Assembly (NCBI RefSeq): GCF_000379025.1 | Contig: NZ_KB900623.1 | Location: forward strand, 170,334-234,333 | Length of the DNA stretch: 64,000 nt | Reading direction: 5' to 3' | Source of the DNA: Orenia marismortui DSM 5156 | GTDB lineage: Bacteria; Bacillota; Halanaerobiia; Halobacteroidales; Halobacteroidaceae | Part shown: positions 1 to 64,000 of the stretch, one piece after another | How positions within the stretch are numbered: position 1 is the first letter of the stretch | How the letters are laid out: the number at the start of each line of letters is the position of its first letter | The notes under the pieces: generated by a model | The model's input: the letters and a program-made list of their open reading frames with translations, nothing else | The model's database searches: none | Told to the model about the DNA's origin: nothing | Program-made: the position numbers and the translations under genes

Positions 1-849
1 AAAGTAATAAATAAAGAATTAGACAAGCATCTACCAGCTGAAGATATACACCCAATCCAATTAAATAAATCTATGAGATATAGTGTATTAGCAGGTGGAA
101 AGAGGTTGAGGCCCATTTTGGCTTTAGAAGCGGCAAAATTAATAGGCGGAGAAGAGGAAGATATCTTAGCCGCAGCTTGTGCCCTTGAATTAATACATAA
201 TTATTCTTTGATCCATGATGATTTACCTGCTATGGATGATGATGATTTAAGACGAGGAAAGCCTACTAATCATAAAGTCTTTGGTGAAGCAATGGCTATA
301 TTGGCTGGTGATGCTTTATTAACTTATGCTTTTGAAATTATGACTAATATTGATAATGTATCAGTAGAACAAGTTTTGTTAGCGATAAAAGAGTTAGCTA
401 AGGCTTCAGGATCTAAAGGTATGGTTGGAGGACAAGTTGCTGATATTTTAGCTGAAGGTCATCAAATAGATAGTAATGAATTAGATTATATACATAGGCA
501 CAAAACAGGAGCTTTATTAAAGGCATCTGTTAGAATTGGAGCTATCTTATCAGGGGCTAATGATGAGCAATTAAAGGCTTTGACTACTTATGCAGAAGAG
601 ATCGGTTTAGGTTTCCAAATTGTTGATGATATTTTAGATATTGAAGGAGATGCTAACAAGTTAGGAAAAGATGTAGGCAGTGATTTAGATAGGGATAAAG
701 CTACTTTCCCAGCTATTTATGGTTTGGAAGAGTCTAAAAAGATGGCTTCTAAGACCTGTAAACGAGCAAAAGAAGCATTAAATATTTTTGGTGAAAAAGC
801 AGAAGTCTTATTAAAGTTAGCAGATTATATTATACAACGAGACTATTAA
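1..849 (+). CDS. ispA: Polyprenyl (farnesyl/geranyl) diphosphate synthase, 5' end outside window
   Basis: Condenses isopentenyl diphosphate with allylic diphosphates to make short-chain prenyl diphosphates in the cytoplasm. The frame is open from base 1; the ATG at 73 lies inside the conserved GGKRLRP block, so it is internal and the true start is upstream of the window. Both aspartate-rich motifs are visible: DDLPAMD (bases about 217-237) and DDILD further on, with the typical GGQVAD segment between them. The visible part is 282 codons, close to the usual full length near 290-300, so only a short N-terminal piece is missing. It sits upstream of dxs, the normal order in Firmicutes, so isoprenoid precursor synthesis and chain elongation are neighbours. 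Exact product length (C15 or C20) cannot be told from sequence alone. Confidence 0.95.
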   Translation, partial: KVINKELDKHLPAEDIHPIQLNKSMRYSVLAGGKRLRPILALEAAKLIGGEEEDILAAACALELIHNYSLIHDDLPAMDDDDLRRGKPTNHKVFGEAMAILAGDALLTYAFEIMTNIDNVSVEQVLLAIKELAKASGSKGMVGGQVADILAEGHQIDSNELDYIHRHKTGALLKASVRIGAILSGANDEQLKALTTYAEEIGLGFQIVDDILDIEGDANKLGKDVGSDLDRDKATFPAIYGLEESKKMASKTCKRAKEALNIFGEKAEVLLKLADYIIQRDY

Positions 850-1008
850 GTAATAACTGACAATTGATAATATATAATATTCAGTGGGAAAAGAACTCCC
901 CCATTCATGCTTCGCTACAATTAAAAATTTAAGTTCTTAAGATCTTAGTTTTAATCATAGATTGTCAATTGTACATTGTAAATTAGAAAAAGAGGGTGAT
1001 ATCTGATT
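850..1008. repeat. ispA-dxs spacer with dispersed-repeat fragments
   Basis: This spacer has imperfect inverted ends (TGACAATTGATAAT near 858 and ATTGTCAATTGTACATTG near 961). It also contains the 14-mer GCTTCGCTACAATT at 909-922, whose exact reverse complement occurs in another spacer at 52763-52776. It looks like decayed repeat sequence, not a gene. The dxs ribosome-binding site (GAGGGTG) lies near its right end. Confidence 0.45.
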
Positions 1009-2883
1009 ATGGAAGAATTTTTGGCACAAATAGATTCACCAAAAGATTTAGAAAAAATATCAGCAGATAATCTATATAAGTTAGCTCAAGAGATTAGAGA
1101 AGAGATAATAGTGAATTTATCCAATACTGGTGGTCATTTAGCCTCTTCTTTGGGAGTGGTTGAATTAACAATAGCACTTCATTCAGTATTAAATAGTCCT
1201 AAAGATAAGATTTTGTGGGATGTAGGGCATCAAAGTTATGCTCATAAATTATTGACCGGAAGAAAAAATAAGTTTAACACATTAAGGCAGTTTAATGGTT
1301 TAAGTGGTTTTCCAAAACGTCAAGAAAGTATACATGATCATTTAGATGTGGGTCATAGTAGCACCTCAATTTCAGCTGCATTAGGTATGGCATGTGCTCG
1401 AGATATTAGGGGAGATGATGAAACTATTGTGGCTGTAATTGGTGATGGAGCTTTAACGGCAGGTATGGCTTTTGAAGCCTTAAATCATGCTGGTGATTTA
1501 GCTAAGGATTTAATAGTTATTTTAAATGATAATGAAATGTCTATATCAAAAAATGTAGGAGCTGTATCTAATTATTTAGATAAATTAAGGACTAATCCTA
1601 AAATACATAAGGCTAAAAAAGATGTAGGATATTTAATAAATTCTATACCTGCTTTTGGTGATCAATTGCTGAAGACGGCTAATAAAGTAAAAAACAGTTT
1701 AAAATATTTATTGGTTTCAGGACTTTTATTTGAAGAGTTTGGTTTTACTTATTTAGGACCAATCGATGGACATAATATTAAAGTATTACAAGAACATATA
1801 AAAGATGCTAAAAATATTGGTGGTCCAGTTTTGATACATACGGTGACAACTAAAGGAAAAGGTTATGCACCAGCTGAAAAAGAACCATCTAAATATCATG
1901 GTGTAGCACCATTTAATATAATGACAGGAGAGGCTAAAAGTAAAAGGACAAAAAAGACTTATACAGATATTTTTAGTCAAACATTAGTAGATCTAGCTAA
2001 AGAAGATGAGAGTGTTGTAGCAATTACTGCTGCTATGCCTTCAGGTACAGGATTAAATAAATTTGCTAATGAGTATCCTGATCGTTTTTATGATGTAGGT
2101 ATTGCTGAGCAGCATGCATTAACTTTAGGTGCTGGTTTAGCTTTAAATGGTACTAAACCCTTTGTTACTTTATATTCTACTTTTTTACAACGCGGATATG
2201 ACCAAATTCTTCATGATATCTGTATTCAAAACCTTCCAGTTAAATTAGCTATTGATCGTGCTGGATTAGTAGGAAGGGATGGAGAAACCCATCAAGGTGT
2301 ATTTGATTATTCATTTTTACGCCACTTACCTAATATGACAGTAATGGCACCTAAGGATGAATCAGAATTACAAGTAATGGTTAGAACAGCTTTAAATCAT
2401 GATGGGCCAATATCTTTTAGATATCCAAGAGGCGAAGTTGTAGGGGTAGAGTTAAGTGAGACTGATAATACTTTAGAAATTGCTAAGGCAGAAACTTTAC
2501 GTCAAGGTAAGGATGGAGCTATTTTGGCTATTGGATCTATGGTACATCCAGCTTTGAAAATTGCATCTGACTTGGCTGAAGAAGGGATAGATTTAGAAGT
2601 AGTTAATATGCGTTTTGTAAAGCCTTTAGATAAGCAATTGATTAAAAATTTAGCTGATAGATTTAATCTTCTTTTTACAGTAGAAGAGAATGTCTTACAA
2701 GGAGGATTTGGTAGTGCTGTCGCTGAATTTTTAGTTGATCAAAACTTGAATGTTAAGTTAAAAAGAATTGCTTTGCCAGATGAGTTTATAGAGCATGGTT
2801 CTAGAGAAGAATTATTGGCTAAATACGGACTAGATATAGCAGGAATTAAAGCTAAGATTAGAGCAGTTATGCAGGAGGGGTAG
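1009..2883 (+). CDS. dxs: 1-deoxy-D-xylulose-5-phosphate synthase
   Basis: Thiamine-diphosphate enzyme that joins pyruvate and glyceraldehyde 3-phosphate to make DXP, the entry step of the MEP isoprenoid pathway and a precursor for thiamine and pyridoxal. The 624-residue length is standard. The N-terminal third has the family's LWDVGHQSYAHK block and the diphosphate/Mg motif GDGALTAGM (around residue 145). The central transketolase pyrimidine-binding domain has DVGIAEQHA, and a transketolase C-terminal domain follows. The ATG is preceded by GAGGGTG. It is one base upstream of tlyA, whose ribosome-binding site is embedded in the dxs 3' end, so the two are probably co-transcribed and translationally linked. 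Confidence 0.98.
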   Translation: MEEFLAQIDSPKDLEKISADNLYKLAQEIREEIIVNLSNTGGHLASSLGVVELTIALHSVLNSPKDKILWDVGHQSYAHKLLTGRKNKFNTLRQFNGLSGFPKRQESIHDHLDVGHSSTSISAALGMACARDIRGDDETIVAVIGDGALTAGMAFEALNHAGDLAKDLIVILNDNEMSISKNVGAVSNYLDKLRTNPKIHKAKKDVGYLINSIPAFGDQLLKTANKVKNSLKYLLVSGLLFEEFGFTYLGPIDGHNIKVLQEHIKDAKNIGGPVLIHTVTTKGKGYAPAEKEPSKYHGVAPFNIMTGEAKSKRTKKTYTDIFSQTLVDLAKEDESVVAITAAMPSGTGLNKFANEYPDRFYDVGIAEQHALTLGAGLALNGTKPFVTLYSTFLQRGYDQILHDICIQNLPVKLAIDRAGLVGRDGETHQGVFDYSFLRHLPNMTVMAPKDESELQVMVRTALNHDGPISFRYPRGEVVGVELSETDNTLEIAKAETLRQGKDGAILAIGSMVHPALKIASDLAEEGIDLEVVNMRFVKPLDKQLIKNLADRFNLLFTVEENVLQGGFGSAVAEFLVDQNLNVKLKRIALPDEFIEHGSREELLAKYGLDIAGIKAKIRAVMQEG

Positions 2884-2884
2884 A

Positions 2885-3697
2885 ATGGCTAAAAAGGAAC
2901 GATTAGATGTAATATTAACAGAACAAGGATTATTCAAGAGTCGTTCACAAGCTAAGAGGTCAATTATGGCAGGCTTAGTCTATGTTGATGATCAACAAGT
3001 AGATAAGGCTGGCACTAAGATAGATCCAGAAGCTAACATTAGAGTGAAAGGAGATTTGCACCCTTATGTTAGTAGAGGTGGTTTGAAGCTAGAAAAGGCA
3101 ATAGATAGTTTTGAAATTGATCTTAAAGATAAATTAGTAATAGATATTGGGGCTTCAACTGGAGGTTTTACTGATTGTTCATTACAGAATGGAGCTCGTA
3201 AAGTATATGCAATTGATGTGGGCTATAATCAGTTAGCTTGGAAATTGCGTAGTGATGATCGAGTAGTTTGTATGGAAAAGACCAATGCTAGATATCTAAG
3301 TTTAGATGATATAGGAGAAGCTGGGGATATAGGTACTATAGATGTTGCATTCATATCTTTAACTAAGATATTACCTGCTTTAATAAATTTATTAAAATCT
3401 GATGGAGAGATTATTGCTTTGATAAAACCACAGTTTGAAGCAGGACCAGACAAGGTAGGGAATAATGGTGTAGTTAAAGATAAGACTGTGCATAAAGAGG
3501 TTATTAATAAAATTATGAATTTTGCATTAGAGATAGGATTAACTCCTCTTGGAATTGATTATTCACCGATTACAGGAGGTAAAGGTCATAATATTGAATA
3601 TTTATCTTATTTTACTCTTGATCAAAGTAAGAAAGGTATTGTTGATTTAGATGAGAAGATTATTAATATTATTGATTCTGCTCATCAATCTTTATAG
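2885..3697 (+). CDS. tlyA: TlyA-family rRNA 2'-O-methyltransferase
   Basis: S4 RNA-binding domain at the N-terminus (about residues 1-65, LDVILTEQGLFKSRSQAK) followed by an FtsJ-type SAM methyltransferase domain (DIGASTGGFTDCSLQ near residue 90, the SAM loop). This matches TlyA, which 2'-O-methylates rRNA cytidines. In Firmicutes the gene always accompanies dxs/nadK/argR/recN, as here. The start ATG follows dxs by one base, with GGAGGGG inside dxs as ribosome-binding site. Length of 270 residues is normal. Which rRNA positions are modified in this organism cannot be inferred. Confidence 0.95.
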   Translation: MAKKERLDVILTEQGLFKSRSQAKRSIMAGLVYVDDQQVDKAGTKIDPEANIRVKGDLHPYVSRGGLKLEKAIDSFEIDLKDKLVIDIGASTGGFTDCSLQNGARKVYAIDVGYNQLAWKLRSDDRVVCMEKTNARYLSLDDIGEAGDIGTIDVAFISLTKILPALINLLKSDGEIIALIKPQFEAGPDKVGNNGVVKDKTVHKEVINKIMNFALEIGLTPLGIDYSPITGGKGHNIEYLSYFTLDQSKKGIVDLDEKIINIIDSAHQSL

Positions 3698-3743
3698 TTT
3701 TCTATGAATAATGATTTTTAATGAGTAGTTCTGGGGTGAATAT

Positions 3744-4607
3744 ATGGATAGAAATAAGGTTATTAAAAAAATAGGTTTAATTGCTAATATCAATAAAGCT
3801 CAAGCCTTTGAAGTTATGAATAAGGTTTGTGATTATTTGGATGGTCAGAATAAAAGTTATATTTTAGATGAAGCTAGTGCTTGTTTACTTGATAGAAAGG
3901 TTGAAAATAAAGCTTATGAAGTTTTAATTGATTTTGTAGATGTAGTAATTGTTTTTGGAGGAGATGGGACATTTCTAAAGGCAGCACGTACTTTTGCTAA
4001 TAGTGACACCCCCATTTTAGGTATAAATCTAGGCCAATTAGGTTTTCTAACTGATATAGAAATTAATAGGTTGGAAGAAGGATTAAATAAGTTATTAGCT
4101 GGTCAGTATATTATTGAAGAAAGAATGATTTTAGAAGGAACTGTTATTAGAAAGGGTAAAGTGGTCAATAAGGTAATTGCTATTAATGACCTTGTGATTA
4201 ACAAGGGTCCATTTTCTAGAATTATTAATTTGGAAAGTTATATTGATAATGAATATATTACTACATATCCAGGGGATGGATTGATAATAGCTTGTCCAAC
4301 TGGTTCTACAGCCTATTCTTTATCAGCTGGTGGTCCAATTGTTAACCCTAAGATGAAATCTTTAATTATTACCCCAATATGTCCTCATACTTTGAATTCC
4401 CGTTCTATAGTAACTACAGAAGATGAGGAGATAATGGTTAAAGTAGATGCTGATCATAATGAAGTAATGTTAACTGTTGATGGACAAGATAGTTTTCCTA
4501 TTTTGTCTAAAGATATTATAAAAATTAATAAGTCTGAATTAGTTGCAAAGATGATGAAATTAGAGGGCTATAATTTTTATAAAATTTTACATAATCGTCT
4601 ACAATAA
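3744..4607 (+). CDS. nadK: NAD kinase
   Basis: ATP-dependent phosphorylation of NAD to NADP in the cytoplasm. The diagnostic GGDGT motif is present near residue 73 (FGGDGTFLKA), as are NLGQLGFL and the glycine-rich CPTGSTAYSLSAGGP segment that binds the nucleotide. Length of 287 residues is typical. Position between tlyA and argR is the conserved Firmicute arrangement. The ATG is preceded by a GGGGTGA-type ribosome-binding site. Confidence 0.97.
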   Translation: MDRNKVIKKIGLIANINKAQAFEVMNKVCDYLDGQNKSYILDEASACLLDRKVENKAYEVLIDFVDVVIVFGGDGTFLKAARTFANSDTPILGINLGQLGFLTDIEINRLEEGLNKLLAGQYIIEERMILEGTVIRKGKVVNKVIAINDLVINKGPFSRIINLESYIDNEYITTYPGDGLIIACPTGSTAYSLSAGGPIVNPKMKSLIITPICPHTLNSRSIVTTEDEEIMVKVDADHNEVMLTVDGQDSFPILSKDIIKINKSELVAKMMKLEGYNFYKILHNRLQ

Positions 4608-4627
4608 TAAATTAAGGAGATAAATTA

Positions 4628-5083
4628 ATGAAAAGTAAAAGACACATTAAAATCATGGAGTTAGTTGAGAATGAAGATATTCATACTCAAGATGAATTAA
4701 CAACTAGGTTAGAAGAAGAGGGGATTGAAGTAACACAAGCTACTGTTTCTCGTGATATTAAGCAGTTAGGACTTATTAAGGTTCCTATAGAAGGAGGAGG
4801 TTATAAATACTATTTGCCGCCTCAACCTAAAGAGAAGGTTAATGTTACAAGTAGAATGAAACGTATGTTTGAAGATTCAGTAATAGATATAAATTTTAGT
4901 GAGAACTTGGTTGTAATCAATACATTACCAGGAACTGCACAAGCAATAGCCGCTTTATTAGATAATACCACTTGGGATAATGTAATTGGTACAATTGCTG
5001 GTGATGATACTATTTTAATGGTGGTTAAGCCTAAAAATGCGGTTGAGTCTGTAATTGATAAATTAGAGAATTTGACTGTGTAA
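4628..5083 (+). CDS. argR: Arginine repressor ArgR
   Basis: Hexameric transcription factor that senses arginine and controls arginine biosynthesis and catabolism. The N-terminal winged helix (residues 1-70) contains the recognition segment ATVSRDIKQLGL; the C-terminal oligomerisation and arginine-binding domain has the PGTAQAIAALLD and GDDTILMV motifs. At 151 residues it is standard length. A perfect AAGGAGATAAATT ribosome-binding region precedes the ATG. No arginine genes are in the window; location next to recN is positional conservation rather than regulation of neighbours. Confidence 0.97.
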   Translation: MKSKRHIKIMELVENEDIHTQDELTTRLEEEGIEVTQATVSRDIKQLGLIKVPIEGGGYKYYLPPQPKEKVNVTSRMKRMFEDSVIDINFSENLVVINTLPGTAQAIAALLDNTTWDNVIGTIAGDDTILMVVKPKNAVESVIDKLENLTV

Positions 5084-5096
5084 GGAGGTAAAGTCA

Positions 5097-6794
5097 ATGC
5101 TATCTGAGTTAGTAATTAGTAATTTTGCATTGATTAAGGATGTTAAGTTGGAGTTGAAGCCTGGTTTAAATATTCTAACAGGCGAAACAGGTGCAGGAAA
5201 ATCTATTATTATTAAAGCTTTAGATATGTTGTTAGGAGGCAGAGCGTCAACTGACTATGTTAGATATGGTGAAGATAAAGCAATAATTGAAGGATGCTTT
5301 AATTTAAAAGATAATTTTCTTGCTAAAGAAAAAGTAGATGAATTAGGATTGGAACTATCAGATGACGAAAATATAATTTTAACCCGTGAGATCAGTGTTA
5401 ATGGTAATAATAAATCCAGAATAAATGGACGCGTTGTAACCTTAGAGATGGTTAGAGGAATAACTCAATATTTAATTGATATTCATGGGCAGCATGAACA
5501 TCAATCATTACTTAATGCTGAAGATCATCTTAGATTATTAGATGAATTTGGTGCTAAGGATTTAATGGAAGTTAAGGTTGGGTTAATCAATTTATATTCT
5601 AAGTTGCAAGAAAAAAAGAAGAAATTAGAGGAATTAAATTATGATGAGAGAGAAAGAGAAAGGCGAATCGATTTATTAGAGTTTCAGATTAACGAGATTG
5701 AAGAAGCAGAATTAAAGATGAATGAAGATGAAGAGTTGCTAGAAGAAAGAAAGAGGTTAAGTAATGCAGAGGAATTAAGTCAAACTATTGGTAAAGCTTA
5801 TAGTCAATTATATCAAAGTGAATTTGAACAGAGTTCTATAATTGATCAGGTCAATCAATTATCTAAAGAGATTGATAGTTTGGTTAAATTAGATAATGAA
5901 TTAGAGGAAGTTGCTGAAAATTTAAAAAGTATTAATTATGACTTAGAGGATGTTTCTTTTAAATTAAGAGATTATCATGATGAAATAGAGTTTAATCCTC
6001 AACGCTTAAATTTAATAGAAGAACGTTTAGATATTATTAGTAGGTTAAAGAGAAAGTATGGAGATACTATCTCTGAAATATTAGACTATCAAGATACTAT
6101 TATTAAGGAATTAGACAATATAAAAAACAGCCAAATTAGAAAAGAAGAGCTAAAGGAGAATATTGATAAATTAGAAGAAGAATACTTAGCCTTGGCCAAA
6201 AAACTATCAAGTAAAAGAAAAGAGATGGCTAATATTTTAGAAAAAAATATTTCAAAAGAATTAAAAGATTTATCTATGATGCAAACAGTATTTAAAATAG
6301 ATTTTAAAGAAAGAGATACTTATTCTAAGGATGGTATTGATAAGGTTGAATTTTTAATTTCACCAAATCCTGGTTCTAAGTTAAAGCCATTAGCTAAAAT
6401 AGCTTCTGGTGGAGAATTATCTAGGGTGATGTTATCTTTAAAGACGATAACTGCAGATATTGATCAGATATCCACTTTAATTTTTGATGAAATTGATACT
6501 GGAATTGGTGGAAGAGTAGGAAAATTAGTAGCTGACAAGTTAGATTCTCTAGCCAAAAATCATCAAATAATCTGTATTACTCACCTTCCTCAGATAGCAT
6601 GTATGGCAGATAATCATCATTTAATCATGAAAAAAATTGTTAATAATGAAACTGAGACAGTAATTCATCCTTTAAAAGACAATGCTAGAATCAGAGAATT
6701 AGCAAGAATGTTAGATGGTAGTTTAAGTGAGACTACATTGGATCATGCTGAAGAATTACTTAAATCAGCTATAAATAAAAAAAGAAATAAGTAA
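5097..6794 (+). CDS. recN: DNA repair protein RecN
   Basis: SMC-like ATPase acting early in double-strand-break repair. Walker A GETGAGKS lies near residue 33, the ABC signature SGGELSR near residue 437 and Walker B LIFDEIDTGIGG shortly after. The region between (about residues 150-370) is rich in Lys/Glu/Leu heptads, the expected coiled coil with an ISQ-like hinge. Length of 565 residues is normal. It starts 13 bases after argR and ends at a strong intrinsic terminator (6823), so the ispA-recN run probably forms one operon. Confidence 0.98.
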   Translation: MLSELVISNFALIKDVKLELKPGLNILTGETGAGKSIIIKALDMLLGGRASTDYVRYGEDKAIIEGCFNLKDNFLAKEKVDELGLELSDDENIILTREISVNGNNKSRINGRVVTLEMVRGITQYLIDIHGQHEHQSLLNAEDHLRLLDEFGAKDLMEVKVGLINLYSKLQEKKKKLEELNYDERERERRIDLLEFQINEIEEAELKMNEDEELLEERKRLSNAEELSQTIGKAYSQLYQSEFEQSSIIDQVNQLSKEIDSLVKLDNELEEVAENLKSINYDLEDVSFKLRDYHDEIEFNPQRLNLIEERLDIISRLKRKYGDTISEILDYQDTIIKELDNIKNSQIRKEELKENIDKLEEEYLALAKKLSSKRKEMANILEKNISKELKDLSMMQTVFKIDFKERDTYSKDGIDKVEFLISPNPGSKLKPLAKIASGGELSRVMLSLKTITADIDQISTLIFDEIDTGIGGRVGKLVADKLDSLAKNHQIICITHLPQIACMADNHHLIMKKIVNNETETVIHPLKDNARIRELARMLDGSLSETTLDHAEELLKSAINKKRNK

Positions 6795-6822
6795 AGTAGA
6801 ATTGAATAGATTTTATTTATCT

Positions 6823-6857
6823 AGGGCATCTTTATTAGTAAAGATGCTCTTTTTTAA
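6823..6857 (+). terminator. Intrinsic terminator after recN
   Basis: A 12-bp stem with one G-T pair (arms 6823-6834 and 6839-6850), a TTAG loop, and a T-run immediately after. It closes the recN transcript and separates it from spoIVB. Confidence 0.9.
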
Positions 6858-7017
6858 TTTCATATTCAAGAGAATTTTATAAATTCTTATATCTATAAAA
6901 GTATAACTATTTTTTAATTTATAGAATTCTCTTATTAATAGTAATGTCTTTTAATTTTACAAGTCTCTAATAGTTTATTAAGCAGATGAAAGTTGTAATT
7001 TGAATAGTTGGAAGATA

Positions 7018-7039
7018 CTACACAGGTGGGGCTGTGTAG
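7018..7039 (+). promoter_or_regulatory. Hairpin overlapping the spoIVB ribosome-binding site
   Basis: Perfect 8-bp inverted repeat CTACACAG/CTGTGTAG around a GTGGGG loop. Its right arm (7032-7039) runs into the TAGGAGTG ribosome-binding site of spoIVB (7037-7044), so folding would hide part of it. A translational role is inference; no known RNA family is recognised. Confidence 0.4.
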
Positions 7040-7050
7040 GAGTGTGGTTA

Positions 7051-8376
7051 ATGAAAAATTATAAAAGAATAATCGGACTTAATTGTTTCTTAATAGTAAT
7101 ATTAATTTTATTAATGCCTCAGATATTAATTTTTTTAGGTTTACCAAATACTTGCCAAATTATAGAAGGTAATAAAGCATCATTAAAGATACATTTACCC
7201 TTTAATGTATCGGTTGAGTCTAATAATCAAGGAAGTTTAAAGGTTAATGGTAAAAATGTTTCTAGTCAAGAGTTAAATATTAATTTATCTAAGCCTTTAG
7301 CTTTGCAGGCATCTAATACGGGAAAGTATGACTTGAACTTTAAGTTGTTTGGTTTGATCCCCTTAAGAAAGATGGTAGTAAATGTTCTTCCGGAGATTAA
7401 AGTCATCCCAGGTGGACAAGCTATTGGAGTTATTCTAAAATCAGATGGAATTATGGTAGTTAGAAGTTCATATGTAGTAGATAGCAATGGGGAAAAACAT
7501 TTTCCTGCTAAAGATGCAGGAATAGAAGTAGGAGATAGCTTATTAAAGGTTAATGATATTGGAATTAAGAATAAGTATCACCTGGCTAAATTAATAAATC
7601 AATATGGAAAAAATAGTAAGAAAATAAGATTTAAGATTAGAAAGCAGTCAGGTAAAGTTGTTTTTAAAGATATTCTTCCTATTAGAAATGAAGATGGTCA
7701 TTATATGATAGGGATTTATGTTGATGATGGAGCCACTGGTGTAGGAACTATGTCCTTTTATGATCCCAATCAAGGTTATTATGGAGCTTTAGGACATATG
7801 ATAACTGAAGCTAATACCCAATTAAAAATTGATGTAGGAGAGGGGGAGGTTGTTAGAGCTAATATTTCTGGTATTAACCAAAGTCAAAAAGGATTGCCAG
7901 GGGAGAAGTTAGGTACTTTTTTTAATGGGCAAGGGGTCTTAGGAAATATAATCAGAAATAATGATTTTGGTATTTACGGAAAATTATCAATTATTCCTAA
8001 GCATCCTTATTTTAATAAAGCTATACCTGTATCAAGCCCTTTAGAAGTTACAGAAGGTCCGGCAGAAATTTATACAGTTCTTCATGGTGGTAGTATTGAA
8101 AGGTTTAAAATAGTCATTGAAAAAGTAAAAAGACAGTATCAGCCTGCAGAAAAAGGATTAATTATCAGAATAACTGATCCTGATCTTTTAACTCAGACTG
8201 GTGGGATTATTCAGGGAATGAGTGGAAGTCCTATAGTACAAAATGGAAAATTGGTAGGAGCGATAACTCATGTCTTTGTGAATGATTCGACTCGTGGCTA
8301 TGGGATATTGGCTCAATGGATGATCAAACAATCTGGTCTATTAGAAGAGAAAAACATCAAAAAATCTATTTCATAG
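7051..8376 (+). CDS. spoIVB: SpoIVB sporulation signalling serine protease
   Basis: Secreted forespore protease (peptidase family S55) that triggers SpoIVFA cleavage and so pro-sigma-K processing across the spore membranes. One N-terminal membrane segment (about residues 7-28) is followed by a PDZ domain (about residues 125-210, with AGIEVGDSLLKVN) and the S55 protease domain. Catalytic His is in GALGHMITE and catalytic Ser in IQGMSGSP. The ATG at 7051 is chosen because TAGGAGTG lies just upstream; an in-frame TTG at 7000 would add 17 residues that do not look like a signal anchor. The 3' end forms the left arm of a terminator. Adjacent to spo0A as in nearly all spore-formers. Confidence 0.96.
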   Translation: MKNYKRIIGLNCFLIVILILLMPQILIFLGLPNTCQIIEGNKASLKIHLPFNVSVESNNQGSLKVNGKNVSSQELNINLSKPLALQASNTGKYDLNFKLFGLIPLRKMVVNVLPEIKVIPGGQAIGVILKSDGIMVVRSSYVVDSNGEKHFPAKDAGIEVGDSLLKVNDIGIKNKYHLAKLINQYGKNSKKIRFKIRKQSGKVVFKDILPIRNEDGHYMIGIYVDDGATGVGTMSFYDPNQGYYGALGHMITEANTQLKIDVGEGEVVRANISGINQSQKGLPGEKLGTFFNGQGVLGNIIRNNDFGIYGKLSIIPKHPYFNKAIPVSSPLEVTEGPAEIYTVLHGGSIERFKIVIEKVKRQYQPAEKGLIIRITDPDLLTQTGGIIQGMSGSPIVQNGKLVGAITHVFVNDSTRGYGILAQWMIKQSGLLEEKNIKKSIS

Positions 8377-8397
8377 ATTTTTTGATGTTTTTTGTTT
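8351..8397 (+). terminator. Intrinsic terminator overlapping the spoIVB stop
   Basis: A 19-bp perfect stem: core arms 8354-8369 and 8373-8388, extended three A-T pairs on each side, with a TTC loop and a downstream T-rich tail. The TAG stop of spoIVB lies within the right arm, so the last codons also encode the terminator. Confidence 0.9.
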
Positions 8398-8405
8398 TTG
8401 AAAGG

Positions 8406-8430
8406 AGGAATTTGGAAATTAGCATAGAAC
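8406..8430 (+). promoter_or_regulatory. Candidate sigma-H promoter of spo0A
   Basis: AGGAATT at 8406-8412, 14 bases, then GAAC at 8427-8430. The known sigma-H pattern is AGGAWWT, 11-15 bases, GAAT. The same spacing is seen upstream of spoIIAA. One mismatch in the -10 and no 0A-box keep confidence low. Confidence 0.3.
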
Positions 8431-8467
8431 TTCTAGTATAGAGTTACTATGAGGAGGAAAATTAAAT

Positions 8468-9253
8468 ATGAAAAAAGACATAATTAAGGTGTTGTTAGTA
8501 GATGATAATAAGGATTTCTGTAATCTGATTAAGGAGTATCTTAATCAGCAAGATGAGTTTGAAGTAGTTGGAGTAGCTAACGATGGAATTGCTGCTTTAG
8601 AGATGATTGAAGAAACTGAATTTGATGTATTGATATTAGATGTTATTATGCCACATTTAGATGGTATTGGGGTATTAGAAGAACTGTATAGTAAAGATTT
8701 AAGTAGTAAATTTAAAATTATTATGTTAACTGCTTTTGGACAAGAAGAATTAACCCAGAGAGTAGTAAATTTAGGTGCTGATTATTATATTCTAAAACCT
8801 TTTGATTTAGAAAAATTATCTGATAGAATTAGACAGGTAACCTTATCAAACTCTAATAGTAATACAGGATATGCTAAAAAAGTGCAACCGAATATCTATA
8901 AGAATGTAGAAGAGAGAATTACAGATATTATGCATCAGATAGGAATTCCAGCCCATATTAAAGGCTATTTATATCTTAGAAAAGCAATTTCTAAGGTAAT
9001 AGAAGAGGTGGAATTATTAGGAGCAGTTACTAAAGAATTATATCCTTTAGTAGCTAAAGAGTATAATACAACTGCAAGTAGAGTAGAAAGAGCAATTCGA
9101 CATGCTATTGAGGTAACTTGGGAACGAGGAAATACAAAGGCTATTAATAAACTTTTTGGACATTCAGTAACAAGTTCTACAGGAAAGCCAACTAATTCAC
9201 AATTTATTGCTAAAGTTGCTGATAAATTAAGAATTGAGCTTAGAGTAAGTTAA
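8468..9253 (+). CDS. spo0A: Sporulation master regulator Spo0A
   Basis: Response regulator that commits the cell to sporulation. The receiver domain covers residues 1-120 with acidic pair D12/D13, phospho-acceptor Asp near residue 58 ([12 protein letters not shown]) and the conserved KPF lysine. The C-terminal effector domain (about 150-261) contains the Spo0A-specific helix-turn-helix ([17 protein letters not shown]) and ends [20 protein letters not shown]-like, as in all Spo0A proteins. Preceded by GAGGAGG. It has its own terminators on both sides, so it is a single-gene unit. A Spo0E-like phosphatase that could dephosphorylate it is encoded at 16037. Confidence 0.98.
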
Positions 9254-9278
9254 AAATATTAAAATTAAGTTTGAACTC

Positions 9279-9306
9279 AAGCATCCTAACTAGGATGCTT
9301 TTTTAT
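9279..9306 (+). terminator. Intrinsic terminator after spo0A
   Basis: Stem AAGCATCCT/AGGATGCTT with a short AACT loop, followed by six T residues. Confidence 0.88.
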
Positions 9307-9426
9307 TTGAGACAATGAAGTTAGAAGTTCAATAATCAAGTTGACATTATTACCTTTAATTAGAAGTATGAGAGAGGATAAATCAAGCTATACTAAATAT
9401 AGTAGTAAATTTAGGAGGCTCCCAAG

Positions 9427-10545
9427 ATGCAATTAACTGGAAAAGTTAGATTAGGAATTAAGACAAAGAAATTAGTTAAGGAATTAGTTGAAGGGGAGAT
9501 TGCAGTTATTGCACATAGAGATATTGATCAACTTGCTGCAGAGTCATTAATAGAGAAGAAAGTAAAGGCAATAATTAATCTCAATCCATCTATTAGTGGG
9601 AAATATCCTAATTTAGGACCTAGAAGATTATTAGAAGCAGGAATACCAATGATAGATAATGTTGAAAAAGATTTGTTTGAAAAATTAAATAATGGAGATT
9701 TAGTTCAAATTATTGACAATAAGATAATAAAGGATAAGAAAATAATAGCAGCAGGGGAAGTTTTAAATCAACAAAGGCTAGAAATAAAATTAGAGCAGAC
9801 TAAAGAGAATTTGGAAGAAGAATTAATTAAATTTGTTGATAATACTTTAGATTATGCCAAGAAAGAAAAAGAGCTTATTTTGGGAATAGATATACCAAAC
9901 ATAGATACAGATTTAGAAAATAAAGATGTTTTGATTGTAGTTAGAGGAAAAGATTATAGACAGGATTTAGAAGCTGTAATTTCTTATATTAGAGAAACAA
10001 ATCCTGTTTTAATAGGTGTGGATGGTGGAGCAGATGCCTTGGTAGAATACGGGTTTGAACCTGATATTATTATAGGAGATATGGATAGTATTAGTGATAA
10101 GATATTATCTTGTGGGGCAGAGATTATTGTTCATGCCTATCCTGATGGAAGAGCTCCAGGAATGAAGAGAGTAGAAAACTTGGGCTTAAAGGCTAAGCTT
10201 TTTCCTGCTCCAGGAACTAGTGAGGATATTGCTATGTTATTAGCCTATGAAAAAGGTGCAGAACTGATTGTGGCTGTTGGTACTCATACTACTATGATAG
10301 ACTTCTTAGAAAAAGGTCGTCCAGGTATGGCAAGCACTTTTTTGGTCAGATTAAAGGTGGGAAGTAGATTAGTTGATGCTAAAGGGGTTAATAAATTATA
10401 CCAAAGTCAGATTAAACCTAAATATGTTGCTGAAGTATTAATAGCTTCTTTAATTCCTATTATTGCTATTATAAGTGTCTCATCACCAATCCATCAATTG
10501 ATAAAACTCATACTTATCAAACTAAGAATTAATATTGGTTTTTAG
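9427..10545 (+). CDS. SteA-like protein (thiamin-pyrophosphokinase-like domain, C-terminal membrane segment)
   Basis: Resembles the SteA family, described in Corynebacteria as a cell-envelope/cytokinetic factor acting with membrane protein SteB. An N-terminal domain (residues 1-125) is followed by a domain of thiamin-pyrophosphokinase fold (about 170-340) carrying GVDGGAD and GDMDS motifs, then one hydrophobic segment near residues 345-365 that should anchor it. Catalysis is not established for the family, so no reaction is assigned. Ribosome-binding site AGGAGG is 8 bases upstream of the ATG. It is followed 11 bases later by a SteB/MctB-like gene, which strengthens the call. Presence beside spo0A suggests an envelope role linked to division or sporulation, as inference. 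Confidence 0.8.
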   Translation: MQLTGKVRLGIKTKKLVKELVEGEIAVIAHRDIDQLAAESLIEKKVKAIINLNPSISGKYPNLGPRRLLEAGIPMIDNVEKDLFEKLNNGDLVQIIDNKIIKDKKIIAAGEVLNQQRLEIKLEQTKENLEEELIKFVDNTLDYAKKEKELILGIDIPNIDTDLENKDVLIVVRGKDYRQDLEAVISYIRETNPVLIGVDGGADALVEYGFEPDIIIGDMDSISDKILSCGAEIIVHAYPDGRAPGMKRVENLGLKAKLFPAPGTSEDIAMLLAYEKGAELIVAVGTHTTMIDFLEKGRPGMASTFLVRLKVGSRLVDAKGVNKLYQSQIKPKYVAEVLIASLIPIIAIISVSSPIHQLIKLILIKLRINIGF

Positions 10546-10556
10546 GAGGAGAAAAG

Positions 10557-11150
10557 ATGCTAGTAGATATAAGATATCATATAATTACAGTTGTGATTAT
10601 ATTTGTTACACTAGCAATAGGAATTTTAATTGGTAGCAGTATGTTAGGAAATGATTTAATAATTGAAGAACAGAAAAACCTTGTTTCTAAATTAGAGGAT
10701 GATTTTAGATATTTAAGAAGTGAAAATAAACAATTTGAAAGAGAGGTCAATACCTTAGAGGCTAGATTAGCAGATAATATAAAATTTCAAAAAATGATTA
10801 TGCCTTTGGTTGTTAAAGGACAATTAGAAAAGCAGAGTTTATTATTAGTTGTAGGTGATAATATATCTTCTGATTTGAAAAATCAACTTATTAAAGCATT
10901 AAAATTAGCTAATGCAGAATCTATCAGCCTAGTAGATGGTATATCTGATATAGAAATAAAAGGTGAATTTAGCAGAGTATTATTTTTAGGACAAGTTAAT
11001 AAGGAAATAAAAGATTATTACTCGAAGTTAAGTAAGGGGACTATAAAGATTAATTCTGATGAGCTAAATAATATTTCAGGATTGATTAAATTGGTATTTG
11101 AAGTTGCGTCAAAAGACTTAGCTGATATGAGAGGTGTGACTAGTGAATAA
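10557..11150 (+). CDS. MctB/SteB-like membrane protein with coiled coil
   Basis: A 197-residue protein with one N-terminal transmembrane helix (about residues 10-30, ending GILIGSSMLG) and then a coiled-coil stretch (about 40-75). This layout and the opening MLVDIRYH are those of the MctB/SteB family (DUF3186). MctB was described as a mycobacterial copper-transport outer-membrane channel; SteB as the SteA partner that may contact cell-wall hydrolases. Because it follows a SteA homologue, the SteB role is more likely. Its last 8 bases overlap the next gene's GTG start, suggesting translational coupling. Confidence 0.72.
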   Translation: MLVDIRYHIITVVIIFVTLAIGILIGSSMLGNDLIIEEQKNLVSKLEDDFRYLRSENKQFEREVNTLEARLADNIKFQKMIMPLVVKGQLEKQSLLLVVGDNISSDLKNQLIKALKLANAESISLVDGISDIEIKGEFSRVLFLGQVNKEIKDYYSKLSKGTIKINSDELNNISGLIKLVFEVASKDLADMRGVTSE

Positions 11151-11814
11151 AACAGTTTCAGCTATAATCCCTGCTTACAATGAAGAAGATAGTATAGAGG
11201 CTACGATCAAAACTGTTAAATCTATAGATAAAGTTAAGGAAGTTATTGTTATTGATGATGGGTCAGAAGATGAGACCTATCAAAAGGCTATTAAAGTAGC
11301 TCATAAAGTAATTAGATTAGATGTAAACCAAGGAAAGGGCAGTGCTCTAAATTATGGCTTAAAAGAGGCTAAGGGTGATATTTTATTATTATTAGATGGG
11401 GATTTGGCTGAAAGTGCTTCTGAAGCTGAGAAATTAATAGAGCCATTGTTGGCTGATAGAGCTGATATGTCTATTGCTCAATTTCCTCCTAGCCAAATTA
11501 AAGGTGGTTTTGGTTTGGTTAAAGCTTTGGCAAATTGGGGTTTGAAGAAGATGACTTATCAGGAATTTTCAGCGCCCCTTTCTGGTCAAAGAGCATTATC
11601 TAAGGATGTAATAAAAAAGATAGATAGCTTTGCAGAAGGATTTGGTGTAGAAGTTGCTTTGACAATTGATGTATGCAAAGCAGGATTTAAAGTAGAAGAA
11701 GTTCCCGTTAATATGAATCATCGTGAAACTAAAAGAGATATTAAAGGTTTTCTTCATCGTGGTAAACAGTTTAAAGATGTGCTAAGAGTTATTCTTCTAA
11801 AAATGAGAAGGTGA
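11143..11814 (+). CDS. Family 2 glycosyltransferase
   Basis: GT-A fold glycosyltransferase of 223 residues, predicted cytoplasmic and transferring a sugar from a nucleotide donor. The N-terminus has SAIIPAYNEEDSI and VIDDGSED, the UDP-binding part, followed by LLLLDGDLAES, the metal-binding DxD-like site. It lacks membrane helices at the C-terminus, unlike processive synthases. Closest overall pattern is the glucosyl-3-phosphoglycerate synthase / dolichol-phosphate-mannose synthase-like group, but donor and acceptor cannot be given. The start is GTG, 20 bases after the GAGGTG site and overlapping the previous gene. It forms one operon with the SteA/SteB-like pair and the following MraY-like gene. 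Confidence 0.85.
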   Translation: MNKTVSAIIPAYNEEDSIEATIKTVKSIDKVKEVIVIDDGSEDETYQKAIKVAHKVIRLDVNQGKGSALNYGLKEAKGDILLLLDGDLAESASEAEKLIEPLLADRADMSIAQFPPSQIKGGFGLVKALANWGLKKMTYQEFSAPLSGQRALSKDVIKKIDSFAEGFGVEVALTIDVCKAGFKVEEVPVNMNHRETKRDIKGFLHRGKQFKDVLRVILLKMRR

Positions 11815-11818
11815 GAAA

Positions 11819-12628
11819 ATGATAGAATTAATACTTATAATTACTTTAAGCATTATCTTAAATAAAGTCAGCTTTAAATTGATTCCATCACTATTAATAG
11901 ATGGTGATGCTGTTGCTAAAAATTATCGTGGTGAAGTAATCCCTCTAGGTTATGGTTTGGTATTTAGTTTAAACTTAGTTATCATTATGATAGTTGGAAC
12001 TATATTTGGTTATTATGAAGTTTATCAGATTTATAATTTTATAATTCTGATTTTGGCTATGTCTTTTATTGGTCTTTTGGATGACACCATAGGAAATAAA
12101 GATAAACAAGGATTTAGTGGTCACTTTAAGGCATTATTATTTCAAAAAAAATTAACTACAGGGACAATAAAAGCCTTATTTGCTTTTATTGTTGTATTCT
12201 TTATCAATTTTTATATAAATCAAGATCTAAGTAATCTCATTATTAATGGAGTTTTGATTTTATTGATGACAAATTTTATTAATTTATTAGATTTGCGTCC
12301 TGGTAGAGCTTTAAAAGTGACATTGTTCTTTTTATTATTAATTTTAATATTGAGTTCAAAAAACCATTTATTAATCATACCTATAATAATAACGGTATTA
12401 TTTGCTTTATCTTTTGATCTACAAGCTAAGGGGATGATGGGTGATATAGGATCAAATGTATTGGGGGTGATACTAGGTCTATTGATAGTTGGTAGTTTTT
12501 CTTTTATTTTACGGTTGATGATTATTAGTGCCTTAGTTTTTATTCACTTATATTCAGAATTTTATTCAATATCAGAATTAATAAAGCAGAATAAGATATT
12601 ATCATATTTTGACAGACTTGGAAGGTGA
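11819..12628 (+). CDS. MraY/WecA-type (GT4) phospho-sugar transferase-like membrane protein
   Basis: Polytopic membrane protein of 269 residues with about eight to nine hydrophobic segments. It carries the two hallmarks of polyprenyl-phosphate phospho-sugar transferases: IGLLDDTIGN near residue 75 (the MraY GLLDD motif) and GMMGDIGSN near residue 195 (equivalent to GDTGS). The NFINLLD segment matches the conserved Asn/Asp loop. It is shorter than MraY or WecA and lacks a clear terminal His-rich loop, so activity is uncertain. It starts 5 bases after the glycosyltransferase. Together these genes look like a lipid-linked glycan step attached to a SteA/SteB envelope unit. Confidence 0.72.
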   Translation: MIELILIITLSIILNKVSFKLIPSLLIDGDAVAKNYRGEVIPLGYGLVFSLNLVIIMIVGTIFGYYEVYQIYNFIILILAMSFIGLLDDTIGNKDKQGFSGHFKALLFQKKLTTGTIKALFAFIVVFFINFYINQDLSNLIINGVLILLMTNFINLLDLRPGRALKVTLFFLLLILILSSKNHLLIIPIIITVLFALSFDLQAKGMMGDIGSNVLGVILGLLIVGSFSFILRLMIISALVFIHLYSEFYSISELIKQNKILSYFDRLGR

Positions 12629-12657
12629 AATGATTTTTATAAAATCTCATTATATTC

Positions 12658-12686
12658 TTGACTGAATAAATCAAAGCATATATAAT
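12658..12686 (+). promoter_or_regulatory. Sigma-A promoter of the NSS transporter
   Basis: TTGACT at 12658-12663, 17-base spacer, TATAAT at 12681-12686. This puts the start of transcription near 12693 and leaves about 75 bases of leader before the coding start at 12768. Confidence 0.78.
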
Positions 12687-12767
12687 AGACTAAAAGTTAC
12701 TTATATGTGTCACGGTGAGTAGCTAGAAGTAGAGAAGAATGTAAAGATAAAAAGGAGGAGTTTGAGT

Positions 12768-14285
12768 ATGGAGAAGAAAGAAACACAACGTGACCAATGG
12801 GGAAGTAGATTTGGTTTTATTTTAGCTGCCATTGGTTCTGCAGTTGGTTTGGGTAATATTTGGCGTTTTCCGTATATGGCATATGAAAATGGAGGAGGTG
12901 CCTTCTTAGTACCTTATTTCTTTGCTTTATTAACAGCAGGGATTCCATTATTAGTTTTAGAGATGGGATTAGGACATAAGATGAGAGGATCTGCACCTTT
13001 ATCATTTAGAAAGATTAAAGAGAAATATGAAACTCTTGGATGGTGGACTGTATTAATTACTTTTGTAGTAACAGTATACTATTCTGTAATTATTGCTTGG
13101 GCAGTTAGCTTTGTTTTCTTTGCATTTAAACAAAGTTGGGGTGCTAAGCCAGATGAGTTCTTCTTTGGGGAATATCTAAAGATGACAAATTTCTGGAAAA
13201 TTGGTGGTATTAGGTTTAATGTTTTAGCTAGTTTAGCCCTTGTTTGGGGACTGAATTATTTGATTTTATATAAGGGTATCAAAGAGGGAATTGAAAAAGC
13301 TAGTAAGATTTTTATGCCTTTATTAGCTGTATTAGTTGTTTTAATTACAGTTAGAGGTATTACATTACCTGGTGCTATTGAAGGAATCAATCATTTCTTA
13401 GAACCTGATTTTTCAGTTTTAAAAGACTCAAGTGTATGGGTTAGTGCATATGGTCAAGTATTCTTTACTTTAAGTTTAGGTTTTGGAATTATGATTGCCT
13501 ATGCTAGTTATTTGCCTAAAAAATCTGATGTTGTTAATAATGCATTTATTACTGCCTTTGGAAATAGTGGATTTAGTTTCTTAGCTGGAATTGCTATTTT
13601 TGGGGTCTTAGGTTATATGGCACAAAGTCAAGGAGTTGCTTTTAAAGAGGTTGTAACTAGTGGAATTGGTTTAGCTTTTATTGCTTTTCCTAAAGCTATT
13701 AATTTATTACCTGGTTTTAATGGATTATTTGGAGCTTTATTCTTCTTATGTTTAGTTGTTTCTGGTTTGTCATCAACAATTTCCTTAATTGAATCATTTT
13801 CATCTTCAATCATGGATAAATTCCAAATGACTAGAAAGAAAGCAGTTACTATAGTATGTGGATTAGGATTCTTAGGAAGTGCAATCTTTGCTACTGGAAT
13901 GGGATTAGTTATCTTAGATGTAGTGGACCACTTCTTAAATAACTATGGATTAGCTGTAGTCGGTTTAGTTGAATGTATTCTTCTTGGCTATTTCTGGGGA
14001 TTACCTAATATCAAGAAGCATGTTAATGGAATTTCTGACTTTAAAGTAGGTGTTTGGTGGAATATAGCTATTAAGTCTGTTACTATTCCTATTCTAACTA
14101 TTATGTTAGCTTTTAAATTTAAAGCTGAGGTAACTTCTTTGTATGGAGGATATCCTCTTAGTGCGATACTAACATTAGGTTGGGGAGTTGTAATAGGTTT
14201 AATTGTTCTAGCTTATGTTATGAAGAATATAAAATGGAATGAAGATGTATTATTAGATGCAGATATTGTAAAGGAGGAGATCTAA
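12768..14285 (+). CDS. Sodium:neurotransmitter-symporter (NSS) family amino-acid transporter, large subunit
   Basis: Sodium-coupled transporter of the LeuT fold, 505 residues, with about 12 membrane segments. The family's sodium/substrate-binding first helix is clear: FILAAIGSAVGLGNIWRFPY. Because the next gene is a MetS-type small subunit, this is the MetP type, whose characterised Corynebacterium member imports methionine and alanine; the substrate here is not proven. ATG at 12768 is preferred over TTG at 12762 because AAAGGAGGAG (12751-12760) gives better spacing. Has its own promoter and terminator, so it is a separate two-gene unit. Confidence 0.9.
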   Translation: MEKKETQRDQWGSRFGFILAAIGSAVGLGNIWRFPYMAYENGGGAFLVPYFFALLTAGIPLLVLEMGLGHKMRGSAPLSFRKIKEKYETLGWWTVLITFVVTVYYSVIIAWAVSFVFFAFKQSWGAKPDEFFFGEYLKMTNFWKIGGIRFNVLASLALVWGLNYLILYKGIKEGIEKASKIFMPLLAVLVVLITVRGITLPGAIEGINHFLEPDFSVLKDSSVWVSAYGQVFFTLSLGFGIMIAYASYLPKKSDVVNNAFITAFGNSGFSFLAGIAIFGVLGYMAQSQGVAFKEVVTSGIGLAFIAFPKAINLLPGFNGLFGALFFLCLVVSGLSSTISLIESFSSSIMDKFQMTRKKAVTIVCGLGFLGSAIFATGMGLVILDVVDHFLNNYGLAVVGLVECILLGYFWGLPNIKKHVNGISDFKVGVWWNIAIKSVTIPILTIMLAFKFKAEVTSLYGGYPLSAILTLGWGVVIGLIVLAYVMKNIKWNEDVLLDADIVKEEI

Positions 14286-14286
14286 G

Positions 14287-14382
14287 ATGTCAGCAGGAGC
14301 AATGGGAATGTTAGCTTTTGGAGTGACTGTATTATTTGGTGGTTTAGCAGTTTGTTTGAATATTGCTATGAAGAATAATTAA
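14287..14382 (+). CDS. MetS-like NSS transporter small subunit (31 aa)
   Basis: A 31-codon gene beginning one base after the transporter stop, with AAGGAGGAGA as ribosome-binding site inside the 3' end of that gene. The product is one transmembrane helix with a short Lys/Asn tail: MSAGAMGMLAFGVTV, then GGLAVCLNIAMKNN. This pattern matches the MetS/MetP-I small subunits that are needed for MetP-type transporters. A terminator follows directly. Confidence 0.85.
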   Translation: MSAGAMGMLAFGVTVLFGGLAVCLNIAMKNN

Positions 14383-14397
14383 TCTTAATATATATGA

Positions 14398-14434
14398 AAT
14401 CCTAATTCGTATTTATGCGGATTAGGATTTTTAG
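14398..14434 (+). terminator. Intrinsic terminator after the NSS transporter genes
   Basis: A 12-bp stem with one G-T pair (14398-14409 with 14418-14429) and a T-rich tail. Confidence 0.88.
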
Positions 14435-14736
14435 TGTTTAAAGTAAAGTAGTATTAGTTTTATTTTTAAAAAGTATGATGATTTGAGTATAAAGTCATAT
14501 TAAGCAGTGACTGCTTAACTTAGTTACTTGTTACTTAAGTATTATTATATTTATTGTCTTATGTACTTAATAATAGCTTAATTAACTGCAACTACATAGT
14601 TTATTTTTAAAATTTTAATTTTTTGCTTAAATAGAGGAATTATAATATTAATAATGTAATAAAGAAAAAATAGTGTAATCATATGCTAAGAGAATAATTG
14701 AAAATAATAAATCTGATATTTAAGGAGAGGGAGAAG
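14435..14736. other. Non-coding AT-rich spacer
   Basis: No credible ORF. A small perfect hairpin TTAAGCAG/CTGCTTAA lies at 14500-14518 with no T-run. A TATAAT at 14641 could be a -10 for the peptidase gene, but no -35 at proper spacing was found. Confidence 0.5.
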
Positions 14737-15849
14737 ATGAATCAGGATAGAATTGTGAATTTCTTTTTAGAGTTAGTTCAGATAGATAGTGTTTCTAAAG
14801 AAGAAGGTAATCTTGCTGAATATTTAGTAAAGGTTTTAGAAGAGCTAGGTTTAGAAGTTAGAAGAGATAATATTGCTCAAGAGGTTGGAGGCCAAAGTGG
14901 TAATATAATAGCAAAATTGGCTGGGGATCCTTCAAAGCCAACATTATTGTTAAGTTCTCATATGGATACAGTAACTCCTGGAAAGGGTATTAAACCAGTC
15001 ATTAAAGATGGAGTTATTTATAGTGAAGGAGATACAATTTTAGGATCAGATGATAAAGCTGGTATTACAACAATTATTGAAGCTTTAAGAGTTATTAAAG
15101 AGGAAGAAATAGAACATGGAGATATAGAAGTTGTACTTACTATTGGTGAAGAGATAGGATTGTTAGGGTCCAAAAATTTAGATTATAATTTGATTGAAGC
15201 TGATTATGGAATAGTATTTGATTCTGGAGGTCCAATTGGTAGTATCTTTACTCAAGCTCCTACACAAGATAAGATTTATGTTAAGGTAAAGGGTAAAGCT
15301 GCTCATGCTGGGATGAACCCGTCATCTGGGATTAATGCTATCAAGGTTGCTAGTGTTGCTTTATCTAATATGAAATTAGGTCAGGTTGATGATGAGACTA
15401 CAGCTAATATTGGAGTAATTAAAGGTGGTCAAGCAACTAATATTGTACCTGATCTGGTTGAATTAGAAGGTGAAGCCAGAAGTTTGAAAGAAGATAAATT
15501 GGATCGTCAGACTAAGCATATGTGTGATATATTTAATAAAGCAGCTAATAAATTTAAAGCAGAGGTAGATATTGATGTACAAAGAATGTATCCAGCTTTT
15601 GATTTAGCTAGAAATACTAAAATTGTTGATATAGCAATTAAGGCTGCTCGTAAGATTGGGATTAAGCCTTCGCTACAATCCACTGGTGGTGGAAGTGATG
15701 CTAATATATTTAATGGACATGGAATTCCAACAATTAATACTAGTGTAGGTATGAATGATGTACATTCAACAGAGGAGAATATCAAAATTGATGATTTAGT
15801 CTCTGCTGTTAAGTATTGTTTATCAATTATCGAAGAATCTGGGATATAA
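14737..15849 (+). CDS. M20-family metallopeptidase, peptidase T-like
   Basis: Zinc-dependent aminopeptidase-type hydrolase acting on short peptides in the cytoplasm. Metal ligands are in the usual order: SSHMDTV (His/Asp near residue 80), LGSDDKAG (bridging Asp), GEEIGLLGS (catalytic Glu and ligand), DSGG and a C-terminal His in DVHSTEE. An inserted dimerisation domain covers roughly residues 175-285 (AAHAGMNPSSGINA). The 370-residue length fits the PepT/PepT-like subgroup. ATG at 14737 is chosen over an upstream in-frame TTG at 14698 because AAGGAGAGG is 6-7 bases upstream. Exact substrate preference (tripeptides or other) is unknown. Confidence 0.9.
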   Translation: MNQDRIVNFFLELVQIDSVSKEEGNLAEYLVKVLEELGLEVRRDNIAQEVGGQSGNIIAKLAGDPSKPTLLLSSHMDTVTPGKGIKPVIKDGVIYSEGDTILGSDDKAGITTIIEALRVIKEEEIEHGDIEVVLTIGEEIGLLGSKNLDYNLIEADYGIVFDSGGPIGSIFTQAPTQDKIYVKVKGKAAHAGMNPSSGINAIKVASVALSNMKLGQVDDETTANIGVIKGGQATNIVPDLVELEGEARSLKEDKLDRQTKHMCDIFNKAANKFKAEVDIDVQRMYPAFDLARNTKIVDIAIKAARKIGIKPSLQSTGGGSDANIFNGHGIPTINTSVGMNDVHSTEENIKIDDLVSAVKYCLSIIEESGI

Positions 15850-15872
15850 TAGTAAACAAAACAAAAGATTAC

Positions 15873-15901
15873 TTGATTTTTTTTACTTCTTTGTGTATAA
15901 T
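15873..15901 (+). promoter_or_regulatory. Sigma-A promoter of the spo0E-like gene
   Basis: TTGATT at 15873-15878, 17-base spacer, TATAAT at 15896-15901. Transcription would begin near 15908, leaving a leader of roughly 130 bases. Confidence 0.7.
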
Positions 15902-15920
15902 TTATTTATATTGTTTAAAG

Positions 15921-15934
15921 AGGAAGCGTTTCCA
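15921..15934 (+). promoter_or_regulatory. Candidate cre-like (CcpA) site
   Basis: AGGAAGCGTTTCCA, a near-palindrome close to the cre consensus TGNAANCGNWWNCA, sits just downstream of the predicted transcription start. A site there would act as a roadblock. One half-site base departs from consensus, so this is tentative. Confidence 0.3.
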
Positions 15935-16036
15935 AGATTCATTATATAATCTTATGATTCTTCTTTATAGGTGATTTATAGTATACTTCAATAAACAATA
16001 TAAGGATGAGGATATAATTTTATAAGGAGGAACATA

Positions 16037-16198
16037 ATGAATTGTTCAAGGATTTTACAATTGTCTAATAGAATTGATTACTTAAAAGAAGAGATGGATA
16101 GGTATAATCTCAGAGAAGATAAAGAAGAATTATTAGAGTTAAGTCAAAAATTGGATGAGTTAATTTTAGAATATATGAAAAATGGGATTCGAAATTAA
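16037..16198 (+). CDS. Spo0E-like aspartyl-phosphate phosphatase (53 aa)
   Basis: Small two-helix protein of the Spo0E family, which dephosphorylates Spo0A~P and thereby holds back sporulation. The C-terminal helix carries the family signature LSQKLDELI (residues 35-43) followed by LEYMK; the N-terminal helix is INYL-like (RIDYLKEEM). An AAGGAGGA ribosome-binding site is 8 bases upstream of the ATG. Family members are usually 50-90 residues. It has its own promoter and terminator. Spo0A itself is about 7 kb upstream. Confidence 0.85.
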   Translation: MNCSRILQLSNRIDYLKEEMDRYNLREDKEELLELSQKLDELILEYMKNGIRN

Positions 16199-16204
16199 AT
16201 CTTT

Positions 16205-16240
16205 GTAGCCTCAGCAGTTAACTGCTGAGGCTACTTTATT
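16205..16240 (+). terminator. Intrinsic terminator after the spo0E-like gene
   Basis: A 30-bp perfect palindrome (arms 16205-16219 and 16220-16234), effectively an 11-13-bp stem with a tight loop, followed by TTTATT. Confidence 0.85.
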
Positions 16241-16850
16241 CACAAATATATAAGTTGAACTAATAATTTTCATAAAAAACTTGTTTTGTTAGGAATTTAA
16301 TCAATTTACACGAATAATTTAAAAAACTCAATTATATATAGAACATAAAGAATAATTTAAATTTAATTAGAAACAAATTGAAACCCTAAATTTTTTTAAC
16401 GCTGATTAAAATCTAATTAGATTCTGACCTTGTTTATTAGCTAGTAACCGTTAGATAATAGCCAATAGCATAATAACCCAAGAGTACTTCTTCAGTCATT
16501 TCTCTTTGGGTTTGAACAGATTAACCCTTCGCAAGATTTTAATTCTTAAAAATTACTAGAATTTAAATTCTAAGTATATAATATAAAATCTTTATTAGTT
16601 GCTATATAAATTAATTCTTCAGTTCTTTATTCGTGTTAATTTGTGGTTAAAAGTTATTTTAGTAAGTACTTATGTTTTAATGAAATTCTTTAATTCAATC
16701 TATATAGATTGAATTAAAGAATTTTTTTTATTAAACTACAAATACTAGTTTAGGAGTTAGGATAAAGACTTCATTAATTTAATTGGATTATTTTGGAAGG
16801 TGTTTCTTCTTTTATGGTGAATTAATTATTTAGTTTATGGAGGATATTAT
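16241..16850. other. Long non-coding spacer with repeat fragments
   Basis: No ORF with a ribosome-binding site was seen on either strand. The region holds fragments of a dispersed motif also present near 24900-25090 (TACACGAATAA near 16309, TTCGTGTTAATTTGTGG near 16629). There is a hairpin with AACCCAAGAG/CTCTTTGGGTT arms near 16477-16513, and the large palindrome at 16683. Confidence 0.5.
16683..16730 (+). terminator. Orphan terminator-like 42-bp palindrome
   Basis: Perfect inverted repeat at 16683-16724 (about a 19-bp stem) followed by a run of T residues. No coding gene lies directly upstream on the plus strand, so it either ends an unseen RNA, blocks read-through or is a repeat remnant. 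Confidence 0.55.
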
Positions 16851-17957
16851 ATGTTAGAAATTAGACAAGGAAAAGTTATTGAAATTTTATCTCATAGAGA
16901 TGGATTAACAGAAATAAGAATAGATATTAATGGTAAGGAAAAAAAGGGTATTTGTTATGATTATTTAAGTGGAAGAGTAGAGGTAGGTGATGAAGTTGTA
17001 GTTAATACAACTGCGACCTCTTTAGCTTTAGGAACAGGTGGTTACGATTTTGTGATAAATATTTTGGGCAAAGATAGTGAGTTAGAGGCTCAAGGCCATA
17101 TTATGAAGATGAGGTATACTCCCTATCAGATACAAACCTTTAGTGTAGAGGAACAAGATAGTCCTTATCATGAAAGAATCAATAATTTTCATTCTTTAAT
17201 AGAAACGCCAGTGATAGCAGGGACTTTGCATAGTATGTTAGTACCGATTACAGTTATGATTAAAAAGAAAGCTCCTCAGGCAAGAATAACTTATGTAATG
17301 ACTGATGGTGCAGCATTACCTATTCAATTTAGTAATATAGTTCATTATTTGAAAAAAGAAGAGATTATTGATAATACTATTACCATAGGCCATTCTTTTG
17401 GTGGTGATTTAGAAGCAGTAAATATCTATTCAGCTTTAATTGCTGCTTATGAGATACAAGAAGCAGATATAATAATAGTATCTATGGGCCCAGGTATTGT
17501 AGGGACAGGAACTAAATATGGATTTACTGGGGTAGAACAGGCTGATATCTTGCATGCTACTAAAGTATTAGGAGGTAGACCAATAGCTGTACCAAGAATA
17601 AGTTTTTCTGATAAGAGAGAAAGGCATTATGGCTTAAGCCATCATAGTAGAACGAACCTAGGAGAGCTTGCTTTGATAAGAGCTAAGGTTGGTATACCTT
17701 ATTTAACCCAAGAGAAGAATAGTGTCTTAGAGCAACAGTTGAGTGATTCGGAAATTATCAATAAACATGATATAATCTATCGTAAGGGAAAAGAGGTCTT
17801 AGAGGTGTTAGGGGAGCTAGATTTTGAAGTTACAACTATGGGCAGAAGAGTAGAAGAAGAACAGGAATATTTTATGGCTGCAGGTATAGCAGGAATAATT
17901 GCTAGTGAGGAACTAAGAAAGGAAGATGAGAATGGATCTAAGGGAGAAGACAGTTAA
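16851..17957 (+). CDS. DUF3866 family protein
   Basis: A 368-residue cytoplasmic protein of a family with no assigned reaction. It opens with a small beta-rich domain (residues 1-85) and continues with an alpha/beta domain containing VIAGTLHSMLVP, TDGAALP, GHSFGGD and SMGPGIVGTGT, which look like phosphate- or nucleotide-binding loops. The family is nearly always next to a NUDIX ADP-ribose hydrolase in Clostridia, as here. The last 26 bases overlap the NUDIX reading frame. ATG at 16851 is preceded by GGAGG. No function is proposed. Confidence 0.8.
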   Translation: MLEIRQGKVIEILSHRDGLTEIRIDINGKEKKGICYDYLSGRVEVGDEVVVNTTATSLALGTGGYDFVINILGKDSELEAQGHIMKMRYTPYQIQTFSVEEQDSPYHERINNFHSLIETPVIAGTLHSMLVPITVMIKKKAPQARITYVMTDGAALPIQFSNIVHYLKKEEIIDNTITIGHSFGGDLEAVNIYSALIAAYEIQEADIIIVSMGPGIVGTGTKYGFTGVEQADILHATKVLGGRPIAVPRISFSDKRERHYGLSHHSRTNLGELALIRAKVGIPYLTQEKNSVLEQQLSDSEIINKHDIIYRKGKEVLEVLGELDFEVTTMGRRVEEEQEYFMAAGIAGIIASEELRKEDENGSKGEDS

Positions 17958-18468
17958 TAGTAAGAAGATATACAAAGGGAAGATAGTCAATTTAAGGTTA
18001 GATGAGGTAGAACTGCCTAATGGTAATTTTTCTAGAAGGGAGATAGTTGAGCATAATGGGGCTGTTGCTATTGTACCTTATTATAAGAATAAGGTGATTA
18101 TGGTAGAGCAATTTCGTAAAGCTACAGAGGAGATATTGTTAGAGATTCCTGCTGGTAAAGTAGAGAAAGGTGAAGATTTAGTTGAATCTGCTAAAAGAGA
18201 GTTAGAAGAAGAGATAGGTTATCAGCCTGCTAATTTGAAGTGGTTATGTAAGGCTTATACCAGTCCAGGTTTTACTAATGAAACTATAGATATTTATTTG
18301 GCAACTAAATTAGTAAAAACTGAGCAGAATACTGATGAAGATGAGTTTATAAATATAAGAGAATTTGATATTTCTACAGTTGGGGAAATGATGGCTAAAG
18401 GTGAATTTAGGGATGCTAAGACAATTATTGGGCTACAATACCTACTGGCTGATTTAAAGGAAGGATAA
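17932..18468 (+). CDS. nudF: NUDIX hydrolase, ADP-ribose pyrophosphatase type
   Basis: Hydrolyses ADP-ribose (and related sugars) to AMP and ribose 5-phosphate. The NUDIX box GX5EX7REUXEEXGU is complete (GKVEKGEDLVESAKRELEEE then IG), with the upstream VEQFRKATEE and downstream AYTSPGFTNE typical of the ADPRase subgroup. The ATG at 17932 is favoured, being 8 bases after AAAGGA; an ATG at 17926 is possible and adds two residues. It overlaps DUF3866 and ends one base before the endonuclease Q gene, so the three are co-translated. Confidence 0.93.
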   Translation: MDLREKTVNSKKIYKGKIVNLRLDEVELPNGNFSRREIVEHNGAVAIVPYYKNKVIMVEQFRKATEEILLEIPAGKVEKGEDLVESAKRELEEEIGYQPANLKWLCKAYTSPGFTNETIDIYLATKLVKTEQNTDEDEFINIREFDISTVGEMMAKGEFRDAKTIIGLQYLLADLKEG

Positions 18469-18469
18469 G

Positions 18470-19636
18470 ATGAAAGAATATTTTATGGATTTGCACTTAC
18501 ATATAGGAAGAAGTAATTCAGGGCAAGCAGTAAAGATTACAGCATCAGATAAATTGACTATTGAGAATATAATTGATGAAGGAAAAGATAAAAAAGGGAT
18601 AGATATCTTGGGGATTGTTGATGCTGCATCTCCAGAAGTAATTAAAGATATTGAAGTTTTGTTAGAGCAGGGTAAATTGATTGCTTTAGAAGATGGAGGA
18701 TTAAGCTATAATCAAGAGATAACGATATTATTAGGTTCAGAGATGGAAGTGAAGTCAGAGTTTGGTCAGGCACATTTATTATCTTATTTTCCTTATTTAG
18801 AAGATATAAAGAAATTTAGTAGTATAATGTCTAATTATATTAGCAATATTAATTTAAGTACTCAAATGACCTATTTAACAGCTCAAGAGTTATTTGAAAT
18901 TGTCGATGAATTAGGTGGAATTATAATTCCTGCTCATTCCTTTACTCCCCACAAGGGATTATATGGAAGTTATAGTGATAGTTTAAGCAGAGATGCCTTT
19001 GATAAGATAGCAGCTATAGAGTTGGGGTTGAGTGCAGATAGTGAGATGGCCGATCATCTATCAGAGTTAGCAGCTAAGACCTTTTTAAGTAATTCTGATG
19101 CCCATTCTTTGGGTAAGATAGGTAGAGAGTATAATAAAGTCTTAGTTAAAGAAGCGAGCTTTAAAGAGGTATTACTGGCCTTAAGAAGAGAAGGTGTGAG
19201 GAAGGTTTTGGCTAATTATGGGTTAAGTCCTAAATTAGGAAAGTATCATAGAAGCTATTGCTTAGAATGCAAGCAGAAATTAATAGCTAAGATTCCTGCT
19301 ATAAAGTGTTATAATAATCCTAAGCATAAAATTGTTAAAGGTGTTTTAGATAGATTGATAGAAATAGCAGATAAAGAAGAGGCAATTCATCCAAAGCATA
19401 GACCAGCATATTATCATCAAGTCCCTTTACTGGATATACCAGGCATAGGACCTAAGACTTTAGATCAATTAATCGATTCTTTTGGTAGTAAAATGAATAT
19501 TTTGCATAAGGTCTTTGATGAAGACTTAAAAGAGATTGTAGGGAGGAAGATTGCTAGTACAATAATTAAAGCAAGAGAAGGTCAACTAAATATTATTCCT
19601 GGAGGTGGAGGGAAGTATGGAAAGGTTAGCAACTAG
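18470..19636 (+). CDS. Endonuclease Q family protein (PHP domain)
   Basis: Resembles endonuclease Q, a DNA repair nuclease that nicks 5' to deaminated bases such as uracil and hypoxanthine, so far known from Thermococcales and a few bacteria including Bacillus. The PHP domain is at the N-terminus: metal-binding DLHLHIGRS at residue 7, IVDAAS, and later PAHSFTPHKGLYG and SNSDAHS. A Cys-rich zinc-finger section follows (about 260-290: YCLECKQK and CYNNPKHK), then a helix-hairpin-helix (DIPGIGPKTLDQLI). At 388 residues it has the normal size. The C-terminus overlaps the next gene by 20 bases. Confidence 0.85.
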   Translation: MKEYFMDLHLHIGRSNSGQAVKITASDKLTIENIIDEGKDKKGIDILGIVDAASPEVIKDIEVLLEQGKLIALEDGGLSYNQEITILLGSEMEVKSEFGQAHLLSYFPYLEDIKKFSSIMSNYISNINLSTQMTYLTAQELFEIVDELGGIIIPAHSFTPHKGLYGSYSDSLSRDAFDKIAAIELGLSADSEMADHLSELAAKTFLSNSDAHSLGKIGREYNKVLVKEASFKEVLLALRREGVRKVLANYGLSPKLGKYHRSYCLECKQKLIAKIPAIKCYNNPKHKIVKGVLDRLIEIADKEEAIHPKHRPAYYHQVPLLDIPGIGPKTLDQLIDSFGSKMNILHKVFDEDLKEIVGRKIASTIIKAREGQLNIIPGGGGKYGKVSN

Positions 19637-20315
19637 TAGAGAATTTGCTCATACATTGAATATAACTTCGAATGCATCTGGGGCTGCTCAGGCTGCACGT
19701 AAAGGTGACATAATCGTAGTTGTAGATATTATTGATATGTCAACTACAGCTGAGTCAGCTTTAGATGCTGGAGCTTTAGAGGTTTTTGGGGCTAGTTCTG
19801 ATAGGGTGTCAGTTCCAGTTACTGTTAATCCAGAAAAGATAGGTTATTTTGCAGGTAAGAAGGCGTTAAAGCATAATACCGAGTTAATAATAGTAGCTGA
19901 GCCTCGTTTGGGAAGTGAAGATGAGAGAATAGAGAATATTCAATTGGCTTTAGCTGGAGTGAAGCGGGCTGGGGCAAATATTGAAGCTATCTTGCCTAAT
20001 GTAGGATCACAGGTATCATCTTTAGCAGATTTTAAGGATAAGGTAGTTTTGATTATAACTGATTCTGGTGGAGTTGCTTTTGATGCTGCCTATAATCATG
20101 GAGCACCTCAAGTGACTACAGGAACGATTGTAAGAACTATGAAGAAGAAAGGTATAAGACCGGCTAAAGACTCTGCTAAAAGGGCGATTAAATTGGCTAA
20201 AAAGTATAATACAGGGATTACCCTGGTAGCAGCTAGTTCTAACTCTTATGAAGATGTATTAGCTACAGAACATATTGCTAAATTAATTATAGAAGAGGGA
20301 TTTTTGCAGGTATAA
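19617..20315 (+). CDS. Uncharacterised protein, distant ComB (2-phosphosulfolactate phosphatase)-like fold
   Basis: A 232-residue soluble protein. Three segments recall ComB: VVVDIIDMSTTAESALDAGA near residue 30, LIITDSGGVAFDAA near 145, and a C-terminal ITLVAASSNSYEDVLA. The Arg that follows the first Asp in ComB (DVLRA) is missing, so the same reaction is doubtful. No sulfolactate or coenzyme M gene is nearby. ATG at 19617 is used; an upstream GTG at 19605 lies inside the GGAGGTGGAGGG ribosome-binding stretch. Always-with-EndoQ/spoIIM neighbourhood suggests a role in sporulation or DNA maintenance, but this is only context. Confidence 0.55.
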   Translation: MERLATSREFAHTLNITSNASGAAQAARKGDIIVVVDIIDMSTTAESALDAGALEVFGASSDRVSVPVTVNPEKIGYFAGKKALKHNTELIIVAEPRLGSEDERIENIQLALAGVKRAGANIEAILPNVGSQVSSLADFKDKVVLIITDSGGVAFDAAYNHGAPQVTTGTIVRTMKKKGIRPAKDSAKRAIKLAKKYNTGITLVAASSNSYEDVLATEHIAKLIIEEGFLQV

Positions 20316-20378
20316 TGTAATAAAATCATTCTTCATTAACATAATAATTAGTAATCTAGATTGATTAGCATTAGTTAT

Positions 20379-20396
20379 AACATCTAAAGAGATGTT
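20379..20396 (+). promoter_or_regulatory. Hairpin directly before the spoIIM ribosome-binding site
   Basis: Perfect 7-bp repeat AACATCT/AGATGTT with an AAAG loop, immediately followed by AGGAGG (20397-20402). Similar placement to the hairpin before spoIVB. Function unknown. Confidence 0.35.
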
Positions 20397-20408
20397 AGGA
20401 GGAGTAAA

Positions 20409-21050
20409 ATGGCTAACTTTAGATATTTAAAGTTACAGCTAGAAATGTTCTTTAGAGATAATATCTTGATTTTGTTATTTATTATTATCTGCTTTATTGT
20501 CGGTGTGCTTGCTGGATCGATAGCTGCTAATACTTTAACTTATCAGCAAAAAGAGGTTCTGCTTGATTATTTATCAGGATTTATTACTGAGGTTAATCAG
20601 TTATTAACAGACCAACAGTCTTTGCTAGCTAAACAGGTTATTGCTGCTAATTTGAAGTTTGGGCTGTTATTTTGGATTTTAGGAATAACTATGGTCGGAG
20701 TAATAGTTATTCCATTTATTATTATATTAAGAGGTTTTATCATGGGTTTTACTGCAACATTTTTGATTAGAGAGATGTTTTTTAAGGGAGTGTTATTAGC
20801 TGTTACTTCAATCTTGCCACAAAATCTACTGTTGATACCAGGTTTTATCTTGGCTGGATTCTTAAGCTTTGTTTTTGTATTTAAGTTGGGGGCTGTAATG
20901 ATGTCTAAGAGAAAGTATAATCTTAAATCGATGCTATTTCAATATTCCTTTTCGATGCTGGGAATTACTCTGGTATTATTCTTGGCAGCATTAATAGAGG
21001 TATATATAGTTCCGCCATTGATTAGATTGGTGGAGGGGATAATTATTTGA
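20409..21050 (+). CDS. spoIIM: Stage II sporulation protein M
   Basis: Polytopic membrane protein of the engulfment complex (SpoIID-SpoIIM-SpoIIP), active in the mother-cell membrane during septal thinning and engulfment. Five hydrophobic segments are visible: about 18-40, 85-110, 118-140, 145-165 and 178-200. The family pattern FIVGVLAGSIAAN after the first helix and ILPQNLLLIPGF is present. Length of 213 residues is normal. AGGAGG lies 6 bases upstream of the ATG. Followed at once by a terminator, ending the DUF3866-to-spoIIM run. Spo II D and P are not in the window. Confidence 0.9.
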   Translation: MANFRYLKLQLEMFFRDNILILLFIIICFIVGVLAGSIAANTLTYQQKEVLLDYLSGFITEVNQLLTDQQSLLAKQVIAANLKFGLLFWILGITMVGVIVIPFIIILRGFIMGFTATFLIREMFFKGVLLAVTSILPQNLLLIPGFILAGFLSFVFVFKLGAVMMSKRKYNLKSMLFQYSFSMLGITLVLFLAALIEVYIVPPLIRLVEGIII

Positions 21051-21078
21051 GCAGATGGGGAGTTTCCATCTGCTTTTG
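21050..21078 (+). terminator. Intrinsic terminator after spoIIM
   Basis: Stem AGCAGATGG/CCATCTGCT around a GGAGTTT loop, T-run after; it begins at the last base of the spoIIM stop. Confidence 0.85.
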
Positions 21079-21137
21079 TGAGTTTAGAATTATTTATATT
21101 TTTTAGATTTGATATCTGCTATATAACACTACTCCTT

Positions 21138-21449
21138 TTATATTTCTTTTAATATTACTTGTTGAGCTGAAATCTTTGTTGCTGCATTACCAGTAGTATT
21201 TAATACTAAAAGATATTCATTTTCCTCAACTATTAAAATAGGATAACTTCCAATAGATTTACCTGAGAATTCACAATTCCTTCCCTCGCTTCTCAAGTGT
21301 TTAACTGTTTCTTTTGTTAACTTATCTAAATTAGCATACATTTCATCTAATTCCAAATTTATCGAATTTTTATTCCCAAAAGAAGTATGTAATAAGAAAA
21401 ATATTTTTATCCCTTCTAAAAAATCAGATAAATCATCTTTACTAAGCAT
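21138..21449 (-). CDS. Hypothetical protein (103 aa)
   Basis: Not recognised. A well-placed AGGAGG site lies about 9 bases upstream of its ATG on the minus strand, which supports a real gene. The product is soluble, acidic at the N-terminus (MLSKDDLSDFLEG), with a middle helix rich in Glu/Lys and a C-terminal beta-rich part (PILIVEENEYLLVLNTT). It is the first of several small genes on the minus strand in an accessory patch between spoIIM and deoB. Confidence 0.6.
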   Translation of the reverse strand: MLSKDDLSDFLEGIKIFFLLHTSFGNKNSINLELDEMYANLDKLTKETVKHLRSEGRNCEFSGKSIGSYPILIVEENEYLLVLNTTGNAATKISAQQVILKEI

Positions 21450-21633
21450 ATAATCATCCTCCTAAATTAAATATTCTGCTAATATAACTGTCAATCTAAA
21501 TATATTTAAAATGAAAATTAATTTTCTCAAGTAACACCCATTGATAATTATAAGTTGATTATAAAATAAATTATCTAATAAATAAGACTATTTTAAATTA
21601 TATAACCAGATGTGTCTCAGGTTTGCAATGTTC

Positions 21634-21909
21634 TTATTTAGATAAAGGTATAAGAGGTACCCAATTTAAATATACAATTGAACTAGTTAAGAAACCAATT
21701 AGCAAAATTAATATTTCTAATAAAGGAAAAGCTATCAAGTGTTCTAGATGGTTTGAAATAAAAAATGGTAACATAGCAAGAAGTGATTTTTTAAATGGTA
21801 CCCCTACTTTTTTTCTACAATTCTTACAAGTAGCTGGAAAAATAGGACCTAAACATAATTTTCTAAAAATTGAAATAGTTTTACCACAATGAGGACATTT
21901 ATTATAGAT
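21634..21909 (-). CDS. CXXC-X19-CXXC zinc-ribbon membrane protein with non-canonical (ATC) start
   Basis: Read on the minus strand this frame gives a 91-residue protein with CPHC near residue 5 and CKNC near residue 28 (19 residues between), then two hydrophobic segments (about 47-58 and 64-85). That is the layout of the TIGR04104 'cxxc_20_cxxc' family. An AAAGGAG site (plus-strand 21917-21923) stands 7 bases before ATC at 21909, where the family normally begins Met-Tyr. No ATG, GTG or TTG is available upstream before a stop, so it is either initiated at AUC or a gene that lost its start by one base change. A plus-strand ORF at 21623-21892 is only its shadow. Confidence 0.55.
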   Translation of the reverse strand: MYNKCPHCGKTISIFRKLCLGPIFPATCKNCRKKVGVPFKKSLLAMLPFFISNHLEHLIAFPLLEILILLIGFLTSSIVYLNWVPLIPLSK

Positions 21910-22039
21910 ATTTTTTCTCCTTTCTACTTATATATTTCAAAATTCTCTTTAAAATTTTATTAAATCTTACAATAAAAAATAGTTATATTAGATTTTGCTA
22001 TGGTTTAATATAACTTATATATATCTATCTAAAGTCAAG

Positions 22040-22457
22040 CTAGATTTCTGTTAGTAGATGATACTTATACATTTCTAAACAATTTTTATTATTACTTAAT
22101 GTATCCATTGTAATTTTTAGTGGTTTTATATAGATTATTGGGTAATCTTTTTCATCATAATGCTTACGTATTGAAAACGCTAACTGTTCTCTGTCTATAG
22201 AAAATTATGCATTAATACCTTCTTTATTACCTCTTGCACCTAATCTAATCCATTTGTTAATTTTTGATAAATGTACTACATTTAAAGCATGAATGCAGTA
22301 GCCTGTTTCTAGTTTTTATCCTAATATAAATCTTTGATAGCAAAAACCTGTTGGTATATCAATTCCTCTAAGTAATGCTGCTAATAAATTTGATTTTGCA
22401 TAGACATATGCCTTCCTTATATTCTAATGCCTCTGAATATACCACATCTTGATTCTA
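22040..22457 (-). pseudogene. Decayed transglutaminase-like domain gene
   Basis: Minus-strand remnants of a transglutaminase-like (cysteine protease fold) protein are readable across this stretch. They include SEALEYKEGIC (catalytic Cys), then a one-base frameshift near 22403 to YAKSNLLAALLRG and IPTGFCYQRF, then HALNVVHL (His) and GARGNKEGIN. Two TAA codons interrupt the frame, at plus-strand 22316-22318 and 22205-22207; the second stands where family members have Gln. The catalytic Asp position reads Gly (LGARGNK instead of LDARGNK). The 5' part upstream of 22457 is missing. The reading ends at a natural stop at 22040. Clearly non-functional. Confidence 0.8.
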
Positions 22458-22658
22458 TCAGTTTAATTCCCCCTTTAAATTATTTAATTTTTTTTAAGAT
22501 AATTCTATAGATACTTTTTTTCATAAAACATACTTTTTTTATACTCTAATATCAAAAATTATAACTATTTGTACTTGCACTTAGCGATTTCAGATAACTT
22601 AATTTAATCTCCACCAATCCCATCTGAATTACTAAATATAGCAATTTAATGATATCAA
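22458..22658. other. AT-rich remnant region
   Basis: No intact ORF. It probably contains the eroded 5' part and upstream region of the transglutaminase-like pseudogene; nothing else is recognisable. Confidence 0.4.
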
Positions 22659-23087
22659 TTAATCTTCATAAGATGAAACCAGTTCTCTTGTCATTTTCAA
22701 GTTAACAGGAATTCCACCTGAAGCAAACTCACAGTTATGTAATGGAACTATCATACACCATAGATTTCTACCATTCTGTGATTTTACTTTATCACTAATT
22801 GAAATGAAGGCATTAGTGATATCAGAAAATAGTTTCTTCTTAATCTCTTCATCAATTGCGTCTGAAAACAGGTGAATTTTTACTAAAGCTCTGTCATGAT
22901 TTCCTTGTTCTCCCCCAACATAGAGGGAATTAAACTTCTTAATATCCAATAATGCAATTGATCTTGATATTGGATTGTCAAGCAAACCTTCAGTATCTAA
23001 AAGAATTTTCGTTAACTTCTTAGCAAGAATAGATTTTTCTTCCTCAGTGATAAGATTTTTAGTTATTGATACTTCTGCATAAGGCAT
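22659..23087 (-). CDS. Tautomerase family protein
   Basis: Resembles the tautomerase superfamily (4-oxalocrotonate tautomerase fold), which uses an N-terminal proline exposed after Met removal; the protein begins Met-Pro (MPYAEVSITKNL). A beta-alpha-beta unit covers residues 1-65 (TEEEKSILAKKLTKILLDTEG) and a second one about 68-142 (HDRALVKIHLFSDAIDEEIKKK), so it looks like a fused two-domain form. AGGAGG lies upstream of the ATG on the minus strand. Substrate unknown. Confidence 0.7.
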   Translation of the reverse strand: MPYAEVSITKNLITEEEKSILAKKLTKILLDTEGLLDNPISRSIALLDIKKFNSLYVGGEQGNHDRALVKIHLFSDAIDEEIKKKLFSDITNAFISISDKVKSQNGRNLWCMIVPLHNCEFASGGIPVNLKMTRELVSSYED

Positions 23088-23699
23088 AATTTTTTCCTCC
23101 TATCTAAATAAAAGATATAGATATATTAATTTAAAAATAAAAATTCAAATCCAAAGTCAAGATTATTAGCCACAGATAAGAGCATTAAAATATAAAAAGT
23201 ACTTAAACTTAATTATTTAACCACTGGCTTTTGGCTAGTGGTAGAAGCTAGAATCTAGTAGCTGCTAAAAAATACTTTTATAGAAGTTATTTTTCTACAC
23301 AAGCAAATAAATCCCTTGCCACAATATAAATATAATGTAAAATAATACAATGAAACTACAAAAGCAGGGAGAGAAGTTAACTTTTCCTTGAGTAAAAAAT
23401 AATAGTGATGAAATTTATTTTTTTTCGCAATCAAGGAGGAGTTTCGAACTTAATCTAGAAATATGATATTAGAATTGGTCTGACGTCTAACGAAGTGAGA
23501 ATAAAATTAATATTTGTGTAAAGATAGGTTAAACTAAGGTGTAGTTTATAATGTATAATTTACAATTTATAATTAAAAAATATCATTGGAGAGAAGAAAG
23601 TTTTAATTTAGAGGGAAAGCTAATTGGCCTATAGGCATCCTTGGATGAAGCTGTCTTGGGTTGGAAGCTATATAATTTTAAAAATAGAGGTGAAATTTA
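23088..23699. other. Non-coding spacer before deoB
   Basis: No credible gene. A TTAGCCACAGAT fragment near 23168 belongs to the repeat motif seen at 24898. A hairpin CCACTGGC/GCTAGTGG (one G-T pair) lies near 23221-23242. A TATAAT occurs at 23547 but without a matching -35. No purine riboswitch core was found despite the purine/pyrimidine genes downstream. Confidence 0.45.
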
Positions 23700-24875
23700 A
23701 TGGATATTAAACGAGTAAATATAATTGTTTTGGATAGTGTTGGAATTGGGGCTTTACCTGATGCTGCTGATTTTGGTGATGAAGGGGCAGCTACATTACA
23801 GAATACTGCTAAAGCAGTAGGAGGATTGAACCTACCAAACTTAGAGAGCTTTGGCTTAGGTAATATTGAAGATATTGAAGGAGTAGCAAAGGTTGATAGT
23901 CCAAAAGCTGCTTTTGGTAAGATGGCAGAAGAGTCAAATGGGAAGGATACAACAACAGGGCATTGGGAAATAGCAGGACTTATTTCTAAAGATCCTTTTA
24001 GAACTTATCCTAATGGATTTCCTGATGAAGTGATGGATCAATTCCACGAAGCAATAGGAAGAGAGAGCTTGGCTAATAAGCCTGCTTCTGGAACAGTAAT
24101 CATTGAAGAATTGGGAGAAGAACATATGAAGACTGGAAAGCCTATTGTTTATACTTCGGCAGATAGTGTATTCCAGATTGCAGCTCATGAAGATATTATC
24201 TCAGTTGATAAGTTATATGAGATGTGTGAAAAGGCTCGTAAGATATTACAGGGAGAGCATGCAGTAGCAAGAGTTATTGCTAGACCTTTTGTAGGTGAGC
24301 CTGGTAACTTTGAACGTACCGCTAATAGAAAGGATTACTCTCTAACACCACCTGAAAAGACTATTTTAAATCATCTTAAAGATGCAGGTCATAAGGTAAT
24401 GGCAGTAGGTAAGATTGAAAATATCTATGCAGGCGAAGGAATTACTGATGCAGTCCATACTAAGCATAATATGGATGGAGTAGATAAGACTTTAGATTAT
24501 TTAAAAAGTGAGAAGGAAGGTTTGATCTTTACAAACCTAGTAGACTTTGATTCTAAATATGGACATCGTAGAAATCCAGAAGCTTATGCTAAGGCATTAG
24601 AGAATTTTGATCAGAGAATGCCTGAGATTTTAGAGCAATTAGATGAAGAAGATTTACTAATTATTCTTGCTGACCATGGTTGTGATCCAACTCATAAAGG
24701 AACAGACCACACTAGAGAGTATGTGCCATTATTAGTTTATAGTAAGCAACTAGAGGGGGGAGCTGAATTAGGAGTTAGAAAGACCTTTAGTGATATTGCA
24801 GCTACTCTTGCAGAAGTATTTGGAGTTGAAGAAACAGGAAATGGAACTAGTTTCTTAAAAGATTTAACTAAGTAA
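23700..24875 (+). CDS. deoB: Phosphopentomutase
   Basis: Interconverts (deoxy)ribose 1-phosphate and 5-phosphate, linking nucleoside phosphorolysis to central metabolism. Alkaline-phosphatase superfamily metal sites are visible: [13 protein letters not shown] at residue 10, [10 protein letters not shown] (catalytic Thr in TTTGHWE), [17 protein letters not shown] and [20 protein letters not shown]. The 391-residue length is standard. It heads a nucleoside salvage set with punA and pdp on the same strand, although spacers of 287 and 82 bases separate them. Upstream GAGGTG acts as ribosome-binding site. Confidence 0.97.
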
Positions 24876-24897
24876 TATAAAAGCCAAAAATGATTGT

Positions 24898-25087
24898 TAG
24901 CCACGGATTAACACAGATGAAACACGGATAAATATCCAAGTATTAAATCATATTAAACAACACTTTGAAACCACGAATTGTCACGAATATACACGAATAA
25001 GAGAATTAAAGATAATAATTAATATTCTAAAAAGTTTTCAATGTTTGGGATCTTTAATTAGTGTTAATTCGTGTCCATCTGTGGCAA
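24898..25087. repeat. MITE-like inverted-repeat element in the deoB-punA spacer
   Basis: The left end reads TTAGCCACGGATTAACACAG; the right end, read in reverse complement, starts TTTGCCACAGATGGACACGA. The ends are thus imperfect inverted repeats about 190 bases apart, and the interior repeats CACGAATTGTCACGAATATA-type text. No ORF inside. Fragments of the same text occur near 16309, 16629 and 23168. Consistent with a short dispersed non-autonomous element, but no target-site duplication was identified. Confidence 0.55.
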
Positions 25088-25162
25088 AAAATAATTAGAT
25101 CTTTATAGGTTTATATACAGGTTTTAAAGGTTTTAATTATATAAAACAAGGGAGGAATTATT

Positions 25163-25987
25163 ATGGCAAGTGAGACTATGAAGAAGATTCAAGAGAGTGT
25201 TAATTATATCAAAGATCAAGCAGGGATTACTCCTGAGATTGCTTTGATCTTAGGTTCGGGATTGGGAGTATTAGCAGATGAGATAGAGAATAAGACGGAA
25301 ATACCATATGGAGATATTCCTAACTTTCCAGTATCTACAGTAGAAGGTCATGCTGGTCAGTTGGTATTAGGTGATTTAGAAGGCAAGAAGGTTGTAGCAA
25401 TGCAAGGAAGATTTCATTATTACGAAGGGTATGATATGTCCTTTATTACCTTCCCAGTTAGAGTTATGAAGATCTTAGGTGCAGAGAAATTACTAGTAAC
25501 CAACTCTGCTGGTGGGGCTAATCGTCACTTTAATGTAGGTGATTTTATGATTATTTCTGATCATATTAACTTCACAGGAACTAATCCATTAATTGGAGCT
25601 AATGAAGATGAATTAGGTCCACGTTTCCCAGATATGTCAGCAGCTTACAATAAAGATTTAATTGAATTAGCAGAAAGGGTAGCTGATGATAAAGGGATTA
25701 CAGTTAAGAAAGGTGTCTATGTTGGATTTTCAGGACCAACTTATGAGACGCCAGCAGAGATTAGAATGATACAGGTCTTAGGTGGAGATGCAGTAGGGAT
25801 GTCTACTGTACCGGAAGTAATTGTAGCAAACCATATGGGAATGGATATTTTGGGTATCTCATGTATTACGAATATGGCAGCAGGTATTCTGCCACAACCT
25901 TTAGGACATGAAGAGGTTATTGAGACAGCTAAGCGAGTTAAACCTAAATTTATTGAATTGCTTAGAGGAACAATAAAGAGTTTATAA
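25163..25987 (+). CDS. punA: Purine-nucleoside phosphorylase (trimeric type)
   Basis: Phosphorolysis of purine (deoxy)nucleosides to base and pentose 1-phosphate. The trimeric PNP family is recognised by ILGSGLGVLADEI (phosphate loop), VEGHAGQLVLG, GRFHYYEGY, TNSAGGANRHFNVGDFMIISDHIN and the base-site GPTYETPAEIRM. Length of 274 residues is normal. The GGGAGGAA site lies 8 bases before the ATG. Context with deoB and pdp gives complete breakdown of both purine and pyrimidine nucleosides to ribose 5-phosphate. Confidence 0.96.
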   Translation: MASETMKKIQESVNYIKDQAGITPEIALILGSGLGVLADEIENKTEIPYGDIPNFPVSTVEGHAGQLVLGDLEGKKVVAMQGRFHYYEGYDMSFITFPVRVMKILGAEKLLVTNSAGGANRHFNVGDFMIISDHINFTGTNPLIGANEDELGPRFPDMSAAYNKDLIELAERVADDKGITVKKGVYVGFSGPTYETPAEIRMIQVLGGDAVGMSTVPEVIVANHMGMDILGISCITNMAAGILPQPLGHEEVIETAKRVKPKFIELLRGTIKSL

Positions 25988-26069
25988 TTGATACTCTAGA
26001 ATAAAAAAGATTAAATCTTTCAATTATCAAATTTGAATTATAAATTGTATATTAAGGAGGGGGTAAATA

Positions 26070-27374
26070 ATGAGAGCTTATGATATTATCCATAAAAAAC
26101 GTGATGCTAAGAAGTTGAGTGATCAAGAGATAGAGTTTTTAGTTAGGGGATATACAAAAGGTGAAATCCCAGATTATCAGATGTCAGCTTGGGCGATGGC
26201 TGTCTTCTTTCAAGGGATGGATAAAGAAGAGACTGCTAAGTTGACAGAGGAGATGGCAAACTCTGGTGATAATATAGATTTAAGTTCAATTGAAGGTATT
26301 AAGGTTGATAAGCATAGTACAGGTGGTGTAGGTGATACAACTACTTTGGTTTTAGCTCCCTTAGTAGCAACTTGTAGTGCACCAGTAGCTAAGATGTCAG
26401 GGCGTGGTTTAGGACATACTGGTGGTACAATTGATAAACTGGAGTCAATTGAAGGATTTAGTACAGCTTTGGCTATGGATAAGTTTATTGATAGTGTAAA
26501 TCAGAATAAGGTAGCTATAGCAGGACAAACTGGGAATTTAGCTCCTGCTGATAAAAAACTATATGCTTTACGTGATGTAACTGCTACTGTTGATTCTATT
26601 CCTTTGATTGCAAGTAGTATTATGAGTAAGAAGATTGCTTCTGGAGCAGATGCTATAGTATTAGATGTTAAGACAGGTAATGGTGCTTTTATGAAAAGTT
26701 ATGATGGGGCAGTAGACTTGGCAAAAACTATGGTGCAAATTGGTAAAGAAGTGGGGCGTAATACTATTGCTGTTGTTTCTGATATGGATCAACCTTTAGG
26801 ATGGGCAGTTGGTAATGCTTTAGAGGTTGAAGAAGCCATTCAAACTCTTAAAGGTGAAGGACCTTATGATTTAACAGAGTTATGTTTAACTTTAGGTACT
26901 CAAATGTTATTGTTATCTGAAGTTGTAGATAGTGAAGAAGAGGCTAGAGAAAGATTAGAAAGAGCAATTAATGATGGTAGTGCTTTAGAGAAACTTAAAG
27001 AGTTGATTGCTAATCAAGGTGGAGATCCAAGTGTTGTGGATAATCCAAATCTATTACCACAAGCTCAATCTAAATTTGAAGTGAAAGCAAAGACTGCTGG
27101 TTATGTGCAGCGCATAGAAGCTGAAAGTGTAGGTATTAGTGCGATGTTACTAGGTGCGGGTCGTGAGACTAAAGAATCAGAGATTGATTTAGCTGTTGGT
27201 TTGGAATTGTCCAAGAAGGTTGGAGACAAAGTTGAAGTAGGAGAGGTTCTTGCTACTTTATATTACAACGATGATCAAAAATTAAAGGAAGCAGAGGATA
27301 AATTATTAAGTGCTTATCATATAGGAAGTGAACAATTAGAGATGAATCCTTTAATTTATGAGATTATCAGCTAA
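26070..27374 (+). CDS. pdp: Pyrimidine-nucleoside (thymidine/uridine) phosphorylase
   Basis: Phosphorolysis of thymidine and uridine. It has the family signature [18 protein letters not shown] near residue 113, a phosphate-site KHSTGGVGD, the N-terminal helical domain for dimerisation and a C-terminal alpha/beta domain. The 434-residue length fits PyNP, which acts on both uridine and thymidine, better than enterobacterial DeoA. AGGAGGGGG is 6 bases before the ATG. It ends at a bidirectional terminator shared with the convergent cheX. Confidence 0.94.
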
Positions 27375-27403
27375 TAAATAAGCATACAAATTAATATTAA
27401 TAA

Positions 27404-27440
27404 AAAAAGTAAGAGGATTAATCCTCTTACTTTTTGTTTT
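27404..27440. terminator. Bidirectional terminator between pdp and cheX
   Basis: Perfect 32-bp inverted repeat, arms 27404-27419 and 27420-27435, with A-run on one side and T-run on the other, so it can act for both convergent transcripts. It overlaps the last codons and stop of cheX. Confidence 0.9.
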
Positions 27441-27894
27441 CTTCTAAAGATACATTAATTTCAAAATCACCAATATCAGTTTTTAAAGGAATTACTAAGA
27501 ATTTTCTTTGGTTTGTAGTAATTTGTACATTATCTCCATAGGTAATAGAAGGAGGGGTAATGTCACATTGATATCCTAGTTCAGATAAATTAGTAAGAGA
27601 ATTTCCAGTAACTATATTAGCTAACTCTCCAATTGCAGAACTAACTAATTCATCAAACTTATCTGCTGACATACCTGCCATTTTAGCAAATACTTCTAAG
27701 GCTGTAGTATCAGCCATACTATAATAAATAAATCCCTTTAGATCTCCTGTAACTCCAATAGAAGCATTTACTTTTTGAGCTGCAAAAGGGCTTTTGCGTA
27801 CTTCTAATTCACCTCGTTCAACTTCTACTTGTATCATATTCTGTAATACGCTTTTAGTAGCCTCAAATATTGGATTAATATATTCTTGTTTCAT
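27427..27894 (-). CDS. cheX: CheX-like chemotaxis phosphatase
   Basis: Resembles CheX, which removes phosphate from CheY. Catalytic Glu and Asn are in SAIGELANIVTGN (ExxN motif, about residue 90). The N-terminal region MKQEYINPIFEATKSVLQNM is also typical. Length of 155 residues fits. An AGGAGGTG site lies upstream of the ATG on the minus strand. No other chemotaxis genes are in the window, so this is an orphan copy. CheC-like members exist with similar motifs but have two of them; only one is seen here. Confidence 0.88.
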   Translation of the reverse strand: MKQEYINPIFEATKSVLQNMIQVEVERGELEVRKSPFAAQKVNASIGVTGDLKGFIYYSMADTTALEVFAKMAGMSADKFDELVSSAIGELANIVTGNSLTNLSELGYQCDITPPSITYGDNVQITTNQRKFLVIPLKTDIGDFEINVSLEENKK

Positions 27895-28104
27895 ATTTTG
27901 CTGGCACCTCCTGGAATTTTAAACCTTGATTTTCTGCTATTAAGTAATGAATTCTATAAAAAAAATGATTATCCTCTATAATGTGAAAAATTATTATAAG
28001 TAGATATTATTTCAATTGATTTTATAAATTTTGAAAGAGGATAAATCAAAGCAAATGAGAATTTAATAGCTAAGTGTTACATTAATAGTGATAGGGGGAT
28101 AGTT

Positions 28105-31074
28105 ATGAAAAGTGAGTTGGAGAAAGATAAATTAAGCTTGAAAAAGATTAGTTTTTATTTGTGTATTATTATCTTTATTATGCTGTTGACAGGAGTCTTT
28201 TATTTAAAGAGCTATTTTGATTCAGATAAATTAGCAAGTTTAGTTATACCTAAATTAGAAGAGAGTTTGAGTAGGGAGGTTAAAATTAGAGATATAAAAC
28301 TAAAGTTTATCGGTGGGATTGGTGTTAAGGTTGATGGAATTATTATTAGTAAGAGTTTAGATTTTGAGGAGGGTAATTTAGCGGAACTAGATAGCTTGAA
28401 TTTGGACTTTGCTCTATTACCTTTATTAAATAAAGAGGTTAAGATTAAAGATTTAACTCTAGTAAGGCCCATTATTTATTTAGAGAAGGATAGAGTGAGC
28501 AAGACAAATCATAATTCTAATAGCGATATTTCAAAATCTAACTCTAAAAAAGGAGTAAACCCTGTTTTTAATTTAGATAAATTGGAAATAGTTAATGCTC
28601 AGATAAAGTATATAGATAGGCAGAAAGGTTCAGTAATTGAATTAGATAATTTTAGTTCTGAATTGACTATTAGCTTAGATCAGGATAATAAATTATCTAC
28701 AGCAGGAAAATCAACAATAGGGAGGTTGAGTATTAATAATTCAAGTCAAACAGATTCAAATATTGAGGATCTAAATCTCTCTTTAAAGCATGATTTAATT
28801 TATAATCTAGCCAATAAGAAAGTAGAGGTTAGAAGATTTGATTTAGGCTTAGATCAATTAGATCTTAAAAGTCAATTTAATTTAATTCTAGGGAAGAATC
28901 AGCTGAAGATAGGAGATTTCAAAGCTAAAGCAGGAGATTCTAGCTTGAATTTTGATGCTGACTTACGTGAGACTGAAAACCCAAGCTTAGATATTAATTT
29001 AAATAGTGATATCTATTTAGAAGATTTGTTAGCAAAATTACCGATTGAATTTGCTAAAAACCTTTCTGGTAATATTAAAGCTGATTTGAGTCTTAAAAAT
29101 ATTAGAATCAATCAAGTTAAAGATAATCTCCAGAATATGAAATTATCAGGAGATATTAGCCTAGATAAGTTTAATCTAGATGATAAATTAGCTATCAAAG
29201 ATATTTCTGCTCTCGTTCAGATTAGTGAGCAAGAAATTAAAAGTGATGATCTTAAGTTAGCTATAGCTAAGGATATAGTTAATGCTAAGATCAAGATAAA
29301 TAAATGGAAAGAGCTATTAGCTGATATTTTAAATCAGAGAGAAGAAGTATCGGGAAGTATTAATTTAGATTTAGCAGCAGAAGGTCTGAATTTAGACAAA
29401 ATCTTAGACAATAAGAAAGATAATCAAGCCAAAGTAGATCCTTCTAAGGCTGAAGAAAAGAAAGTCTATCTTCCTAAATTGAACTTATATTCTAAGATTA
29501 ATATAGATAGCTTGGAGTATCAAGAAGATGAATATGAAGATATTATGGCTACTATAGAATTAGAAGATTCAATAGTCAATCTAGAAGAATTGAGCCTAAG
29601 TCAAGGTGATTCCAATTTACTTACTAGTGGAACTGTTGATTATAGTCAATTTAGTCTTACTAATGATTTTAAGTCGATAGATTTTGATTTAAATGTAAAT
29701 AGTGATATCAATTTAGCTAAGATTAGAAGGAATCTGCTTAAAGTTGTGCCAAAGTTGAAGAGATATGATTTTTCTGGAAGATTAAATTCTGACTTAAGTG
29801 CTGAGTTTCTCTTAAGTGATATTATGGAAGATCCACTCTCTAATTTAGATAAGATAAATATATATGGCGATATAGCAGTGAGTGGAAATAATATTGAACT
29901 TCCTCAAATGGAAAATACCATAGAGAGTTTAAAGGGGAAATTTAAATTTAATAAACAGAGCCTTGAAGTAAGAGATTTCAATTTCAATTTAGCTAAATCG
30001 GATCTATCAGCCAAAGTTTCTATCGGAGATTGGCGGGATACTTTGCTAGTCTTATTAAAGAAGAAAGAAGCTACTAATTCAAAAGCAGTTATTGAATTAA
30101 ATTCTAAATTAATTTCAATTGATGAGTTTTTAGCACTTCTATTTAATAATAGTCAAGGGGTCCAAAAGGAAGAAAAGGATAGCGGAGAAGTAAAGAAATC
30201 GACTCCAAAGATACCTATAATAATGCAGGCAGATATAGATGCTTTAAGGTATAGTAGCCTAGTAGTGAGTAATATTAATACTAAAGGAAGATTAAGTAAT
30301 GAGTTACTTGAAGTTGATAAGTTAAATTTAGGAATTAATGGGGGAAGTATTACTGCTAAAGGTCAGCTTGATTTTAGCCCAAATAAGCCAGAATATCAAG
30401 GTGATCTGAAGATTGATCAGATTGAGATTAATCAAGTTTTAAGTCTATTTACCAACTTTAATAATAAATTATATGGAAAAACTAATTTAACTACTAAATT
30501 TGGAGGTAGAGGTTTTTCTTTGGAAGATATACTAAATTCTCTTACATTGCAAGGAACAGCTTTGATAAAAGATGGAGAGCTAAAAGGTTGGGGATTAGTT
30601 AATAAATTAAATAATAGCTTCAACCTTTTTGATGAAGAGAGTTTAGCTTTTAAGGATCTTCAAGGAAATATTGATTTAAGAGATGGGAGATTATATTTAG
30701 ATGACTTTTCAGCCGATACTAAGCTTGGAGATATTAAGCTTGTTGGTTCATCAACTTTAGCAGGTAAAGTGGACTATCAATTAGATTATTTACTCTCTAA
30801 TAAAGAGTCTAAGGAGTTAAATTTGAATCATAAAGAATTATTCTATGCTCCAGATACTACTAGAGTTGAGTTGAACTTTAAAATTAAAGGAAGCGTCTTA
30901 AAGCCAGAATTTAGATGGGATAAAGGTGATATTGAGAAGAAAATTAAGGAGAAGGCAAAAGATAAAGTAGAAGAAAAGACCAAAGAAGAGATAGATAAAG
31001 CTAAGGATAAAATTAAAAAGGAATTAGAAGATAAGAAAGACGATTTAAAGGATATTTTTAAAGGGTTATTTTAA
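28105..31074 (+). CDS. AsmA family protein
   Basis: A 989-residue protein with a single N-terminal membrane anchor (about residues 15-37) and a long periplasmic body of repeated short beta-strand units. It ends with an AsmA-like C-terminal section (SLTLQGTALIKDGELKGW, GNIDLRDGRLYLDDFSADTKLGDIKL) and a highly charged Lys/Glu helix (about 945-985). AsmA-like proteins in diderm bacteria bridge the two membranes and move phospholipids to the outer membrane. A gene of this type in a spore-forming Firmicute points to an outer membrane. ATG follows AGGGGGAT. It is a single-gene unit ending in a very strong terminator. Confidence 0.85.
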   Translation: MKSELEKDKLSLKKISFYLCIIIFIMLLTGVFYLKSYFDSDKLASLVIPKLEESLSREVKIRDIKLKFIGGIGVKVDGIIISKSLDFEEGNLAELDSLNLDFALLPLLNKEVKIKDLTLVRPIIYLEKDRVSKTNHNSNSDISKSNSKKGVNPVFNLDKLEIVNAQIKYIDRQKGSVIELDNFSSELTISLDQDNKLSTAGKSTIGRLSINNSSQTDSNIEDLNLSLKHDLIYNLANKKVEVRRFDLGLDQLDLKSQFNLILGKNQLKIGDFKAKAGDSSLNFDADLRETENPSLDINLNSDIYLEDLLAKLPIEFAKNLSGNIKADLSLKNIRINQVKDNLQNMKLSGDISLDKFNLDDKLAIKDISALVQISEQEIKSDDLKLAIAKDIVNAKIKINKWKELLADILNQREEVSGSINLDLAAEGLNLDKILDNKKDNQAKVDPSKAEEKKVYLPKLNLYSKINIDSLEYQEDEYEDIMATIELEDSIVNLEELSLSQGDSNLLTSGTVDYSQFSLTNDFKSIDFDLNVNSDINLAKIRRNLLKVVPKLKRYDFSGRLNSDLSAEFLLSDIMEDPLSNLDKINIYGDIAVSGNNIELPQMENTIESLKGKFKFNKQSLEVRDFNFNLAKSDLSAKVSIGDWRDTLLVLLKKKEATNSKAVIELNSKLISIDEFLALLFNNSQGVQKEEKDSGEVKKSTPKIPIIMQADIDALRYSSLVVSNINTKGRLSNELLEVDKLNLGINGGSITAKGQLDFSPNKPEYQGDLKIDQIEINQVLSLFTNFNNKLYGKTNLTTKFGGRGFSLEDILNSLTLQGTALIKDGELKGWGLVNKLNNSFNLFDEESLAFKDLQGNIDLRDGRLYLDDFSADTKLGDIKLVGSSTLAGKVDYQLDYLLSNKESKELNLNHKELFYAPDTTRVELNFKIKGSVLKPEFRWDKGDIEKKIKEKAKDKVEEKTKEEIDKAKDKIKKELEDKKDDLKDIFKGLF

Positions 31075-31129
31075 AAGATAGGAGAAGAGGCTAAATTTAG
31101 CCTCTTCTCCTATCTTTTATCCTTTTTTT
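31072..31129 (+). terminator. Terminator after the AsmA gene (48-bp perfect palindrome)
   Basis: Perfect inverted repeat 31072-31119 beginning at the TAA stop of the AsmA gene, followed by a T-run. One of the longest perfect stems in the window. Confidence 0.9.
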
Positions 31130-31192
31130 TACAATCATACTTCATAAGCTATAGTAATACATATTACTAAGAATGTGGGGTGAGTTTAATCT

Positions 31193-32368
31193 ATGAAAAA
31201 ATCTAAAAGGATTATAGGCTTAAGTCTATTATTAGTTTTTATTTTTTCTCAAGTCATTTTAGCTATAGATAAGCCTGAATTTAATTTAGAGTCTAAATCA
31301 GCAATTTTAATGGATGCTAAGACTGGTAAAATACTTTATGAAAAAAGTCCACATCAAAAGTTACCACCAGCTAGTATTACAAAAATCATGACTATGCTAC
31401 TGGCTATGGAAGCAATAGATCAAGGAAGAGCAGATTGGAAAGATAAGATTAGTACCAGTGAATTTGCTGCACAAATGGGAGGTTCACAAATTTGGTTAGA
31501 GCCTGGTGAAGAAATGACTTTGCAGGATTTATTAAAAGCAGTAGCAGTGGTGTCAGCAAATGATGCTTGTGTAGCAATTGCAGAGTATCTTTATGGAACA
31601 GAAGAGAATTTTGTAAAGGCGATGAATGATAAAGCTAAAGAATTGGGAATGAAGAATACTTATTTTTATAATACTAATGGTTTACCACCAACAGATCCCA
31701 AGGTTGAAGGAAATCATACAACTGCCTATGATATATCATTGATGTCAAGGGAATTATTAAAGCATAAGAAGATACTCGAATTTACATCTATTTGGATAGA
31801 TCATTTGCGTGATGGAGAAAGTTTTTTACGTAATACAAATAATTTAGTTAGATTTTTTAAAGGGGCAGATGGATTGAAGACAGGATACACTCAAGAAGCA
31901 GGATTTTGCTTATCATCAACAGCGAGAAAAGGTGGGATGAGATTTATAGCTGTGGTAATGAATGCCCCAAACTCAAAGTTACGTTTTAAAGAGGCGCGGG
32001 AGCTATTATCTTATGCCTTTAGTATTCATAAGTCGATCGATATTGTAGCTAAAGGGGCAGAGGTTACTAAAGTCAAAGTCTTCAAAGGTGAAAGTGAAGA
32101 GATAGATGCTATTGCTAAAGATGATTTACAGGTTGCTGTTATAAAAGGAGATGAGCAAGAGGTCGTAAAGCAGACTAGAATCAATAAAGATGTTGTAGCA
32201 CCAGTCAAATCTGGAGATAAGGTAGGAGAGATTGTAGTATTAAAAGGGGAAGAGGTTCTAGGTAGAGTAGATCTTGTAGCTAAGCAAGGAGTAGAGAAGG
32301 CTAACTTCTTTAAGATTATAGTTCAGATATTTAAGAGGTTTATTAGTAAGTTGATGAATGTTTTTTAA
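31193..32368 (+). CDS. dacF: D-alanyl-D-alanine carboxypeptidase (DacF type)
   Basis: Penicillin-binding protein 5/6-like carboxypeptidase that trims the terminal D-Ala from peptidoglycan stem peptides. A signal peptide occupies residues 1-24. The three active-site motifs are in order: SITKIM (SxxK, near residue 62), SAND (SxN), and KTGYT. A C-terminal PBP5 domain follows (about 280-360), ending in an amphipathic helix for membrane association. Position directly before spoIIAA is the classical dacF location, where it serves spore cortex formation. A terminator separates it from spoIIAA. Confidence 0.95.
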   Translation: MKKSKRIIGLSLLLVFIFSQVILAIDKPEFNLESKSAILMDAKTGKILYEKSPHQKLPPASITKIMTMLLAMEAIDQGRADWKDKISTSEFAAQMGGSQIWLEPGEEMTLQDLLKAVAVVSANDACVAIAEYLYGTEENFVKAMNDKAKELGMKNTYFYNTNGLPPTDPKVEGNHTTAYDISLMSRELLKHKKILEFTSIWIDHLRDGESFLRNTNNLVRFFKGADGLKTGYTQEAGFCLSSTARKGGMRFIAVVMNAPNSKLRFKEARELLSYAFSIHKSIDIVAKGAEVTKVKVFKGESEEIDAIAKDDLQVAVIKGDEQEVVKQTRINKDVVAPVKSGDKVGEIVVLKGEEVLGRVDLVAKQGVEKANFFKIIVQIFKRFISKLMNVF

Positions 32369-32409
32369 GTTGATTTAGTAGTAATAAAGTTAGGTTAATA
32401 GTTTATAAT

Positions 32410-32433
32410 GGCAGCTTTAGGGCTGTCTTTTTC
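32410..32433 (+). terminator. Intrinsic terminator after dacF
   Basis: Stem GGCAGC/GCTGTC (one G-T pair) with a TTTAGG loop, then TTTTT. It makes an independent spoIIAA start likely. Confidence 0.65.
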
Positions 32434-32486
32434 TTTGGATTATAATTTATTAGTTATTCAAAGAGGAAAAATATTTTCAGTTAATA

Positions 32487-32513
32487 GCAGGAAAAAAATG
32501 GTTAATATTGAAT
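32487..32513 (+). promoter_or_regulatory. Candidate sigma-H promoter of the spoIIA operon
   Basis: AGGAAAA at 32489-32495, 14 bases, GAAT at 32510-32513. The sigma-H pattern and 14-base spacing match the candidate before spo0A. Transcription would start near 32520, just ahead of the AAAGGAGTG ribosome-binding site. Confidence 0.42.
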
Positions 32514-32539
32514 CATTAATAGAGAAAGGAGTGATAATA

Positions 32540-32881
32540 ATGAAATTATCCTTTAAAAAAATTAATAATAGCTTAATTATAAGATTGGAAGGAGAATTTG
32601 ATTTACATACCGTTGATCATTTTAAAGAGAAATTAGAAGAGAAAATAAATGATAGAATTAGAAATATCATTTTAAACCTAGATGGTATTAAATTTATTGA
32701 TAGTTCTGGATTAGGAGCAATTTTAGGGACATATAAGCGAATTACTAAAACTGGAGGAAGCTTGGCTATGGTTAAAGTCACTCCTCAAGTCGAAAGAATA
32801 TTTGAATTATCGGGAATTTTGAAGATTATAAAGATTTATTCATCAGAAGAAGAAGCATTAGATAAAATCTTGGGGAGGTAA
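32540..32881 (+). CDS. spoIIAA: Anti-anti-sigma factor SpoIIAA
   Basis: STAS-domain protein that frees sigma-F by binding SpoIIAB when unphosphorylated. The phosphorylated Ser lies in the conserved FIDSSGLGAI segment near residue 57. Length from the chosen ATG is 113 residues, right for SpoIIAA; the longer frame starting at 32408 would add 44 residues over a terminator and is rejected. The AAAGGAGTG site is 6-7 bases upstream. Next gene starts 5 bases after the stop. Confidence 0.96.
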   Translation: MKLSFKKINNSLIIRLEGEFDLHTVDHFKEKLEEKINDRIRNIILNLDGIKFIDSSGLGAILGTYKRITKTGGSLAMVKVTPQVERIFELSGILKIIKIYSSEEEALDKILGR

Positions 32882-32885
32882 GAAG

Positions 32886-33314
32886 ATGGAGAATAAAGCT
32901 AAATTAACTATAGATAGCTTATCTGATAATATTGGATTGGCTAGAGTAACAGTAGCTTCCTTTGCTTCACAACTAAACTTTACTTTGGCAGAGTTAGAAG
33001 AGATAAAAGTTGCTATTTCTGAGGCGGTATCCAACTCTATTATTCATGGATATGCAGAAGAAAGTGGTGAGATAGAAATAGGAATGAGAGTTTATGGGGA
33101 GCAATTAGAGATAATAGTTAAGGACCAAGGCTGTGGAATTGAAGATATTGAAGCTGCTTGTGAACCTGCTTACACTACAGCAGGAAGAATGGGATTAGGA
33201 TTAGTTTTTATTGATTCTTTTATGGACAAGTTTGAGATAGAATCTAAAGTTGCTAAGGGGACAACTTTAAAAATGATAAAGATACCAGCTCAGGAGAAAA
33301 AACAGGTTAATTAG
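32886..33314 (+). CDS. spoIIAB: Anti-sigma-F factor and kinase SpoIIAB
   Basis: GHKL-type kinase that binds sigma-F and phosphorylates SpoIIAA. ATP-binding boxes are in place: N box AVSNSIIHGY near residue 48, G1 box VKDQGCGIED, and G2 GRMGLGLVFI. The 142-residue length is standard. AGGTAAGA lies upstream of the ATG, and the gene is tightly packed between spoIIAA and sigF. Confidence 0.97.
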   Translation: MENKAKLTIDSLSDNIGLARVTVASFASQLNFTLAELEEIKVAISEAVSNSIIHGYAEESGEIEIGMRVYGEQLEIIVKDQGCGIEDIEAACEPAYTTAGRMGLGLVFIDSFMDKFEIESKVAKGTTLKMIKIPAQEKKQVN

Positions 33315-33325
33315 GAGCTGACATT

Positions 33326-34102
33326 ATGAATAGCTTATTAAATGTAGATATCAAGAATCATAAATTATTAACTCAAAAGCAGATAAAAGAATTGATATTT
33401 AAGAGTCAAGAAGGTGATAGATCTTCAAAAGAATATCTAATTGAGAATAATTTAAGGTTAGTTTTAAAGATTGCTCATCGTTTTAAAAATAGTGGATATT
33501 CTTTAGAAGATATATTTCAAATAGGTACTATAGGATTGATTAAAGCAATAGAAGGCTTTGATTTAAATAAGGATGTGAAATTTTCAACTTATGCAGTTCC
33601 ATTAATTATTGGAGAGATTAAGGTTTTTTTACGAGATGATAATGTTATCAAAGTTAGTAGAAGTATTAAGGAGACAGCTTATAAGATAAAGAAAGTTAAA
33701 GAAGAATTAACAAATAAATTAAATCGAGAACCTACAATTCATGAATTGAGTATAGAAGTAGGATTATCTAACGAAGAGATTGTATCTGCTCTAGAGGCTG
33801 TACAAGCTCCAACCTCAATTTACAAATCGGTTTATCAAAATGAAGGAAGTACTTTAGAATTGATTGATCAATTAGTAGATTCTAATAATCATTATGATGA
33901 TAGATTAAATCAGCTAGCTTTGAATACTATCTTAAAGAAGTTAGATGACAGGTCACAGCTAATCATTAAATTGAGATATTTTCAAGAAAAGTCACAAATT
34001 GAGATTGCTAATATTATTGGGGTATCTCAGGCACAGGTTTCTAGGTTAGAAAAGAATATTCTAAAAAAAATAAAAGAAGAACTATTAGATAAGCACAGGT
34101 GA
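33326..34102 (+). CDS. sigF: RNA polymerase sigma-F factor (forespore)
   Basis: First compartment-specific sigma factor of the forespore. It is a sigma-70 family member of 258 residues with region 2 (LRLVLKIAHRF to FSTYAVPLIIGEIK), region 3 and a region 4 helix-turn-helix (SQIEIANIIGVSQAQVSRLEK). Gene order after spoIIAA-spoIIAB identifies it as sigma-F rather than sigma-G or sigma-B. The TGA stop lies inside a terminator hairpin. Confidence 0.97.
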   Translation: MNSLLNVDIKNHKLLTQKQIKELIFKSQEGDRSSKEYLIENNLRLVLKIAHRFKNSGYSLEDIFQIGTIGLIKAIEGFDLNKDVKFSTYAVPLIIGEIKVFLRDDNVIKVSRSIKETAYKIKKVKEELTNKLNREPTIHELSIEVGLSNEEIVSALEAVQAPTSIYKSVYQNEGSTLELIDQLVDSNNHYDDRLNQLALNTILKKLDDRSQLIIKLRYFQEKSQIEIANIIGVSQAQVSRLEKNILKKIKEELLDKHR

Positions 34103-34118
34103 TAATCCTGTGCTTTTT
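34091..34118 (+). terminator. Intrinsic terminator overlapping the sigF stop
   Basis: Stem AAGCACAGG/CCTGTGCTT, loop TGATAAT containing the TGA stop of sigF, then a T-run. Confidence 0.85.
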
Positions 34119-34234
34119 GTATTGAATTTAAATAATTTACATATAATAGATTTAGAAAATATAGATTAGTAAAAGAATCATTCAAACTTCACAAATATTC
34201 TTTATTTTTTATTCGTAAAGAAAGGAAGTGAACT

Positions 34235-34408
34235 ATGTTTAAAATTAACCTCAAAAGGATAATCTATTTAATAGCTTTTCTCTTTCTTGTCATAATTAAT
34301 TTTTATTTATGGACTAATATCTTTACAGAAGAAGAAATATCACCAAGAGCCAAAAAGGTCTTTAGTAATCAGGTTGATTTAGGTTTAAGAAGTGTAAATT
34401 ATGAATAA
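34235..34408 (+). CDS. Small single-pass membrane protein upstream of spoVAA (57 aa)
   Basis: Not recognised. A 57-codon ORF with AAAGGAAGTG 6 bases before its ATG. One transmembrane helix covers residues 9-27, with a Lys/Arg-rich N-terminus on the cytoplasmic side, and a short charged tail (TEEEISPRAKKVF) faces the other side. Its last 8 bases overlap the spoVAA start, so the two are translationally coupled and it probably belongs to the spoVA operon. No spoVA locus known to me has such a gene in this position; it may be lineage-specific. Confidence 0.6.
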   Translation: MFKINLKRIIYLIAFLFLVIINFYLWTNIFTEEEISPRAKKVFSNQVDLGLRSVNYE

Positions 34409-35066
34409 TACTAAAGATATTAAGGAAGAGATATTTTTAAGAGTTAAAAGGGTAATTAAAGCTCAGCCAAATCAAACACTATTAATAAATGACTTAGCAG
34501 AAGTGATTACAAATCAAGAATTACAGGATAAATTAGAAAAAATTCAGGTAAAAGAGGTTACAAAAAAAGCTGGACAATCTATGATAATTACTGCTTTAGA
34601 AATTGTACAAGCAATTAAAAGAGAGTTTCCTGAAGCAAGAATAGAACATTTAGGTGAAGCAGATTTAATTGTTGACATAGAAGATAATTCGCAACAATCC
34701 TTTAATAAAAATAAACCATCTAGATTATATGTTTTAGCAGTAAGTATAATACTATTTATAGGATCAGCAATGGCAATTATGAATTTTCATGCCGATGTAA
34801 GTATGGTAAAAGTTCATCAACAGATTTATGCATTAGTTATGGGGAAATTTACGAAACGTCCTTTATTATTACAAATTTCTTATTCAATAGGTCTAGGATG
34901 TGGAATGATTATCTTCTTTAATCAGATTTATAAATATAAATTTAATAAAGAAGATCCTAGCCCACTAGAGATAGAGATGTACTTATATAAAAATAAAGTT
35001 AATCAGTTTTCCTTGTATCAAAAAACTAAGCAGGCTAAGAAAGGAAATCAGAATAAACATTATTAG
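34401..35066 (+). CDS. spoVAA: Stage V sporulation protein AA
   Basis: First of the SpoVA set, inner spore-membrane proteins that move dipicolinic acid into the forespore and release it at germination. A soluble N-terminal domain (residues 1-110) precedes two hydrophobic segments (about 113-130 and 152-175), as in SpoVAA. Family features include the FMRVKR-like start (IFLRVKRVIKAQP) and the GMIIFFNQIY segment. Followed 11 bases later by spoVAB. Confidence 0.88.
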   Translation: MNNTKDIKEEIFLRVKRVIKAQPNQTLLINDLAEVITNQELQDKLEKIQVKEVTKKAGQSMIITALEIVQAIKREFPEARIEHLGEADLIVDIEDNSQQSFNKNKPSRLYVLAVSIILFIGSAMAIMNFHADVSMVKVHQQIYALVMGKFTKRPLLLQISYSIGLGCGMIIFFNQIYKYKFNKEDPSPLEIEMYLYKNKVNQFSLYQKTKQAKKGNQNKHY

Positions 35067-35077
35067 GTGGGGATTAG

Positions 35078-35509
35078 ATGAAGGGGCTTATCTTACTTTT
35101 AATTGGGTTTTCAGAGGGATTGATAGTTGGAATAGCCTTAGTTGCCTTTTTAATGGTTTTAGATGTTATTCCTCGTCTAATACACCTTAGCAGATCAAAA
35201 AAATATAGTAGACTATATCAGATATCTATAATTTTAGGAGCTGTAGTTGGGACAATTATTGATTTTTTTAATTTGAATTTACCACAGCTTTTTTTTATTA
35301 ATAAGCTATTAGTTATAATTCTAGGGCTAATATTTGGAATCTTTGTAGGGTTGATAGCAGCTGCTTTAACAGAGACCTTAAAGGTTCTACCTATTTTAAG
35401 TAAAAGGTTAGGTTTGAAAGATGAAATGGATAAATTACTGTTTATCATTATATTAGGTAAAGTAATTGGATCTTTAATTTATTGGTTCTTTCCAAAATTA
35501 TGGTCCTAA
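35078..35509 (+). CDS. spoVAB: Stage V sporulation protein AB
   Basis: Membrane protein of 143 residues with four hydrophobic segments (about 2-27, 46-68, 72-98 and 118-140). The start GLILLLIGFSEGLIVGIALV and LDVIPRLIHLS agree with the SpoVAB family. It pairs with spoVAA upstream. A 365-base non-coding gap separates it from spoVAC. Confidence 0.9.
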   Translation: MKGLILLLIGFSEGLIVGIALVAFLMVLDVIPRLIHLSRSKKYSRLYQISIILGAVVGTIIDFFNLNLPQLFFINKLLVIILGLIFGIFVGLIAAALTETLKVLPILSKRLGLKDEMDKLLFIIILGKVIGSLIYWFFPKLWS

Positions 35510-35874
35510 TAACTTTAATTGCTAGCTATTGATTAATATCGAATAGTAAAGAAGAATATTTAATTTGAAAATATAGATTGAAATAATTTTTTACATTTTA
35601 AAAGTGAAGCTTAATGGATAGATTGAGAGATTTTTCGGTGATAGGGGTTGGAGGTTATTAAGGTCTTCCTACCTCCTAAGTCCTAACGCCTAACTCCTGA
35701 GCTGTCGTAATCTATATATATTTAATTTTGATTTGTGATATCTGAGTCTAACAATCTTTTGATTTTATTCAATATTAATTTCTATAAATAGTGTGAGTAT
35801 ATCTTATATGAAAGCAATTACCTTAAGCAATGTAGAATATTAAAATTTTTTCTAGCAGTTATGGAGGGAATTAA
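35510..35874. other. Non-coding gap splitting the spoVA cluster
   Basis: No ORF. Bases about 35643-35703 carry GGAGGT and its inverted match CTACCTCC followed by AAGTCCTAACGCCTAACTCC, the kind of low-complexity repeated text often dispersed between genes. A separate promoter for spoVAC is likely but no clear sigma-G or sigma-A elements were found. Confidence 0.5.
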
Positions 35875-36321
35875 ATGGGAACAATAGATAAAACACCAGA
35901 TGAATATCAAAAATTGATAAAAAAACATCAGCCTACAGATTCAAAGTTGAAGAACTTCTTTTTGGCTTATTTAATTGGGGGATTAATCTGTTTATTTGGG
36001 CAAATAGTCATCAATTATTTCACGAGTAAAGGTATATCTCTTAATGATGCTGGATCTTATACAACTATTCTTTTAATATTTATTGGTGGATTATTAACTG
36101 GATTAGGGGTTTATGATGAAATAGCGCAGTTTGCAGGGGCGGGAACTATTGTTCCAATTACAGGTTTTGCTAATGCTATTGTTTCACCAGCTATGGAGTA
36201 TAAACAAGAAGGATATATTTTAGGATTGGGAGCACAGATATATTCGATAGCAGGACCTGTTTTAACATATGGGATGTTATCAGCATTCTTAATTGGTGTT
36301 ATAAAATTATTAATAGTTTAG
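35875..36321 (+). CDS. spoVAC: Stage V sporulation protein AC
   Basis: Inner spore-membrane protein of 148 residues; in Bacillus it acts as a mechanosensitive channel in DPA release. Hydrophobic segments are near 32-52, 65-82 (ILLIFIGGLLTGLGVYD), 92-108 and 122-146, with the family motif GAGTIVPITGFANAIVSPAMEY. AGGGAATTA precedes the ATG. The product is a paralogue of SpoVAE encoded downstream (shared GVYDEIAQFAGAG/GLYQPLVDIGGAG block). Confidence 0.94.
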   Translation: MGTIDKTPDEYQKLIKKHQPTDSKLKNFFLAYLIGGLICLFGQIVINYFTSKGISLNDAGSYTTILLIFIGGLLTGLGVYDEIAQFAGAGTIVPITGFANAIVSPAMEYKQEGYILGLGAQIYSIAGPVLTYGMLSAFLIGVIKLLIV

Positions 36322-36334
36322 AGGTGTAGATATA

Positions 36335-37438
36335 ATGGAAAAACAAGGAAGTCAGACGATAAAATTTAATAATCCTCCTCAAATTATTTCTGCTGCATCT
36401 ATTGTTGGAGATAAAGAGAGCAAAGGTCCTTTAGGGGAATACTTTGATGAGATAATTAGTGATGGCTACAATAACCAGAAGACTTGGGAACAAGCACAGA
36501 TAAAAATGGTAGAAGATGTTATAAATAATGTGCTAAAGAAGGTAAAGTTATCTGAAGATCAGATTGATTGCTTATTAGGAGGAGATTTATTAGATGAGAC
36601 TATAGCTTCTAATTTTGCTGCCCGTAAATTTCCAGTTCCATTTTTAGGTTTATTTGGTGCTTGTTCTACGATGATTGAAGCTATGGCTATTGCTGCGATG
36701 ATGATAGATGGTGGAGCTGCTAATAAAGTGATTAGTTTTACTTCTAGCCATTATCAAGCTACAGAAAGACAATTTAGAACACCTAATGAATATGGAGATA
36801 AATATCCACCTTATAAGCAACTAACTGTAACAGGTGCAGGGGCTACAATTTTAAGTAATCAGCCTGGAGGGGTGCAAGTAAGAGAAGCAACTTTAGGTAA
36901 AATAGTAGATTTAGGAGTAAAAGATCCAAATGATATGGGTTCAGCTATGGCACCTGCAGCTGCTGATACTATTTTGCAGCATCTGAAGGATACTAATCGT
37001 AGCCCTAAAGAGTATGACTTAATTGTAACTGGTGATTTGGGCAAAGTAGGTAAATCATTAACCTTGGAGTTATTATCTGAACAAGGATGTGATATTACTA
37101 AGAATTATGATGATTGTGGGGTAATGATTTACAACTCTAATCAAAAAGTAGGGGCTGGAGGAAGTGGATGTGGTTGTTCAGCTGTTGTAGTAGCTTCTTA
37201 TTTATTACCTGAGTTAATGCATGGGAATTTTAATCGAATATTAGTTTTAGGAACAGGAGCATTATTAAATCCATTGACCTATTTGCAAGGAGAAAGTATT
37301 CCTTGTATTGCTCATGCAGTAACTTTGGAGGGAACTGGTCACCTAAGTGAAGGAATTGGCCGCCCAAGTATTAGAGATAATTTAGCTACAAAGATTGAAG
37401 TCCCAAGAATAGAAGATCTAACTGGAAGTGAGGGATAG
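36335..37438 (+). CDS. spoVAD: Stage V sporulation protein AD
   Basis: DPA-binding protein with a thiolase/KAS-III fold on the spore inner membrane. Typical segments: GPLGEYFDEI, LLGGDLLDETIASNFAAR, LFGACSTMIEAMA (the Cys position of thiolases), and GSGCGCSAVV. At 367 residues it is slightly longer than the usual 335-345, with a short extension at the C-terminus. GAGGTGTAG lies upstream. Tight spacing to spoVAC (13 bases) and spoVAE (3 bases). Confidence 0.95.
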   Translation: MEKQGSQTIKFNNPPQIISAASIVGDKESKGPLGEYFDEIISDGYNNQKTWEQAQIKMVEDVINNVLKKVKLSEDQIDCLLGGDLLDETIASNFAARKFPVPFLGLFGACSTMIEAMAIAAMMIDGGAANKVISFTSSHYQATERQFRTPNEYGDKYPPYKQLTVTGAGATILSNQPGGVQVREATLGKIVDLGVKDPNDMGSAMAPAAADTILQHLKDTNRSPKEYDLIVTGDLGKVGKSLTLELLSEQGCDITKNYDDCGVMIYNSNQKVGAGGSGCGCSAVVVASYLLPELMHGNFNRILVLGTGALLNPLTYLQGESIPCIAHAVTLEGTGHLSEGIGRPSIRDNLATKIEVPRIEDLTGSEG

Positions 37439-37441
37439 AAA

Positions 37442-37792
37442 ATGAACTTATTAATGGCTTTTTTAGTTGGAGGATTTATTTGTGGACTTGGTCAGTTATT
37501 TTTAGATTTTACAAATTATACTCCAGCCCATTTATTGGTATTGATGATTGTTATGGGATCTATATTAACTGGTTTAGGGTTATATCAACCTTTAGTTGAT
37601 ATAGGAGGGGCAGGAGTAACTGTACCAGTTATGAATTTTGGAAATATTTTAACTAAGGGAGTATTAACTGAGACAGACCGAGGCGGATTTTTAGGTTTAT
37701 TCGCTGGAGTTTTAGAAGTAGGTAGTACAGGAGTAAGTGCCTCGATAATTATTGGTTTCTTAATGGCAGCTATTTTTAGACCTAAAGAATAG
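37442..37792 (+). CDS. spoVAE: Stage V sporulation protein AE (SpoVAEb type)
   Basis: A 116-residue membrane protein with three to four hydrophobic segments (about 3-22, 28-48, 52-68 and 82-110). It carries the conserved PLVDIGGAGVTVPVMNFG motif related to SpoVAC. It follows spoVAD by 3 bases. Together with SpoVAC and SpoVAD it forms the DPA channel core that is present in all spore-formers. Confidence 0.94.
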   Translation: MNLLMAFLVGGFICGLGQLFLDFTNYTPAHLLVLMIVMGSILTGLGLYQPLVDIGGAGVTVPVMNFGNILTKGVLTETDRGGFLGLFAGVLEVGSTGVSASIIIGFLMAAIFRPKE

Positions 37793-37837
37793 TGTATATT
37801 AATTTTAAAAATCCCAATAATAAGGAGAGAACATATA

Positions 37838-38425
37838 TTGCAGAAAAAAAGAGTAATAATTGTTAGTGATGGTGATAAGACTGCCCAAAAAGCAGTAGAA
37901 GAAGCAAGTCAAAATTTGGGTTTAAGAGTAATTTCAAAATCTGGAGGTAATCCAACACCTTGTTCTGGTAAGGAATTAATAGAGATGATTCAAGAGTGCC
38001 CTGCTGATCCAATTGTTTTAATGGTAGATGATGAAGGAAATTTTGGTTATGGTAAGGGTGAAAGGGCTATGGAAAGAATAATAAAATCAGAGAAAGTTGA
38101 TGTTTTAGGAATAGTGGCAGTTGCATCTAATGCTAAAGATGTTGAAGGTGTAAAGCCAGAGATTTCAGTAACTAGAGATGGAAAATTAGTCTCTGGACCA
38201 GTCAATAAAGGAGGAGAATTAGAAGCTAAGGGGCATCATATTTTAGAAGGTGATACAGTTGATATAGTTAACAACTTTGATGGAATAGTAATCGGAATAG
38301 GAGATATAGGTAAGATGTCTGGTAAGGATTATTTTGAAATTGGAGCTCCTATTACAACAAAAGCGTTAGAAGAGGTATTAAAGAGGAGTGGAGTAAAGAA
38401 TGGACAAGAAAAAGAAGATCAGTAA
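37838..38425 (+). CDS. spoVAEA: Stage V sporulation protein AE (soluble SpoVAEa type)
   Basis: Soluble protein of 195 residues, homologous to SpoVAEa, with opening KKRVIIVSDGDKTAQKAVE and central FGYGKGERAME and GIVAVASNAKDVEGV motifs. Its molecular role in DPA handling is unknown. The start is TTG at 37838 with AAGGAGAG 8-9 bases upstream; no nearer ATG is in frame. The 3' end overlaps spoVAF by 26 bases. Confidence 0.92.
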   Translation: MQKKRVIIVSDGDKTAQKAVEEASQNLGLRVISKSGGNPTPCSGKELIEMIQECPADPIVLMVDDEGNFGYGKGERAMERIIKSEKVDVLGIVAVASNAKDVEGVKPEISVTRDGKLVSGPVNKGGELEAKGHHILEGDTVDIVNNFDGIVIGIGDIGKMSGKDYFEIGAPITTKALEEVLKRSGVKNGQEKEDQ

Positions 38426-39869
38426 GGAGTTAGGTGAAAATCTACAGGTTATTAAAGACATAGTAGATGGTCCTAAGACCTTTGATTTTATTAATCGAGA
38501 TTTTAAGATAGGGGGCAAAGATGCTAGTTTAATATTTATTGATAGTATGATTAAAGGTGGTCTTTATAATCGTTTGTTAGAATATTTAATGGAAATAAAG
38601 AGAGAAGACTTAAGTGTTGATGTAATAAAGAAGATACTAGAAAGTAAGTTGCCATGGGTTGAGGTATCTACTGTAGACAATGTTAATGACTTAATGAATG
38701 AGGTTCTAGCTGGTCCTCAAGCATTATTAATTGATGGGGCAGATCAAGCAATTATTATTGATGGTAGGACTTGGATGTCTCGTGGTCCTGCAGAACCTGA
38801 GTTAGAAAAATCAACTCGTGGTCCAGAGGATGGTTTTATAGAGACTATGCTCTTTAATCTACAAATGATTAGAAGAAGGATTCGTGATCCCAAATTGCGG
38901 GCTGAAGCTTTGAGGGCTGGAAAGAGGTCACAAAATGATATTGCTGTAGTTTATATTGAAGATATTGCTGATCCAGAACTAGTAAAAGATGTGAAGGATA
39001 AAATTAAAGATATAGATGTAGATGGTCTGCCCTTAGCTGATAGAACTGTAGAAGATTTCTTAACTCGTAATACTTGGAATCCATTACCGACAGTTAGATA
39101 CAGTAATCGTCCAGATGTGATCACTTCTAGTATTTTAGAAGGGAAGGTTTGTGTTATAGTTGATAATTCCCCAACAGCTTTAATTCTACCTGCTACTTTT
39201 TTTGACCATACACAGAATATCGAGGAATATCGTCAATCACCACTTCCTGGGACTTATTTAACTTTACTTCGCTTTGCTGCTGTTTTATTGTCTTTAATAT
39301 TACCTCCATTATGGTTAGTTTTAGCTTATGGACCAGAATGGTTACCTAAAAGTTTAGACTTTATAGGAGTTAGAGAGATGGGAAAAATTCCAATAGGGAT
39401 TCAATTTATTTTAGCTAGTTTTGGTATTGATTTAGTAAGGATGGCATCGATACAAACTCCCAGTTCTTTGGCAACGTCTTTAGGTTTAATTGGTGCTTTA
39501 ATGTTAGGAGAATTTGCAGTTAAGGTAGGAGTATTTAGTACAGAAACGATTCTTTATATGGCTATAGCTGGAATCAGTAATTTTACTATACCTGGTTTTG
39601 AATTTGCTTTAACAATCAAGATTTTACGTTTAGGACTAATAGTTTTAGTAATCTATTTTAAATTGGCAGGATTGATTGGGGGGATAATATTAATCTTCTT
39701 ATTATTTGCTATGAGCAATTCTTTTGGAACCCCATATTTGTGGCCTTTAATTCCATTTAATGCCAAAGCCTTGAAGAGTTATCTGATTAGGCAATCTATT
39801 TTGAACTTAAGTGATAGAAGGCCTAATATACGTCGAAGTAAAGATGCTGATCGTTTATCAGATGAATAA
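38400..39869 (+). CDS. spoVAF: Stage V sporulation protein AF (GerA-family)
   Basis: GerA/GerAA-like spore membrane protein of 489 residues: a soluble N-terminal domain (about 1-285) and then five hydrophobic segments in the C-terminal part (about 295-320, 340-360, 368-385, 400-440). Motifs LPWVEVSTVD, RGPAEPELEKSTRGPEDGF and FTNPxLF-like LRFAAVLLSLILPPLW mark the family. The ATG overlaps spoVAEA, so translation is coupled. Completes a spoVAA-AB-AC-AD-AE-AEa-AF order identical to Bacillus. Confidence 0.94.
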   Translation: MDKKKKISKELGENLQVIKDIVDGPKTFDFINRDFKIGGKDASLIFIDSMIKGGLYNRLLEYLMEIKREDLSVDVIKKILESKLPWVEVSTVDNVNDLMNEVLAGPQALLIDGADQAIIIDGRTWMSRGPAEPELEKSTRGPEDGFIETMLFNLQMIRRRIRDPKLRAEALRAGKRSQNDIAVVYIEDIADPELVKDVKDKIKDIDVDGLPLADRTVEDFLTRNTWNPLPTVRYSNRPDVITSSILEGKVCVIVDNSPTALILPATFFDHTQNIEEYRQSPLPGTYLTLLRFAAVLLSLILPPLWLVLAYGPEWLPKSLDFIGVREMGKIPIGIQFILASFGIDLVRMASIQTPSSLATSLGLIGALMLGEFAVKVGVFSTETILYMAIAGISNFTIPGFEFALTIKILRLGLIVLVIYFKLAGLIGGIILIFLLFAMSNSFGTPYLWPLIPFNAKALKSYLIRQSILNLSDRRPNIRRSKDADRLSDE

Positions 39870-39895
39870 TAGATTTTAATGTAGGGAGTGATTTG

Positions 39896-40816
39896 GTGAA
39901 AACAAAGATAGGTATACCACAAGCTTTGTTGTATCATAGATATTATCCTGCATGGAATAGATTTTTTAAAGAGTTAGACTGCGAAATTGTAAATTCTAAA
40001 GAATCTACTAAGAATACAGTAGATGCTGGAATAAGGTTAGCTGTAGATGAGGCTTGTTTGCCTGTTAAATTATTTCTAGGTCATGTACATTATTTGAAGG
40101 ATAAGGTTGATTATTTATTTATTCCAAGAATTGTTAGCATAAACTCTAAAGAGTATTTATGTCCTAAGTTCATGGGCTTACCTGATATGGTTAAGTATAA
40201 TATTTCAAATTTACCACCAATAATAGATACAACGATAAATTTGAGAAATAATAGGCTTAACTTAATTAAAGCAGCTAGAGAAGTTGGTGATATATTAGGT
40301 AAGAATTTTTGGCAAGTTAATTTAGCTCTTTGGAAAGCATGGAAAGAGTTAAAAGCTTATCGATGTCAGATCAGATCTAGAGTTAATGATAACTCCAAAT
40401 ATAAAATTGGAGTACTAGGCCATGAATATATTATTTATGATAAACATATTAGTATGAATTTGATTAATAAATTAAAGGATATGGGAGTAGAAGTAATAAC
40501 TGCTGAAATGTTATCAGAGTCTTGTTTGAAAGATGGAACTTCTAATTTATCCAAAGATTTATTCTGGACTTTGAGTAAAAATATGATGGGAGCTGCTTAT
40601 CATTTTTTCGATCGGAATGATATAGATGGTATTATTCAATTGACTGCTTTTGGATGTGGTCCAGATTCATTAATTGGAGAGATGATTGAAAGAGAAGCAA
40701 AACGAAGAAAGAAACAACCTTTTATGACTCTTAATTTGGATGAGCATACAGGTGAAGCTGGATTAGTTACTAGATTAGAAGCTTTTGTAGATATGATACA
40801 ATGGGAGGGGGTATAG
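39896..40816 (+). CDS. Acyl-CoA dehydratase activase-related protein (DUF2229 type), subunit 1
   Basis: Resembles the DUF2229 segment of large fused CoA-substrate-specific activases (homologues of 2-hydroxyglutaryl-CoA dehydratase subunits). Visible motifs: IGIPQALLYHRYYPAW at the start, VDEACLPVKLFLGHV and near the end TAFGCGPDSL and NLDEHTGEAGLVTRLEAFVD. The Cys in DEACLP and GCGPD are those expected to bind a [4Fe-4S] cluster. GTG at 39896 is taken; TTG at 39893 is too close to the AGGGAGTG site. It is the first of three adjoining genes that together cover what is one polypeptide in many Clostridia. Confidence 0.8.
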   Translation: MKTKIGIPQALLYHRYYPAWNRFFKELDCEIVNSKESTKNTVDAGIRLAVDEACLPVKLFLGHVHYLKDKVDYLFIPRIVSINSKEYLCPKFMGLPDMVKYNISNLPPIIDTTINLRNNRLNLIKAAREVGDILGKNFWQVNLALWKAWKELKAYRCQIRSRVNDNSKYKIGVLGHEYIIYDKHISMNLINKLKDMGVEVITAEMLSESCLKDGTSNLSKDLFWTLSKNMMGAAYHFFDRNDIDGIIQLTAFGCGPDSLIGEMIEREAKRRKKQPFMTLNLDEHTGEAGLVTRLEAFVDMIQWEGV

Positions 40817-41914
40817 ATGAAGGTTACTTTTCCTCATATGGGAACAATGTCAATTCCAGTGAAAACATTATTAACAGAATTAGGATTAGATGTTATTGTT
40901 CCTCCAGCCATTACCAAAAAAACTTTAGATTTAGGTGTAAAATATTCTCCTGAATTCGCTTGCTTACCTCTGAAATTAAATATTGGAAACTATATAGAAT
41001 CCCTGGAAAAAGGTGCTGATACTATTATCATGGGTGGTGGTGTTGGTCCTTGTCGTTTTGGATATTATGGTGAGGTACAAAAGGATATATTAAATGATCT
41101 AGGTTATAATTTTAATATGATAATATTTGAGCCTATTCAAGGGCACTGGAAAGAGTTTTATAAGAGTTTGAAAATGTTACTAGGAAATATTTCTATAATG
41201 AAAATCAAAACAGCTTGGGAACGGGCTTGGGTAAAGGCTAAGGCTGTGGATCATATTAATAGATTAACTAATCAACTTAGACCTTATTTAGTTAATAGAA
41301 AAGAGGCAACAAAGCTTTACAATCAGGGATTAACTATGATTGATAATGCTAATAATATTGATGAGACTAGAAAAGTTACAGATAAGATAGAAAATAGATT
41401 GAATTCTCTAGAACAGGTTCAAGGTTATACTCCTTTAAAAGTAGGGCTAGTTGGAGAGATCTATGTCTTATTAGAACCTTTCACTAATTTACATATAGAG
41501 GAGAAGTTAGGAGAATTGGGTGTTTTAGTTGATAAATCGGTCTATTTAACAGATTGGATAGAAGAACATCTATATATATCAATTTTTAGAAAGGATAAGA
41601 ATCGTCGTAGAATTGCGAAACTAGCTAAACCATATTTGAATTATTTTGTAGGAGGACATGGAGTAGAATCAGTAGGAGAAGCAGTATTATACTCTCAAAA
41701 AAATTTTGATGGAGTTGTTCATTTAGGTCCTTTTACTTGTATGCCTGAGATTATTGCACAAAGTATTTTGCCTACTGTAAGTAAAGATTTAGATATACCT
41801 ATATTATCTTTGAGTGTAGATGAGCACACAGGGGAAGCAGGCTATATTACTAGGTTAGAAGCTTTTGTTGATCTATTATCTCGTAAAGATAAAAAGAAGG
41901 AGAAGATAATATGA
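40817..41914 (+). CDS. Acyl-CoA dehydratase activase-related protein, subunit 2
   Basis: Second HgdB-like component of 365 residues. It begins KVTFPHMGTMSIPVKTLL, has EFACLPLKLNIGN and MGGGVGPCRFGYYGE (cluster Cys), and ends with the same SVDEHTGEAGYITRLEAFVD block as the previous gene, showing that the two are related. It starts directly at the stop of subunit 1 (GGAGGGGG upstream) and overlaps the ATPase gene by 4 bases. No acyl-CoA dehydratase or CoA-transferase gene is in the window, so the reduced partner is unknown. Confidence 0.8.
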   Translation: MKVTFPHMGTMSIPVKTLLTELGLDVIVPPAITKKTLDLGVKYSPEFACLPLKLNIGNYIESLEKGADTIIMGGGVGPCRFGYYGEVQKDILNDLGYNFNMIIFEPIQGHWKEFYKSLKMLLGNISIMKIKTAWERAWVKAKAVDHINRLTNQLRPYLVNRKEATKLYNQGLTMIDNANNIDETRKVTDKIENRLNSLEQVQGYTPLKVGLVGEIYVLLEPFTNLHIEEKLGELGVLVDKSVYLTDWIEEHLYISIFRKDKNRRRIAKLAKPYLNYFVGGHGVESVGEAVLYSQKNFDGVVHLGPFTCMPEIIAQSILPTVSKDLDIPILSLSVDEHTGEAGYITRLEAFVDLLSRKDKKKEKII

Positions 41915-42861
41915 AAGAAGGCTATATGGGAATAGATGTAGGTTCAGTTAGTACTAATATTGCGATTATTGATCAAGATAGAAAGGTATTAGAGAAATTG
42001 TATATTAGAACTGAAGGACAGCCAATTAGAGCTATTCAAGAAGGATTGATGAGAATAAAAGATTCAATAGATATAGAAATTCTAGGGGTAGGTACTACAG
42101 GAAGTGCTAGAAATTTAGCTGGAGTTATTGTAGGAGCAGATATAACTAAAAATGAGATAACTGCTCATGCAGTGGCTGCTTCAACAGTTGTACCTGAAGT
42201 TCAAACTGTACTAGAAATTGGAGGGCAAGATTCAAAAATAATAATTTTAAGAGATGGAGTTGTAGTTGATTTTGCTATGAATACAGTCTGTGCAGCTGGA
42301 ACAGGTTCTTTTTTAGATCAACAGGCAAGCCGCTTAAATATACCTATCCATGAATTTGGTAAAATTGCTTTAAAGGCTAATAATCCTGTAAGGATAGCAG
42401 GTCGCTGCTCTGTTTTCGCAGAATCTGATATGATACATAAGCAACAATTAGGGCATAATTTAGAAGATATAATAGCCGGACTTTGTCAAGCTTTAGTAAG
42501 GAATTATCTTAATAATGTAGGTAAAGGTAAAGAAATTCTGGGTCCAGTTGTCTTTCAAGGTGGGGTAGCAGCTAACAAAGGGATTAAAGAATCTTTTGAA
42601 AGTGAATTAGGATTAAAGGTGATTGTCCCTGAATATCATGATGTTATGGGAGCAATTGGCTCAGCAGTTTTAGCTTATGAAGCAGTCAAAGAGAAGGGGA
42701 AAAGCAATTTTAAAGGATTTGATACATCTGATTTTAATTATCATGTATCTAGCTTTGAGTGTGAAGGATGTCCAAATCATTGTGAGATTATCAATATTCA
42801 TCAAGAAGATGAGGTTATTGCTCGTTGGGGATCAAAATGCCCTAAGTGGGAAGCTGTATAA
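41911..42861 (+). CDS. Acyl-CoA dehydratase activase (BcrA/D-HgdC family ATPase)
   Basis: ASKHA-fold ATPase with a [4Fe-4S] cluster at the dimer interface that drives low-potential electrons into a partner enzyme. ATP site: YMGIDVGSVSTN at residue 5, IGGQDSKII near 105. The cluster ligands are the Cys of NTVCAAGTGSF and AGRCSVFAESD. A C-terminal extension (about 280-316) has five more Cys (CEGCPNHCE and SKCPKW), unlike simple HgdC, and looks like an extra metal site. ATGA overlap with subunit 2 implies coupled translation. Confidence 0.9.
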   Translation: MKEGYMGIDVGSVSTNIAIIDQDRKVLEKLYIRTEGQPIRAIQEGLMRIKDSIDIEILGVGTTGSARNLAGVIVGADITKNEITAHAVAASTVVPEVQTVLEIGGQDSKIIILRDGVVVDFAMNTVCAAGTGSFLDQQASRLNIPIHEFGKIALKANNPVRIAGRCSVFAESDMIHKQQLGHNLEDIIAGLCQALVRNYLNNVGKGKEILGPVVFQGGVAANKGIKESFESELGLKVIVPEYHDVMGAIGSAVLAYEAVKEKGKSNFKGFDTSDFNYHVSSFECEGCPNHCEIINIHQEDEVIARWGSKCPKWEAV

Positions 42862-42910
42862 ATATAATGTGTCTTGTATTTTTCAAAATGATTTCTAGAT
42901 TATAAATTTC

Positions 42911-42939
42911 TTGACAATGGTACTATAATTATTTATAAT
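42911..42939 (+). promoter_or_regulatory. Consensus sigma-A promoter of the efflux cluster
   Basis: TTGACA at 42911-42916, exactly 17 bases, TATAAT at 42934-42939: both hexamers match consensus. Such a strong promoter usually needs a repressor, which fits the palindrome directly downstream. Confidence 0.9.
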
Positions 42940-42941
42940 AT

Positions 42942-42977
42942 AAAACAACAGAACTGACTAGTCAGTTCTGTTGTTTT
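42942..42977. promoter_or_regulatory. 36-bp perfect palindrome, probable TetR-family operator
   Basis: Perfect inverted repeat centred on CTGACTAGTCAG, starting two bases after the -10 box and covering the predicted transcription start near 42946. The core resembles operators of TetR/AcrR repressors. The TetR gene at 51827 closes the same gene cluster. It might also act as a terminator for the upstream activase genes, since T residues follow the right arm. Confidence 0.65.
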
Positions 42978-43109
42978 GATTAATTTTCTAGTTTGAAGTA
43001 TATCTTCTATAACTTATATAAGACTGTAAGGGGTGAGATAATAGTGATATAGTTGAATTTTAATAAAGAAGATAACTAATAATTAAGATAAAATGGAGGT
43101 GCTCTTTTG

Positions 43110-45401
43110 ATGAGAAAAAATATAGTATTAAGTCTAGTATTTTGCATGTTATTTAGCTTAATAATATCAAATTTAGCTTATGCAGAAGAAAGTTATCAAT
43201 CTGAGTTTGATAAAGTAAATATTGGTATAATTTATGAAGGCAATGATAAATTTAATTTAAAATTAAAAAAGAGGATTGAAAAGGAGGTATTAGAATTATT
43301 ATCTGATAAATATCAAGTTGAATTCAGTGAGTTTAGAGCTGATGATTTAGCAGTTCATAATATAGTAATGGATAAGTTATTGGCTAATCAGGAGATAGAT
43401 GTTATTATCACAGCAGGAATTTTGGGTTCTTACTCTGCCATAAGTAGAGATAATTTTAGCAAAGCAGTTATAGCTCCTTTTATAATTGATGATGATACTG
43501 TCAATTTTAGTATCAAAGAAGATAAGAGTGGAGTTGAAAATTTAAATTTTATAACTGTTAATTCTTTTTTGAAAAGGGATATTAAGTTTTTTAAGAGATT
43601 AACTAATTTTGATAAGATGACTTTTATAACTCCTAAGAATCTTATTATGGGAAATGAAAAAATAGTGGAGCTATTAAATCAAGAAGCAAAAGAAAATAAT
43701 ATAAAGGTAGATTACATATATACAAACAATTCAAAAAAAGATATTATAAAAGAATTAGATAAGGTTGAAGTAGCTTATATTTTCCCACTTATATCAGAGG
43801 ATAAAGGATCTTTGCTACTTGCTGAATTGAATCAACGAAAAATTCCTACCTTTACATTAGCAGATATTATGAGGTATAAAGAAGGATTTTTAGCAGGATA
43901 TTCTCATAATAAAGAAATAAATGCAAGGGCAAGAGCTGCAGCACTTAATCTAGAACTGATCTTGGCAGGAGAAGAAGCTGCTGATTTACCGATTTATATT
44001 GATAAAAGTGATGAGGAATTTGTTATCAATATGAAAGTGGCACATGAGATAGGATTTTTACCTGACTGGGATATTTTAGAGACTGCTAAGTTAATTAATC
44101 AGGATAATTCAGTCAAAGAAGAATTAACTTTACAAGAATCGATAGAAACTGCTCTTGATAATAATTTAGATTTACAAGCAGCAGAAAAAGATTTAGACAT
44201 AGCTCAAGATAATTTAAAACAAGCTAGCAACAAAAGAAAGCCGAAATTTGATTTAAATACTACCTATGCTCAGGTAGATGAAACTAGAGCAGGAAAAGGA
44301 ATTGCATCAGAACAGAAGTTAACTGGTGGGCTAAAGCTTGAACAAGTCTTATTTAGTGAAGATCTAAATGCTAATATAGATATCAAGGGAGATTTATACA
44401 AACAAAGTAAAGTAGAGTTAAAGAAGAAGAAATTAGATTTGATTTTAGATACTATTAATTCTTATATTCAAACATTAAAGGTAAGGGCAGATATGAGGTT
44501 ACAGGAAGAGAATATTCAATTAATTAAAGATAATCTAAATATAGCCAAAACTAAAAATGAAATTGGGGTTTCAGGACCTGCTGATATATATAGATGGGAA
44601 AGTCAACAGTCAGTAGGGTTAATGAACTTATCACAAGCAGAAAGTCAATTAAGGATGGTTAAGGATAATCTAAAAAGAACTTTAAACCTACCTTTAACAG
44701 AGGATATTGAACTAACAGAAATAGATCAACAGAACCTATTCCAAGAATTGTATAAAGAATTTAAAATTGATAATTCCTGGGAATTAGAAAATTTAAGTGA
44801 GAAACTGGTTAAAGAAAGTATTCAAAATTCACCAGAGGTAGAAAGTATAGATTATTTAATCAAAGTCAAAGAGAGAGAATATCAAATGAAGAAAAGAAGA
44901 TATTACCTACCTCAAATAGGATTATCTGCACAATATGATACTTATTTAGAAGAATGGGGTATAGATGGTCCAAGTGGGGCAGATGCTCATGGTGAAGATG
45001 AGTGGAGTATTGGTATTCAAGCCTCTTTTCCATTATATGATGGTGGTAACAAGAAGGTAGAACTTTCTAAGGTTAAAAAAGAGATTCAACAGTTAAAAAC
45101 AACTAAAAAATCTTTGGTAGATAAATTATCACAAAATCTTAGAAATAAACTAACAGTTGTTAATACAGAGTATAGAAAGAATAAATATGCTAAGGATGCA
45201 GTGGATACAGCATATAAAAATTTAGAGTTGGTTAAAGATGCTTATTCTAAAGGTCTTGTGTCAGTTGCTGAACTTTTGGATGCTCAATCAGCAGTAATAA
45301 ATGCTAAGAGGCAAGAGTTTGTAACCAAATATAATTTCTTGAATTCAGTAGCTGAGGTACAAAGAGCACTTGGAAATTTTGATATTATTGATATTAACTA
45401 G
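43110..45401 (+). CDS. TolC-family outer-membrane factor fused to an ABC-substrate-binding-like domain
   Basis: Exported protein (signal peptide about residues 1-26, ending LAYA) with two unlike halves. Residues about 35-330 resemble ABC_sub_bind proteins (PF04392): VNIGIIYEGND, DVIITAGILGSYSA, and a closing VINMKVAHEIGF section that matches their NLKTAKALGL ending. Residues about 345-763 are a TolC-type outer-membrane efflux domain with two long helical repeats (LTLQESIETALDNNLDLQAAE; AYSKGLVSVAELLDAQSAVINAK) and beta-strand blocks such as SIGIQASFPLYDGG. ATG at 43110 is used; TTG at 43107 is equally possible after GGAGGT. It leads an operon with an adaptor and an RND permease. The added domain may gate or select substrates (inference). 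Confidence 0.85.
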   Translation: MRKNIVLSLVFCMLFSLIISNLAYAEESYQSEFDKVNIGIIYEGNDKFNLKLKKRIEKEVLELLSDKYQVEFSEFRADDLAVHNIVMDKLLANQEIDVIITAGILGSYSAISRDNFSKAVIAPFIIDDDTVNFSIKEDKSGVENLNFITVNSFLKRDIKFFKRLTNFDKMTFITPKNLIMGNEKIVELLNQEAKENNIKVDYIYTNNSKKDIIKELDKVEVAYIFPLISEDKGSLLLAELNQRKIPTFTLADIMRYKEGFLAGYSHNKEINARARAAALNLELILAGEEAADLPIYIDKSDEEFVINMKVAHEIGFLPDWDILETAKLINQDNSVKEELTLQESIETALDNNLDLQAAEKDLDIAQDNLKQASNKRKPKFDLNTTYAQVDETRAGKGIASEQKLTGGLKLEQVLFSEDLNANIDIKGDLYKQSKVELKKKKLDLILDTINSYIQTLKVRADMRLQEENIQLIKDNLNIAKTKNEIGVSGPADIYRWESQQSVGLMNLSQAESQLRMVKDNLKRTLNLPLTEDIELTEIDQQNLFQELYKEFKIDNSWELENLSEKLVKESIQNSPEVESIDYLIKVKEREYQMKKRRYYLPQIGLSAQYDTYLEEWGIDGPSGADAHGEDEWSIGIQASFPLYDGGNKKVELSKVKKEIQQLKTTKKSLVDKLSQNLRNKLTVVNTEYRKNKYAKDAVDTAYKNLELVKDAYSKGLVSVAELLDAQSAVINAKRQEFVTKYNFLNSVAEVQRALGNFDIIDIN

Positions 45402-45419
45402 TTTTAAAGGAGGAAGAAG

Positions 45420-46646
45420 ATGAAAAAAATAAAAGCTTTATTAATATTATTAACATTAGCTGTTTTATCCTTGATAATAGCAGGATGTGGCAATAGTGTA
45501 GCAAAGGAAGCAGCAGTTAAGAAGGTTATCAGGCCCGTTGAGTATCAGAAAGTAGAATTAAAGAAGGTGGACTTCACTTACGGTTATTCTGGAACTTTAG
45601 AGCCAAATGTAAGTATTAATGTTAGTTTTAGGATACCAGGGAAGATAGAAAATATATTTGTAGAGGTTGGTAATAAAGTAGATGAGGGTCAATTATTAGC
45701 TGAGTTAGATAAGACCGATTATAAATTACAAGTAAAAGCAATGGAGTCTAACATAAGTCAAGCTAAAGCTGGAGTAAGTAGTTCCTTGGCAAAGGTTTCA
45801 CAAGTAGAATCTGCGATAGCTAGTGTAGAAGCACAGTATAGTGAAGCAACTAGTAGCTTTAATAGAATTAAAAGATTATATCAAAATAATAATGTATCTA
45901 AAGCAGATTATGATAAAGCTAAAGCTGCCAAAGAATCTGTTGAAGCAAAATTAAAACAGGTTAAAGCTCAATTAGCAGAAGCTAAAGAAGGTGTGGAAAA
46001 TGCTAGAGCAAGAGTTGATTCCTATCAAAGTCAATTGGAATTAGCTAAATTAAAGTTAAGCTATACTGAGCTAAAGGCACCTATGTCAGGAACTATTGTC
46101 AAGAAAGATTATGAACCAAATGAGAATATAAGTGCAGGTAGGCCTGTATTTACACTTGATGGTAATGGTGGATTTGAGGTAAAGGTATTTGTTGATGAGA
46201 ACTTAATCTCCAAGATAGAGGAAGGTCAGCAAGTAGCAATAGAAGTTTTAGCTCTTAATAAAAGTAATTTGCAAGGAAGAGTAGATGAGATCGGAAGGCA
46301 AATTAAGGGTTATAAAGGAAACTATCCACTAACTATAAGAATCACTAAAGGTCTAAAAGAACTAAGAGCTGGAATGACAGCAAAGGTTTATTTTAGTTTT
46401 TCAGAGGATAAAAACAAATTGATTTTACCAGTATCAGCAGTAATTGCTAATGATGAAGGTAATTTTGTATATACATTAAGCAAATTTTCTGATGGATATG
46501 CAAAAGTAAAGAAAGTTAGAGTAGAGACAGGAAAACTTAACTCTAAAGGTATAGAAATTTTAAATGGATTAAAGATAGGAGAACTTGTAGTAACTAAAGG
46601 TGCAACTCAAATAGTAGACAATCAAGAAGTTCGATTACTAAACTAG
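45420..46646 (+). CDS. RND efflux periplasmic adaptor lipoprotein
   Basis: Membrane-fusion protein that links the RND pump to the TolC channel. A lipoprotein signal ends with IIAGC (lipid-bearing Cys near residue 23). A biotinyl-lipoyl half-motif (FRIPGKIENIFVEVGNKVDEG) is followed by a long coiled-coil hairpin (about 95-215; KAAKESVEAKLKQVKAQLAEAKEGV) and the second lipoyl half (LSYTELKAPMSGTIVKK), then beta-barrel and MP domains. Length of 408 residues is normal. AAAGGAGG lies 9 bases upstream of the ATG; it is 18 bases after the TolC-type gene. Confidence 0.95.
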   Translation: MKKIKALLILLTLAVLSLIIAGCGNSVAKEAAVKKVIRPVEYQKVELKKVDFTYGYSGTLEPNVSINVSFRIPGKIENIFVEVGNKVDEGQLLAELDKTDYKLQVKAMESNISQAKAGVSSSLAKVSQVESAIASVEAQYSEATSSFNRIKRLYQNNNVSKADYDKAKAAKESVEAKLKQVKAQLAEAKEGVENARARVDSYQSQLELAKLKLSYTELKAPMSGTIVKKDYEPNENISAGRPVFTLDGNGGFEVKVFVDENLISKIEEGQQVAIEVLALNKSNLQGRVDEIGRQIKGYKGNYPLTIRITKGLKELRAGMTAKVYFSFSEDKNKLILPVSAVIANDEGNFVYTLSKFSDGYAKVKKVRVETGKLNSKGIEILNGLKIGELVVTKGATQIVDNQEVRLLN

Positions 46647-46662
46647 AAGGGAGGGCAAATAA

Positions 46663-49600
46663 ATGGGATTTACTGAATTAGCAATTAAGAAGAAGTATGT
46701 AACTTTTACTCTAATAGCCTTATTGATTATAGGTGGAGTTGGAGCTTATTTTAATCTGCCAAAATCTGAAAATCCAGGTTTTATTGTTAAAACAGCTACG
46801 ATAATAACTTATATGCCAGGAGCAAGTCCTGATAAAATTGAAAATTTAATTTCTGATAAAATTGAGGAAGCAGTCAAGGAAATACCAGAATTAGATTATG
46901 TAGAAAGTACAAATAAAACCGGTTTTTCTTTAGTAAAAGTAAATATAGAGTCACAATATAAAGATTTGAGACCAATCTGGGATAGCATGAGAAGAAAGGT
47001 TAATGCAATTAAATCTCAATTACCATCAAATAGCATAGGGCCTATTATTAATGATGAGTATGGAGATGTTTTTGGAACTATAATCGGAATTACTGGAGAA
47101 GATTATAGCTATGCTGAGCTTGAAGATATGGTTGAAGATATGCGTGATGAACTCTTAACTATAGATGAGGTTGCTAAAGTAGATATAGTTGGACAGCAAG
47201 ACAAGAGAATTTTCATAGAATATGATAATGATAAGTTATCTGAGATGAATCTTTCTCCATATCAGTTACAACAGATGTTAGCAGGAAGAAATATTATATT
47301 ATCAGGGGGGAATATAGAATTAGGATCAGAAAGGATTCCTCTAGAGCCAACAGGTGATTATAATGATGTAGAAGAGATTAAAAATACTTTAATTTCACTT
47401 CCTGATGGTAATATGATTTATCTAAAAGATATAGCAGATGTTAGAGAAGGATATATAGATCCAGCTCGTGCTAAGATGAGAGTAGATAATAAGCCAGCTT
47501 TAGGATTGGCTATCTCTATGAAAGATGGAGGTCAAATTACTAAATTAGGAAAGAAGGTTCAAGACAAGGTAGAGTATTTCAAGACTCAGTATCCAATAGG
47601 TGTAAATTTTGATTTTATCTCTTTACAATCAAAATTAGTTGAAAAGAAGGTAAGTAGTTTTACTGCAAACTTAATTCAAAGTACCTTAACAGTTATAGCT
47701 GTATTACTAATATTTTTAGGATTAAAAGAAGGAGTTTTAGTATCTACCTTAGTTCCGGTAGTAATTGCTATTACCTTTCTTTTGATGTCAATCTTTGGAA
47801 TAGGAATAGATACAATCTCCTTAGCAGCTTTAATAATATCTTTAGGAATGTTAGTTGATAACTCTGTTGTTATGGCAGAATCAATTATAGCTAAATTAGA
47901 AGAGGGAATGGGTAAATTAGAAGCAGCTATTTCTTCAGCTAAGGAGTTAAAGGTTCCATTATTAGTAGCTTCTTTAGTAACTTGTGCTGCATTCTCTCCA
48001 ATTGGATTTGCTCAATCTAATGTAGGAGAGTTTGCTGGTGGAATCTTTAAGGTAGTAGCCTTAGCTTTAATGACATCTTGGGTATTATCTTTGACTATGG
48101 TTCCTTTGTTTGCCGTCTTATTTTTGAAGATTGATAAGAAAGAAGAGGCATATAATGGGAGAATATATAAAGGTCATGGTAAATTACTATTAAGTCTAAT
48201 GAAGCATAAAGTGTTATTTGTAATCTTAATGATCTTCATAGTATTTTTAGGAGTTAAAGGAATGGGCTTAGTGCCTAAAGTATTTATGCCTAAAGATAAG
48301 AAGACTGTGATGACCTTTGAAGTTAAGATGCCTAAAGGGACTTCAATTAGAAGAACAGAAATGGTTGCCAGAAATATAGATGAGTATATAGAAGATAAAT
48401 TAAAAGTAAAGCCAGAACAAGAAGAAGTAAGCTTCTTTAAACAGCTATTATCTGGTGGAACTACAGTAAAATATAAAGATGAGGGAATATTAAATTGGGG
48501 AACTTTTATAGGAGAAGGTGCTCCAAGATTTACCTTAGCTTATAGTGCTGAATTAAATAGCCCTGAATATATTTACTATTTAATTAACACAACTTCTGTA
48601 GAGGTAATTAAAGATTTAATTCCTAAATTAGAAGGATATACTATTAATAAATTTCCTGATAGCGAAGTTAAAGCTCAAGAATTAGAGATCATGCCTGTGG
48701 GAAAACCAATTCAAATTAGAGTCTCTGGTAGGGAAATGGATAAGCTTTATGATATAGTTCATTCTGTCAAAGATAAGCTTAGAACAATTGATGGAGTTGA
48801 AGACATTAGTGATGATTGGGGATTGAAAACTAAGAAACTAACTATAAATATAAATCAAGATCGACTAGAAAAAGCTGGTCTAAGTAATAGAGATGTAGCA
48901 ATTTCTTTGCAAACAGTCTTAGATGGTATTCAGTTAACAGAATATAGAAAAGATAATGATATAATACCAGTATTATTAAGAGATAAGCAGAGTAAAAATA
49001 TTGATATCTCTACTTTAGAGACTACTAAAGTTTATTCTCAAAGAACAGGAAAATCTGTTTCACTAAAACAGATAGCAGAAATCAAGAATTTATGGGAGCC
49101 TTCTATGATTTATAGAAGGGATGGTATTAGAACGATTACTGTCAAAGCAGATACGAAGGAAGGTTATACAGCAGCAGAAATTAATAATCAATTAAAACCA
49201 TGGCTTGATCAGGAGAAATCAAGTTGGGGAAGAGGATATAACTATGCTTTTGGTGGAGAATATGAAAGTTCTACAGAAGCTAATGAATCTATTGGAGCAC
49301 AGCTACCTATAACTGGATTAGTTATCTTGTTATTGCTTGTTATTCAATTTAATTCTTATAAGAAACCATTGACAATTATATTAATAGTACCACTTACAAT
49401 TATTGGAGTAGCTATTGGTTTGCTAGTTACTGGAAAAGCTTTTGGATTTATGGAAATATTAGGGCTTATATCTTTGGTGGGAATAATTATTAATAATTCG
49501 ATTGTACTCATTGATAGAATTGGTATAGAATTAGATGAATTTAATAGAAGTCCACAAGATGCTATTTTAGAAGCTGCTAAAAGAAGATTACGTCCAATCT

Positions 49601-49815
49601 TCTTGACTAGTGCAACAACTATTTGTGGTTTATTACCACTTTGGTTTAGTGGTGATGCACTATTTGGTGGAATGGCGGTATCTTTAATCTTTGGATTAGC
49701 CTTTGGGTTATTAATAACTCTTGTAGCAGTTCCTGTAGTTTATTCTATAGTTTTTAATATTAATTATAAGAACTATGAGTATAAGATTGATGATAATATC
49801 TCTATAGAGGGATAA
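46663..49815 (+). CDS. RND-family efflux permease (AcrB-like)
   Basis: Proton-driven inner-membrane pump of 1050 residues with the usual duplicated topology: helix 1 at residues 13-30, periplasmic loop to about 330, six helices (about 335-490), second loop from helix 7 (about 515-535) to about 870, and the last helices (870-1030). Motif GMLVDNSVVMAESI in helix 4 contains the relay Asp, and GIIINNSIVLIDRI is its counterpart in the second half. AcrB's two neighbouring Asp are represented by one here. The pump belongs to the HAE-1-like group that exports drugs, dyes or lipids; substrate unknown. GGGAGGGC lies upstream of the ATG. Confidence 0.95.
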   Translation: MGFTELAIKKKYVTFTLIALLIIGGVGAYFNLPKSENPGFIVKTATIITYMPGASPDKIENLISDKIEEAVKEIPELDYVESTNKTGFSLVKVNIESQYKDLRPIWDSMRRKVNAIKSQLPSNSIGPIINDEYGDVFGTIIGITGEDYSYAELEDMVEDMRDELLTIDEVAKVDIVGQQDKRIFIEYDNDKLSEMNLSPYQLQQMLAGRNIILSGGNIELGSERIPLEPTGDYNDVEEIKNTLISLPDGNMIYLKDIADVREGYIDPARAKMRVDNKPALGLAISMKDGGQITKLGKKVQDKVEYFKTQYPIGVNFDFISLQSKLVEKKVSSFTANLIQSTLTVIAVLLIFLGLKEGVLVSTLVPVVIAITFLLMSIFGIGIDTISLAALIISLGMLVDNSVVMAESIIAKLEEGMGKLEAAISSAKELKVPLLVASLVTCAAFSPIGFAQSNVGEFAGGIFKVVALALMTSWVLSLTMVPLFAVLFLKIDKKEEAYNGRIYKGHGKLLLSLMKHKVLFVILMIFIVFLGVKGMGLVPKVFMPKDKKTVMTFEVKMPKGTSIRRTEMVARNIDEYIEDKLKVKPEQEEVSFFKQLLSGGTTVKYKDEGILNWGTFIGEGAPRFTLAYSAELNSPEYIYYLINTTSVEVIKDLIPKLEGYTINKFPDSEVKAQELEIMPVGKPIQIRVSGREMDKLYDIVHSVKDKLRTIDGVEDISDDWGLKTKKLTININQDRLEKAGLSNRDVAISLQTVLDGIQLTEYRKDNDIIPVLLRDKQSKNIDISTLETTKVYSQRTGKSVSLKQIAEIKNLWEPSMIYRRDGIRTITVKADTKEGYTAAEINNQLKPWLDQEKSSWGRGYNYAFGGEYESSTEANESIGAQLPITGLVILLLLVIQFNSYKKPLTIILIVPLTIIGVAIGLLVTGKAFGFMEILGLISLVGIIINNSIVLIDRIGIELDEFNRSPQDAILEAAKRRLRPIFLTSATTICGLLPLWFSGDALFGGMAVSLIFGLAFGLLITLVAVPVVYSIVFNINYKNYEYKIDDNISIEG

Positions 49816-49822
49816 ATAAATC

Positions 49823-49854
49823 AGAAAAGAGACCTAGCTAGGTCTCTTTTCTAA
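49823..49854 (+). terminator. Terminator-like palindrome after the RND permease
   Basis: Perfect 30-bp inverted repeat (arms 49823-49837 and 49838-49852) with T residues within the right arm but only a weak tail. May permit partial read-through into the patatin gene 20 bases later. Confidence 0.6.
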
Positions 49855-49872
49855 CATGGGGGTGATGTTATT

Positions 49873-51714
49873 ATGTCAAAGAAGTTTAGAATATATTTAA
49901 CTGTTTTATTATTAGTTTCTCTTAATTCAACTTATGTTTTGGCAAATATAAATGCAGATAGTAATTTGACTAGAGTGGTCAAAGATGAGGAAATATATTT
50001 AGTAGAAGATTATCAGCGCTTTAAATCATCTTCCCGTCCAAAAGTTGCAGTCGCATTGACAGGTGGAGGGGCTAAAGCTTTTTTTAATATAGGTGTGATT
50101 AAAGCTTTAGAGGAGGAAGATATTCCAATAGATTTAATTGTAGGAACTAGTATGGGATCGATTATTGGAACTATGTATGGTAGTGGAATTTCTATTGAGC
50201 AGATTGAAGAGATAGTAACAGAAGCTCCCTTTACTAATTTATTGGAAATGAATTTTATAGATAATGACTCTTTTTTTGAGACTGCTAAAGTTAATAAGTT
50301 TCTTGAGAATATAGCACCTTATAAGAGGTTAGAAAAATTTCCTATACCTACAGCCTTATTAACTTTAGAAGTAGATAGTGGGCATAAGTATATAATTACT
50401 ACCGATAGAATATCCAAAGTAGTACAAGCTTCCTATGCTATTCCTCATTTCTTTCCACTTTATCAGATGGAGGATAAATATTTTGCTGATCCTGGTATTT
50501 TAGAAAATTCCCCTGCTAAGGCAGCTAAAGCTTTAGGGGCAGATTTTGTGATTGCTACTACGTATACAGCTGATAAAAGTCATGATAGTTATGAAACTCC
50601 AAATAAGATAATTAATCGATATGTAGATATAGTCTCAGAGAAGAATAATAAGAGAATACTTAACAATTATTCAGATATAATAGTTGAAGCTGATATTAGT
50701 GGTTACTCTTTTTTTGATTTTAGTAGTGCTGGTGAATTAATTGAAATTGGATATCAAAGCACTAAAGATCAGATTTCAAAACTAAAAGTGGCCTTAAAAT
50801 CTAAAAGAATTCCTTTGAGAAAAAGAGTAGCTAGAAAGAAGTTAGCTTTAGATCAAGAGTTTAATGATATAAAATATGATAGAATTTTAGTTTCTTCTAT
50901 TATATTTAATCCAGTTCTTCATTATGGGCAAGACTATTCTTTCTTTAAACAAGATTTGTTAAGAAGTTATTTAAATATTCCCCAATATGGCTTTGAGTTT
51001 GAAAAAGATAAGGTTGATTTTAAATTTCTAGCAACTAATAATGTTACTAATGATTTAGAAGCAGAACTTAGGTGGAAGAAGTTAACTCAAAACACTGATC
51101 TTATAGCTAAGACCAGAATTGAGTCTAATGAGACTGATGATGGAGAGATAGGGATTAGATATTATGAGGATAATTATTTTTGGAGTGCAGGGGTAGGAAG
51201 TATTAATAATAATAGTTATGTTTTTGCAGATGCTAAGTATGAGCTAGGTTTTAATAGATTAGATTTAGAAGGAGAAATTGATTTATTCTTTGATGAAGCT
51301 GGTAAAGTTCCTAAAATTTTAATTTCTAAGAAGACAGTTTCTAAATTAAGCGATTCTTGGCTTTTAAAACCGAAAGTAGTATTTAATAATAGTGAGCTTA
51401 TAGAATCTCCTCTGATTTATCGAGGATCTACTCCAGATGATTTTAGTAGGTTTCAATTTTCTTTAGATTATGCTTATACCCATCAGTTTGTTAAAAGCAT
51501 AAAATTGACAAAAATTATTGATATTAAAGATATTGGCGCTTATTTATTCACAGATTATTTAAATGATAAAGAATCCTCTCTAGCTTATGGGGTTGGTTTT
51601 AATGGAGATTTTTATTTATTGGGACTGAAACCCTTTAGGTTGGATTGTTATCTATCTTATGATCAGAATAATGAGGAGTCTATTATTAGGGCTAATTTAA
51701 ATTATAACTTTTAA
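49873..51714 (+). CDS. Patatin-like phospholipase with predicted C-terminal outer-membrane beta-barrel
   Basis: Exported protein (signal peptide about residues 1-24). The patatin domain (about 55-310) has the oxyanion loop LTGGGAKAFFNIG, nucleophile elbow GTSMGS (Ser93) and the catalytic-dyad Asp in FADPGIL (near residue 206; DPG rather than the usual DGG). The remaining 270 residues alternate polar and hydrophobic positions in strand-like units and end in Phe (ANLNYNF), the mark of an outer-membrane barrel. This layout recalls the PlpD type (type Vd) secreted patatins, though no clear POTRA domain is seen. ATG follows GGGGGTGATG. Stands between the RND genes and tetR. Confidence 0.82.
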   Translation: MSKKFRIYLTVLLLVSLNSTYVLANINADSNLTRVVKDEEIYLVEDYQRFKSSSRPKVAVALTGGGAKAFFNIGVIKALEEEDIPIDLIVGTSMGSIIGTMYGSGISIEQIEEIVTEAPFTNLLEMNFIDNDSFFETAKVNKFLENIAPYKRLEKFPIPTALLTLEVDSGHKYIITTDRISKVVQASYAIPHFFPLYQMEDKYFADPGILENSPAKAAKALGADFVIATTYTADKSHDSYETPNKIINRYVDIVSEKNNKRILNNYSDIIVEADISGYSFFDFSSAGELIEIGYQSTKDQISKLKVALKSKRIPLRKRVARKKLALDQEFNDIKYDRILVSSIIFNPVLHYGQDYSFFKQDLLRSYLNIPQYGFEFEKDKVDFKFLATNNVTNDLEAELRWKKLTQNTDLIAKTRIESNETDDGEIGIRYYEDNYFWSAGVGSINNNSYVFADAKYELGFNRLDLEGEIDLFFDEAGKVPKILISKKTVSKLSDSWLLKPKVVFNNSELIESPLIYRGSTPDDFSRFQFSLDYAYTHQFVKSIKLTKIIDIKDIGAYLFTDYLNDKESSLAYGVGFNGDFYLLGLKPFRLDCYLSYDQNNEESIIRANLNYNF

Positions 51715-51776
51715 ATTATCTTAATTTCTTTTATAATTTAATTAGTAGTAGTTTATTTATAATATAAAAAAACTGA

Positions 51777-51804
51777 TTGTTTAATAATTTTTGTTAATTA
51801 TAAT
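51777..51804 (+). promoter_or_regulatory. Candidate promoter of the tetR gene
   Basis: TTGTTT at 51777-51782, 16 bases, TATAAT at 51799-51804. Moderately good sigma-A match. The CTGACTAGTCAG operator core of 42942 is not repeated here. Confidence 0.4.
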
Positions 51805-51826
51805 TAAAAGTTAAGGAGTTGATATA

Positions 51827-52396
51827 ATGCATCCCAAAAAAGAGAAGATATTTGAGGCTGCGATAGAGAAGTTTGCTAAAAAGGGTACAACTTCTACAAC
51901 GATGCAAGAGATTGTGAAAGCAGCAGGTATAGGAAAAGGAACTTTATATCGTTATTTTGAAAATAAAGAAGATCTAATTTTTTCTTTGATTGAGTTTAGG
52001 TTTAATATAATATTTGAAAAGGTTAAGGCTGATATAATTAAATTAGATGATCCTATTCAAAAAATAGAGAAAGTAATAGATGCACATTTGAACTTTTGTG
52101 CTATTCATGGAGCAAATAAATTTTTAATCCGAGAAGTTTGGGGATATAAAAGTAAATTTAAGAATGCTATTCAAGAGATGATGTCGCTTTACACTGGATT
52201 TATTAAAGATATTATTGAAGAAGGGATAGAACAGGGTAAATTTAAAGAAGTAAATGCGCTTAATGCAGCTACTGCTTTAATTGGGATGATTGATATAACT
52301 ATTATACGTTGTATGATGTTTGAAGAAGATTTTTTAACAAATAAAATTAGAGAAGATATTGTTGAAATTTATTTAAATGGAATGGTTATAGACTAA
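51827..52396 (+). CDS. TetR/AcrR-family transcriptional repressor
   Basis: DNA-binding repressor of 189 residues. The N-terminal helix-turn-helix (about 10-55) reads TTMQEIVKAAGIGKGTLYRYFENKEDLI, the classical TetR pattern. The C-terminal helical domain (about 65-189) would bind a small ligand. AAGGAG lies 6-8 bases upstream of the ATG. It closes the efflux cluster, so its most likely target is the palindrome at 42942 over the consensus promoter; this is inference from context. Followed by a terminator. Confidence 0.92.
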   Translation: MHPKKEKIFEAAIEKFAKKGTTSTTMQEIVKAAGIGKGTLYRYFENKEDLIFSLIEFRFNIIFEKVKADIIKLDDPIQKIEKVIDAHLNFCAIHGANKFLIREVWGYKSKFKNAIQEMMSLYTGFIKDIIEEGIEQGKFKEVNALNAATALIGMIDITIIRCMMFEEDFLTNKIREDIVEIYLNGMVID

Positions 52397-52445
52397 AAAA
52401 AATTTAACTTAATTATAATTTTTATTACAAGATATAGATTTAACA

Positions 52446-52471
52446 GAAAGCAGCTAATGCTTTCTTTTTTC
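52446..52471 (+). terminator. Intrinsic terminator after tetR
   Basis: Stem GAAAGCA/TGCTTTC with a GCTAA loop and six T residues. Confidence 0.85.
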
Positions 52472-52545
52472 TTATTGTTATTTAGATCTAATTATGTTTT
52501 AATATAATAGATAGATACTGATACAGTTCAGGAGATAGGGGATAG

Positions 52546-52573
52546 GAGATAAGAGATAAGAGATAAGAGATAA
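52546..52573 (+). repeat. Tandem 7-bp repeat (GAGATAA x4)
   Basis: Four exact copies of GAGATAA, with degenerate GGAGATAGGGGATAG text just upstream from 52531. Confidence 0.85.
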
Positions 52574-52682
52574 GAGGATCTTAGTAGGCATCAATCCTTA
52601 AAAAATTTATTGCAATAAAGCACTATAAAACAGCACATTTCTTAGATTATTTAATTATAATACAGGTGACCATCCTTATAAG

Positions 52683-52732
52683 AATTAATATATGTAGGGA
52701 ATGGTCGCGACCATTCCCTACATATATTAATT
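52683..52732. repeat. 50-bp perfect palindrome
   Basis: Each 25-base arm is the exact complement of the other, meeting at TCG/CGA. The GC-rich centre GTAGGGAATGGTCG is flanked by AT-rich ATTAATATAT ends. No T-run or gene end justifies a terminator; it resembles a REP-like dispersed palindromic unit. Confidence 0.85.
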
Positions 52733-52970
52733 TTTTATTTTGAATTAGACTTTGAAGAGAGTAATTGTAGCGAAGCGTTAATAAGACTTGACCTCTAAAT
52801 CTGATCAATCAATTGTTGTCTAATTGCGATAGTTTAAGGGGGAAATATAGGTTTTATGATCTAGGTAAACAACTTAATTTATCACCTGTTACTCGTCATT
52901 TGTTACTGTTTCTTTATATTTACAATGTTTTAATAGAAATCTATAATAAAATAAGTGGAGGGATTAAGCA

Positions 52971-53354
52971 ATGGCAAAAAGGATTATTAATACTGATAAA
53001 GCACCACAGGCTTTAGGAGCTTATTCTCAAGCAACTGAGCTAAATGGTACATTATTTGTTTCAGGTCAAATTGCTATTGATCCAGAAAGTGGAGAAGTAA
53101 TTACTGCTAATGTGGGGATTCAAACTAGACAGATTATGGAGAACTTAAAGGCTATTTTATTGGAGGCTGGATATGATTTTGAAGATGTAATGAAAGTAGA
53201 AGTGTTCATCTCTGATATGGATGATTTTGAACAAATCAATGAAATTTATGGTGATTATTTTAAGCGAGAAGAACCTGCTAGAGCTTGTGTAGAGGTAAGT
53301 CGATTGCCTAAAGATGTAAAGGTAGAGATAGCTTTAGTAGCTATGAAGGGTTAA
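52971..53354 (+). CDS. ridA: RidA family enamine/imine deaminase
   Basis: Hydrolyses reactive 2-aminoacrylate and similar enamines/imines formed by PLP enzymes. The family is recognised by APQALGAYSQA at residue 10, FVSGQIAIDPESG, QTRQIMENLKAIL, MKVEVFISDM and the active-site Arg in EPARACVEVSRLPKDVKVEI. The 127-residue trimer-forming length is standard. GGAGGGATTAAGC precedes the ATG. Single gene with no close neighbour in its strand unit. Confidence 0.95.
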   Translation: MAKRIINTDKAPQALGAYSQATELNGTLFVSGQIAIDPESGEVITANVGIQTRQIMENLKAILLEAGYDFEDVMKVEVFISDMDDFEQINEIYGDYFKREEPARACVEVSRLPKDVKVEIALVAMKG

Positions 53355-53485
53355 AAGTAGTAACGAGTGATGAGTGAGTAGTAAGAAGTTAGTAATTAGG
53401 AATAAAGAGTAGGGTCAAGTTGTTACTCGACCTTTAGTTTAATAATATAATAACGTATAATTTCTAGAAAGTAAGGTGCAAACAG

Positions 53486-54424
53486 ATGGGAGAAAAGAAT
53501 AGTTACCTGCCTATTTTGGCAGGTCTTGGAACATCATTTATCTTTGGGTTTTCTTTTTTATTTACTAAACAAGCTTTGGATTCTTTAGATGTATTTCATT
53601 TATTAGCTTTAAGATTTAGCTTTGCAGCAGTATTATTAACTATACTAAAGTTACTAAGAATAATCAAAATAGACTTTAAAGGAAAACGATGGGGGTTATT
53701 AATTTTATTGGGGTTTTGCCAGCCAGTAGCATATTTTATCTGTGAAACTCTTGGCTTAGAATTGACTACTTCTTCAGAAGCTGGAATGATGATAGCTCTA
53801 ATTCCAGTAGTAGTAACTATTTTGGCTTCAATCTTCTTAAAAGAGATTCCTAATAGAAATCAGCTTCTATTTGTTATTATTTCAGTAGCTGGAGTTATTT
53901 TTATTGTTACTATGAAGGGGAATACAGAGGTTAATGGTAATCTACTAGGAATATTTCTGTTACTTGGAGCAGTATTTTCAGCTTCCTTCTTTAATATAAT
54001 ATCTAGGAAATCATCCTTGCAGTTTAAACCTGTAGAGATAACTTATATTATGATGATGATGGGAGCAATAATCTTTAATGTGATTTCATTATTTTCTCAT
54101 ATTAGAGATAATAATATTAATAATTATTTTGCTCCCCTAGCTAATTTGAATATATTATTTGCTATATTTTATTTGGGGATAGTATCATCAGTAATTGCTT
54201 TCTTTTTAGTTAACTTTACACTAGCTAAGATGGAGGCTTCTCGTTCAGCGGTATTTGCTAATCTTACTACAGTAATTTCTGTAATTGCAGGGGTCTTATT
54301 GAGAAATGAGCCTTTCTATTGGTTCCATCTTCTAGGAGGGATGATGATATTATTAGGTGTATGGGGAACTAATTATTATGGACAAAATAATAAAGCCTTC
54401 GAAGAGAATCAGATCGATTATTAA
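53486..54424 (+). CDS. EamA (DMT) family transporter
   Basis: Inner-membrane transporter of 312 residues with ten hydrophobic segments and the two EamA repeats (residues about 8-140 and 155-295). Repeat starts GTSFIFGFSFLFTKQALD and GAVFSASFFNIISRKSS, with TSSEAGMMIALIPVVVTILA and SSVIAFFLVNFTLAKMEASRSAVFANLTTVISVIAGV typical of the two halves. Many members export amino acids or metabolites; substrate unknown. The AAGGTGC site is weak. Lysine-riboswitch-controlled lysA lies downstream but has its own promoter. Confidence 0.9.
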   Translation: MGEKNSYLPILAGLGTSFIFGFSFLFTKQALDSLDVFHLLALRFSFAAVLLTILKLLRIIKIDFKGKRWGLLILLGFCQPVAYFICETLGLELTTSSEAGMMIALIPVVVTILASIFLKEIPNRNQLLFVIISVAGVIFIVTMKGNTEVNGNLLGIFLLLGAVFSASFFNIISRKSSLQFKPVEITYIMMMMGAIIFNVISLFSHIRDNNINNYFAPLANLNILFAIFYLGIVSSVIAFFLVNFTLAKMEASRSAVFANLTTVISVIAGVLLRNEPFYWFHLLGGMMILLGVWGTNYYGQNNKAFEENQIDY

Positions 54425-54461
54425 GGCAATTTTTAGTTTTGAGATTAATTCTCAAAAACCA

Positions 54462-54490
54462 TTGACAATTATTAATAATTATGTTATTCT
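54462..54490 (+). promoter_or_regulatory. Promoter of the lysA riboswitch transcript
   Basis: TTGACA at 54462-54467, 17 bases, TATTCT at 54485-54490, with an extended TG dinucleotide one base before the -10. Transcription begins about 54497, shortly ahead of the riboswitch. Confidence 0.75.
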
Positions 54491-54512
54491 AGTTTCAAAT
54501 AAATAATAAAAT

Positions 54513-54690
54513 GATAGAGGAGCAATAATTAATAATAGCTTTACAGAGTTCGTGTAAACAAAGAAGTAAAGTGAAAGGGGTTATTGCCGAAATCTTAGAG
54601 TTAGCACAAGCTTTAAGATTGGGACTATGATTAATATTCATAGTACTGTCACTAGATTGTAGTGAAGAGCTATCTTATATCCGGATAAAA
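54513..54690 (+). promoter_or_regulatory. Lysine riboswitch (L box) aptamer
   Basis: Upstream of lysA the leader shows core lysine-riboswitch text: GATAGAGGAGCAA at the 5' end, AAAGGGGTTATTGCCGAA (54574-54592), and GGGACTATGA paired with TCATAGTACTGTCAC (54621-54651), the conserved GGG-stem-ACTGTCA element. A terminator follows. In this class lysine binding favours the terminator and lowers expression of lysine-synthesis genes, fitting lysA downstream. Confidence 0.88.
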
Positions 54691-54694
54691 TCTT

Positions 54695-54731
54695 AAAACG
54701 GTTATGGGGTGGACTCATAACCGTTTTTTTA
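54695..54731 (+). terminator. Riboswitch-controlled terminator before lysA
   Basis: A 12-bp perfect stem AAAACGGTTATG/CATAACCGTTTT with a 9-base loop and T-run. Expression platform of the lysine riboswitch. Confidence 0.9.
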
Positions 54732-54787
54732 TAATATTTTAGATGAATAAATTATAAAATAAGAGTAGTGAGAGGGGAGAAATTAAG

Positions 54788-56101
54788 ATGAAATTACAAG
54801 GAAATATGGGGATTAATGAACAAGGTCAATTAGAGATTGCAGGCCATAATCTAGTTGATATAGCAGAGGAGTATGGAAGTCCATTATATATTTTAGATGA
54901 GGAAGAGATTAGAACTAATTGTCGTGCTTATAGGGAAGCTTTTGAGAAATTTTATCCTAATTCTATGACTCTTTATGCTAGTAAGGCATTTTTAAGTTTA
55001 GCTATGGCAAGAATTATAGATCAAGAAGGATTAGGATTAGATGTTGTATCTGGTGGAGAACTATATACAGCTTTAAAGGCCAATGTTCCAGCTGATAAGA
55101 TTTATTTCCATGGAAATAATAAGACTTTAGAAGAGCTGGATATGGCTTTAGAGGCAGAAATTAATGCTTTTGTAGTAGATAATAGATATGAATTAGATAT
55201 GTTAAATCAGATGGCTGGGAAAAAAGATATGATAGCTGATATTCTAATTAGAGTAACACCAGGAATTGAAGCCCATACTCACAGTTATATTCAAACTGGT
55301 CAAACCGATTCTAAATTTGGTTTAGGTATTCAAAATGGTTTAGCTTTAGAAGCTATAAAAGAAGCAAAAGAGTTAGAGAACATAAATCTAAAAGGAATTC
55401 ACTGTCACATAGGTTCACAAATCTTCAAGCTAGAATCCTTTGCTAAGGCTGTAGATGTAATGTTAGAGTTTGTAGAGGATGTTAAAGAAGAAGCAGGAGT
55501 TATTTTAGAAGAGTTGAATTTAGGTGGAGGAATTGGAATTCCTTATACTGATGCTGAAGAGAAGCCAGATATTGAAGAGTATGCTAAGATTGTAGCAGAA
55601 TCTATTACGGCTAAGTGTGAAGAGTTGGATATTCCATTACCTAAAGTGATTAATGAACCAGGCCGTTCAATTATTGCGACAGCAGGTTCTACTTTGTATA
55701 CAGTAGGTTCTATCAAAGAAATTCCAGGAATTCGTAAATATGTAGCTGTAGATGGAGGAATGACTGATAATATCAGACCTGCTTTATATGAAGCAGAGTA
55801 CGAAGCAATTTTGGTAAATAAGGCAGATCAAGCAGAGGAAGAGTTAGTAACAATCACTGGTAAATGTTGTGAATCAGGAGATATCTTAATTAGAGATATT
55901 CAATTGCCTCAAGCAGAAGCAGGAGATTTATTATTAATTTCTTGTACAGGTGCTTATGGATATTCTATGAGTAGTAATTATAATGGAATTACTAGACCAG
56001 GTGTCTTGTTATTAAGTGAAAATAGTATTGATTGGGCTGTTAAGCCACAAAGTTATGAAGATTTAATTGCAAATGATGTAGTAGCAGAAAGATTGAAATA
56101 A
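54788..56101 (+). CDS. lysA: Diaminopimelate decarboxylase
   Basis: PLP enzyme that converts meso-diaminopimelate to L-lysine, the last step of lysine synthesis. PLP lysine lies in LYASKAFL near residue 63. Other family motifs are GLDVVSGGE, HGNNKT, KFGLGI, HCHIGSQ, NLGGGIGI and EPGRSI, with the substrate-site CESGD of the partner subunit and GAYGYSMSSNYN near the C-terminus. The 437-residue length is standard. GAGGGGAG is upstream of the ATG. Regulated by the lysine riboswitch in its leader. Confidence 0.97.
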   Translation: MKLQGNMGINEQGQLEIAGHNLVDIAEEYGSPLYILDEEEIRTNCRAYREAFEKFYPNSMTLYASKAFLSLAMARIIDQEGLGLDVVSGGELYTALKANVPADKIYFHGNNKTLEELDMALEAEINAFVVDNRYELDMLNQMAGKKDMIADILIRVTPGIEAHTHSYIQTGQTDSKFGLGIQNGLALEAIKEAKELENINLKGIHCHIGSQIFKLESFAKAVDVMLEFVEDVKEEAGVILEELNLGGGIGIPYTDAEEKPDIEEYAKIVAESITAKCEELDIPLPKVINEPGRSIIATAGSTLYTVGSIKEIPGIRKYVAVDGGMTDNIRPALYEAEYEAILVNKADQAEEELVTITGKCCESGDILIRDIQLPQAEAGDLLLISCTGAYGYSMSSNYNGITRPGVLLLSENSIDWAVKPQSYEDLIANDVVAERLK

Positions 56102-56122
56102 TAATCGAATAATATAATAATA

Positions 56123-56167
56123 TCCCCTAATGCTTAGATATTAGTTCTAAGTATTAGGGGGTTTTTG
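56123..56167 (+). terminator. Intrinsic terminator after lysA
   Basis: Stem of about 15 bp with two wobble pairs (56123-56137 with 56147-56161) and a GTTTTTG tail. Confidence 0.85.
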
Positions 56168-56480
56168 TGTTTTTTGGAGTTATTAGGATAGAAAATATTT
56201 AAAATATATTTTTATTGATGTCGAAATTAGTCTTAATAAATGACAAAAAGAGAGATTTTGTAGAAATTATTAACATTATATCTTTTTATTTATTTATAAG
56301 GTTGAATTTTACTTAAAATTCTAGTAAAATCTAATTAGTATATTTCGAATGAATAATATACTATAATATGTAATTATATGTATTTTATAATTGTTGAAGA
56401 GAGGTGGATACTTGATTTAGAATTATTAATTTGCTAGCTTATAACAAACATCATTAATAATACTTAAAGGAGTGATAAAT
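56168..56480. other. Spacer upstream of the Fe3+-type ABC operon, with inverted repeat at a -10
   Basis: No ORF. An 8-bp inverted repeat AGTATATT/AATATACT (56337-56344 and 56355-56362) flanks TCGAATGAAT, and TATAAT follows at 56362-56367, so a repressor such as a metal-dependent regulator could act here. A TGTCGAA 0A-box-like heptamer is at 56219-56225. Both are only candidates. Confidence 0.35.
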
Positions 56481-57524
56481 ATGATGAATTTTAAGCACTA
56501 TTTAACTTTAGCAATTTTATTCATTTTGACGTTTTCTATGATCGGTTGTAGTAATAATCCAGTAAGTAATAATCAAAATAGTAATGAGGTTGTTATTTAT
56601 ACTTCATTGGATCAAATTTATTCAGAGCCAATTATAAAAGAATTTGAAGAAAAAACAGGTATCAAAGTAAAAGCAGTCTATGATACTGAAGCTACTAAAA
56701 CTGTAGGCTTAGTTAATAGATTAATAGCTGAAAAAAATAATCCTCAAGCAGATGTCTTCTGGAACTCAGAGGTAGGTCGAACCATTGTTTTAAAGAATAA
56801 AGGGATTTTGACCCCATATCAATCAGACAATGCTAAGTCTATACCAGAATATTTTAAAGATAAAGCTGGGTATTGGACAGGTTTTGCTACTAGATCAAGG
56901 GTTTTAATTTATAATACTAATCTTATTGATGAGAGTGAAGTACCTACAACCCACCAAGAAATATTGGATCCTAAATGGAAGGGGAAAGTTGTTATGGCTG
57001 ATCCCTTATTTGGAAGTACAGCAACAGAGTTTGCTGCTTTTTTTAGTAGTTTAGGAGCAGAAAAAACCAAAAGCTATGCTCGAAAATTAAAAGAAAATGG
57101 AGTTGTATTAGTAGATGGTAATTCTGTAGTTAGAGATAAGGTAGGAGCTGGAGAATATCCAATTGGCTTTACAGATACAGATGATGCTAACTCTGGTATT
57201 GAAAATGGCCTTCCTATTAAAATGGTCTTTTTAAATCAAGAAGAGGGTCAAAGAGGAACTTTTGTAATGCCTAATACAGTGGCTATGATTAAAAATGGTC
57301 CTAACCCAGCAAATGCTAGAAAGTTAATGGATTATTTATTAAGCCCTGAGGTAGAACTTAAATTAGCTAAAGGTCCTTCTATGCAAATACCGCTACATCA
57401 AGGAATAGAAAGTGAAGGCACTTTATCTATAGATGATATTAAAGCTATGCCAGTTGATTTTGAGGCTATAGGAAATAAGCTAGAGCAATCAAGTCGATTT
57501 TTACAGGAGTTGTTCCATCAATGA
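56481..57524 (+). CDS. ABC transporter substrate-binding lipoprotein, Fe3+ type
   Basis: Lipoprotein (signal ending FSMIGC, lipid Cys near residue 21) of the FbpA/AfuA-like family that captures ferric iron or a similar anion or organophosphonate at the cell surface. Segment EVVIYTSLDQIYSEPIIKEF, GYWTGFATRSRVLIYNT, DPLFGSTATEFAAFF and MPNTVAMIKNGPNP mark the type. Start ATG at 56481 is chosen because AAAGGAG lies 8 bases upstream; a GTG at 56472 lies within that site. It overlaps the permease gene by 4 bases. Confidence 0.88.
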   Translation: MMNFKHYLTLAILFILTFSMIGCSNNPVSNNQNSNEVVIYTSLDQIYSEPIIKEFEEKTGIKVKAVYDTEATKTVGLVNRLIAEKNNPQADVFWNSEVGRTIVLKNKGILTPYQSDNAKSIPEYFKDKAGYWTGFATRSRVLIYNTNLIDESEVPTTHQEILDPKWKGKVVMADPLFGSTATEFAAFFSSLGAEKTKSYARKLKENGVVLVDGNSVVRDKVGAGEYPIGFTDTDDANSGIENGLPIKMVFLNQEEGQRGTFVMPNTVAMIKNGPNPANARKLMDYLLSPEVELKLAKGPSMQIPLHQGIESEGTLSIDDIKAMPVDFEAIGNKLEQSSRFLQELFHQ

Positions 57525-59062
57525 TAGGCAAATCATTTTATAAAAAAGCTACTATTTTAAGTAGCTTTTTTTCTCTTGCATACATCTTTTTTGATGAAAA
57601 ATTAATAAATTTTGGTCATGATTTATTAAATATTATGAGTGATGAACGAGTAATTACTATTTATATGAGAACATTTTTAATGGCTTTATTTACTTCAAGT
57701 GTAACCTTTATTGTAGGAATAATCCTAACTTTTTTTCTTAATGAGGTTAATTTTTTAGCTAATAAATTTTATAGAAGAGTTTATTATTTACCGTTTGTTT
57801 TACCAACATATTTTTTACCTACTGCTTGGATTAGCTGGATTGGAGATATGGGATTGTTCAAGTTACTGAAATTTGATATTTATAGTTTTGGAGGGTGTTT
57901 ATTTTTATTCACATTATATTATTTACCTTTAGTAATCATTGCAATAAGTAATACTTTATATAATAATAACTCTGAAATCAAAGAAGCTGCTTTATTGATG
58001 GGAGGATATAAAGGATATTTAAGAAAGATTTGGCTACCACAGATATTTCCTATTGCTATAAGTAGTAGTTTATTGGTATTTATTTTAGTTATTAACAATT
58101 ATAGTATACCATCAATTTTGGGAGTAAGTACTTTTAGCACAGAACTTTATGCTGAATTTGGTGCTTTTTATAACTATTATAATGCTGTAGTTAAGACGAC
58201 AGCAATTTTTATATTTTGTTTTGTTATATTCTTATTTATTAGAAAGTCTTTAGTCCGTACTTTTAAAAACCTAAGTTTTAGTTATAAAAATAATTTAAAG
58301 GAAGATAATCTGTTTTTGGGAATATTAGGGTCTATCTGTTGGGGTATTTTCTTCTTGTTAACTTTAGTTATACCGATTTTTGGATTGATACTTAAAATTG
58401 AATCTATATTTAATATTTGGGATGCTATTGTATTAGCTAAGGAGCAGATTGTTTTTAGTTTATGGTTTACTTTTCTGGCAGCATTTATAATTGTGATAAT
58501 TGCTATTTTTTTGGCTTATATTTATCTTAGATATAATCTAAAGATGATTTTAAATTATTTAATTAAATTTTTAATTTTACCCCCGGTATTTATAGGAATT
58601 ATATTACTTTTTCTTTTGAACAGAAGAGGTTTAGACTATTTATATTCCCAGGGAATATTGCTTTATTTGGGTTATATGATTCGATTTTTACCTTTAATCT
58701 TTATTCTCATGATACCAGTAGTTAATTCTATTCCTAAAGAACTAGAAGAAGCTTCATTGATGACAGGAAAGAGTTATTTAGAAACTAAATTAAGAATATT
58801 TCTTCCTCTTGTAATGCCTGGTTTGTTATTAGGTTGGATAATTACTTTTTTCTTCTGTCAAGGAGAAGCAGAATTATCAATCTTACTCTATCCGCCTGGA
58901 GCAGAGACAATATCAATTAGAATTCTGTCATTATTACATTATGGAAGTAGTGAAATTGTTAATGGACTTGTATTGTTGCAGATTATTTTACTGATGTTTG
59001 TAACTTTAATATTTTACTTAATTTATAAATTCATTTTTAAGTTTACAGAAATGAGGAGATAA
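57521..59062 (+). CDS. ABC transporter permease, fused two-domain Fe3+ type (FbpB-like)
   Basis: Inner-membrane permease of 513 residues with about 12 hydrophobic segments and two binding-protein-dependent transport domains, in the order expected for FbpB-type ferric importers. EAA loops that contact the ATPase are visible: KEAALLMGGYKGYLRKIWLPQI (about 155-175) and ELEEASLMTGKSYLETKLRIFLPLV (about 410-435). The ATGA overlap with the upstream gene shows translational coupling. Confidence 0.9.
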   Translation: MIGKSFYKKATILSSFFSLAYIFFDEKLINFGHDLLNIMSDERVITIYMRTFLMALFTSSVTFIVGIILTFFLNEVNFLANKFYRRVYYLPFVLPTYFLPTAWISWIGDMGLFKLLKFDIYSFGGCLFLFTLYYLPLVIIAISNTLYNNNSEIKEAALLMGGYKGYLRKIWLPQIFPIAISSSLLVFILVINNYSIPSILGVSTFSTELYAEFGAFYNYYNAVVKTTAIFIFCFVIFLFIRKSLVRTFKNLSFSYKNNLKEDNLFLGILGSICWGIFFLLTLVIPIFGLILKIESIFNIWDAIVLAKEQIVFSLWFTFLAAFIIVIIAIFLAYIYLRYNLKMILNYLIKFLILPPVFIGIILLFLLNRRGLDYLYSQGILLYLGYMIRFLPLIFILMIPVVNSIPKELEEASLMTGKSYLETKLRIFLPLVMPGLLLGWIITFFFCQGEAELSILLYPPGAETISIRILSLLHYGSSEIVNGLVLLQIILLMFVTLIFYLIYKFIFKFTEMRR

Positions 59063-59063
59063 T

Positions 59064-59723
59064 TTGAAAGATAATCAGCAAAATATAGAAAAATTTATTT
59101 TAACTTTGAATATGATTAATAAGAAATTTGATGGTGTAGAGATCTTACGTGATTTTAATTTAAAGGTGAAAAGGGGAGAAATTCTAGGGATTATGGGGCC
59201 TTCAGGCTGTGGTAAAAGTACGTTATTGAGGCTAATTGCTGGGCTAGAAAGACCAGATGGTGGTCAAATTTATTTGGAAAGTAAGTTAATTTCTAGTAAT
59301 GATAAAATTGTTCCACCCAATAAAAGAGAAATGGGAATGGTATTTCAGAATTTAGCACTTTGGCCTCATCTGACAGTAGAACAGCACTTATGCTATGGAA
59401 TCTCTAATTTAGATAAAGATGTTCAATCTCAAAAGGTTAAAGAGATGTTAGACTATCTTGATTTGAGTAACTTAGCTAAGAGATATCCTGAACAATTATC
59501 AGGAGGTGAGAGACAGAGGGTATCTTTTGGACGGGCTTTAATAATGAAACCATTGATTCTATTATGTGATGAACCTTTTAATAGTCTTGACCGGGAATTG
59601 AGATGGAAGACAAGAGATCTATTTTATGAGATTGTAAAAGAAGAAGAAATAACTACTATATTTGTTTCTCATGATCCTGAAGATTTAATCGAAGTAGATC
59701 GAATCTATAGATTAGATAATTAA
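59064..59723 (+). CDS. ABC transporter ATPase subunit, Fe3+ type
   Basis: ATP-binding subunit of 219 residues. Walker A GPSGCGKST near residue 47, signature LSGGERQRVSFGRAL, Walker B LILLCDEPFNSLD and switch His in FVSHDP are all present. It lacks the C-terminal TOBE domain found in FbpC/PotA type ATPases, so it is a short form. Start is TTG at 59064, with GAGGAG in the 3' end of the permease gene. Completes the importer. Confidence 0.92.
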   Translation: MKDNQQNIEKFILTLNMINKKFDGVEILRDFNLKVKRGEILGIMGPSGCGKSTLLRLIAGLERPDGGQIYLESKLISSNDKIVPPNKREMGMVFQNLALWPHLTVEQHLCYGISNLDKDVQSQKVKEMLDYLDLSNLAKRYPEQLSGGERQRVSFGRALIMKPLILLCDEPFNSLDRELRWKTRDLFYEIVKEEEITTIFVSHDPEDLIEVDRIYRLDN

Positions 59724-59782
59724 TTATAAATTACTTGAATATTAACTGAGAAAATATTAAACAAATCATGGAGGTGGAGAGA

Positions 59783-60280
59783 ATTTCACGTTATTTATTT
59801 TTGTTCTTAGTAATTTTTTTAATAGTGTTAAATTTGAATTCAGTTGTAATGGCTAAGAATTCTAATCAATATGTATTGTGGGAAGGATTAGAGCCTGACC
59901 AATGTGGTGTTGCTTGGTTAATTAAGAGGTTTGTTAATCCTGAGGCTAAATTTAAATTTGTTAAGAAGGGAACTATTGTTAAGGAGGGGATTTCTTTAGA
60001 TACACCTTATTCCAAAATTCAACGGAAGCATAATCAACCTGCTTTTGAGGTGGCTATGAATAGATTTGAGTTAAAGGATCCAGTTTTGCAGAGGATAAGT
60101 AAAATTATTTGGGATATTGAGATAAATAAATGGGATAAGAAAGTGACTGATGAAGCAGCTGGATTGTCTGCAGTGATATATGGACTAGCAAAAGTTGAAA
60201 AAGATTATAATCAGGCTTTAAGCAAGAGTTTTATAATTTATGATGCTTTGTATGCTGGATTAGGAGGTGAAAAAAAATAA
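59783..60280 (+). CDS. Exported ChrB C-terminal-domain-like protein, probable ATT start
   Basis: Resembles the C-terminal 'chromate resistance' domain of ChrB (PF09828): WEGLEPDQCGVAWLIKRFVNPEAK, LDTPYSKIQRKHNQPAFEV and MNRFELKDPVLQRISKIIWD. Unlike cytoplasmic ChrB, a hydrophobic export signal ending VMAK lies at the N-terminus. GGAGGTGG (59770-59777) is 5 bases before ATT at 59783; an ATG at 59768 lies ahead of that site, has no site of its own and would add acidic residues before the signal. ATT is therefore preferred. Role is unknown; it follows the Fe3+-type importer by about 60 bases and may be in the same transcript. Confidence 0.7.
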   Translation: MSRYLFLFLVIFLIVLNLNSVVMAKNSNQYVLWEGLEPDQCGVAWLIKRFVNPEAKFKFVKKGTIVKEGISLDTPYSKIQRKHNQPAFEVAMNRFELKDPVLQRISKIIWDIEINKWDKKVTDEAAGLSAVIYGLAKVEKDYNQALSKSFIIYDALYAGLGGEKK

Positions 60281-61101
60281 AGAAAATAATTATTACTTTA
60301 GCTATTTTTATGATTTGTTCTATTTTAACTTCTGCAAGCTACGCGCAGATGGGGAAAATTGTTTTCTCCCGCAATCTTAATAATAATTGGGATATCTGGA
60401 TTTATGAATTCAATAGTGGCAAATTAGAACAAGTGACTTCTACAGTAGAGGATGAGGTTAATCCAGTTTGGTTAGAAGAAGGCAAGATAGCTTATTTAAG
60501 AAATGGTGATATATATATAAAGGATAAGCAAGAAATAAGAATTACAGATACTGGGAAATATCGTTATTTAACCTTTGATTATGATAATAATAGGTTATTA
60601 TATTCTTATTATCATGAGGATGAAAGCTGTAACATAGGGTATTATGATTTAGAAACAAAGCAGGAAGGTATTTTATTTGAATTGGAAGGGCAACAGATTC
60701 ATCCATCTATTGCAAACAATAGACTTTATTTCACACAGGCTTATACTGTTAAAGGGGAAATTCGCCAAGAAGTTTATAATTATTCTTCAAATAAAGGTAT
60801 AAGACCGGTAGTTGTTGATGAAGATTATTATTTTTACCGACCAGCTATTTCAGCTAAAAGAAAAAGTCTTCTTTTTGGTAGTAATTCAGGCTTATATATA
60901 AGTAATAGTAGGGGTAAGAAAATTAAAAAGCTTAATTTACATAGGGATTATATTGAATACCCAGCGTGGGGTAGTGGAGATTATATTATTTTTACGACTT
61001 TTGCAGAAAATAAATTATCTCTTGCTATTTATAATTTGAGTTCAGAAAAAATGGAGATACTTGATATAGCAGGAGATTGTAGAGAGGCTGACTGGCAGTA
61101 G
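60277..61101 (+). CDS. Exported TolB-like beta-propeller protein, probable ATA start
   Basis: The protein shows beta-propeller (PD40/TolB-like) repeats: IVFSRNLNNNWDIWIYEFNSGKLEQVT, then DEVNPVWLEEGKIAYLRNGDIY and similar units through to DYIEYPAWGSGDYIIF. A signal peptide KKIIITLAIFMICSILTS ending SYAQ is complete only if translation begins at ATA 60277, with AGGAGGTGA (60262-60270) 6 bases upstream. An ATG at 60310 would cut the signal in half and has no ribosome-binding site. Overlaps the previous gene's stop by 4 bases. Function unknown. Confidence 0.65.
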   Translation: MKKIIITLAIFMICSILTSASYAQMGKIVFSRNLNNNWDIWIYEFNSGKLEQVTSTVEDEVNPVWLEEGKIAYLRNGDIYIKDKQEIRITDTGKYRYLTFDYDNNRLLYSYYHEDESCNIGYYDLETKQEGILFELEGQQIHPSIANNRLYFTQAYTVKGEIRQEVYNYSSNKGIRPVVVDEDYYFYRPAISAKRKSLLFGSNSGLYISNSRGKKIKKLNLHRDYIEYPAWGSGDYIIFTTFAENKLSLAIYNLSSEKMEILDIAGDCREADWQ

Positions 61102-61166
61102 ATTATTTAAGAAGAGATTTAAGTAATTATCAAATAGTAGTTGCAATTATTTATGGGGGTGAGAGT

Positions 61167-62135
61167 TTGAAAGGATTTTTAAATGTTTTTCTAATAATAT
61201 TAATTATTTTGATAATACCTTGTCAAATAAGTGCTAAAGGGATAGAGGTATTGTGGCAAAAAAAGATGGATGAGGGATATCTGGGAGATTTCAAACTTGC
61301 TAATAATGGAACTATAGTTTTTTTATATAAGAAAGATGTTTTGGATAAAGTTGTTGATCTGGTAGGAAGTGATAAGGGTGGTTATTATTTTTGGTATAAT
61401 CGGAATATTAATAAGATAACCGATTATAAAGTTTCTCCTACAGGAAGTAATATTGTTTATACTTATCTTCAGAAAAAGCAAGTAGGGTATCGACCAGTAG
61501 TCGTGTTGGTTAATAAAGGCCAAGAATTATGGGAGGTATATGGTGGTGAGTCTAATTTCTTCTCTCCTGATGAAGAGCGAATATTAAGTGTATCAGAAGG
61601 TGAATATTTTAGGGGAGTTTACTTATATGATGATGCTGGCAATATTATTTGGAAGGAAGATAAGCTGGCTTTAAAAGCAGGTAAGCCAGATAATGAAAGA
61701 TATATTTATGGTGTTAGTGATTCTTGGGTTTATTTCATAGATATAAAATTAGATAAAATAGAACGATATAGTTATGATAAGAAAATTATTCTTCATTCTT
61801 TTGATCTGATTAACAATAAAATATTTATATATGACGGTGATAGTATTATTTGTTTTGAAAGAGGAAAAGGAAAGGTATGGCAATTACCGCTAGAGGAAGA
61901 AGTTTATAAGTTAAGGATTGATAGCGAAAACCGTAATATTCATGCTTATAGTACTGAAAAAAAGTTTGTTATTTCTTATGATGGGATGACAGTTTATAAT
62001 CAAAAAAATAAAGAAGAGGAAATAATCAAGTCGATTATAAATTCAGATGTGAAGTATTCCTTTTCTAAAAATTTGAATTATCTAGCTACCTTTAAGAAGA
62101 AAATTTTGACTTTATATAGGATAGGAGGAGAGTGA
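61167..62135 (+). CDS. Exported beta-propeller-like hypothetical protein
   Basis: Signal peptide (residues about 1-23, ending SAKG) and then alternating strand repeats with Gly/Asp turns, such as KVSPTGSNIVYTY, FFSPDEERILSVSEGEYFRGVYLYDDAGNIIW and LDKIERYSYDKK. The pattern is that of a PQQ/WD40-like propeller, but no family can be named. Start is TTG at 61167 with GGGGGTGAG 4-10 bases upstream. The 3' end overlaps the next reading frame by a few bases. Together with its neighbours it belongs to a cluster of secreted structural proteins. Confidence 0.6.
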   Translation: MKGFLNVFLIILIILIIPCQISAKGIEVLWQKKMDEGYLGDFKLANNGTIVFLYKKDVLDKVVDLVGSDKGGYYFWYNRNINKITDYKVSPTGSNIVYTYLQKKQVGYRPVVVLVNKGQELWEVYGGESNFFSPDEERILSVSEGEYFRGVYLYDDAGNIIWKEDKLALKAGKPDNERYIYGVSDSWVYFIDIKLDKIERYSYDKKIILHSFDLINNKIFIYDGDSIICFERGKGKVWQLPLEEEVYKLRIDSENRNIHAYSTEKKFVISYDGMTVYNQKNKEEEIIKSIINSDVKYSFSKNLNYLATFKKKILTLYRIGGE

Positions 62136-62137
62136 TT

Positions 62138-63229
62138 GTGAAGAGAGTAAAATTATTTTTATTATTAATTTTCTTAGTTGTGATTTATTCTAATCATATA
62201 ATTGCAGCTGAAGAGATGATTACTAAAGTTCAGGTTAAGTCAAGCAATTTTAATCCTTCTTCAGGTGAAGAATGTCAGTTAGTTTATAATTTAGCAAAAG
62301 AAGCGAAGGTTTATGTTAATGTATATACAGCTGATTTTCATCTGGTAAATCAGATAGCTAGTGGGGTTTTTCAAGAAGAGGGTGAGCATAAGGTAAGCTG
62401 GGATGGCAGAGATATTAATAATCAAGTAGTAGCAGATGAAGCCTATTTTTTCTATATTAAAGCTAAGTTTGATGATGGTTCTGAAGCAATATATGATCCT
62501 ACTACTTTTTCGGGAGGAGAAGAATTTGAAGTAACTGATGTAGACTATAATTCAGAAGAGGGAAGTTTTACATTTAACTTAAAAAGACCAGCTAGAGTAC
62601 TAATGAGAGTGGGGATAGATAATGGTCCAATGATAAATACTCTGCTAGATTGGAAACCTCGACCAGCAGGGCATAATATTCTTTATTGGTCAGGTTTTGA
62701 CAAGGATGGAGTTTTAGATGCTAGAGAATTCTCAGGATTAAAACTAGTAACCATTGGATTTTATTTGCCAGAGAGTAGTGTAATTACATATGGCAATAAT
62801 AAGTCTAATTATTTTAAATATATTAATAGCTTAAAGACGAAGAAGAAAGTATTGAGAGAAGAGAAATTAAGGAAGGTAAAAATTTCTCCATATTACTACT
62901 TACAGTTAAGAGACTATAGAACACCACAGTTTAGTGTGGAATTACCTCAATATAATGAAGCTAACTATAATATTAAAAAAGATAGTAAATTACTGATTAG
63001 AATTCTAGCTAAGAACGAATTCAAGAGGTTATTAATGAAGAATAGATTTGAAGTTATTCTCTTTTTAGATGCTAAGTTTATTTATGAAGAAGAAGAAGGA
63101 TATATACCTTTTAATATTCCTTGGAGTACTAAGGGGTTAGATCCAGGTGAACATTATTTAACGGTTGTTTTGGCAACATATAATGGACAGGTAGGTAGTA
63201 GAAGTTTAAAGATTAATATAAAAGAATAG
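62138..63229 (+). CDS. Exported protein with FlgD-Ig-like domains
   Basis: Signal peptide (about residues 1-24, ending IIAAE). Residues about 40-115 match the FlgD Ig-like pattern: KVYVNVYTADFHLVNQIASG, HKVSWDGRDINNQVVADEAYFFYI. A second, similar unit follows at about 145-205 (FNLKRPARVLMRVGID, HNILYWSGFDKDGVLDA). The C-terminal 130 residues are basic and unassigned. Such domains are usual in secreted or cell-surface proteins. GTG at 62138 is chosen since AGGAGG is 9 bases upstream; a GTG at 62132 lies too close to it. The following gene starts 11 bases downstream. Confidence 0.68.
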   Translation: MKRVKLFLLLIFLVVIYSNHIIAAEEMITKVQVKSSNFNPSSGEECQLVYNLAKEAKVYVNVYTADFHLVNQIASGVFQEEGEHKVSWDGRDINNQVVADEAYFFYIKAKFDDGSEAIYDPTTFSGGEEFEVTDVDYNSEEGSFTFNLKRPARVLMRVGIDNGPMINTLLDWKPRPAGHNILYWSGFDKDGVLDAREFSGLKLVTIGFYLPESSVITYGNNKSNYFKYINSLKTKKKVLREEKLRKVKISPYYYLQLRDYRTPQFSVELPQYNEANYNIKKDSKLLIRILAKNEFKRLLMKNRFEVILFLDAKFIYEEEEGYIPFNIPWSTKGLDPGEHYLTVVLATYNGQVGSRSLKINIKE

Positions 63230-63240
63230 GGGGGATTAGA

Positions 63241-64000
63241 TTGAAGAAAAGAGCAGATAAGTATTTTTTACTTGTTCTTATTTTGTTAATTGGAGTGGTT
63301 TCGGTGGTGGATGTCTCAACTGCCCAAGAAAGCGATTCGGTAATTACTATCGGAGCATCTATCTTTGCTAAAGAAGGTAGCTTAGGATTATCAGGGGATA
63401 ACTATGATTTTGATAAATGTATTTATTCTACTGGAGATTTAATTTATCTTAATAAGTGGGGAGATCCTTTTAAAGAGGATGAAGTAGTTGTTAATGTAGA
63501 TGATAATGATCTTCCTAAACTGGATTTTGATTATTTTAAGAAGAATGCAGATACATATTCAGCTAGCATGGATGAATTCTTAGAAGGCTTAAAAGATGGT
63601 AGGATTAATTATCATCGTAAAATTCCTGGGGGAATACACTTCATTGATATACCTGAAGGTGTAGATTATCAGGAATTAAATCAAAGAGTTAGGTTAGATT
63701 GGGAAGTGGATAAGAATGATCCAGTTTTTCTAGTAATAAATGGTGATGTTGATATTAAAAGATTTTCTATTAGAGCATTAAATAATGTTAATTTTCTTGT
63801 TAGAGGTAACTTATCAATTGATACAACTTTTAGTTTAGGTTCAATACCTTTCTTTTATGATTATGGTAATTTAATTTACACTGAAGGAGATTTGAAATTT
63901 GTTAGAAATACCTTTAAATCTAGTCATGACTATATTTGGGGAGAAGACCTTCATAGGCACAATAGATTTAATAAATGGTTTAATGGAGTAATTATCTCAG
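63241..64000 (+). CDS. Exported hypothetical protein, 3' end outside window
   Basis: TTG start at 63241 after GGGGGGATT. Signal peptide (about 1-29, ending STAQ), then LSGDNYDFDKCIYSTGDLIYL, LPKLDFDYFKKNADTYS and later VNGDVDIKRFSIRALNNVNFLVRGNLSI. The run of 'ghost-strand' repeats (VNGDV, VRGNLS, TEGDLKFVR) resembles polymer-forming or pilus-associated proteins of the bactofilin/DUF7305 kind; the match is weak. At least 253 codons are visible and the frame is still open at base 64000. Likely part of the same extracellular cluster. Confidence 0.5.
   Translation, partial: MKKRADKYFLLVLILLIGVVSVVDVSTAQESDSVITIGASIFAKEGSLGLSGDNYDFDKCIYSTGDLIYLNKWGDPFKEDEVVVNVDDNDLPKLDFDYFKKNADTYSASMDEFLEGLKDGRINYHRKIPGGIHFIDIPEGVDYQELNQRVRLDWEVDKNDPVFLVINGDVDIKRFSIRALNNVNFLVRGNLSIDTTFSLGSIPFFYDYGNLIYTEGDLKFVRNTFKSSHDYIWGEDLHRHNRFNKWFNGVIIS

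Follow-up and report, generated by a model that had tools for sequence, protein, structure and literature searches.

TetR-family repressors and their operators form regulatory modules of RND efflux operons, with AcrR, MtrR and TtgR as type cases. In the betaproteobacterium Castellaniella defragrans, the AmeABCD system for monoterpene export combines an HAE3-type RND protein with a LolA-superfamily protein and a DUF1302 outer-membrane protein, according to the accessible part of its description (PMC6394551). In E. coli, pseudo-symmetrical promoters that are bidirectional are described in the accessible part of a further study (PMC12825309). Here, we analyse a stretch of 64,000 nucleotides from Orenia marismortui DSM 5156 (the window; plain positions count from its first letter), in which an RND efflux operon ending in a TetR gene is headed by a consensus promoter and a long palindrome, and compare this locus with those of related genomes. 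A literature search, with subscription journals mostly outside its scope, returned no title or abstract opening that deals with this operator or with a TetR at the Orenia atp operon.

Results

The layout reported in the earlier note is exact. On the + strand, a -35 box TTGACA (42911–42916) and a -10 box TATAAT (42934–42939) separated by 17 nt make up a 12-of-12 sigma-70 match, the only one listed in 41900–53400, and two bases (AT) later begins a perfect palindrome of 36 bp (42942–42977, no strand) with 18-nt arms and with CTGACTAGTCAG at its centre (42954–42965). The pattern TTGACA-N17-TATAAT occurs 86 times in the 3.46-Mb genome vs 4 times for a reversed control pattern. The palindrome lies 81–116 bases beyond the stop of an activase gene (gene end 42861) and 130 bases upstream of the start at 43107. 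Transcription should begin at about 42946–42947, which would put the start site in the left arm; the inverted repeat overlaps the promoter/start region of the operon that it heads, where a TetR operator would be looked for. The part of the palindrome that is conserved in relatives is the 20-mer AGAACTGACTAGTCAGTTCT (42950–42969, no strand). The genome search for further CTGACTAGTCAG sites that the earlier note had called for gave one exact occurrence and five others with one base different. Rfam returned six matches at E<=1 over 42850–43130, all below gathering scores.

The genes downstream are all on the + strand. They encode an outer-membrane efflux protein (43107–45401; OEP in Pfam, with an ATG at 43110 as alternative start), an RND periplasmic adaptor (45420–46646; RND_mfp, and TIGR01730 above cut-off), an RND permease (46663–49815; ACR_tran), a patatin-like phospholipase identified by Pfam scan (49873–51714) and a TetR-family regulator (51827–52396), the proposed binder of 42950–42969. 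With OEP, RND_mfp and ACR_tran encoded together, the operon specifies a tripartite RND efflux pump. A perfect palindrome of 30 bp (49823–49852, no strand) between the permease and patatin genes is a possible partial terminator or RNA hairpin and could weaken read-through to the TetR gene.

Two further features of these genes were observed. The first 340 amino acids of the outer-membrane efflux protein (43107–44130) form an N-terminal domain without a Pfam match; its model is weak (mean pLDDT 61.9) and resembles periplasmic-binding-protein folds (best 3lft, E 1e-7, TM 0.28–0.33), so that the protein may be a TolC-type channel with a binding domain attached. The same genome holds a second cassette (L204, 1525–9074) with a MarR-type gene, an MMPL permease, two more genes and a patatin that is 51% identical to that of the window.

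Length alone does not mark out the palindrome at 42942–42977, since it is one of seven gapless perfect palindromes with arms of 15–25 in the window. The six others, mostly intergenic, are found at 16205–16234, 16683–16724, 27404–27435, 31072–31119, 49823–49852 and 52683–52732. None with arms of at least 15 arose in 200 dinucleotide shuffles of the window, where the largest reached 13, so chance does not account for them. The seven palindromes thus suggest a tendency of Orenia DNA to form or retain long perfect palindromes, chiefly in intergenic stretches. Gapless arms of at least 14 number 10, 4 and 5 in the three Orenia genomes (99.5, 28.5 and 38.0 kb compared) and 0–2 in each of nine relatives, of which G004 (2 in 14.5 kb) is as dense as Orenia, in stretches that were chosen for other reasons and make up a small sample.

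The link between palindrome and regulator comes from comparison. The compared set consisted of twelve genomes with a close ortholog of the TetR at 51827 (G000–G011), of which G000, the genome of the window, G001 and G002, probably Orenia metallireducens MSL40, are Orenia; each has a single match at E<=1e-20, and G012 has none at this threshold. In 11 of the 12, a promoter and an operator like AGAACTGACYRGTCAGTTCT head an operon that ends in the TetR ortholog. With TTGACA and a 17-nt spacer throughout, the 11 promoters reach 11–12 of 12, each taken as the best-scoring within about 38 end positions and three spacers, and their -10 boxes read TATAAT (eight), TATACT (two) or TATATT (one), with the operator centre 15–21 bp further on. 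The 20-mer AGAACTGACYRGTCAGTTCT, with YR at its centre, is exact in six linked genomes, has 1–3 mismatches in four and more than three in G002; three-mismatch matches alone mean little, as a reversed control also matched in G005, G006 and G007. Ten of the 11 contain the 14-mer ACTGACYRGTCAGT without mismatch, and G004 differs from it at one position. Among the Orenia genomes, total arm length varies (18, 12 and 7 pairs), and relatives do not share the outermost 8 bases on either 18-nt arm of the window. On the sequences compared, the conserved unit is not the 36-bp length of the palindrome; its outer arms are peculiar to this species and might additionally terminate transcription.

The genome outside this pattern, G006, keeps the TetR without an operator before it and without MMPL cargo at E<=1e-30; its only site, elsewhere, has three mismatches, and at that stringency the reversed control matches once in this genome too. 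In G002, the TetR frame (L113, 1318–1890) shows a stop at codon 31, immediately ahead of the recognition helix; this stop may be real or a sequencing error. The core operator of G002 remains. We do not claim that the operator decays in G002 as a consequence of this stop, as the arms are equally short in G010 and G011, which have open TetR frames.

The same association is seen on a wider scale. Among 61 genomes, the exact 14-mer occurs in 20 and a TetR homolog (E<=1e-20) in 21, with both in 17 (Fisher p about 1e-8, relatedness ignored), and the reversed 14-mer has no match in any of the 61. Homologs outside G000–G011 are 30–37% identical and may not be orthologs. The 26 exact sites head a TetR-ending operon (10), stand just before a TetR gene (8), before atp genes (3), before a radical-SAM gene (2) or before MMPL-type pump genes on contigs other than that of the TetR (2), or fall within a gene (1). 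Three genomes have the site without a homolog (G031, G038 and G056), and there it lies just before another TetR gene followed by a gene for 448–470 amino acids. The four genomes with a homolog and without an exact site are G004 (one mismatch), G006, G057 and G022, whose TetR gene begins 8 bases away from a contig end. Four genomes of family f5 have the site immediately in front of the TetR gene, and in one of them (G015) adaptor-like, RND and further genes then follow, so the site stays with the regulator when gene order changes. Across species, then, the site is conserved together with its regulator, being linked in 11 of 12 close genomes and present as the exact 14-mer in 17 of 21 genomes with a homolog.

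Between operator and regulator, the cargo varies. It is an AcrB-type tripartite pump with patatin in the three Orenia genomes, an MMPL permease 58–72% identical to that of G005 in the genomes of the G005 type (G004, G005, G008, G009, G010 and G011) and a longer MMPL permease, about one third identical to that of G005, in G003 and G007. These assignments come from a Pfam scan for the genes of the window and the G005 trio (MMPL, LolA_like, DUF1302), and from gene order, size and protein matches for the other cassettes. On this comparison, the predicted operator and its regulator persist across cargo of different kinds. The longer permease is also found in Orenia (G000 and G002; 63–65% identical to those of G003 and G007), where it lies behind a MarR-type gene in a locus in which no near-site was found. 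In G009, conversely, a pump with 60% identity to the permease of the window lies beside a divergent gene 31% identical to the Orenia MarR protein. From these two cases, regulators and pumps appear to have been re-paired among relatives.

The regulator itself matches TetR_N (PF00440) at 61.6 bits vs a cut-off of 24 and carries the YsiA-like domain TetR_C_4. Helix residues G36, K37, G38, T39, Y41 and R42 are invariant in 11 orthologs, of which ten are only 43–61% identical to the protein of the window. A dissimilar TetR with another recognition helix, linked to a pump in G001, has no such site at its locus, only a two-mismatch match. The best sequence match among solved structures is Bacillus FadR (3whb, E 2.2e-19), and the model aligns at TM 0.87 with 3whc, a structure with stearoyl-CoA, while 3crj comes first by E-value. 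The fold of the model thus resembles that of acyl-CoA-binding FadR repressors. Membership of FadR proper was rejected on the NCBIfam profile NF053878 (85.6 bits vs a cut-off of 200), and the protein falls far below the cut-offs for MtrR (57.3 of 280) and AcrR (40.4 of 271). Together with cargo that touches envelope lipids or hydrophobic compounds (patatin; MMPL and LolA-like proteins, related to the monoterpene exporter AmeABCD, PMC6394551), the likeness to FadR favours an acyl or hydrophobic compound as ligand, a proposal to which we give about an even chance. Induction by the substrate of the pump had been suggested before; by analogy, the C-terminal domain points to a fatty-acyl or similar ligand instead.

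The ATP synthase operon is preceded by a second promoter-operator. The three Orenia genomes searched each have the exact 14-mer ACTGACYRGTCAGT after an exact TTGACA-17-TATAAT and ahead of ATPase_gene1, ATP-synt_I and the ATP synthase cluster (the AtpB query gene lay outside the Pfam scan). In G000, the operator is at C1:1141157–1141176 (L160, 3661–3674), about 450 bases upstream of the first gene, and in the other two genomes at L161, 2829 and L162, 2987. A search of the 3.6-kb atp loci in ten relatives, allowing up to two mismatches, gave no such site. The arms of the atp site have 16, 23 and 20 pairs, and all three species retain the 15 innermost pairs (the central one not counted), seven of which show changes on both sides. 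Since letters far from the centre are not conserved, contact with a protein does not explain the paired arms. An RNA hairpin, or copying between the arms of the palindrome, would explain them, and the matched changes suggest an added role at the RNA level. Two observations count against the TetR of the window as binder here: the flanks AAAACTGAC resemble the promoter regions of another regulator, TetR2 (G000:C1:78010–78582), and G002 keeps the site despite its interrupted TetR frame. For the latter reason, and since similar cores occur in TetR2 regions, we make no firm assignment of the atp site to the TetR at 51827.

Some of the promoters are themselves symmetrical. At both operator sites of G001 and G002 (L112, 2016–2063; L113, L161 and L162), they are near or full palindromes centred 8 bases in, with 22, 19, 16 and 16 of 22 positions paired; 30 consensus promoters of the window's genome (G000) give at most 15. 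These are candidates for bidirectional promoters. The two operator-site promoters of the window's genome have 13 and 12 of 22 paired, the 13 of the window's own promoter lying within background.

Discussion

We predict, with a probability of roughly 0.9, that the core of the palindrome (42950–42969) is the operator of the TetR repressor encoded at 51827. The earlier note had this TetR act at the palindrome, and the comparison bears out the tie between the two, with the same promoter-operator-operon layout in 11 of 12 genomes; the repression itself is a prediction from that layout. A TetR dimer on 42950–42969 would cover the start site downstream of the perfect sigma-70 promoter and block RNA polymerase, shutting off the genes for outer-membrane factor, adaptor, RND permease and patatin. 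Its own gene would also be repressed if the operon is read to its end, giving negative feedback. Release would most likely follow when an acyl chain or similar amphiphile, building up as export lags, binds in the FadR-like C-domain. Binding, repression, read-through to the TetR gene and the ligand are steps that we infer, and the arrangement of promoter, operator, operon and TetR is established by comparison. Overall, this is a well-supported prediction of an ordinary kind, a TetR operator over a strong promoter.

Some observations count against this reading. The exceptional genomes are among them: G006 keeps its TetR with no operator before it, G022 and G057 lack an exact site despite their homolog, and the core operator persists in G002 despite the stop at codon 31. 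In addition, TGACYRGTCA-like sites precede several different TetR genes, and another TetR could bind. The site might then be a TetR-type operator with, e.g., TetR2 as its main binder, an alternative that we consider unlikely. The promoter region of TetR2 carries CTGACCAGTCAG in G000 and G002, CTGACTAGTCAG in G003 and ACTGACCGGTCAGT in G009, and the single pattern across 61 genomes fits several TetR genes. However, the operon headed by the site in 11 genomes is that of TetR1 (the ortholog of 51827), not TetR2, the TetR2 promoter of G001 lacks the site although both other sites of this genome are intact, and the TetR2 region keeps a different box, TTGACT-GTCAA, in G000–G003. In the TetR2 promoter regions (L239, L240, L241 and L243), this box has the form TTGACT-N4/5-GTCAA and is joined to CTGACYRGTCAG in G000, G002 and G003. 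Cross-regulation of TetR2 by the TetR of the window is possible.

It is still less probable that the palindrome serves as an intrinsic terminator for the activase cluster that lies upstream, perhaps bidirectionally, with the promoter coincidental or reading through it. In the window, it does scan as terminator-like (17 pairs counted, 4 T in the 8 bases after the stem), the leader folds with a long perfect hairpin, other long perfect palindromes are intergenic as well, and no other terminator-like site is listed between 42861 and 42911. In all eight non-Orenia linked genomes, however, the palindrome lies between the -10 box and an RBS-like sequence, 12–28 nt from the operator centre, and has 0–3 T in the next 8 bases. 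This position of the RBS means that the palindrome there is not merely the terminator of the upstream gene, and rules out a terminator-only reading for the conserved element. Moreover, 8 of 11 genomes have the activase gene immediately ahead of the cluster and the other three (G004, G007 and G010) a different gene, an additional palindrome upstream of the promoter could do the job in G004, G007 and G008, and conservation extends beyond structure to the sequence. Termination is possible as a second role of the palindrome in this species.

The least probable reading, in which the palindrome acts mainly as an RNA hairpin that guards the very 5´ end of the mRNA against decay, would fit a transcript beginning inside the stem at about 42946, the fold of the 36 nt (-20.4 kcal/mol; leader z-score -3.42) and the 15 of 15 inner pairs kept at the atp site, but the arms are not kept at the window site, the palindromes of G010 and G011 fold at only -2.8 kcal/mol and the conserved letters fit recognition by a protein.

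Read as a TetR operator, the element may have targets beyond the efflux genes, given the like site before the ATP synthase operon. One tentative and rather doubtful idea is that the TetR controlling envelope export in Orenia is wired to the ATP synthase as well, such that one repressor, perhaps lipid-sensing, would tune both an ion-driven exporter and the enzyme by which that gradient of ions is built up or used. If the atp site is real, envelope export would be tied to ATP synthase expression. More generally, the palindrome yields a supported operator-regulator pair in a lineage of diderm Firmicutes, together with a defined 20-bp code, and the joint conservation of regulator and operator alongside pumps of different kinds offers a clean case for the study of how a regulator comes to govern a new transport system. 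Of special note are the apparent change of pump partners and the unexplained twin site at the ATP synthase operon.

Several known systems share parts of this arrangement. The near-palindromic promoters at both operator sites of G001 and G002 recall the pseudo-symmetrical promoters of E. coli, as far as these are described in the accessible part of the source (PMC12825309), unlike the promoter of the window with its 13 of 22 paired. Bacillus FadR (3whb, 3whc, 5gp9) is the best solved-structure match to the TetR at 51827, which differs in being linked to a pump and in staying below the NCBIfam cut-off. The accessible description of AmeABCD (PMC6394551) matches the cargo behind the operator in G005 (MMPL, LolA_like and DUF1302), the sole non-Orenia cassette in the Pfam scan; that system has a further periplasmic protein, AmeC, whereas the Orenia cargo is an AcrB-type tripartite pump with patatin. 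As for modules of the AcrR, MtrR and TtgR type, they likewise link a TetR to RND pump genes and place a palindromic operator over the promoter/start region. In contrast to them, the regulator gene here comes last in the operon, the operator is AGAACTGACYRGTCAGTTCT, and the module heads differing pumps in relatives.

Follow-up and report, generated by a model that had tools for sequence, protein, structure and literature searches.

Orenia marismortui DSM 5156 encodes a TolC-type channel whose N-terminal domain is homologous to the ABC_sub_bind (PF04392) proteins and belongs to the class I binding-protein fold. The gene lies in a 64,000-nucleotide stretch of contig NZ_KB900623.1 (the window), in an operon with an RND adaptor and permease (Table 1). 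On sequence grounds, the same fusion recurs in three phyla. Most likely, the N-terminal domain descends from a binding protein and now serves another purpose on the channel's periplasmic side, its ligand site having been changed or lost. As an architecture the fusion is solid; the proposals made below for its mechanism are less so.

Table 1. Features of the fusion gene and its surroundings (window coordinates unless a locus is named).
Feature	Position	Strand	Basis
Sigma-70-type operon promoter TTGACA - 17 - TATAAT	42911..42939	+	12/12, consensus match only
Perfect 36-bp palindrome AAAACAACAGAACTGACT/AGTCAGTTCTGTTGTTTT	42942..42977	.	directly 3' of promoter
Palindrome comparison loci	window 42942-42977; L060:2569-2592; L061
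TolC-type channel with N-terminal ABC_sub_bind-derived domain, 763 aa	43110..45401	+	ORF reading, domain searches, orthologues
Signal peptide, aa 1-25, cleavage after AYA	43110..43184	+	sequence reading
Class I periplasmic-binding-protein-like domain, PF04392-related, aa 36-335	43215..44114	+	Pfam of relatives, hhalign, Foldseek, VIA-align
TolC/OEP channel domain, aa 338-763	44121..45398	+	PF02321, TIGR01844
RND periplasmic adaptor, lipoprotein-like N-terminus (IIAGC)	45420..46646	+	TIGR01730 5.6e-71; lipobox by eye
RND permease (ACR_tran)	46663..49815	+	PF00873 2.4e-156
Patatin-like phospholipase with signal peptide	49873..51714	+	PF01734 2.8e-26
TetR-family regulator	51827..52396	+	PF00440 5.9e-17

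The fusion is read from one frame without a stop or frame break. This frame spans 43107..45401 and opens with TTG followed by the ATG at 43110, from which the 763 residues are counted. Its sole signal peptide (MRKN...NLAYA|EESY, by eye) stands at the N-terminus, and no second one precedes the TolC half, in agreement with the initial annotation of a single ORF with one signal peptide. A TolC efflux domain had also been placed at residues 345-763, and it was recovered: OEP (PF02321) matches the channel half twice (2.6e-45; 155 bits against a Pfam cut-off of 22), TIGR01844 (TolC) matches residues 338-758 (4.8e-37), and the C-terminal 426 residues are a complete two-repeat OEP channel. A full-length monomer model, built with AlphaFold from an alignment two sequences deep, was of low confidence, with a pLDDT of 41. 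The adaptor and RND permease said to follow the channel gene were identified with strong profile matches, with gaps of 18 bases between fusion gene and adaptor and 16 bases between adaptor and permease.

In its two-repeat channel and its operon with adaptor and pump, the Orenia protein resembles the TolC/OMF family (TCDB 1.B.17; PF02321, TIGR01844). OMFs average 472 +/- 30 residues (PMC4827864), whereas the Orenia protein has 763, with a domain of about 300 residues added. Two further TolCs encoded by O. marismortui have 443 and 437 residues (L005, L006) and no extra domain. The initial annotation had put ordinary TolCs at about 430-480 residues, with no binding lobe. Outer-membrane pores fused to other domains are called rare, and the sections consulted contain no OMF fusion of the Orenia type (PMC4827864). 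A search of the open-licence literature found no description of a TolC with a solute-binding domain.

Residues 35-330 had been described as PF04392-like. The N-terminal half of the window protein gave no Pfam match at E<=1 with hmmscan, and its N-domain had no useful hit in Pfam, in NCBIfam or among PDB sequences; therefore, hmmscan could not have made the PF04392 call from this sequence alone. The evidence comes instead from relatives and from structure. The orthologue in genome G001 (L008) matches PF04392 over residues 86-324 (1.5e-12; 47.9 bits, the curated cut-off being 25.9), and a fusion from Sulfuricurvum, described below, does so at 9.8e-10 (38.6 bits against the same cut-off). When seven fused N-domains were compared with five ordinary PF04392 proteins by hhalign, they aligned over 283 columns (prob 98, E 2.4e-13); the four closest fused N-domains alone gave prob 97 and E 9.4e-12. 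The alignment is consistent with the earlier reading of the segment VINMKVAHEIGF as the end of the PF04392 domain.

Structure searches, like the profile searches, matched a periplasmic binding fold, and the description as PF04392-like thus stands. The N-domain model is of moderate quality (pLDDT 61) and alternates strands and helices as class I binding proteins with two lobes do. In a Foldseek search, this model returned PF04392 chains in the three top places, with 3lft (Trp-bound; 1.8e-9, TM about 0.35) and 3lkv first; 6hnj, also a PF04392 relative, ranked tenth. VIA-align of the model against 3lft gave a Z of 9.6 and an rmsd of 7.6 over 200 residues. The N-domain therefore shares the class I fold, and by profile comparison whole-length homology, with the solute-binding proteins SP1069 (3lft), VC_1101 (3lkv) and CD0873 (6hni/6hnj). 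The Orenia protein differs from these in that it is fused to a channel instead of being a lipoprotein that accompanies an ABC importer, and its gene neighbours are the adaptor and RND permease. Elsewhere in the O. marismortui genome (C1, L003:106-2484), a histidine kinase carries an N-terminal PF04392 domain and a PAS domain, an instance of the PF04392 family as a sensor in this organism.

Orthologous fusions of 760-767 residues, in the same channel-adaptor-permease operon, were found in two further Orenia genomes (G001 and G002) and in a genome from another family (G009). Their N-domains are 66 and 60% identical to that of the window protein within the genus, and 42% identical in G009. One of the further carriers in the genus is Orenia metallireducens (L011). 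Of 59 genomes searched from the class, only these three and that of O. marismortui carry the fusion, and five other genomes of Orenia's own family lack it. Close relatives of the RND permease (88, 88 and 60% identical) are confined to exactly the genomes with the fusion, other RND permeases being less than 30% identical to that of the window, and the channel half follows the same pattern. Therefore, the channel, adaptor and permease seem to move or be lost as one unit. Between the window gene and that of G001, dN/dS is about 0.20 for the N-domain and 0.17 for the channel (dN 0.20 and 0.16, with dS about 1.0), a similar degree of purifying selection.

Wider searches covered genomes, viral contigs and plasmids. 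A search for the N-domain in all genome contigs matched only Orenia metallireducens, but it was seeded by two short conserved peptides, which distant fusions can escape, as the plasmid search showed. A seven-member profile run against 398 genomes of the phylum gave, outside the order, nothing but weak matches, which lie in normal-sized frames. Four non-fused matches from other searches (L014, L015, L016 and L065) proved on inspection to be ordinary solute-binding proteins. The last of these, a match with stops in genome G004, was considered as a decayed fusion and rejected, being an ordinary 325-residue binding protein beside an ABC permease. The viral contigs searched contained no usable match.

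Among 72,556 plasmid records, distant fusions with full-length similarity to the window protein were found in two other phyla. Plasmid pSULKU01 of Sulfuricurvum kujiense (Campylobacterota) encodes an 803-residue protein (WP_041667226.1) that matches residues 87-760 by tblastn (4e-57). It has the architecture of the Orenia fusion, but its gene sits between a TetR gene and genes for HlyD, an RbbA-like ATPase and an ABC permease, an ABC-type exporter operon instead of an RND operon. The domain thus occurs with both kinds of pump, and its association is with the channel, not with the pump type. Plasmids of Cetobacterium somerae (Fusobacteriota) encode TolC family proteins of 723 and 726 residues with an N-terminal extension; as in Orenia, their operons also encode an adaptor and an RND permease, and the permease shares 37-38% identity with that of the window. 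This extension is about 40 residues shorter than that of Orenia and has no direct PF04392 match; an hhalign match (E 1.1e-4, prob 56) and its position connect it with the Orenia domain. Public records list the Sulfuricurvum and Cetobacterium proteins under partial names, WP_041667226.1 being annotated as 'ABC transporter substrate binding protein'.

An aromatic amino acid is the ligand in each of the three PF04392 proteins with a solved structure (PMC6816091). The fusions were aligned with these three and four further ordinary members, at identities of 15-20% on which the whole pocket argument is built. Only 12 of the 44 columns invariant in the ordinary binding proteins are kept in at least 3/4 fusions, and the residues common to the solved aromatic-amino-acid binders are accordingly not preserved as a set. 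The kept columns are mainly G, P, D and N and look structural, while the binding-protein motifs HP..LD, TP.AQ, GTSD and P.DN are mostly gone. In the Cetobacterium forms, two stretches are missing, one around D127 and one holding P226-L227; judging by the alignment, both should lie at strand ends facing the cleft. E59, D97, N144-N146, R273, R275, N280 and N307 do not vary among the seven fusions, even in the shortened forms of Cetobacterium. Ordinary binding proteins do not have R273 and R275, which belong to an R-x-R-(A)-LN helix in the last part of the N-domain, ahead of the channel junction. In the four close orthologues, Y42, G44, D46, F48 and N49 (in the loop after the first strand) and S107 are invariant, a pattern that would suit a new ligand site.

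We give about an even chance to the reading that the N-domain is an accessory or docking collar in which the ancestral aromatic-amino-acid site has been lost. The fusion protein would be exported by its one signal peptide, and its C-terminal half would trimerise as a TolC channel. In TolC the N-terminus is periplasmic and located at the equatorial region, which would place three copies of the N-domain outside the channel wall. There they may stabilise the channel or contact the adaptor, the peptidoglycan or the outer membrane, and any small-molecule binding would use a different, lineage-specific site. Two points favour the collar: the domain follows the channel and not the pump type, and it is unlikely that every member binds a ligand in the classical cleft. 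Given the low identity of the alignments, this preference over a sensor or loader is weak.

A lobe that closes on a periplasmic molecule, and then passes it to the pump or alters the state of channel or pump, is a reasonable possibility to which we assign somewhat worse than even chances. It would follow naturally from the class I fold and PF04392 descent, from the aromatic amino acid bound by 3/3 solved relatives (PMC6816091), from the sensor domain of the histidine kinase in the same genome, and from the conserved loop residues of the Orenia group. The loss of most binding-protein motifs and the absence from Cetobacterium of the two stretches aligned to cleft loops argue against it; moreover, RND substrates enter through the permease, while the N-domain should sit outside the channel wall. 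A fuller version, in which the channel-borne lobe would sense or capture a periplasmic molecule, control opening or pump loading and pair with RND or ABC pumps as a ligand-gated efflux duct, we regard as doubtful. To our knowledge, TolC systems have no such ligand-gated control point. That the domain is a functionless passenger, a tolerated remnant of an old gene fusion, would agree with the divergent pocket and the shortening in Cetobacterium; however, purifying selection close to that on the channel, and retention in every close operon copy and across three phyla, make this very improbable. The initial annotation had also allowed for a separate gene joined by a sequence error. The unusual length of the protein, and nothing else, speaks for such a sequencing or assembly error; however, the fusion recurs in independent genomes and phyla, which refutes this reading, and the TolC half has no second signal peptide. 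The chance of an error is practically negligible.

TolC channels are usually regarded as passive ducts that are opened by the adaptor. A conserved channel domain that derives from a binding protein, accompanies two pump types and is spread over three phyla would give tripartite pumps either a new docking element or, on their outer-membrane side, a part that responds to substrate.

Expression of the operon is probably controlled by the TetR-family protein, a putative repressor, acting at the palindrome as its candidate operator. The palindrome also scored as terminator-like in a scan. In G001 its core ACAGTACTGACCAGTCAGTACTGT is kept, adjoining an equivalent promoter, with 0 occurrences expected in shuffles. 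In G002, the 300 bases ahead of the fusion gene do not contain the palindrome, and the frame for TetR, with only 144 residues, begins past the DNA-binding (HTH) part. This fits the palindrome being the operator of TetR, and it looks as if repressor and operator were lost jointly. In G009 the regulator is swapped: a divergent MarR gene (L062:10996-11463) lies upstream of the fusion gene instead of TetR, and a direct repeat, ACTTGCAAATAGAAAGT, is present there in two copies. Control by TetR or MarR is usual for pumps that export hydrophobic compounds.

The patatin-like gene of the operon is present in all three genomes of the genus and absent from G009. Its product has a C-terminal half that ends in F (YNF) and looks barrel-like by eye, and it is possibly an outer-membrane barrel. 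The Sulfuricurvum fusion gene too has patatin and phospholipase A genes nearby. Upstream of the operon, two 2-hydroxyacyl-CoA dehydratase-like genes and an activase (39893-42861) are preceded by a gene group similar to a sporulation stage V / YIEGIA-type cluster (37838-39869), both read by eye, and the host appears to form spores in addition to having outer-membrane efflux genes.

What the first reader, a model, noticed from the sequence alone, without database searches (positions are those of the whole stretch)
49873..51714. Patatin phospholipase joined to a predicted outer-membrane barrel in a spore-former
Seen: signal peptide, GGGAKA / GTSMGS / ADPG patatin residues, and a 270-residue strand-rich C-terminus ending in Phe. 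Known: PlpD-type patatins with barrels are type Vd autotransporters of diderm bacteria. Inference: an outer-membrane-located lipase co-located with an efflux system, possibly for membrane lipid turnover.
Basis: partly seen in the sequence, partly recalled or inferred. Interest (0 to 1): 0.6.

Follow-up and report, generated by a model that had tools for sequence, protein, structure and literature searches.

The report
Phospholipase fused to outer-membrane barrel
A spore-forming, two-membraned relative of Orenia carries a lipid-cutting enzyme joined directly to a predicted 16-strand outer-membrane barrel without the connecting (POTRA) domain that known relatives have, so it probably trims membrane lipids from inside the envelope rather than being exported to the cell surface.

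Summary
Window 49873-51714(+) encodes 613 aa: a signal-peptide-like start, a patatin domain (Pfam 2.8e-26; nearest solved fold PlpD, Z 29.5) and a C-terminal barrel. AlphaFold2 on 20 relatives (pLDDT 86, pTM 0.82) gives exactly 16 strands. All 31 barrel rows of the structural top 50 are Omp85 proteins (TamA Z 18.0). The only long loop lies between strands 11 and 12 and carries YRG; strand 13 carries F-x-D: the loop-6 and strand-13 marks of Omp85. No sequence profile detects the link. Unlike PlpD/FplA there is no POTRA (32-42 aa linker in 37 of 37 full-length proteins) and the dynamic patatin lid is about 34 residues shorter. It is a POTRA-less variant of patatin-Omp85, found in 31 of 59 genomes of its class and a few families outside it. 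Omp85 topology and the 2024 PlpD work place the patatin in the periplasm, so "type Vd autotransporter" is not supported. Likely role: phospholipid turnover at the inner face of the outer membrane, regulated with an RND/MMPL exporter by a TetR protein. PldA and MlaA were found in 0 of 13 genomes of the order. New variant of a known kind; function inferred.

The parts
49873..51714 (+). patatin-barrel gene, 613 aa
   Evidence: ORF, Pfam patatin, AF2 model
49873..49947 (+). signal-peptide-like N-terminus, residues 1-25
   Evidence: by eye from the translation; AF2 helix 3-26
50041..50796 (+). patatin phospholipase domain, about residues 57-308; oxyanion GGG 64-66, Ser93, Asp206
50803..50901 (+). 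short linker, residues 311-343, with one helix (327-334); no room for a POTRA
50902..51711 (+). predicted 16-strand outer-membrane barrel, residues 344-613
   Evidence: AF2; Omp85 barrels are the best structural matches
51388..51450 (+). long loop between strands 11 and 12 (residues 506-526) with IYRG 515-518, equivalent to Omp85 loop 6
   Evidence: motif definition PMC7644211
51547..51555 (+). F-x-D motif on strand 13 (F559, D561)
43107..45401 (+). TolC-like outer-membrane efflux protein with an unassigned N-terminal domain of about 330 aa
   Evidence: PF02321 2.6e-45
45420..46646 (+). HlyD-type membrane fusion protein
   Evidence: PF13437 4.7e-17
46663..49815 (+). AcrB-type RND transporter
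   Evidence: PF00873 2.4e-156
51827..52396 (+). TetR-family regulator, C-terminal part YsiA-like
   Evidence: PF00440 5.9e-17, PF08359 1.2e-8
42911..42939 (+). promoter-like TTGACA-17-TATAAT, 12 of 12 matches
42949..42970 (+). perfect palindrome just after the promoter, candidate TetR operator; core ACTGAC-NN-GTCAGT kept in two congeners
49820..49855 (+). hairpin between RND and patatin genes; kept as a hairpin with different letters in two congeners

Best explanation
An outer-membrane-anchored phospholipase A built as signal peptide + patatin + short linker + compact 16-strand Omp85-type barrel, with no POTRA and a shortened patatin lid. Sec exports it and the cell's BAM inserts the barrel. 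Because Omp85 barrels have both ends on the periplasmic side, the patatin hangs directly under the barrel, facing the inner leaflet, and hydrolyses phospholipids there through its Ser93-Asp206 dyad. In Orenia it is probably transcribed with an RND efflux system and a TetR regulator that may sense an acyl lipid or another envelope stress; the exporter may remove the released products. Shown by computation: domain make-up, conserved catalytic residues, predicted 16 strands, Omp85 marks, absent POTRA, gene order. Inferred: periplasmic orientation, activity, substrate, co-transcription, link between lipase and pump, what the TetR senses.
For: AF2 with 20 homologues: pLDDT 86.3, pTM 0.82, 16 strands between 344 and 612. 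VIA-align: PlpD patatin Z 29.5; all 31 barrel rows in the top 50 are Omp85 (TamA 18.0, BamA up to 17.6, FhaC 16.9, Sam50 15.8). The only long loop (21 aa) lies between strands 11 and 12 and holds YRG (34 R, 3 K of 37 full-length proteins); F-x-D on strand 13 has D in 37 of 37 and F in 36 of 37; both are the Omp85-wide marks described in PMC7644211. Catalytic S and D 37 of 37. Linker 32-42 aa in 37 of 37. PlpD precedent: patatin periplasmic and lipids raised in a plpD deletion (PMC11116518). PldA in 0 of 13 and MlaA in 0 of 13 genomes of the order, with E. coli ringing as control. BAM-type Omp85 and LpxC present in the own genome. RND or MMPL genes within 5 kb of 8 of 21 full-length loci, with MMPL + LolA_like + a Wzi/DUF1302-like protein beside the own paralogue and the G008 gene.
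Against: No sequence profile links the C-terminus to Omp85: 0 of 20 members hit PF01103 at E<=1, hhalign to the order's own BamA barrels gives P 0.14, and the C-terminal profile finds no PDB sequence at E<=10. Orientation, dimerisation and activity were not tested. 3 of 13 genomes of the order lack the full-length gene, so it is not essential there. 13 of 21 loci show no RND or MMPL neighbour within 5 kb by the BLAST used, and three of the eight positives are one orthologous operon. A hairpin separates the pump genes from the patatin gene, so co-transcription is not certain. FplA was reported at the surface.
Confidence: 0.66

Rival explanations
1. Type Vd autotransporter: the barrel exports the patatin to the cell surface, where it acts on lipids of other cells or on the outer leaflet.
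For: PlpD was first described that way and FplA was reported surface-exposed when made in E. coli (PMC5724010); same order of patatin and barrel.
Against: No POTRA; very short extracellular loops (mostly 2-6 aa); PlpD itself was re-assigned to the periplasm in 2024; the Omp85 loop-6 plug motif is kept.
Confidence: 0.12
2. The barrel is a 16-strand barrel of another family (porin-like) that only resembles Omp85; the patatin is simply anchored by it.
For: No significant sequence similarity to Omp85; Foldseek also lists OprD-type porins, OmpG and OmpM.
Against: All 31 barrel rows in the VIA top 50 are Omp85; the loop-6 YRG and strand-13 F-x-D sit at the Omp85 positions; the weak hhalign match is in register at both motifs, reversed controls P 0.99.
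Confidence: 0.12
3. The protein is chiefly part of the pump: the lipase prepares or degrades a lipid-like substrate that the RND or MMPL system exports, rather than serving general outer-membrane upkeep. (This can be true together with the best explanation's anatomy.)
For: Gene order in three congeners and MMPL/LolA_like/Wzi-DUF1302 neighbours in two other loci; related TetR (44 percent) next to the patatin in both exporter settings.
Against: Most homologues stand apart from any RND found by the BLAST used (13 of 21); hairpin between pump and patatin genes.
Confidence: 0.25

Closest known systems
PlpD of Pseudomonas aeruginosa (patatin-Omp85, PL-Omp85)
   Same: N-terminal patatin with Ser-Asp dyad (Z 29.5 to its crystal structure) and C-terminal 16-strand Omp85-type barrel
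   Different: No POTRA; lid region (PlpD 89-126) about 34 residues shorter (26 against 60 residues between the two aligned blocks); about 28-residue N-terminal extension with a predicted beta-hairpin; barrel not detected by PF01103
FplA of Fusobacterium nucleatum (type Vd)
   Same: patatin + barrel layout
   Different: FplA has a POTRA at 359-431 and is about 760 aa (PMC5724010); here 613 aa and none
POTRA-less Omp85 subfamilies of Heinz and Lithgow 2014 (metallo, noNterm)
   Same: Omp85 barrel without POTRA
   Different: Those carry a domain of PF00149 or nothing; in the passages read, their patatin-like group has a POTRA (PMC4104836). That the metallo group lacks a POTRA is recalled, not read
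Outer membrane phospholipase A (PldA/OMPLA)
   Same: outer-membrane phospholipase proposed for lipid upkeep
   Different: PldA puts its active site on a 12-strand barrel (recalled) and belongs to PF02253; none found in 13 genomes of the order

Membership tests
Omp85 superfamily | 16-strand C-terminal barrel | tested here: met
   AF2 model, 16 strands 344-612; prediction only
Omp85 superfamily | (V/I)RG(F/Y) arginine on loop 6, between strands 11 and 12 | tested here: met
   YRG in 34 and YKG in 3 of 37 distinct full-length proteins, in the only long loop; definition from PMC7644211. The residue before R is Y and the one after G is variable, so only the RG core is met
Omp85 superfamily | Asp on strand 13, (F/G)xDxG | tested here: met
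   D561 37 of 37, F559 36 of 37; the following G is not kept
Omp85 superfamily | salt bridge between loop-6 Arg and strand-13 Asp | not testable with these tools
   model coordinates were not among the files in the Python box
Omp85 superfamily | PF01103 sequence profile | tested here: not met
   0 of 20 members at E<=1; L034, a PlpD-type protein, scores 8.3e-40 as control
Omp85 superfamily | at least one POTRA (usual, not universal) | tested here: not met
PL-Omp85 / type Vd (PlpD, FplA) | N-terminal patatin with Ser-Asp dyad | tested here: met
PL-Omp85 / type Vd (PlpD, FplA) | single POTRA between patatin and barrel | tested here: not met
   linker 32-42 aa in 37 of 37; POTRA control in L034 8.7e-8
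PL-Omp85 / type Vd (PlpD, FplA) | long dynamic lid (PlpD 89-126) | tested here: not met
   24-27 residues at this place in 37 of 37 against about 60 in PlpD; lid from PMC11116518
PL-Omp85 / type Vd (PlpD, FplA) | homodimer; position of the patatin (surface or periplasm) | not testable with these tools
   needs experiment or a complex prediction

The most novel reading that the evidence does not exclude
A separate, POTRA-less branch of patatin-Omp85 that serves as the main outer-membrane phospholipid scavenger of diderm Firmicutes without detectable PldA or MlaA, with the barrel stripped to little more than 16 strands plus the loop-6 plug. A second POTRA-less patatin barrel in other families of the phylum may have gone down to 14 strands, which would break the 16-strand rule of Omp85.
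Probability: 0.3. Interest if true: 0.72.

Novelty: new variant of a known kind. Interest (0 to 1): 0.5.

Why it matters
POTRAs are treated as part of the definition of Omp85 proteins, and PlpD's lid is thought to control its lipase. A family that keeps the lipase and the barrel but has neither POTRA nor long lid gives a natural minimal version to test what those parts do. It is also a candidate for how Firmicutes with an outer membrane, but without detectable PldA or MlaA, remove phospholipids from that membrane, an open question for these lineages.

Tried and rejected
Sequence-profile links of the barrel to Omp85: hhalign of the C-terminal alignment against the order's own BamA barrels gave P 0.14, against two small-Omp85 groups 0.09 and 0.21, reversed controls 0.99, while those small Omp85 groups matched BamA at 4e-18 and 1.7e-19; Pfam, NCBIfam and PDB profile searches found no barrel family (single weak rows OMP_b-brl 0.012 and OmpX 0.048, one member each). 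So Omp85 kinship rests on predicted fold and motifs. Foldseek alone ranks mixed barrels.

Hits to the RssA, CBASS lipase, anti-phage and VpdC models, far below their cut-offs in the first member, reflect the shared patatin domain and were set aside.

A search for the barrel without patatin: 36 of 38 class matches lie in frames of 608-659 aa; one (G315:C87) is cut by the contig end and one (G346:C51) looks cut at the contig start. No stand-alone barrel was found. In one search the script chose a wrong ORF for L151; that row was dropped, leaving 37 of 38 distinct rows.

Second AF2 job (L056 group, 9 sequences): 14 strands, pLDDT 74, best barrel rows OmpG Z 12.1 and BamA 11.6; too weak to lean on.

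Not in print, as far as searched: (PMC open library only) gave no paper on a POTRA-less patatin barrel or on patatin barrels in Halanaerobiales; the one listed hit for patatin + Halanaerobium was a Wolbachia paper (listing only). PMC5007114 has no mention of patatin or phospholipase in its main text. One search (MMPL + LolA_like + DUF1302) gave nothing of use.

Full report
Place and host. The window lies in a 3.46 Mb, 9-contig genome (G000). The nearest named full-length relative is Orenia metallireducens (74 percent), and G012, a same-genus genome, has a contig of the same length as that record, so the host is an Orenia-like member of the Halanaerobiia (group name recalled). Spo0A and LpxC are present, as are four Omp85-type genes: an LPS-type diderm with a sporulation regulator.

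The gene. ORF 49873-51714 codes for 613 aa. Residues 61-218 match patatin (2.8e-26); by sequence the nearest solved structure is PlpD (1.1e-29) and by fold PlpD again (Z 29.5, 247 residues, rmsd 2.6). The oxyanion GGG, Ser93 and Asp206 are invariant in 20 of 20 aligned proteins and in 37 of 37 distinct full-length proteins.

The C-terminus. AF2 on an alignment of 20 homologues gives pLDDT 86.3 and pTM 0.82, with 16 strands between residues 344 and 612. Connections are 2-6 residues except the first (12) and the one between strands 11 and 12 (21). That last one is where Omp85 proteins have loop 6, and it holds S-P-x-I-Y-R-G. Strand 13 holds F-x-D. PMC7644211 (passages) describes the loop-6 (V/I)RG(F/Y) arginine paired with the strand-13 (F/G)xDxG aspartate as seen in all Omp85 structures. 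Here Y-R-G occurs in 34 and Y-K-G in 3 of 37, and D in 37 of 37. In the VIA-align top 50 (995 of 1000 Foldseek-ranked chains aligned), 19 rows are patatin-like and all 31 barrel rows are Omp85. Against this, no sequence profile sees the kinship.

No POTRA, short lid. Between the last patatin helix and strand 1 there are 32-42 residues in 37 of 37 full-length proteins, with one short helix in the model. FplA has a POTRA of about 73 residues at this place, and L034, a Chlorobiaceae patatin-POTRA-Omp85 protein, shows that Pfam would find POTRA (8.7e-8) and Omp85 (8.3e-40). PlpD's lid is residues 89-126 (PMC11116518). In the PlpD alignment 26 residues here face about 60 there; the offset of 19 between chain index and residue number was worked out and puts the lid inside the missing part.

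Distribution. Full length in 10 of 13 genomes of the order (14 genes). With the C-terminal profile: 31 of 59 genomes of the class, 38 matches. In an even draw of 299 genomes of the phylum, 243 have some patatin match, but only 11 have matches reaching the C-terminal end and one more (G075) a shortened one (the listing was cut at weaker matches). Six of these twelve (G032, G177, G251, G299, G205, G075) lie outside the class.

Surroundings. In the window and in two congeners the order is TolC-like, MFP, RND, patatin, TetR, all on one strand (L033 and L068 appear to be the same contig seen twice). A 12-of-12 promoter at 42911 is followed by a palindrome whose core ACTGAC-NN-GTCAGT is kept in both congeners. 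A hairpin lies between RND and patatin in all three, with different letters but the same form; it may lower expression of the last two genes. The own paralogue (51 percent) follows an MMPL transporter, a LolA_like protein and a weak Wzi-like protein. In G008 the same kinds of gene, plus a TetR 44 percent identical to the window's, precede the patatin. In all, 8 of 21 loci (window and L067-L086) have an RND or MMPL gene within 5 kb (for the 20 fetched loci, for the window); the BLAST used could miss distant ones and several contigs are short.

Function. PlpD's patatin stays in the periplasm and a plpD deletion raises many membrane lipids (PMC11116518, abstract and passages). FplA was reported on the surface (PMC5724010, passages). 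PldA and MlaA were found in 0 of 13 genomes of the order each. My reading is a periplasm-facing phospholipase tethered by a compact Omp85-type barrel, used for phospholipid turnover and regulated with an exporter. The TetR's YsiA-like C-terminal part (PF08359, 1.2e-8) hints at a fatty-acyl signal; that meaning of YsiA is recalled. Each functional step is inference.

Verdict. The type Vd label fails on the POTRA and lid tests. This is a POTRA-less variant of patatin-Omp85, apparently undescribed in the papers searched.

Noticed in passing
L056:1474-3045(+), L060, L050, L118-L121, L049, L051: A second group of patatin + C-terminal barrel without POTRA in other families of the phylum; shallow AF2 model shows 14 strands (pLDDT 74) and an LFGLYP motif at the place of LLGLKP. 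Four f26 genomes carry both groups.
   Followed up: partly
43107-45401: TolC-like protein with about 330 residues before the OEP domain that match no Pfam family and no PDB sequence; by eye like a periplasmic ligand-binding protein.
   Followed up: partly
L068/L033, TetR after the patatin gene: In the Orenia metallireducens record the tetR next to the patatin gene has an in-frame stop early on.
   Followed up: no
L048:1378-2832(+): A homologue of 485 aa in G075 lacks most of the barrel but keeps its first and last parts, as by an internal deletion or an assembly fault.
   Followed up: no
52685-52730: Perfect 46-base palindrome with a T-run downstream of tetR, a strong terminator-like hairpin on both strands.
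   Followed up: no
L089, L109, L110, L112 (about 340 aa) and L090, L106, L108, L111, L113, L114 (about 440-490 aa): Two groups of short Omp85 proteins in the order, one of about 340 aa with little room for POTRAs.
   Followed up: partly
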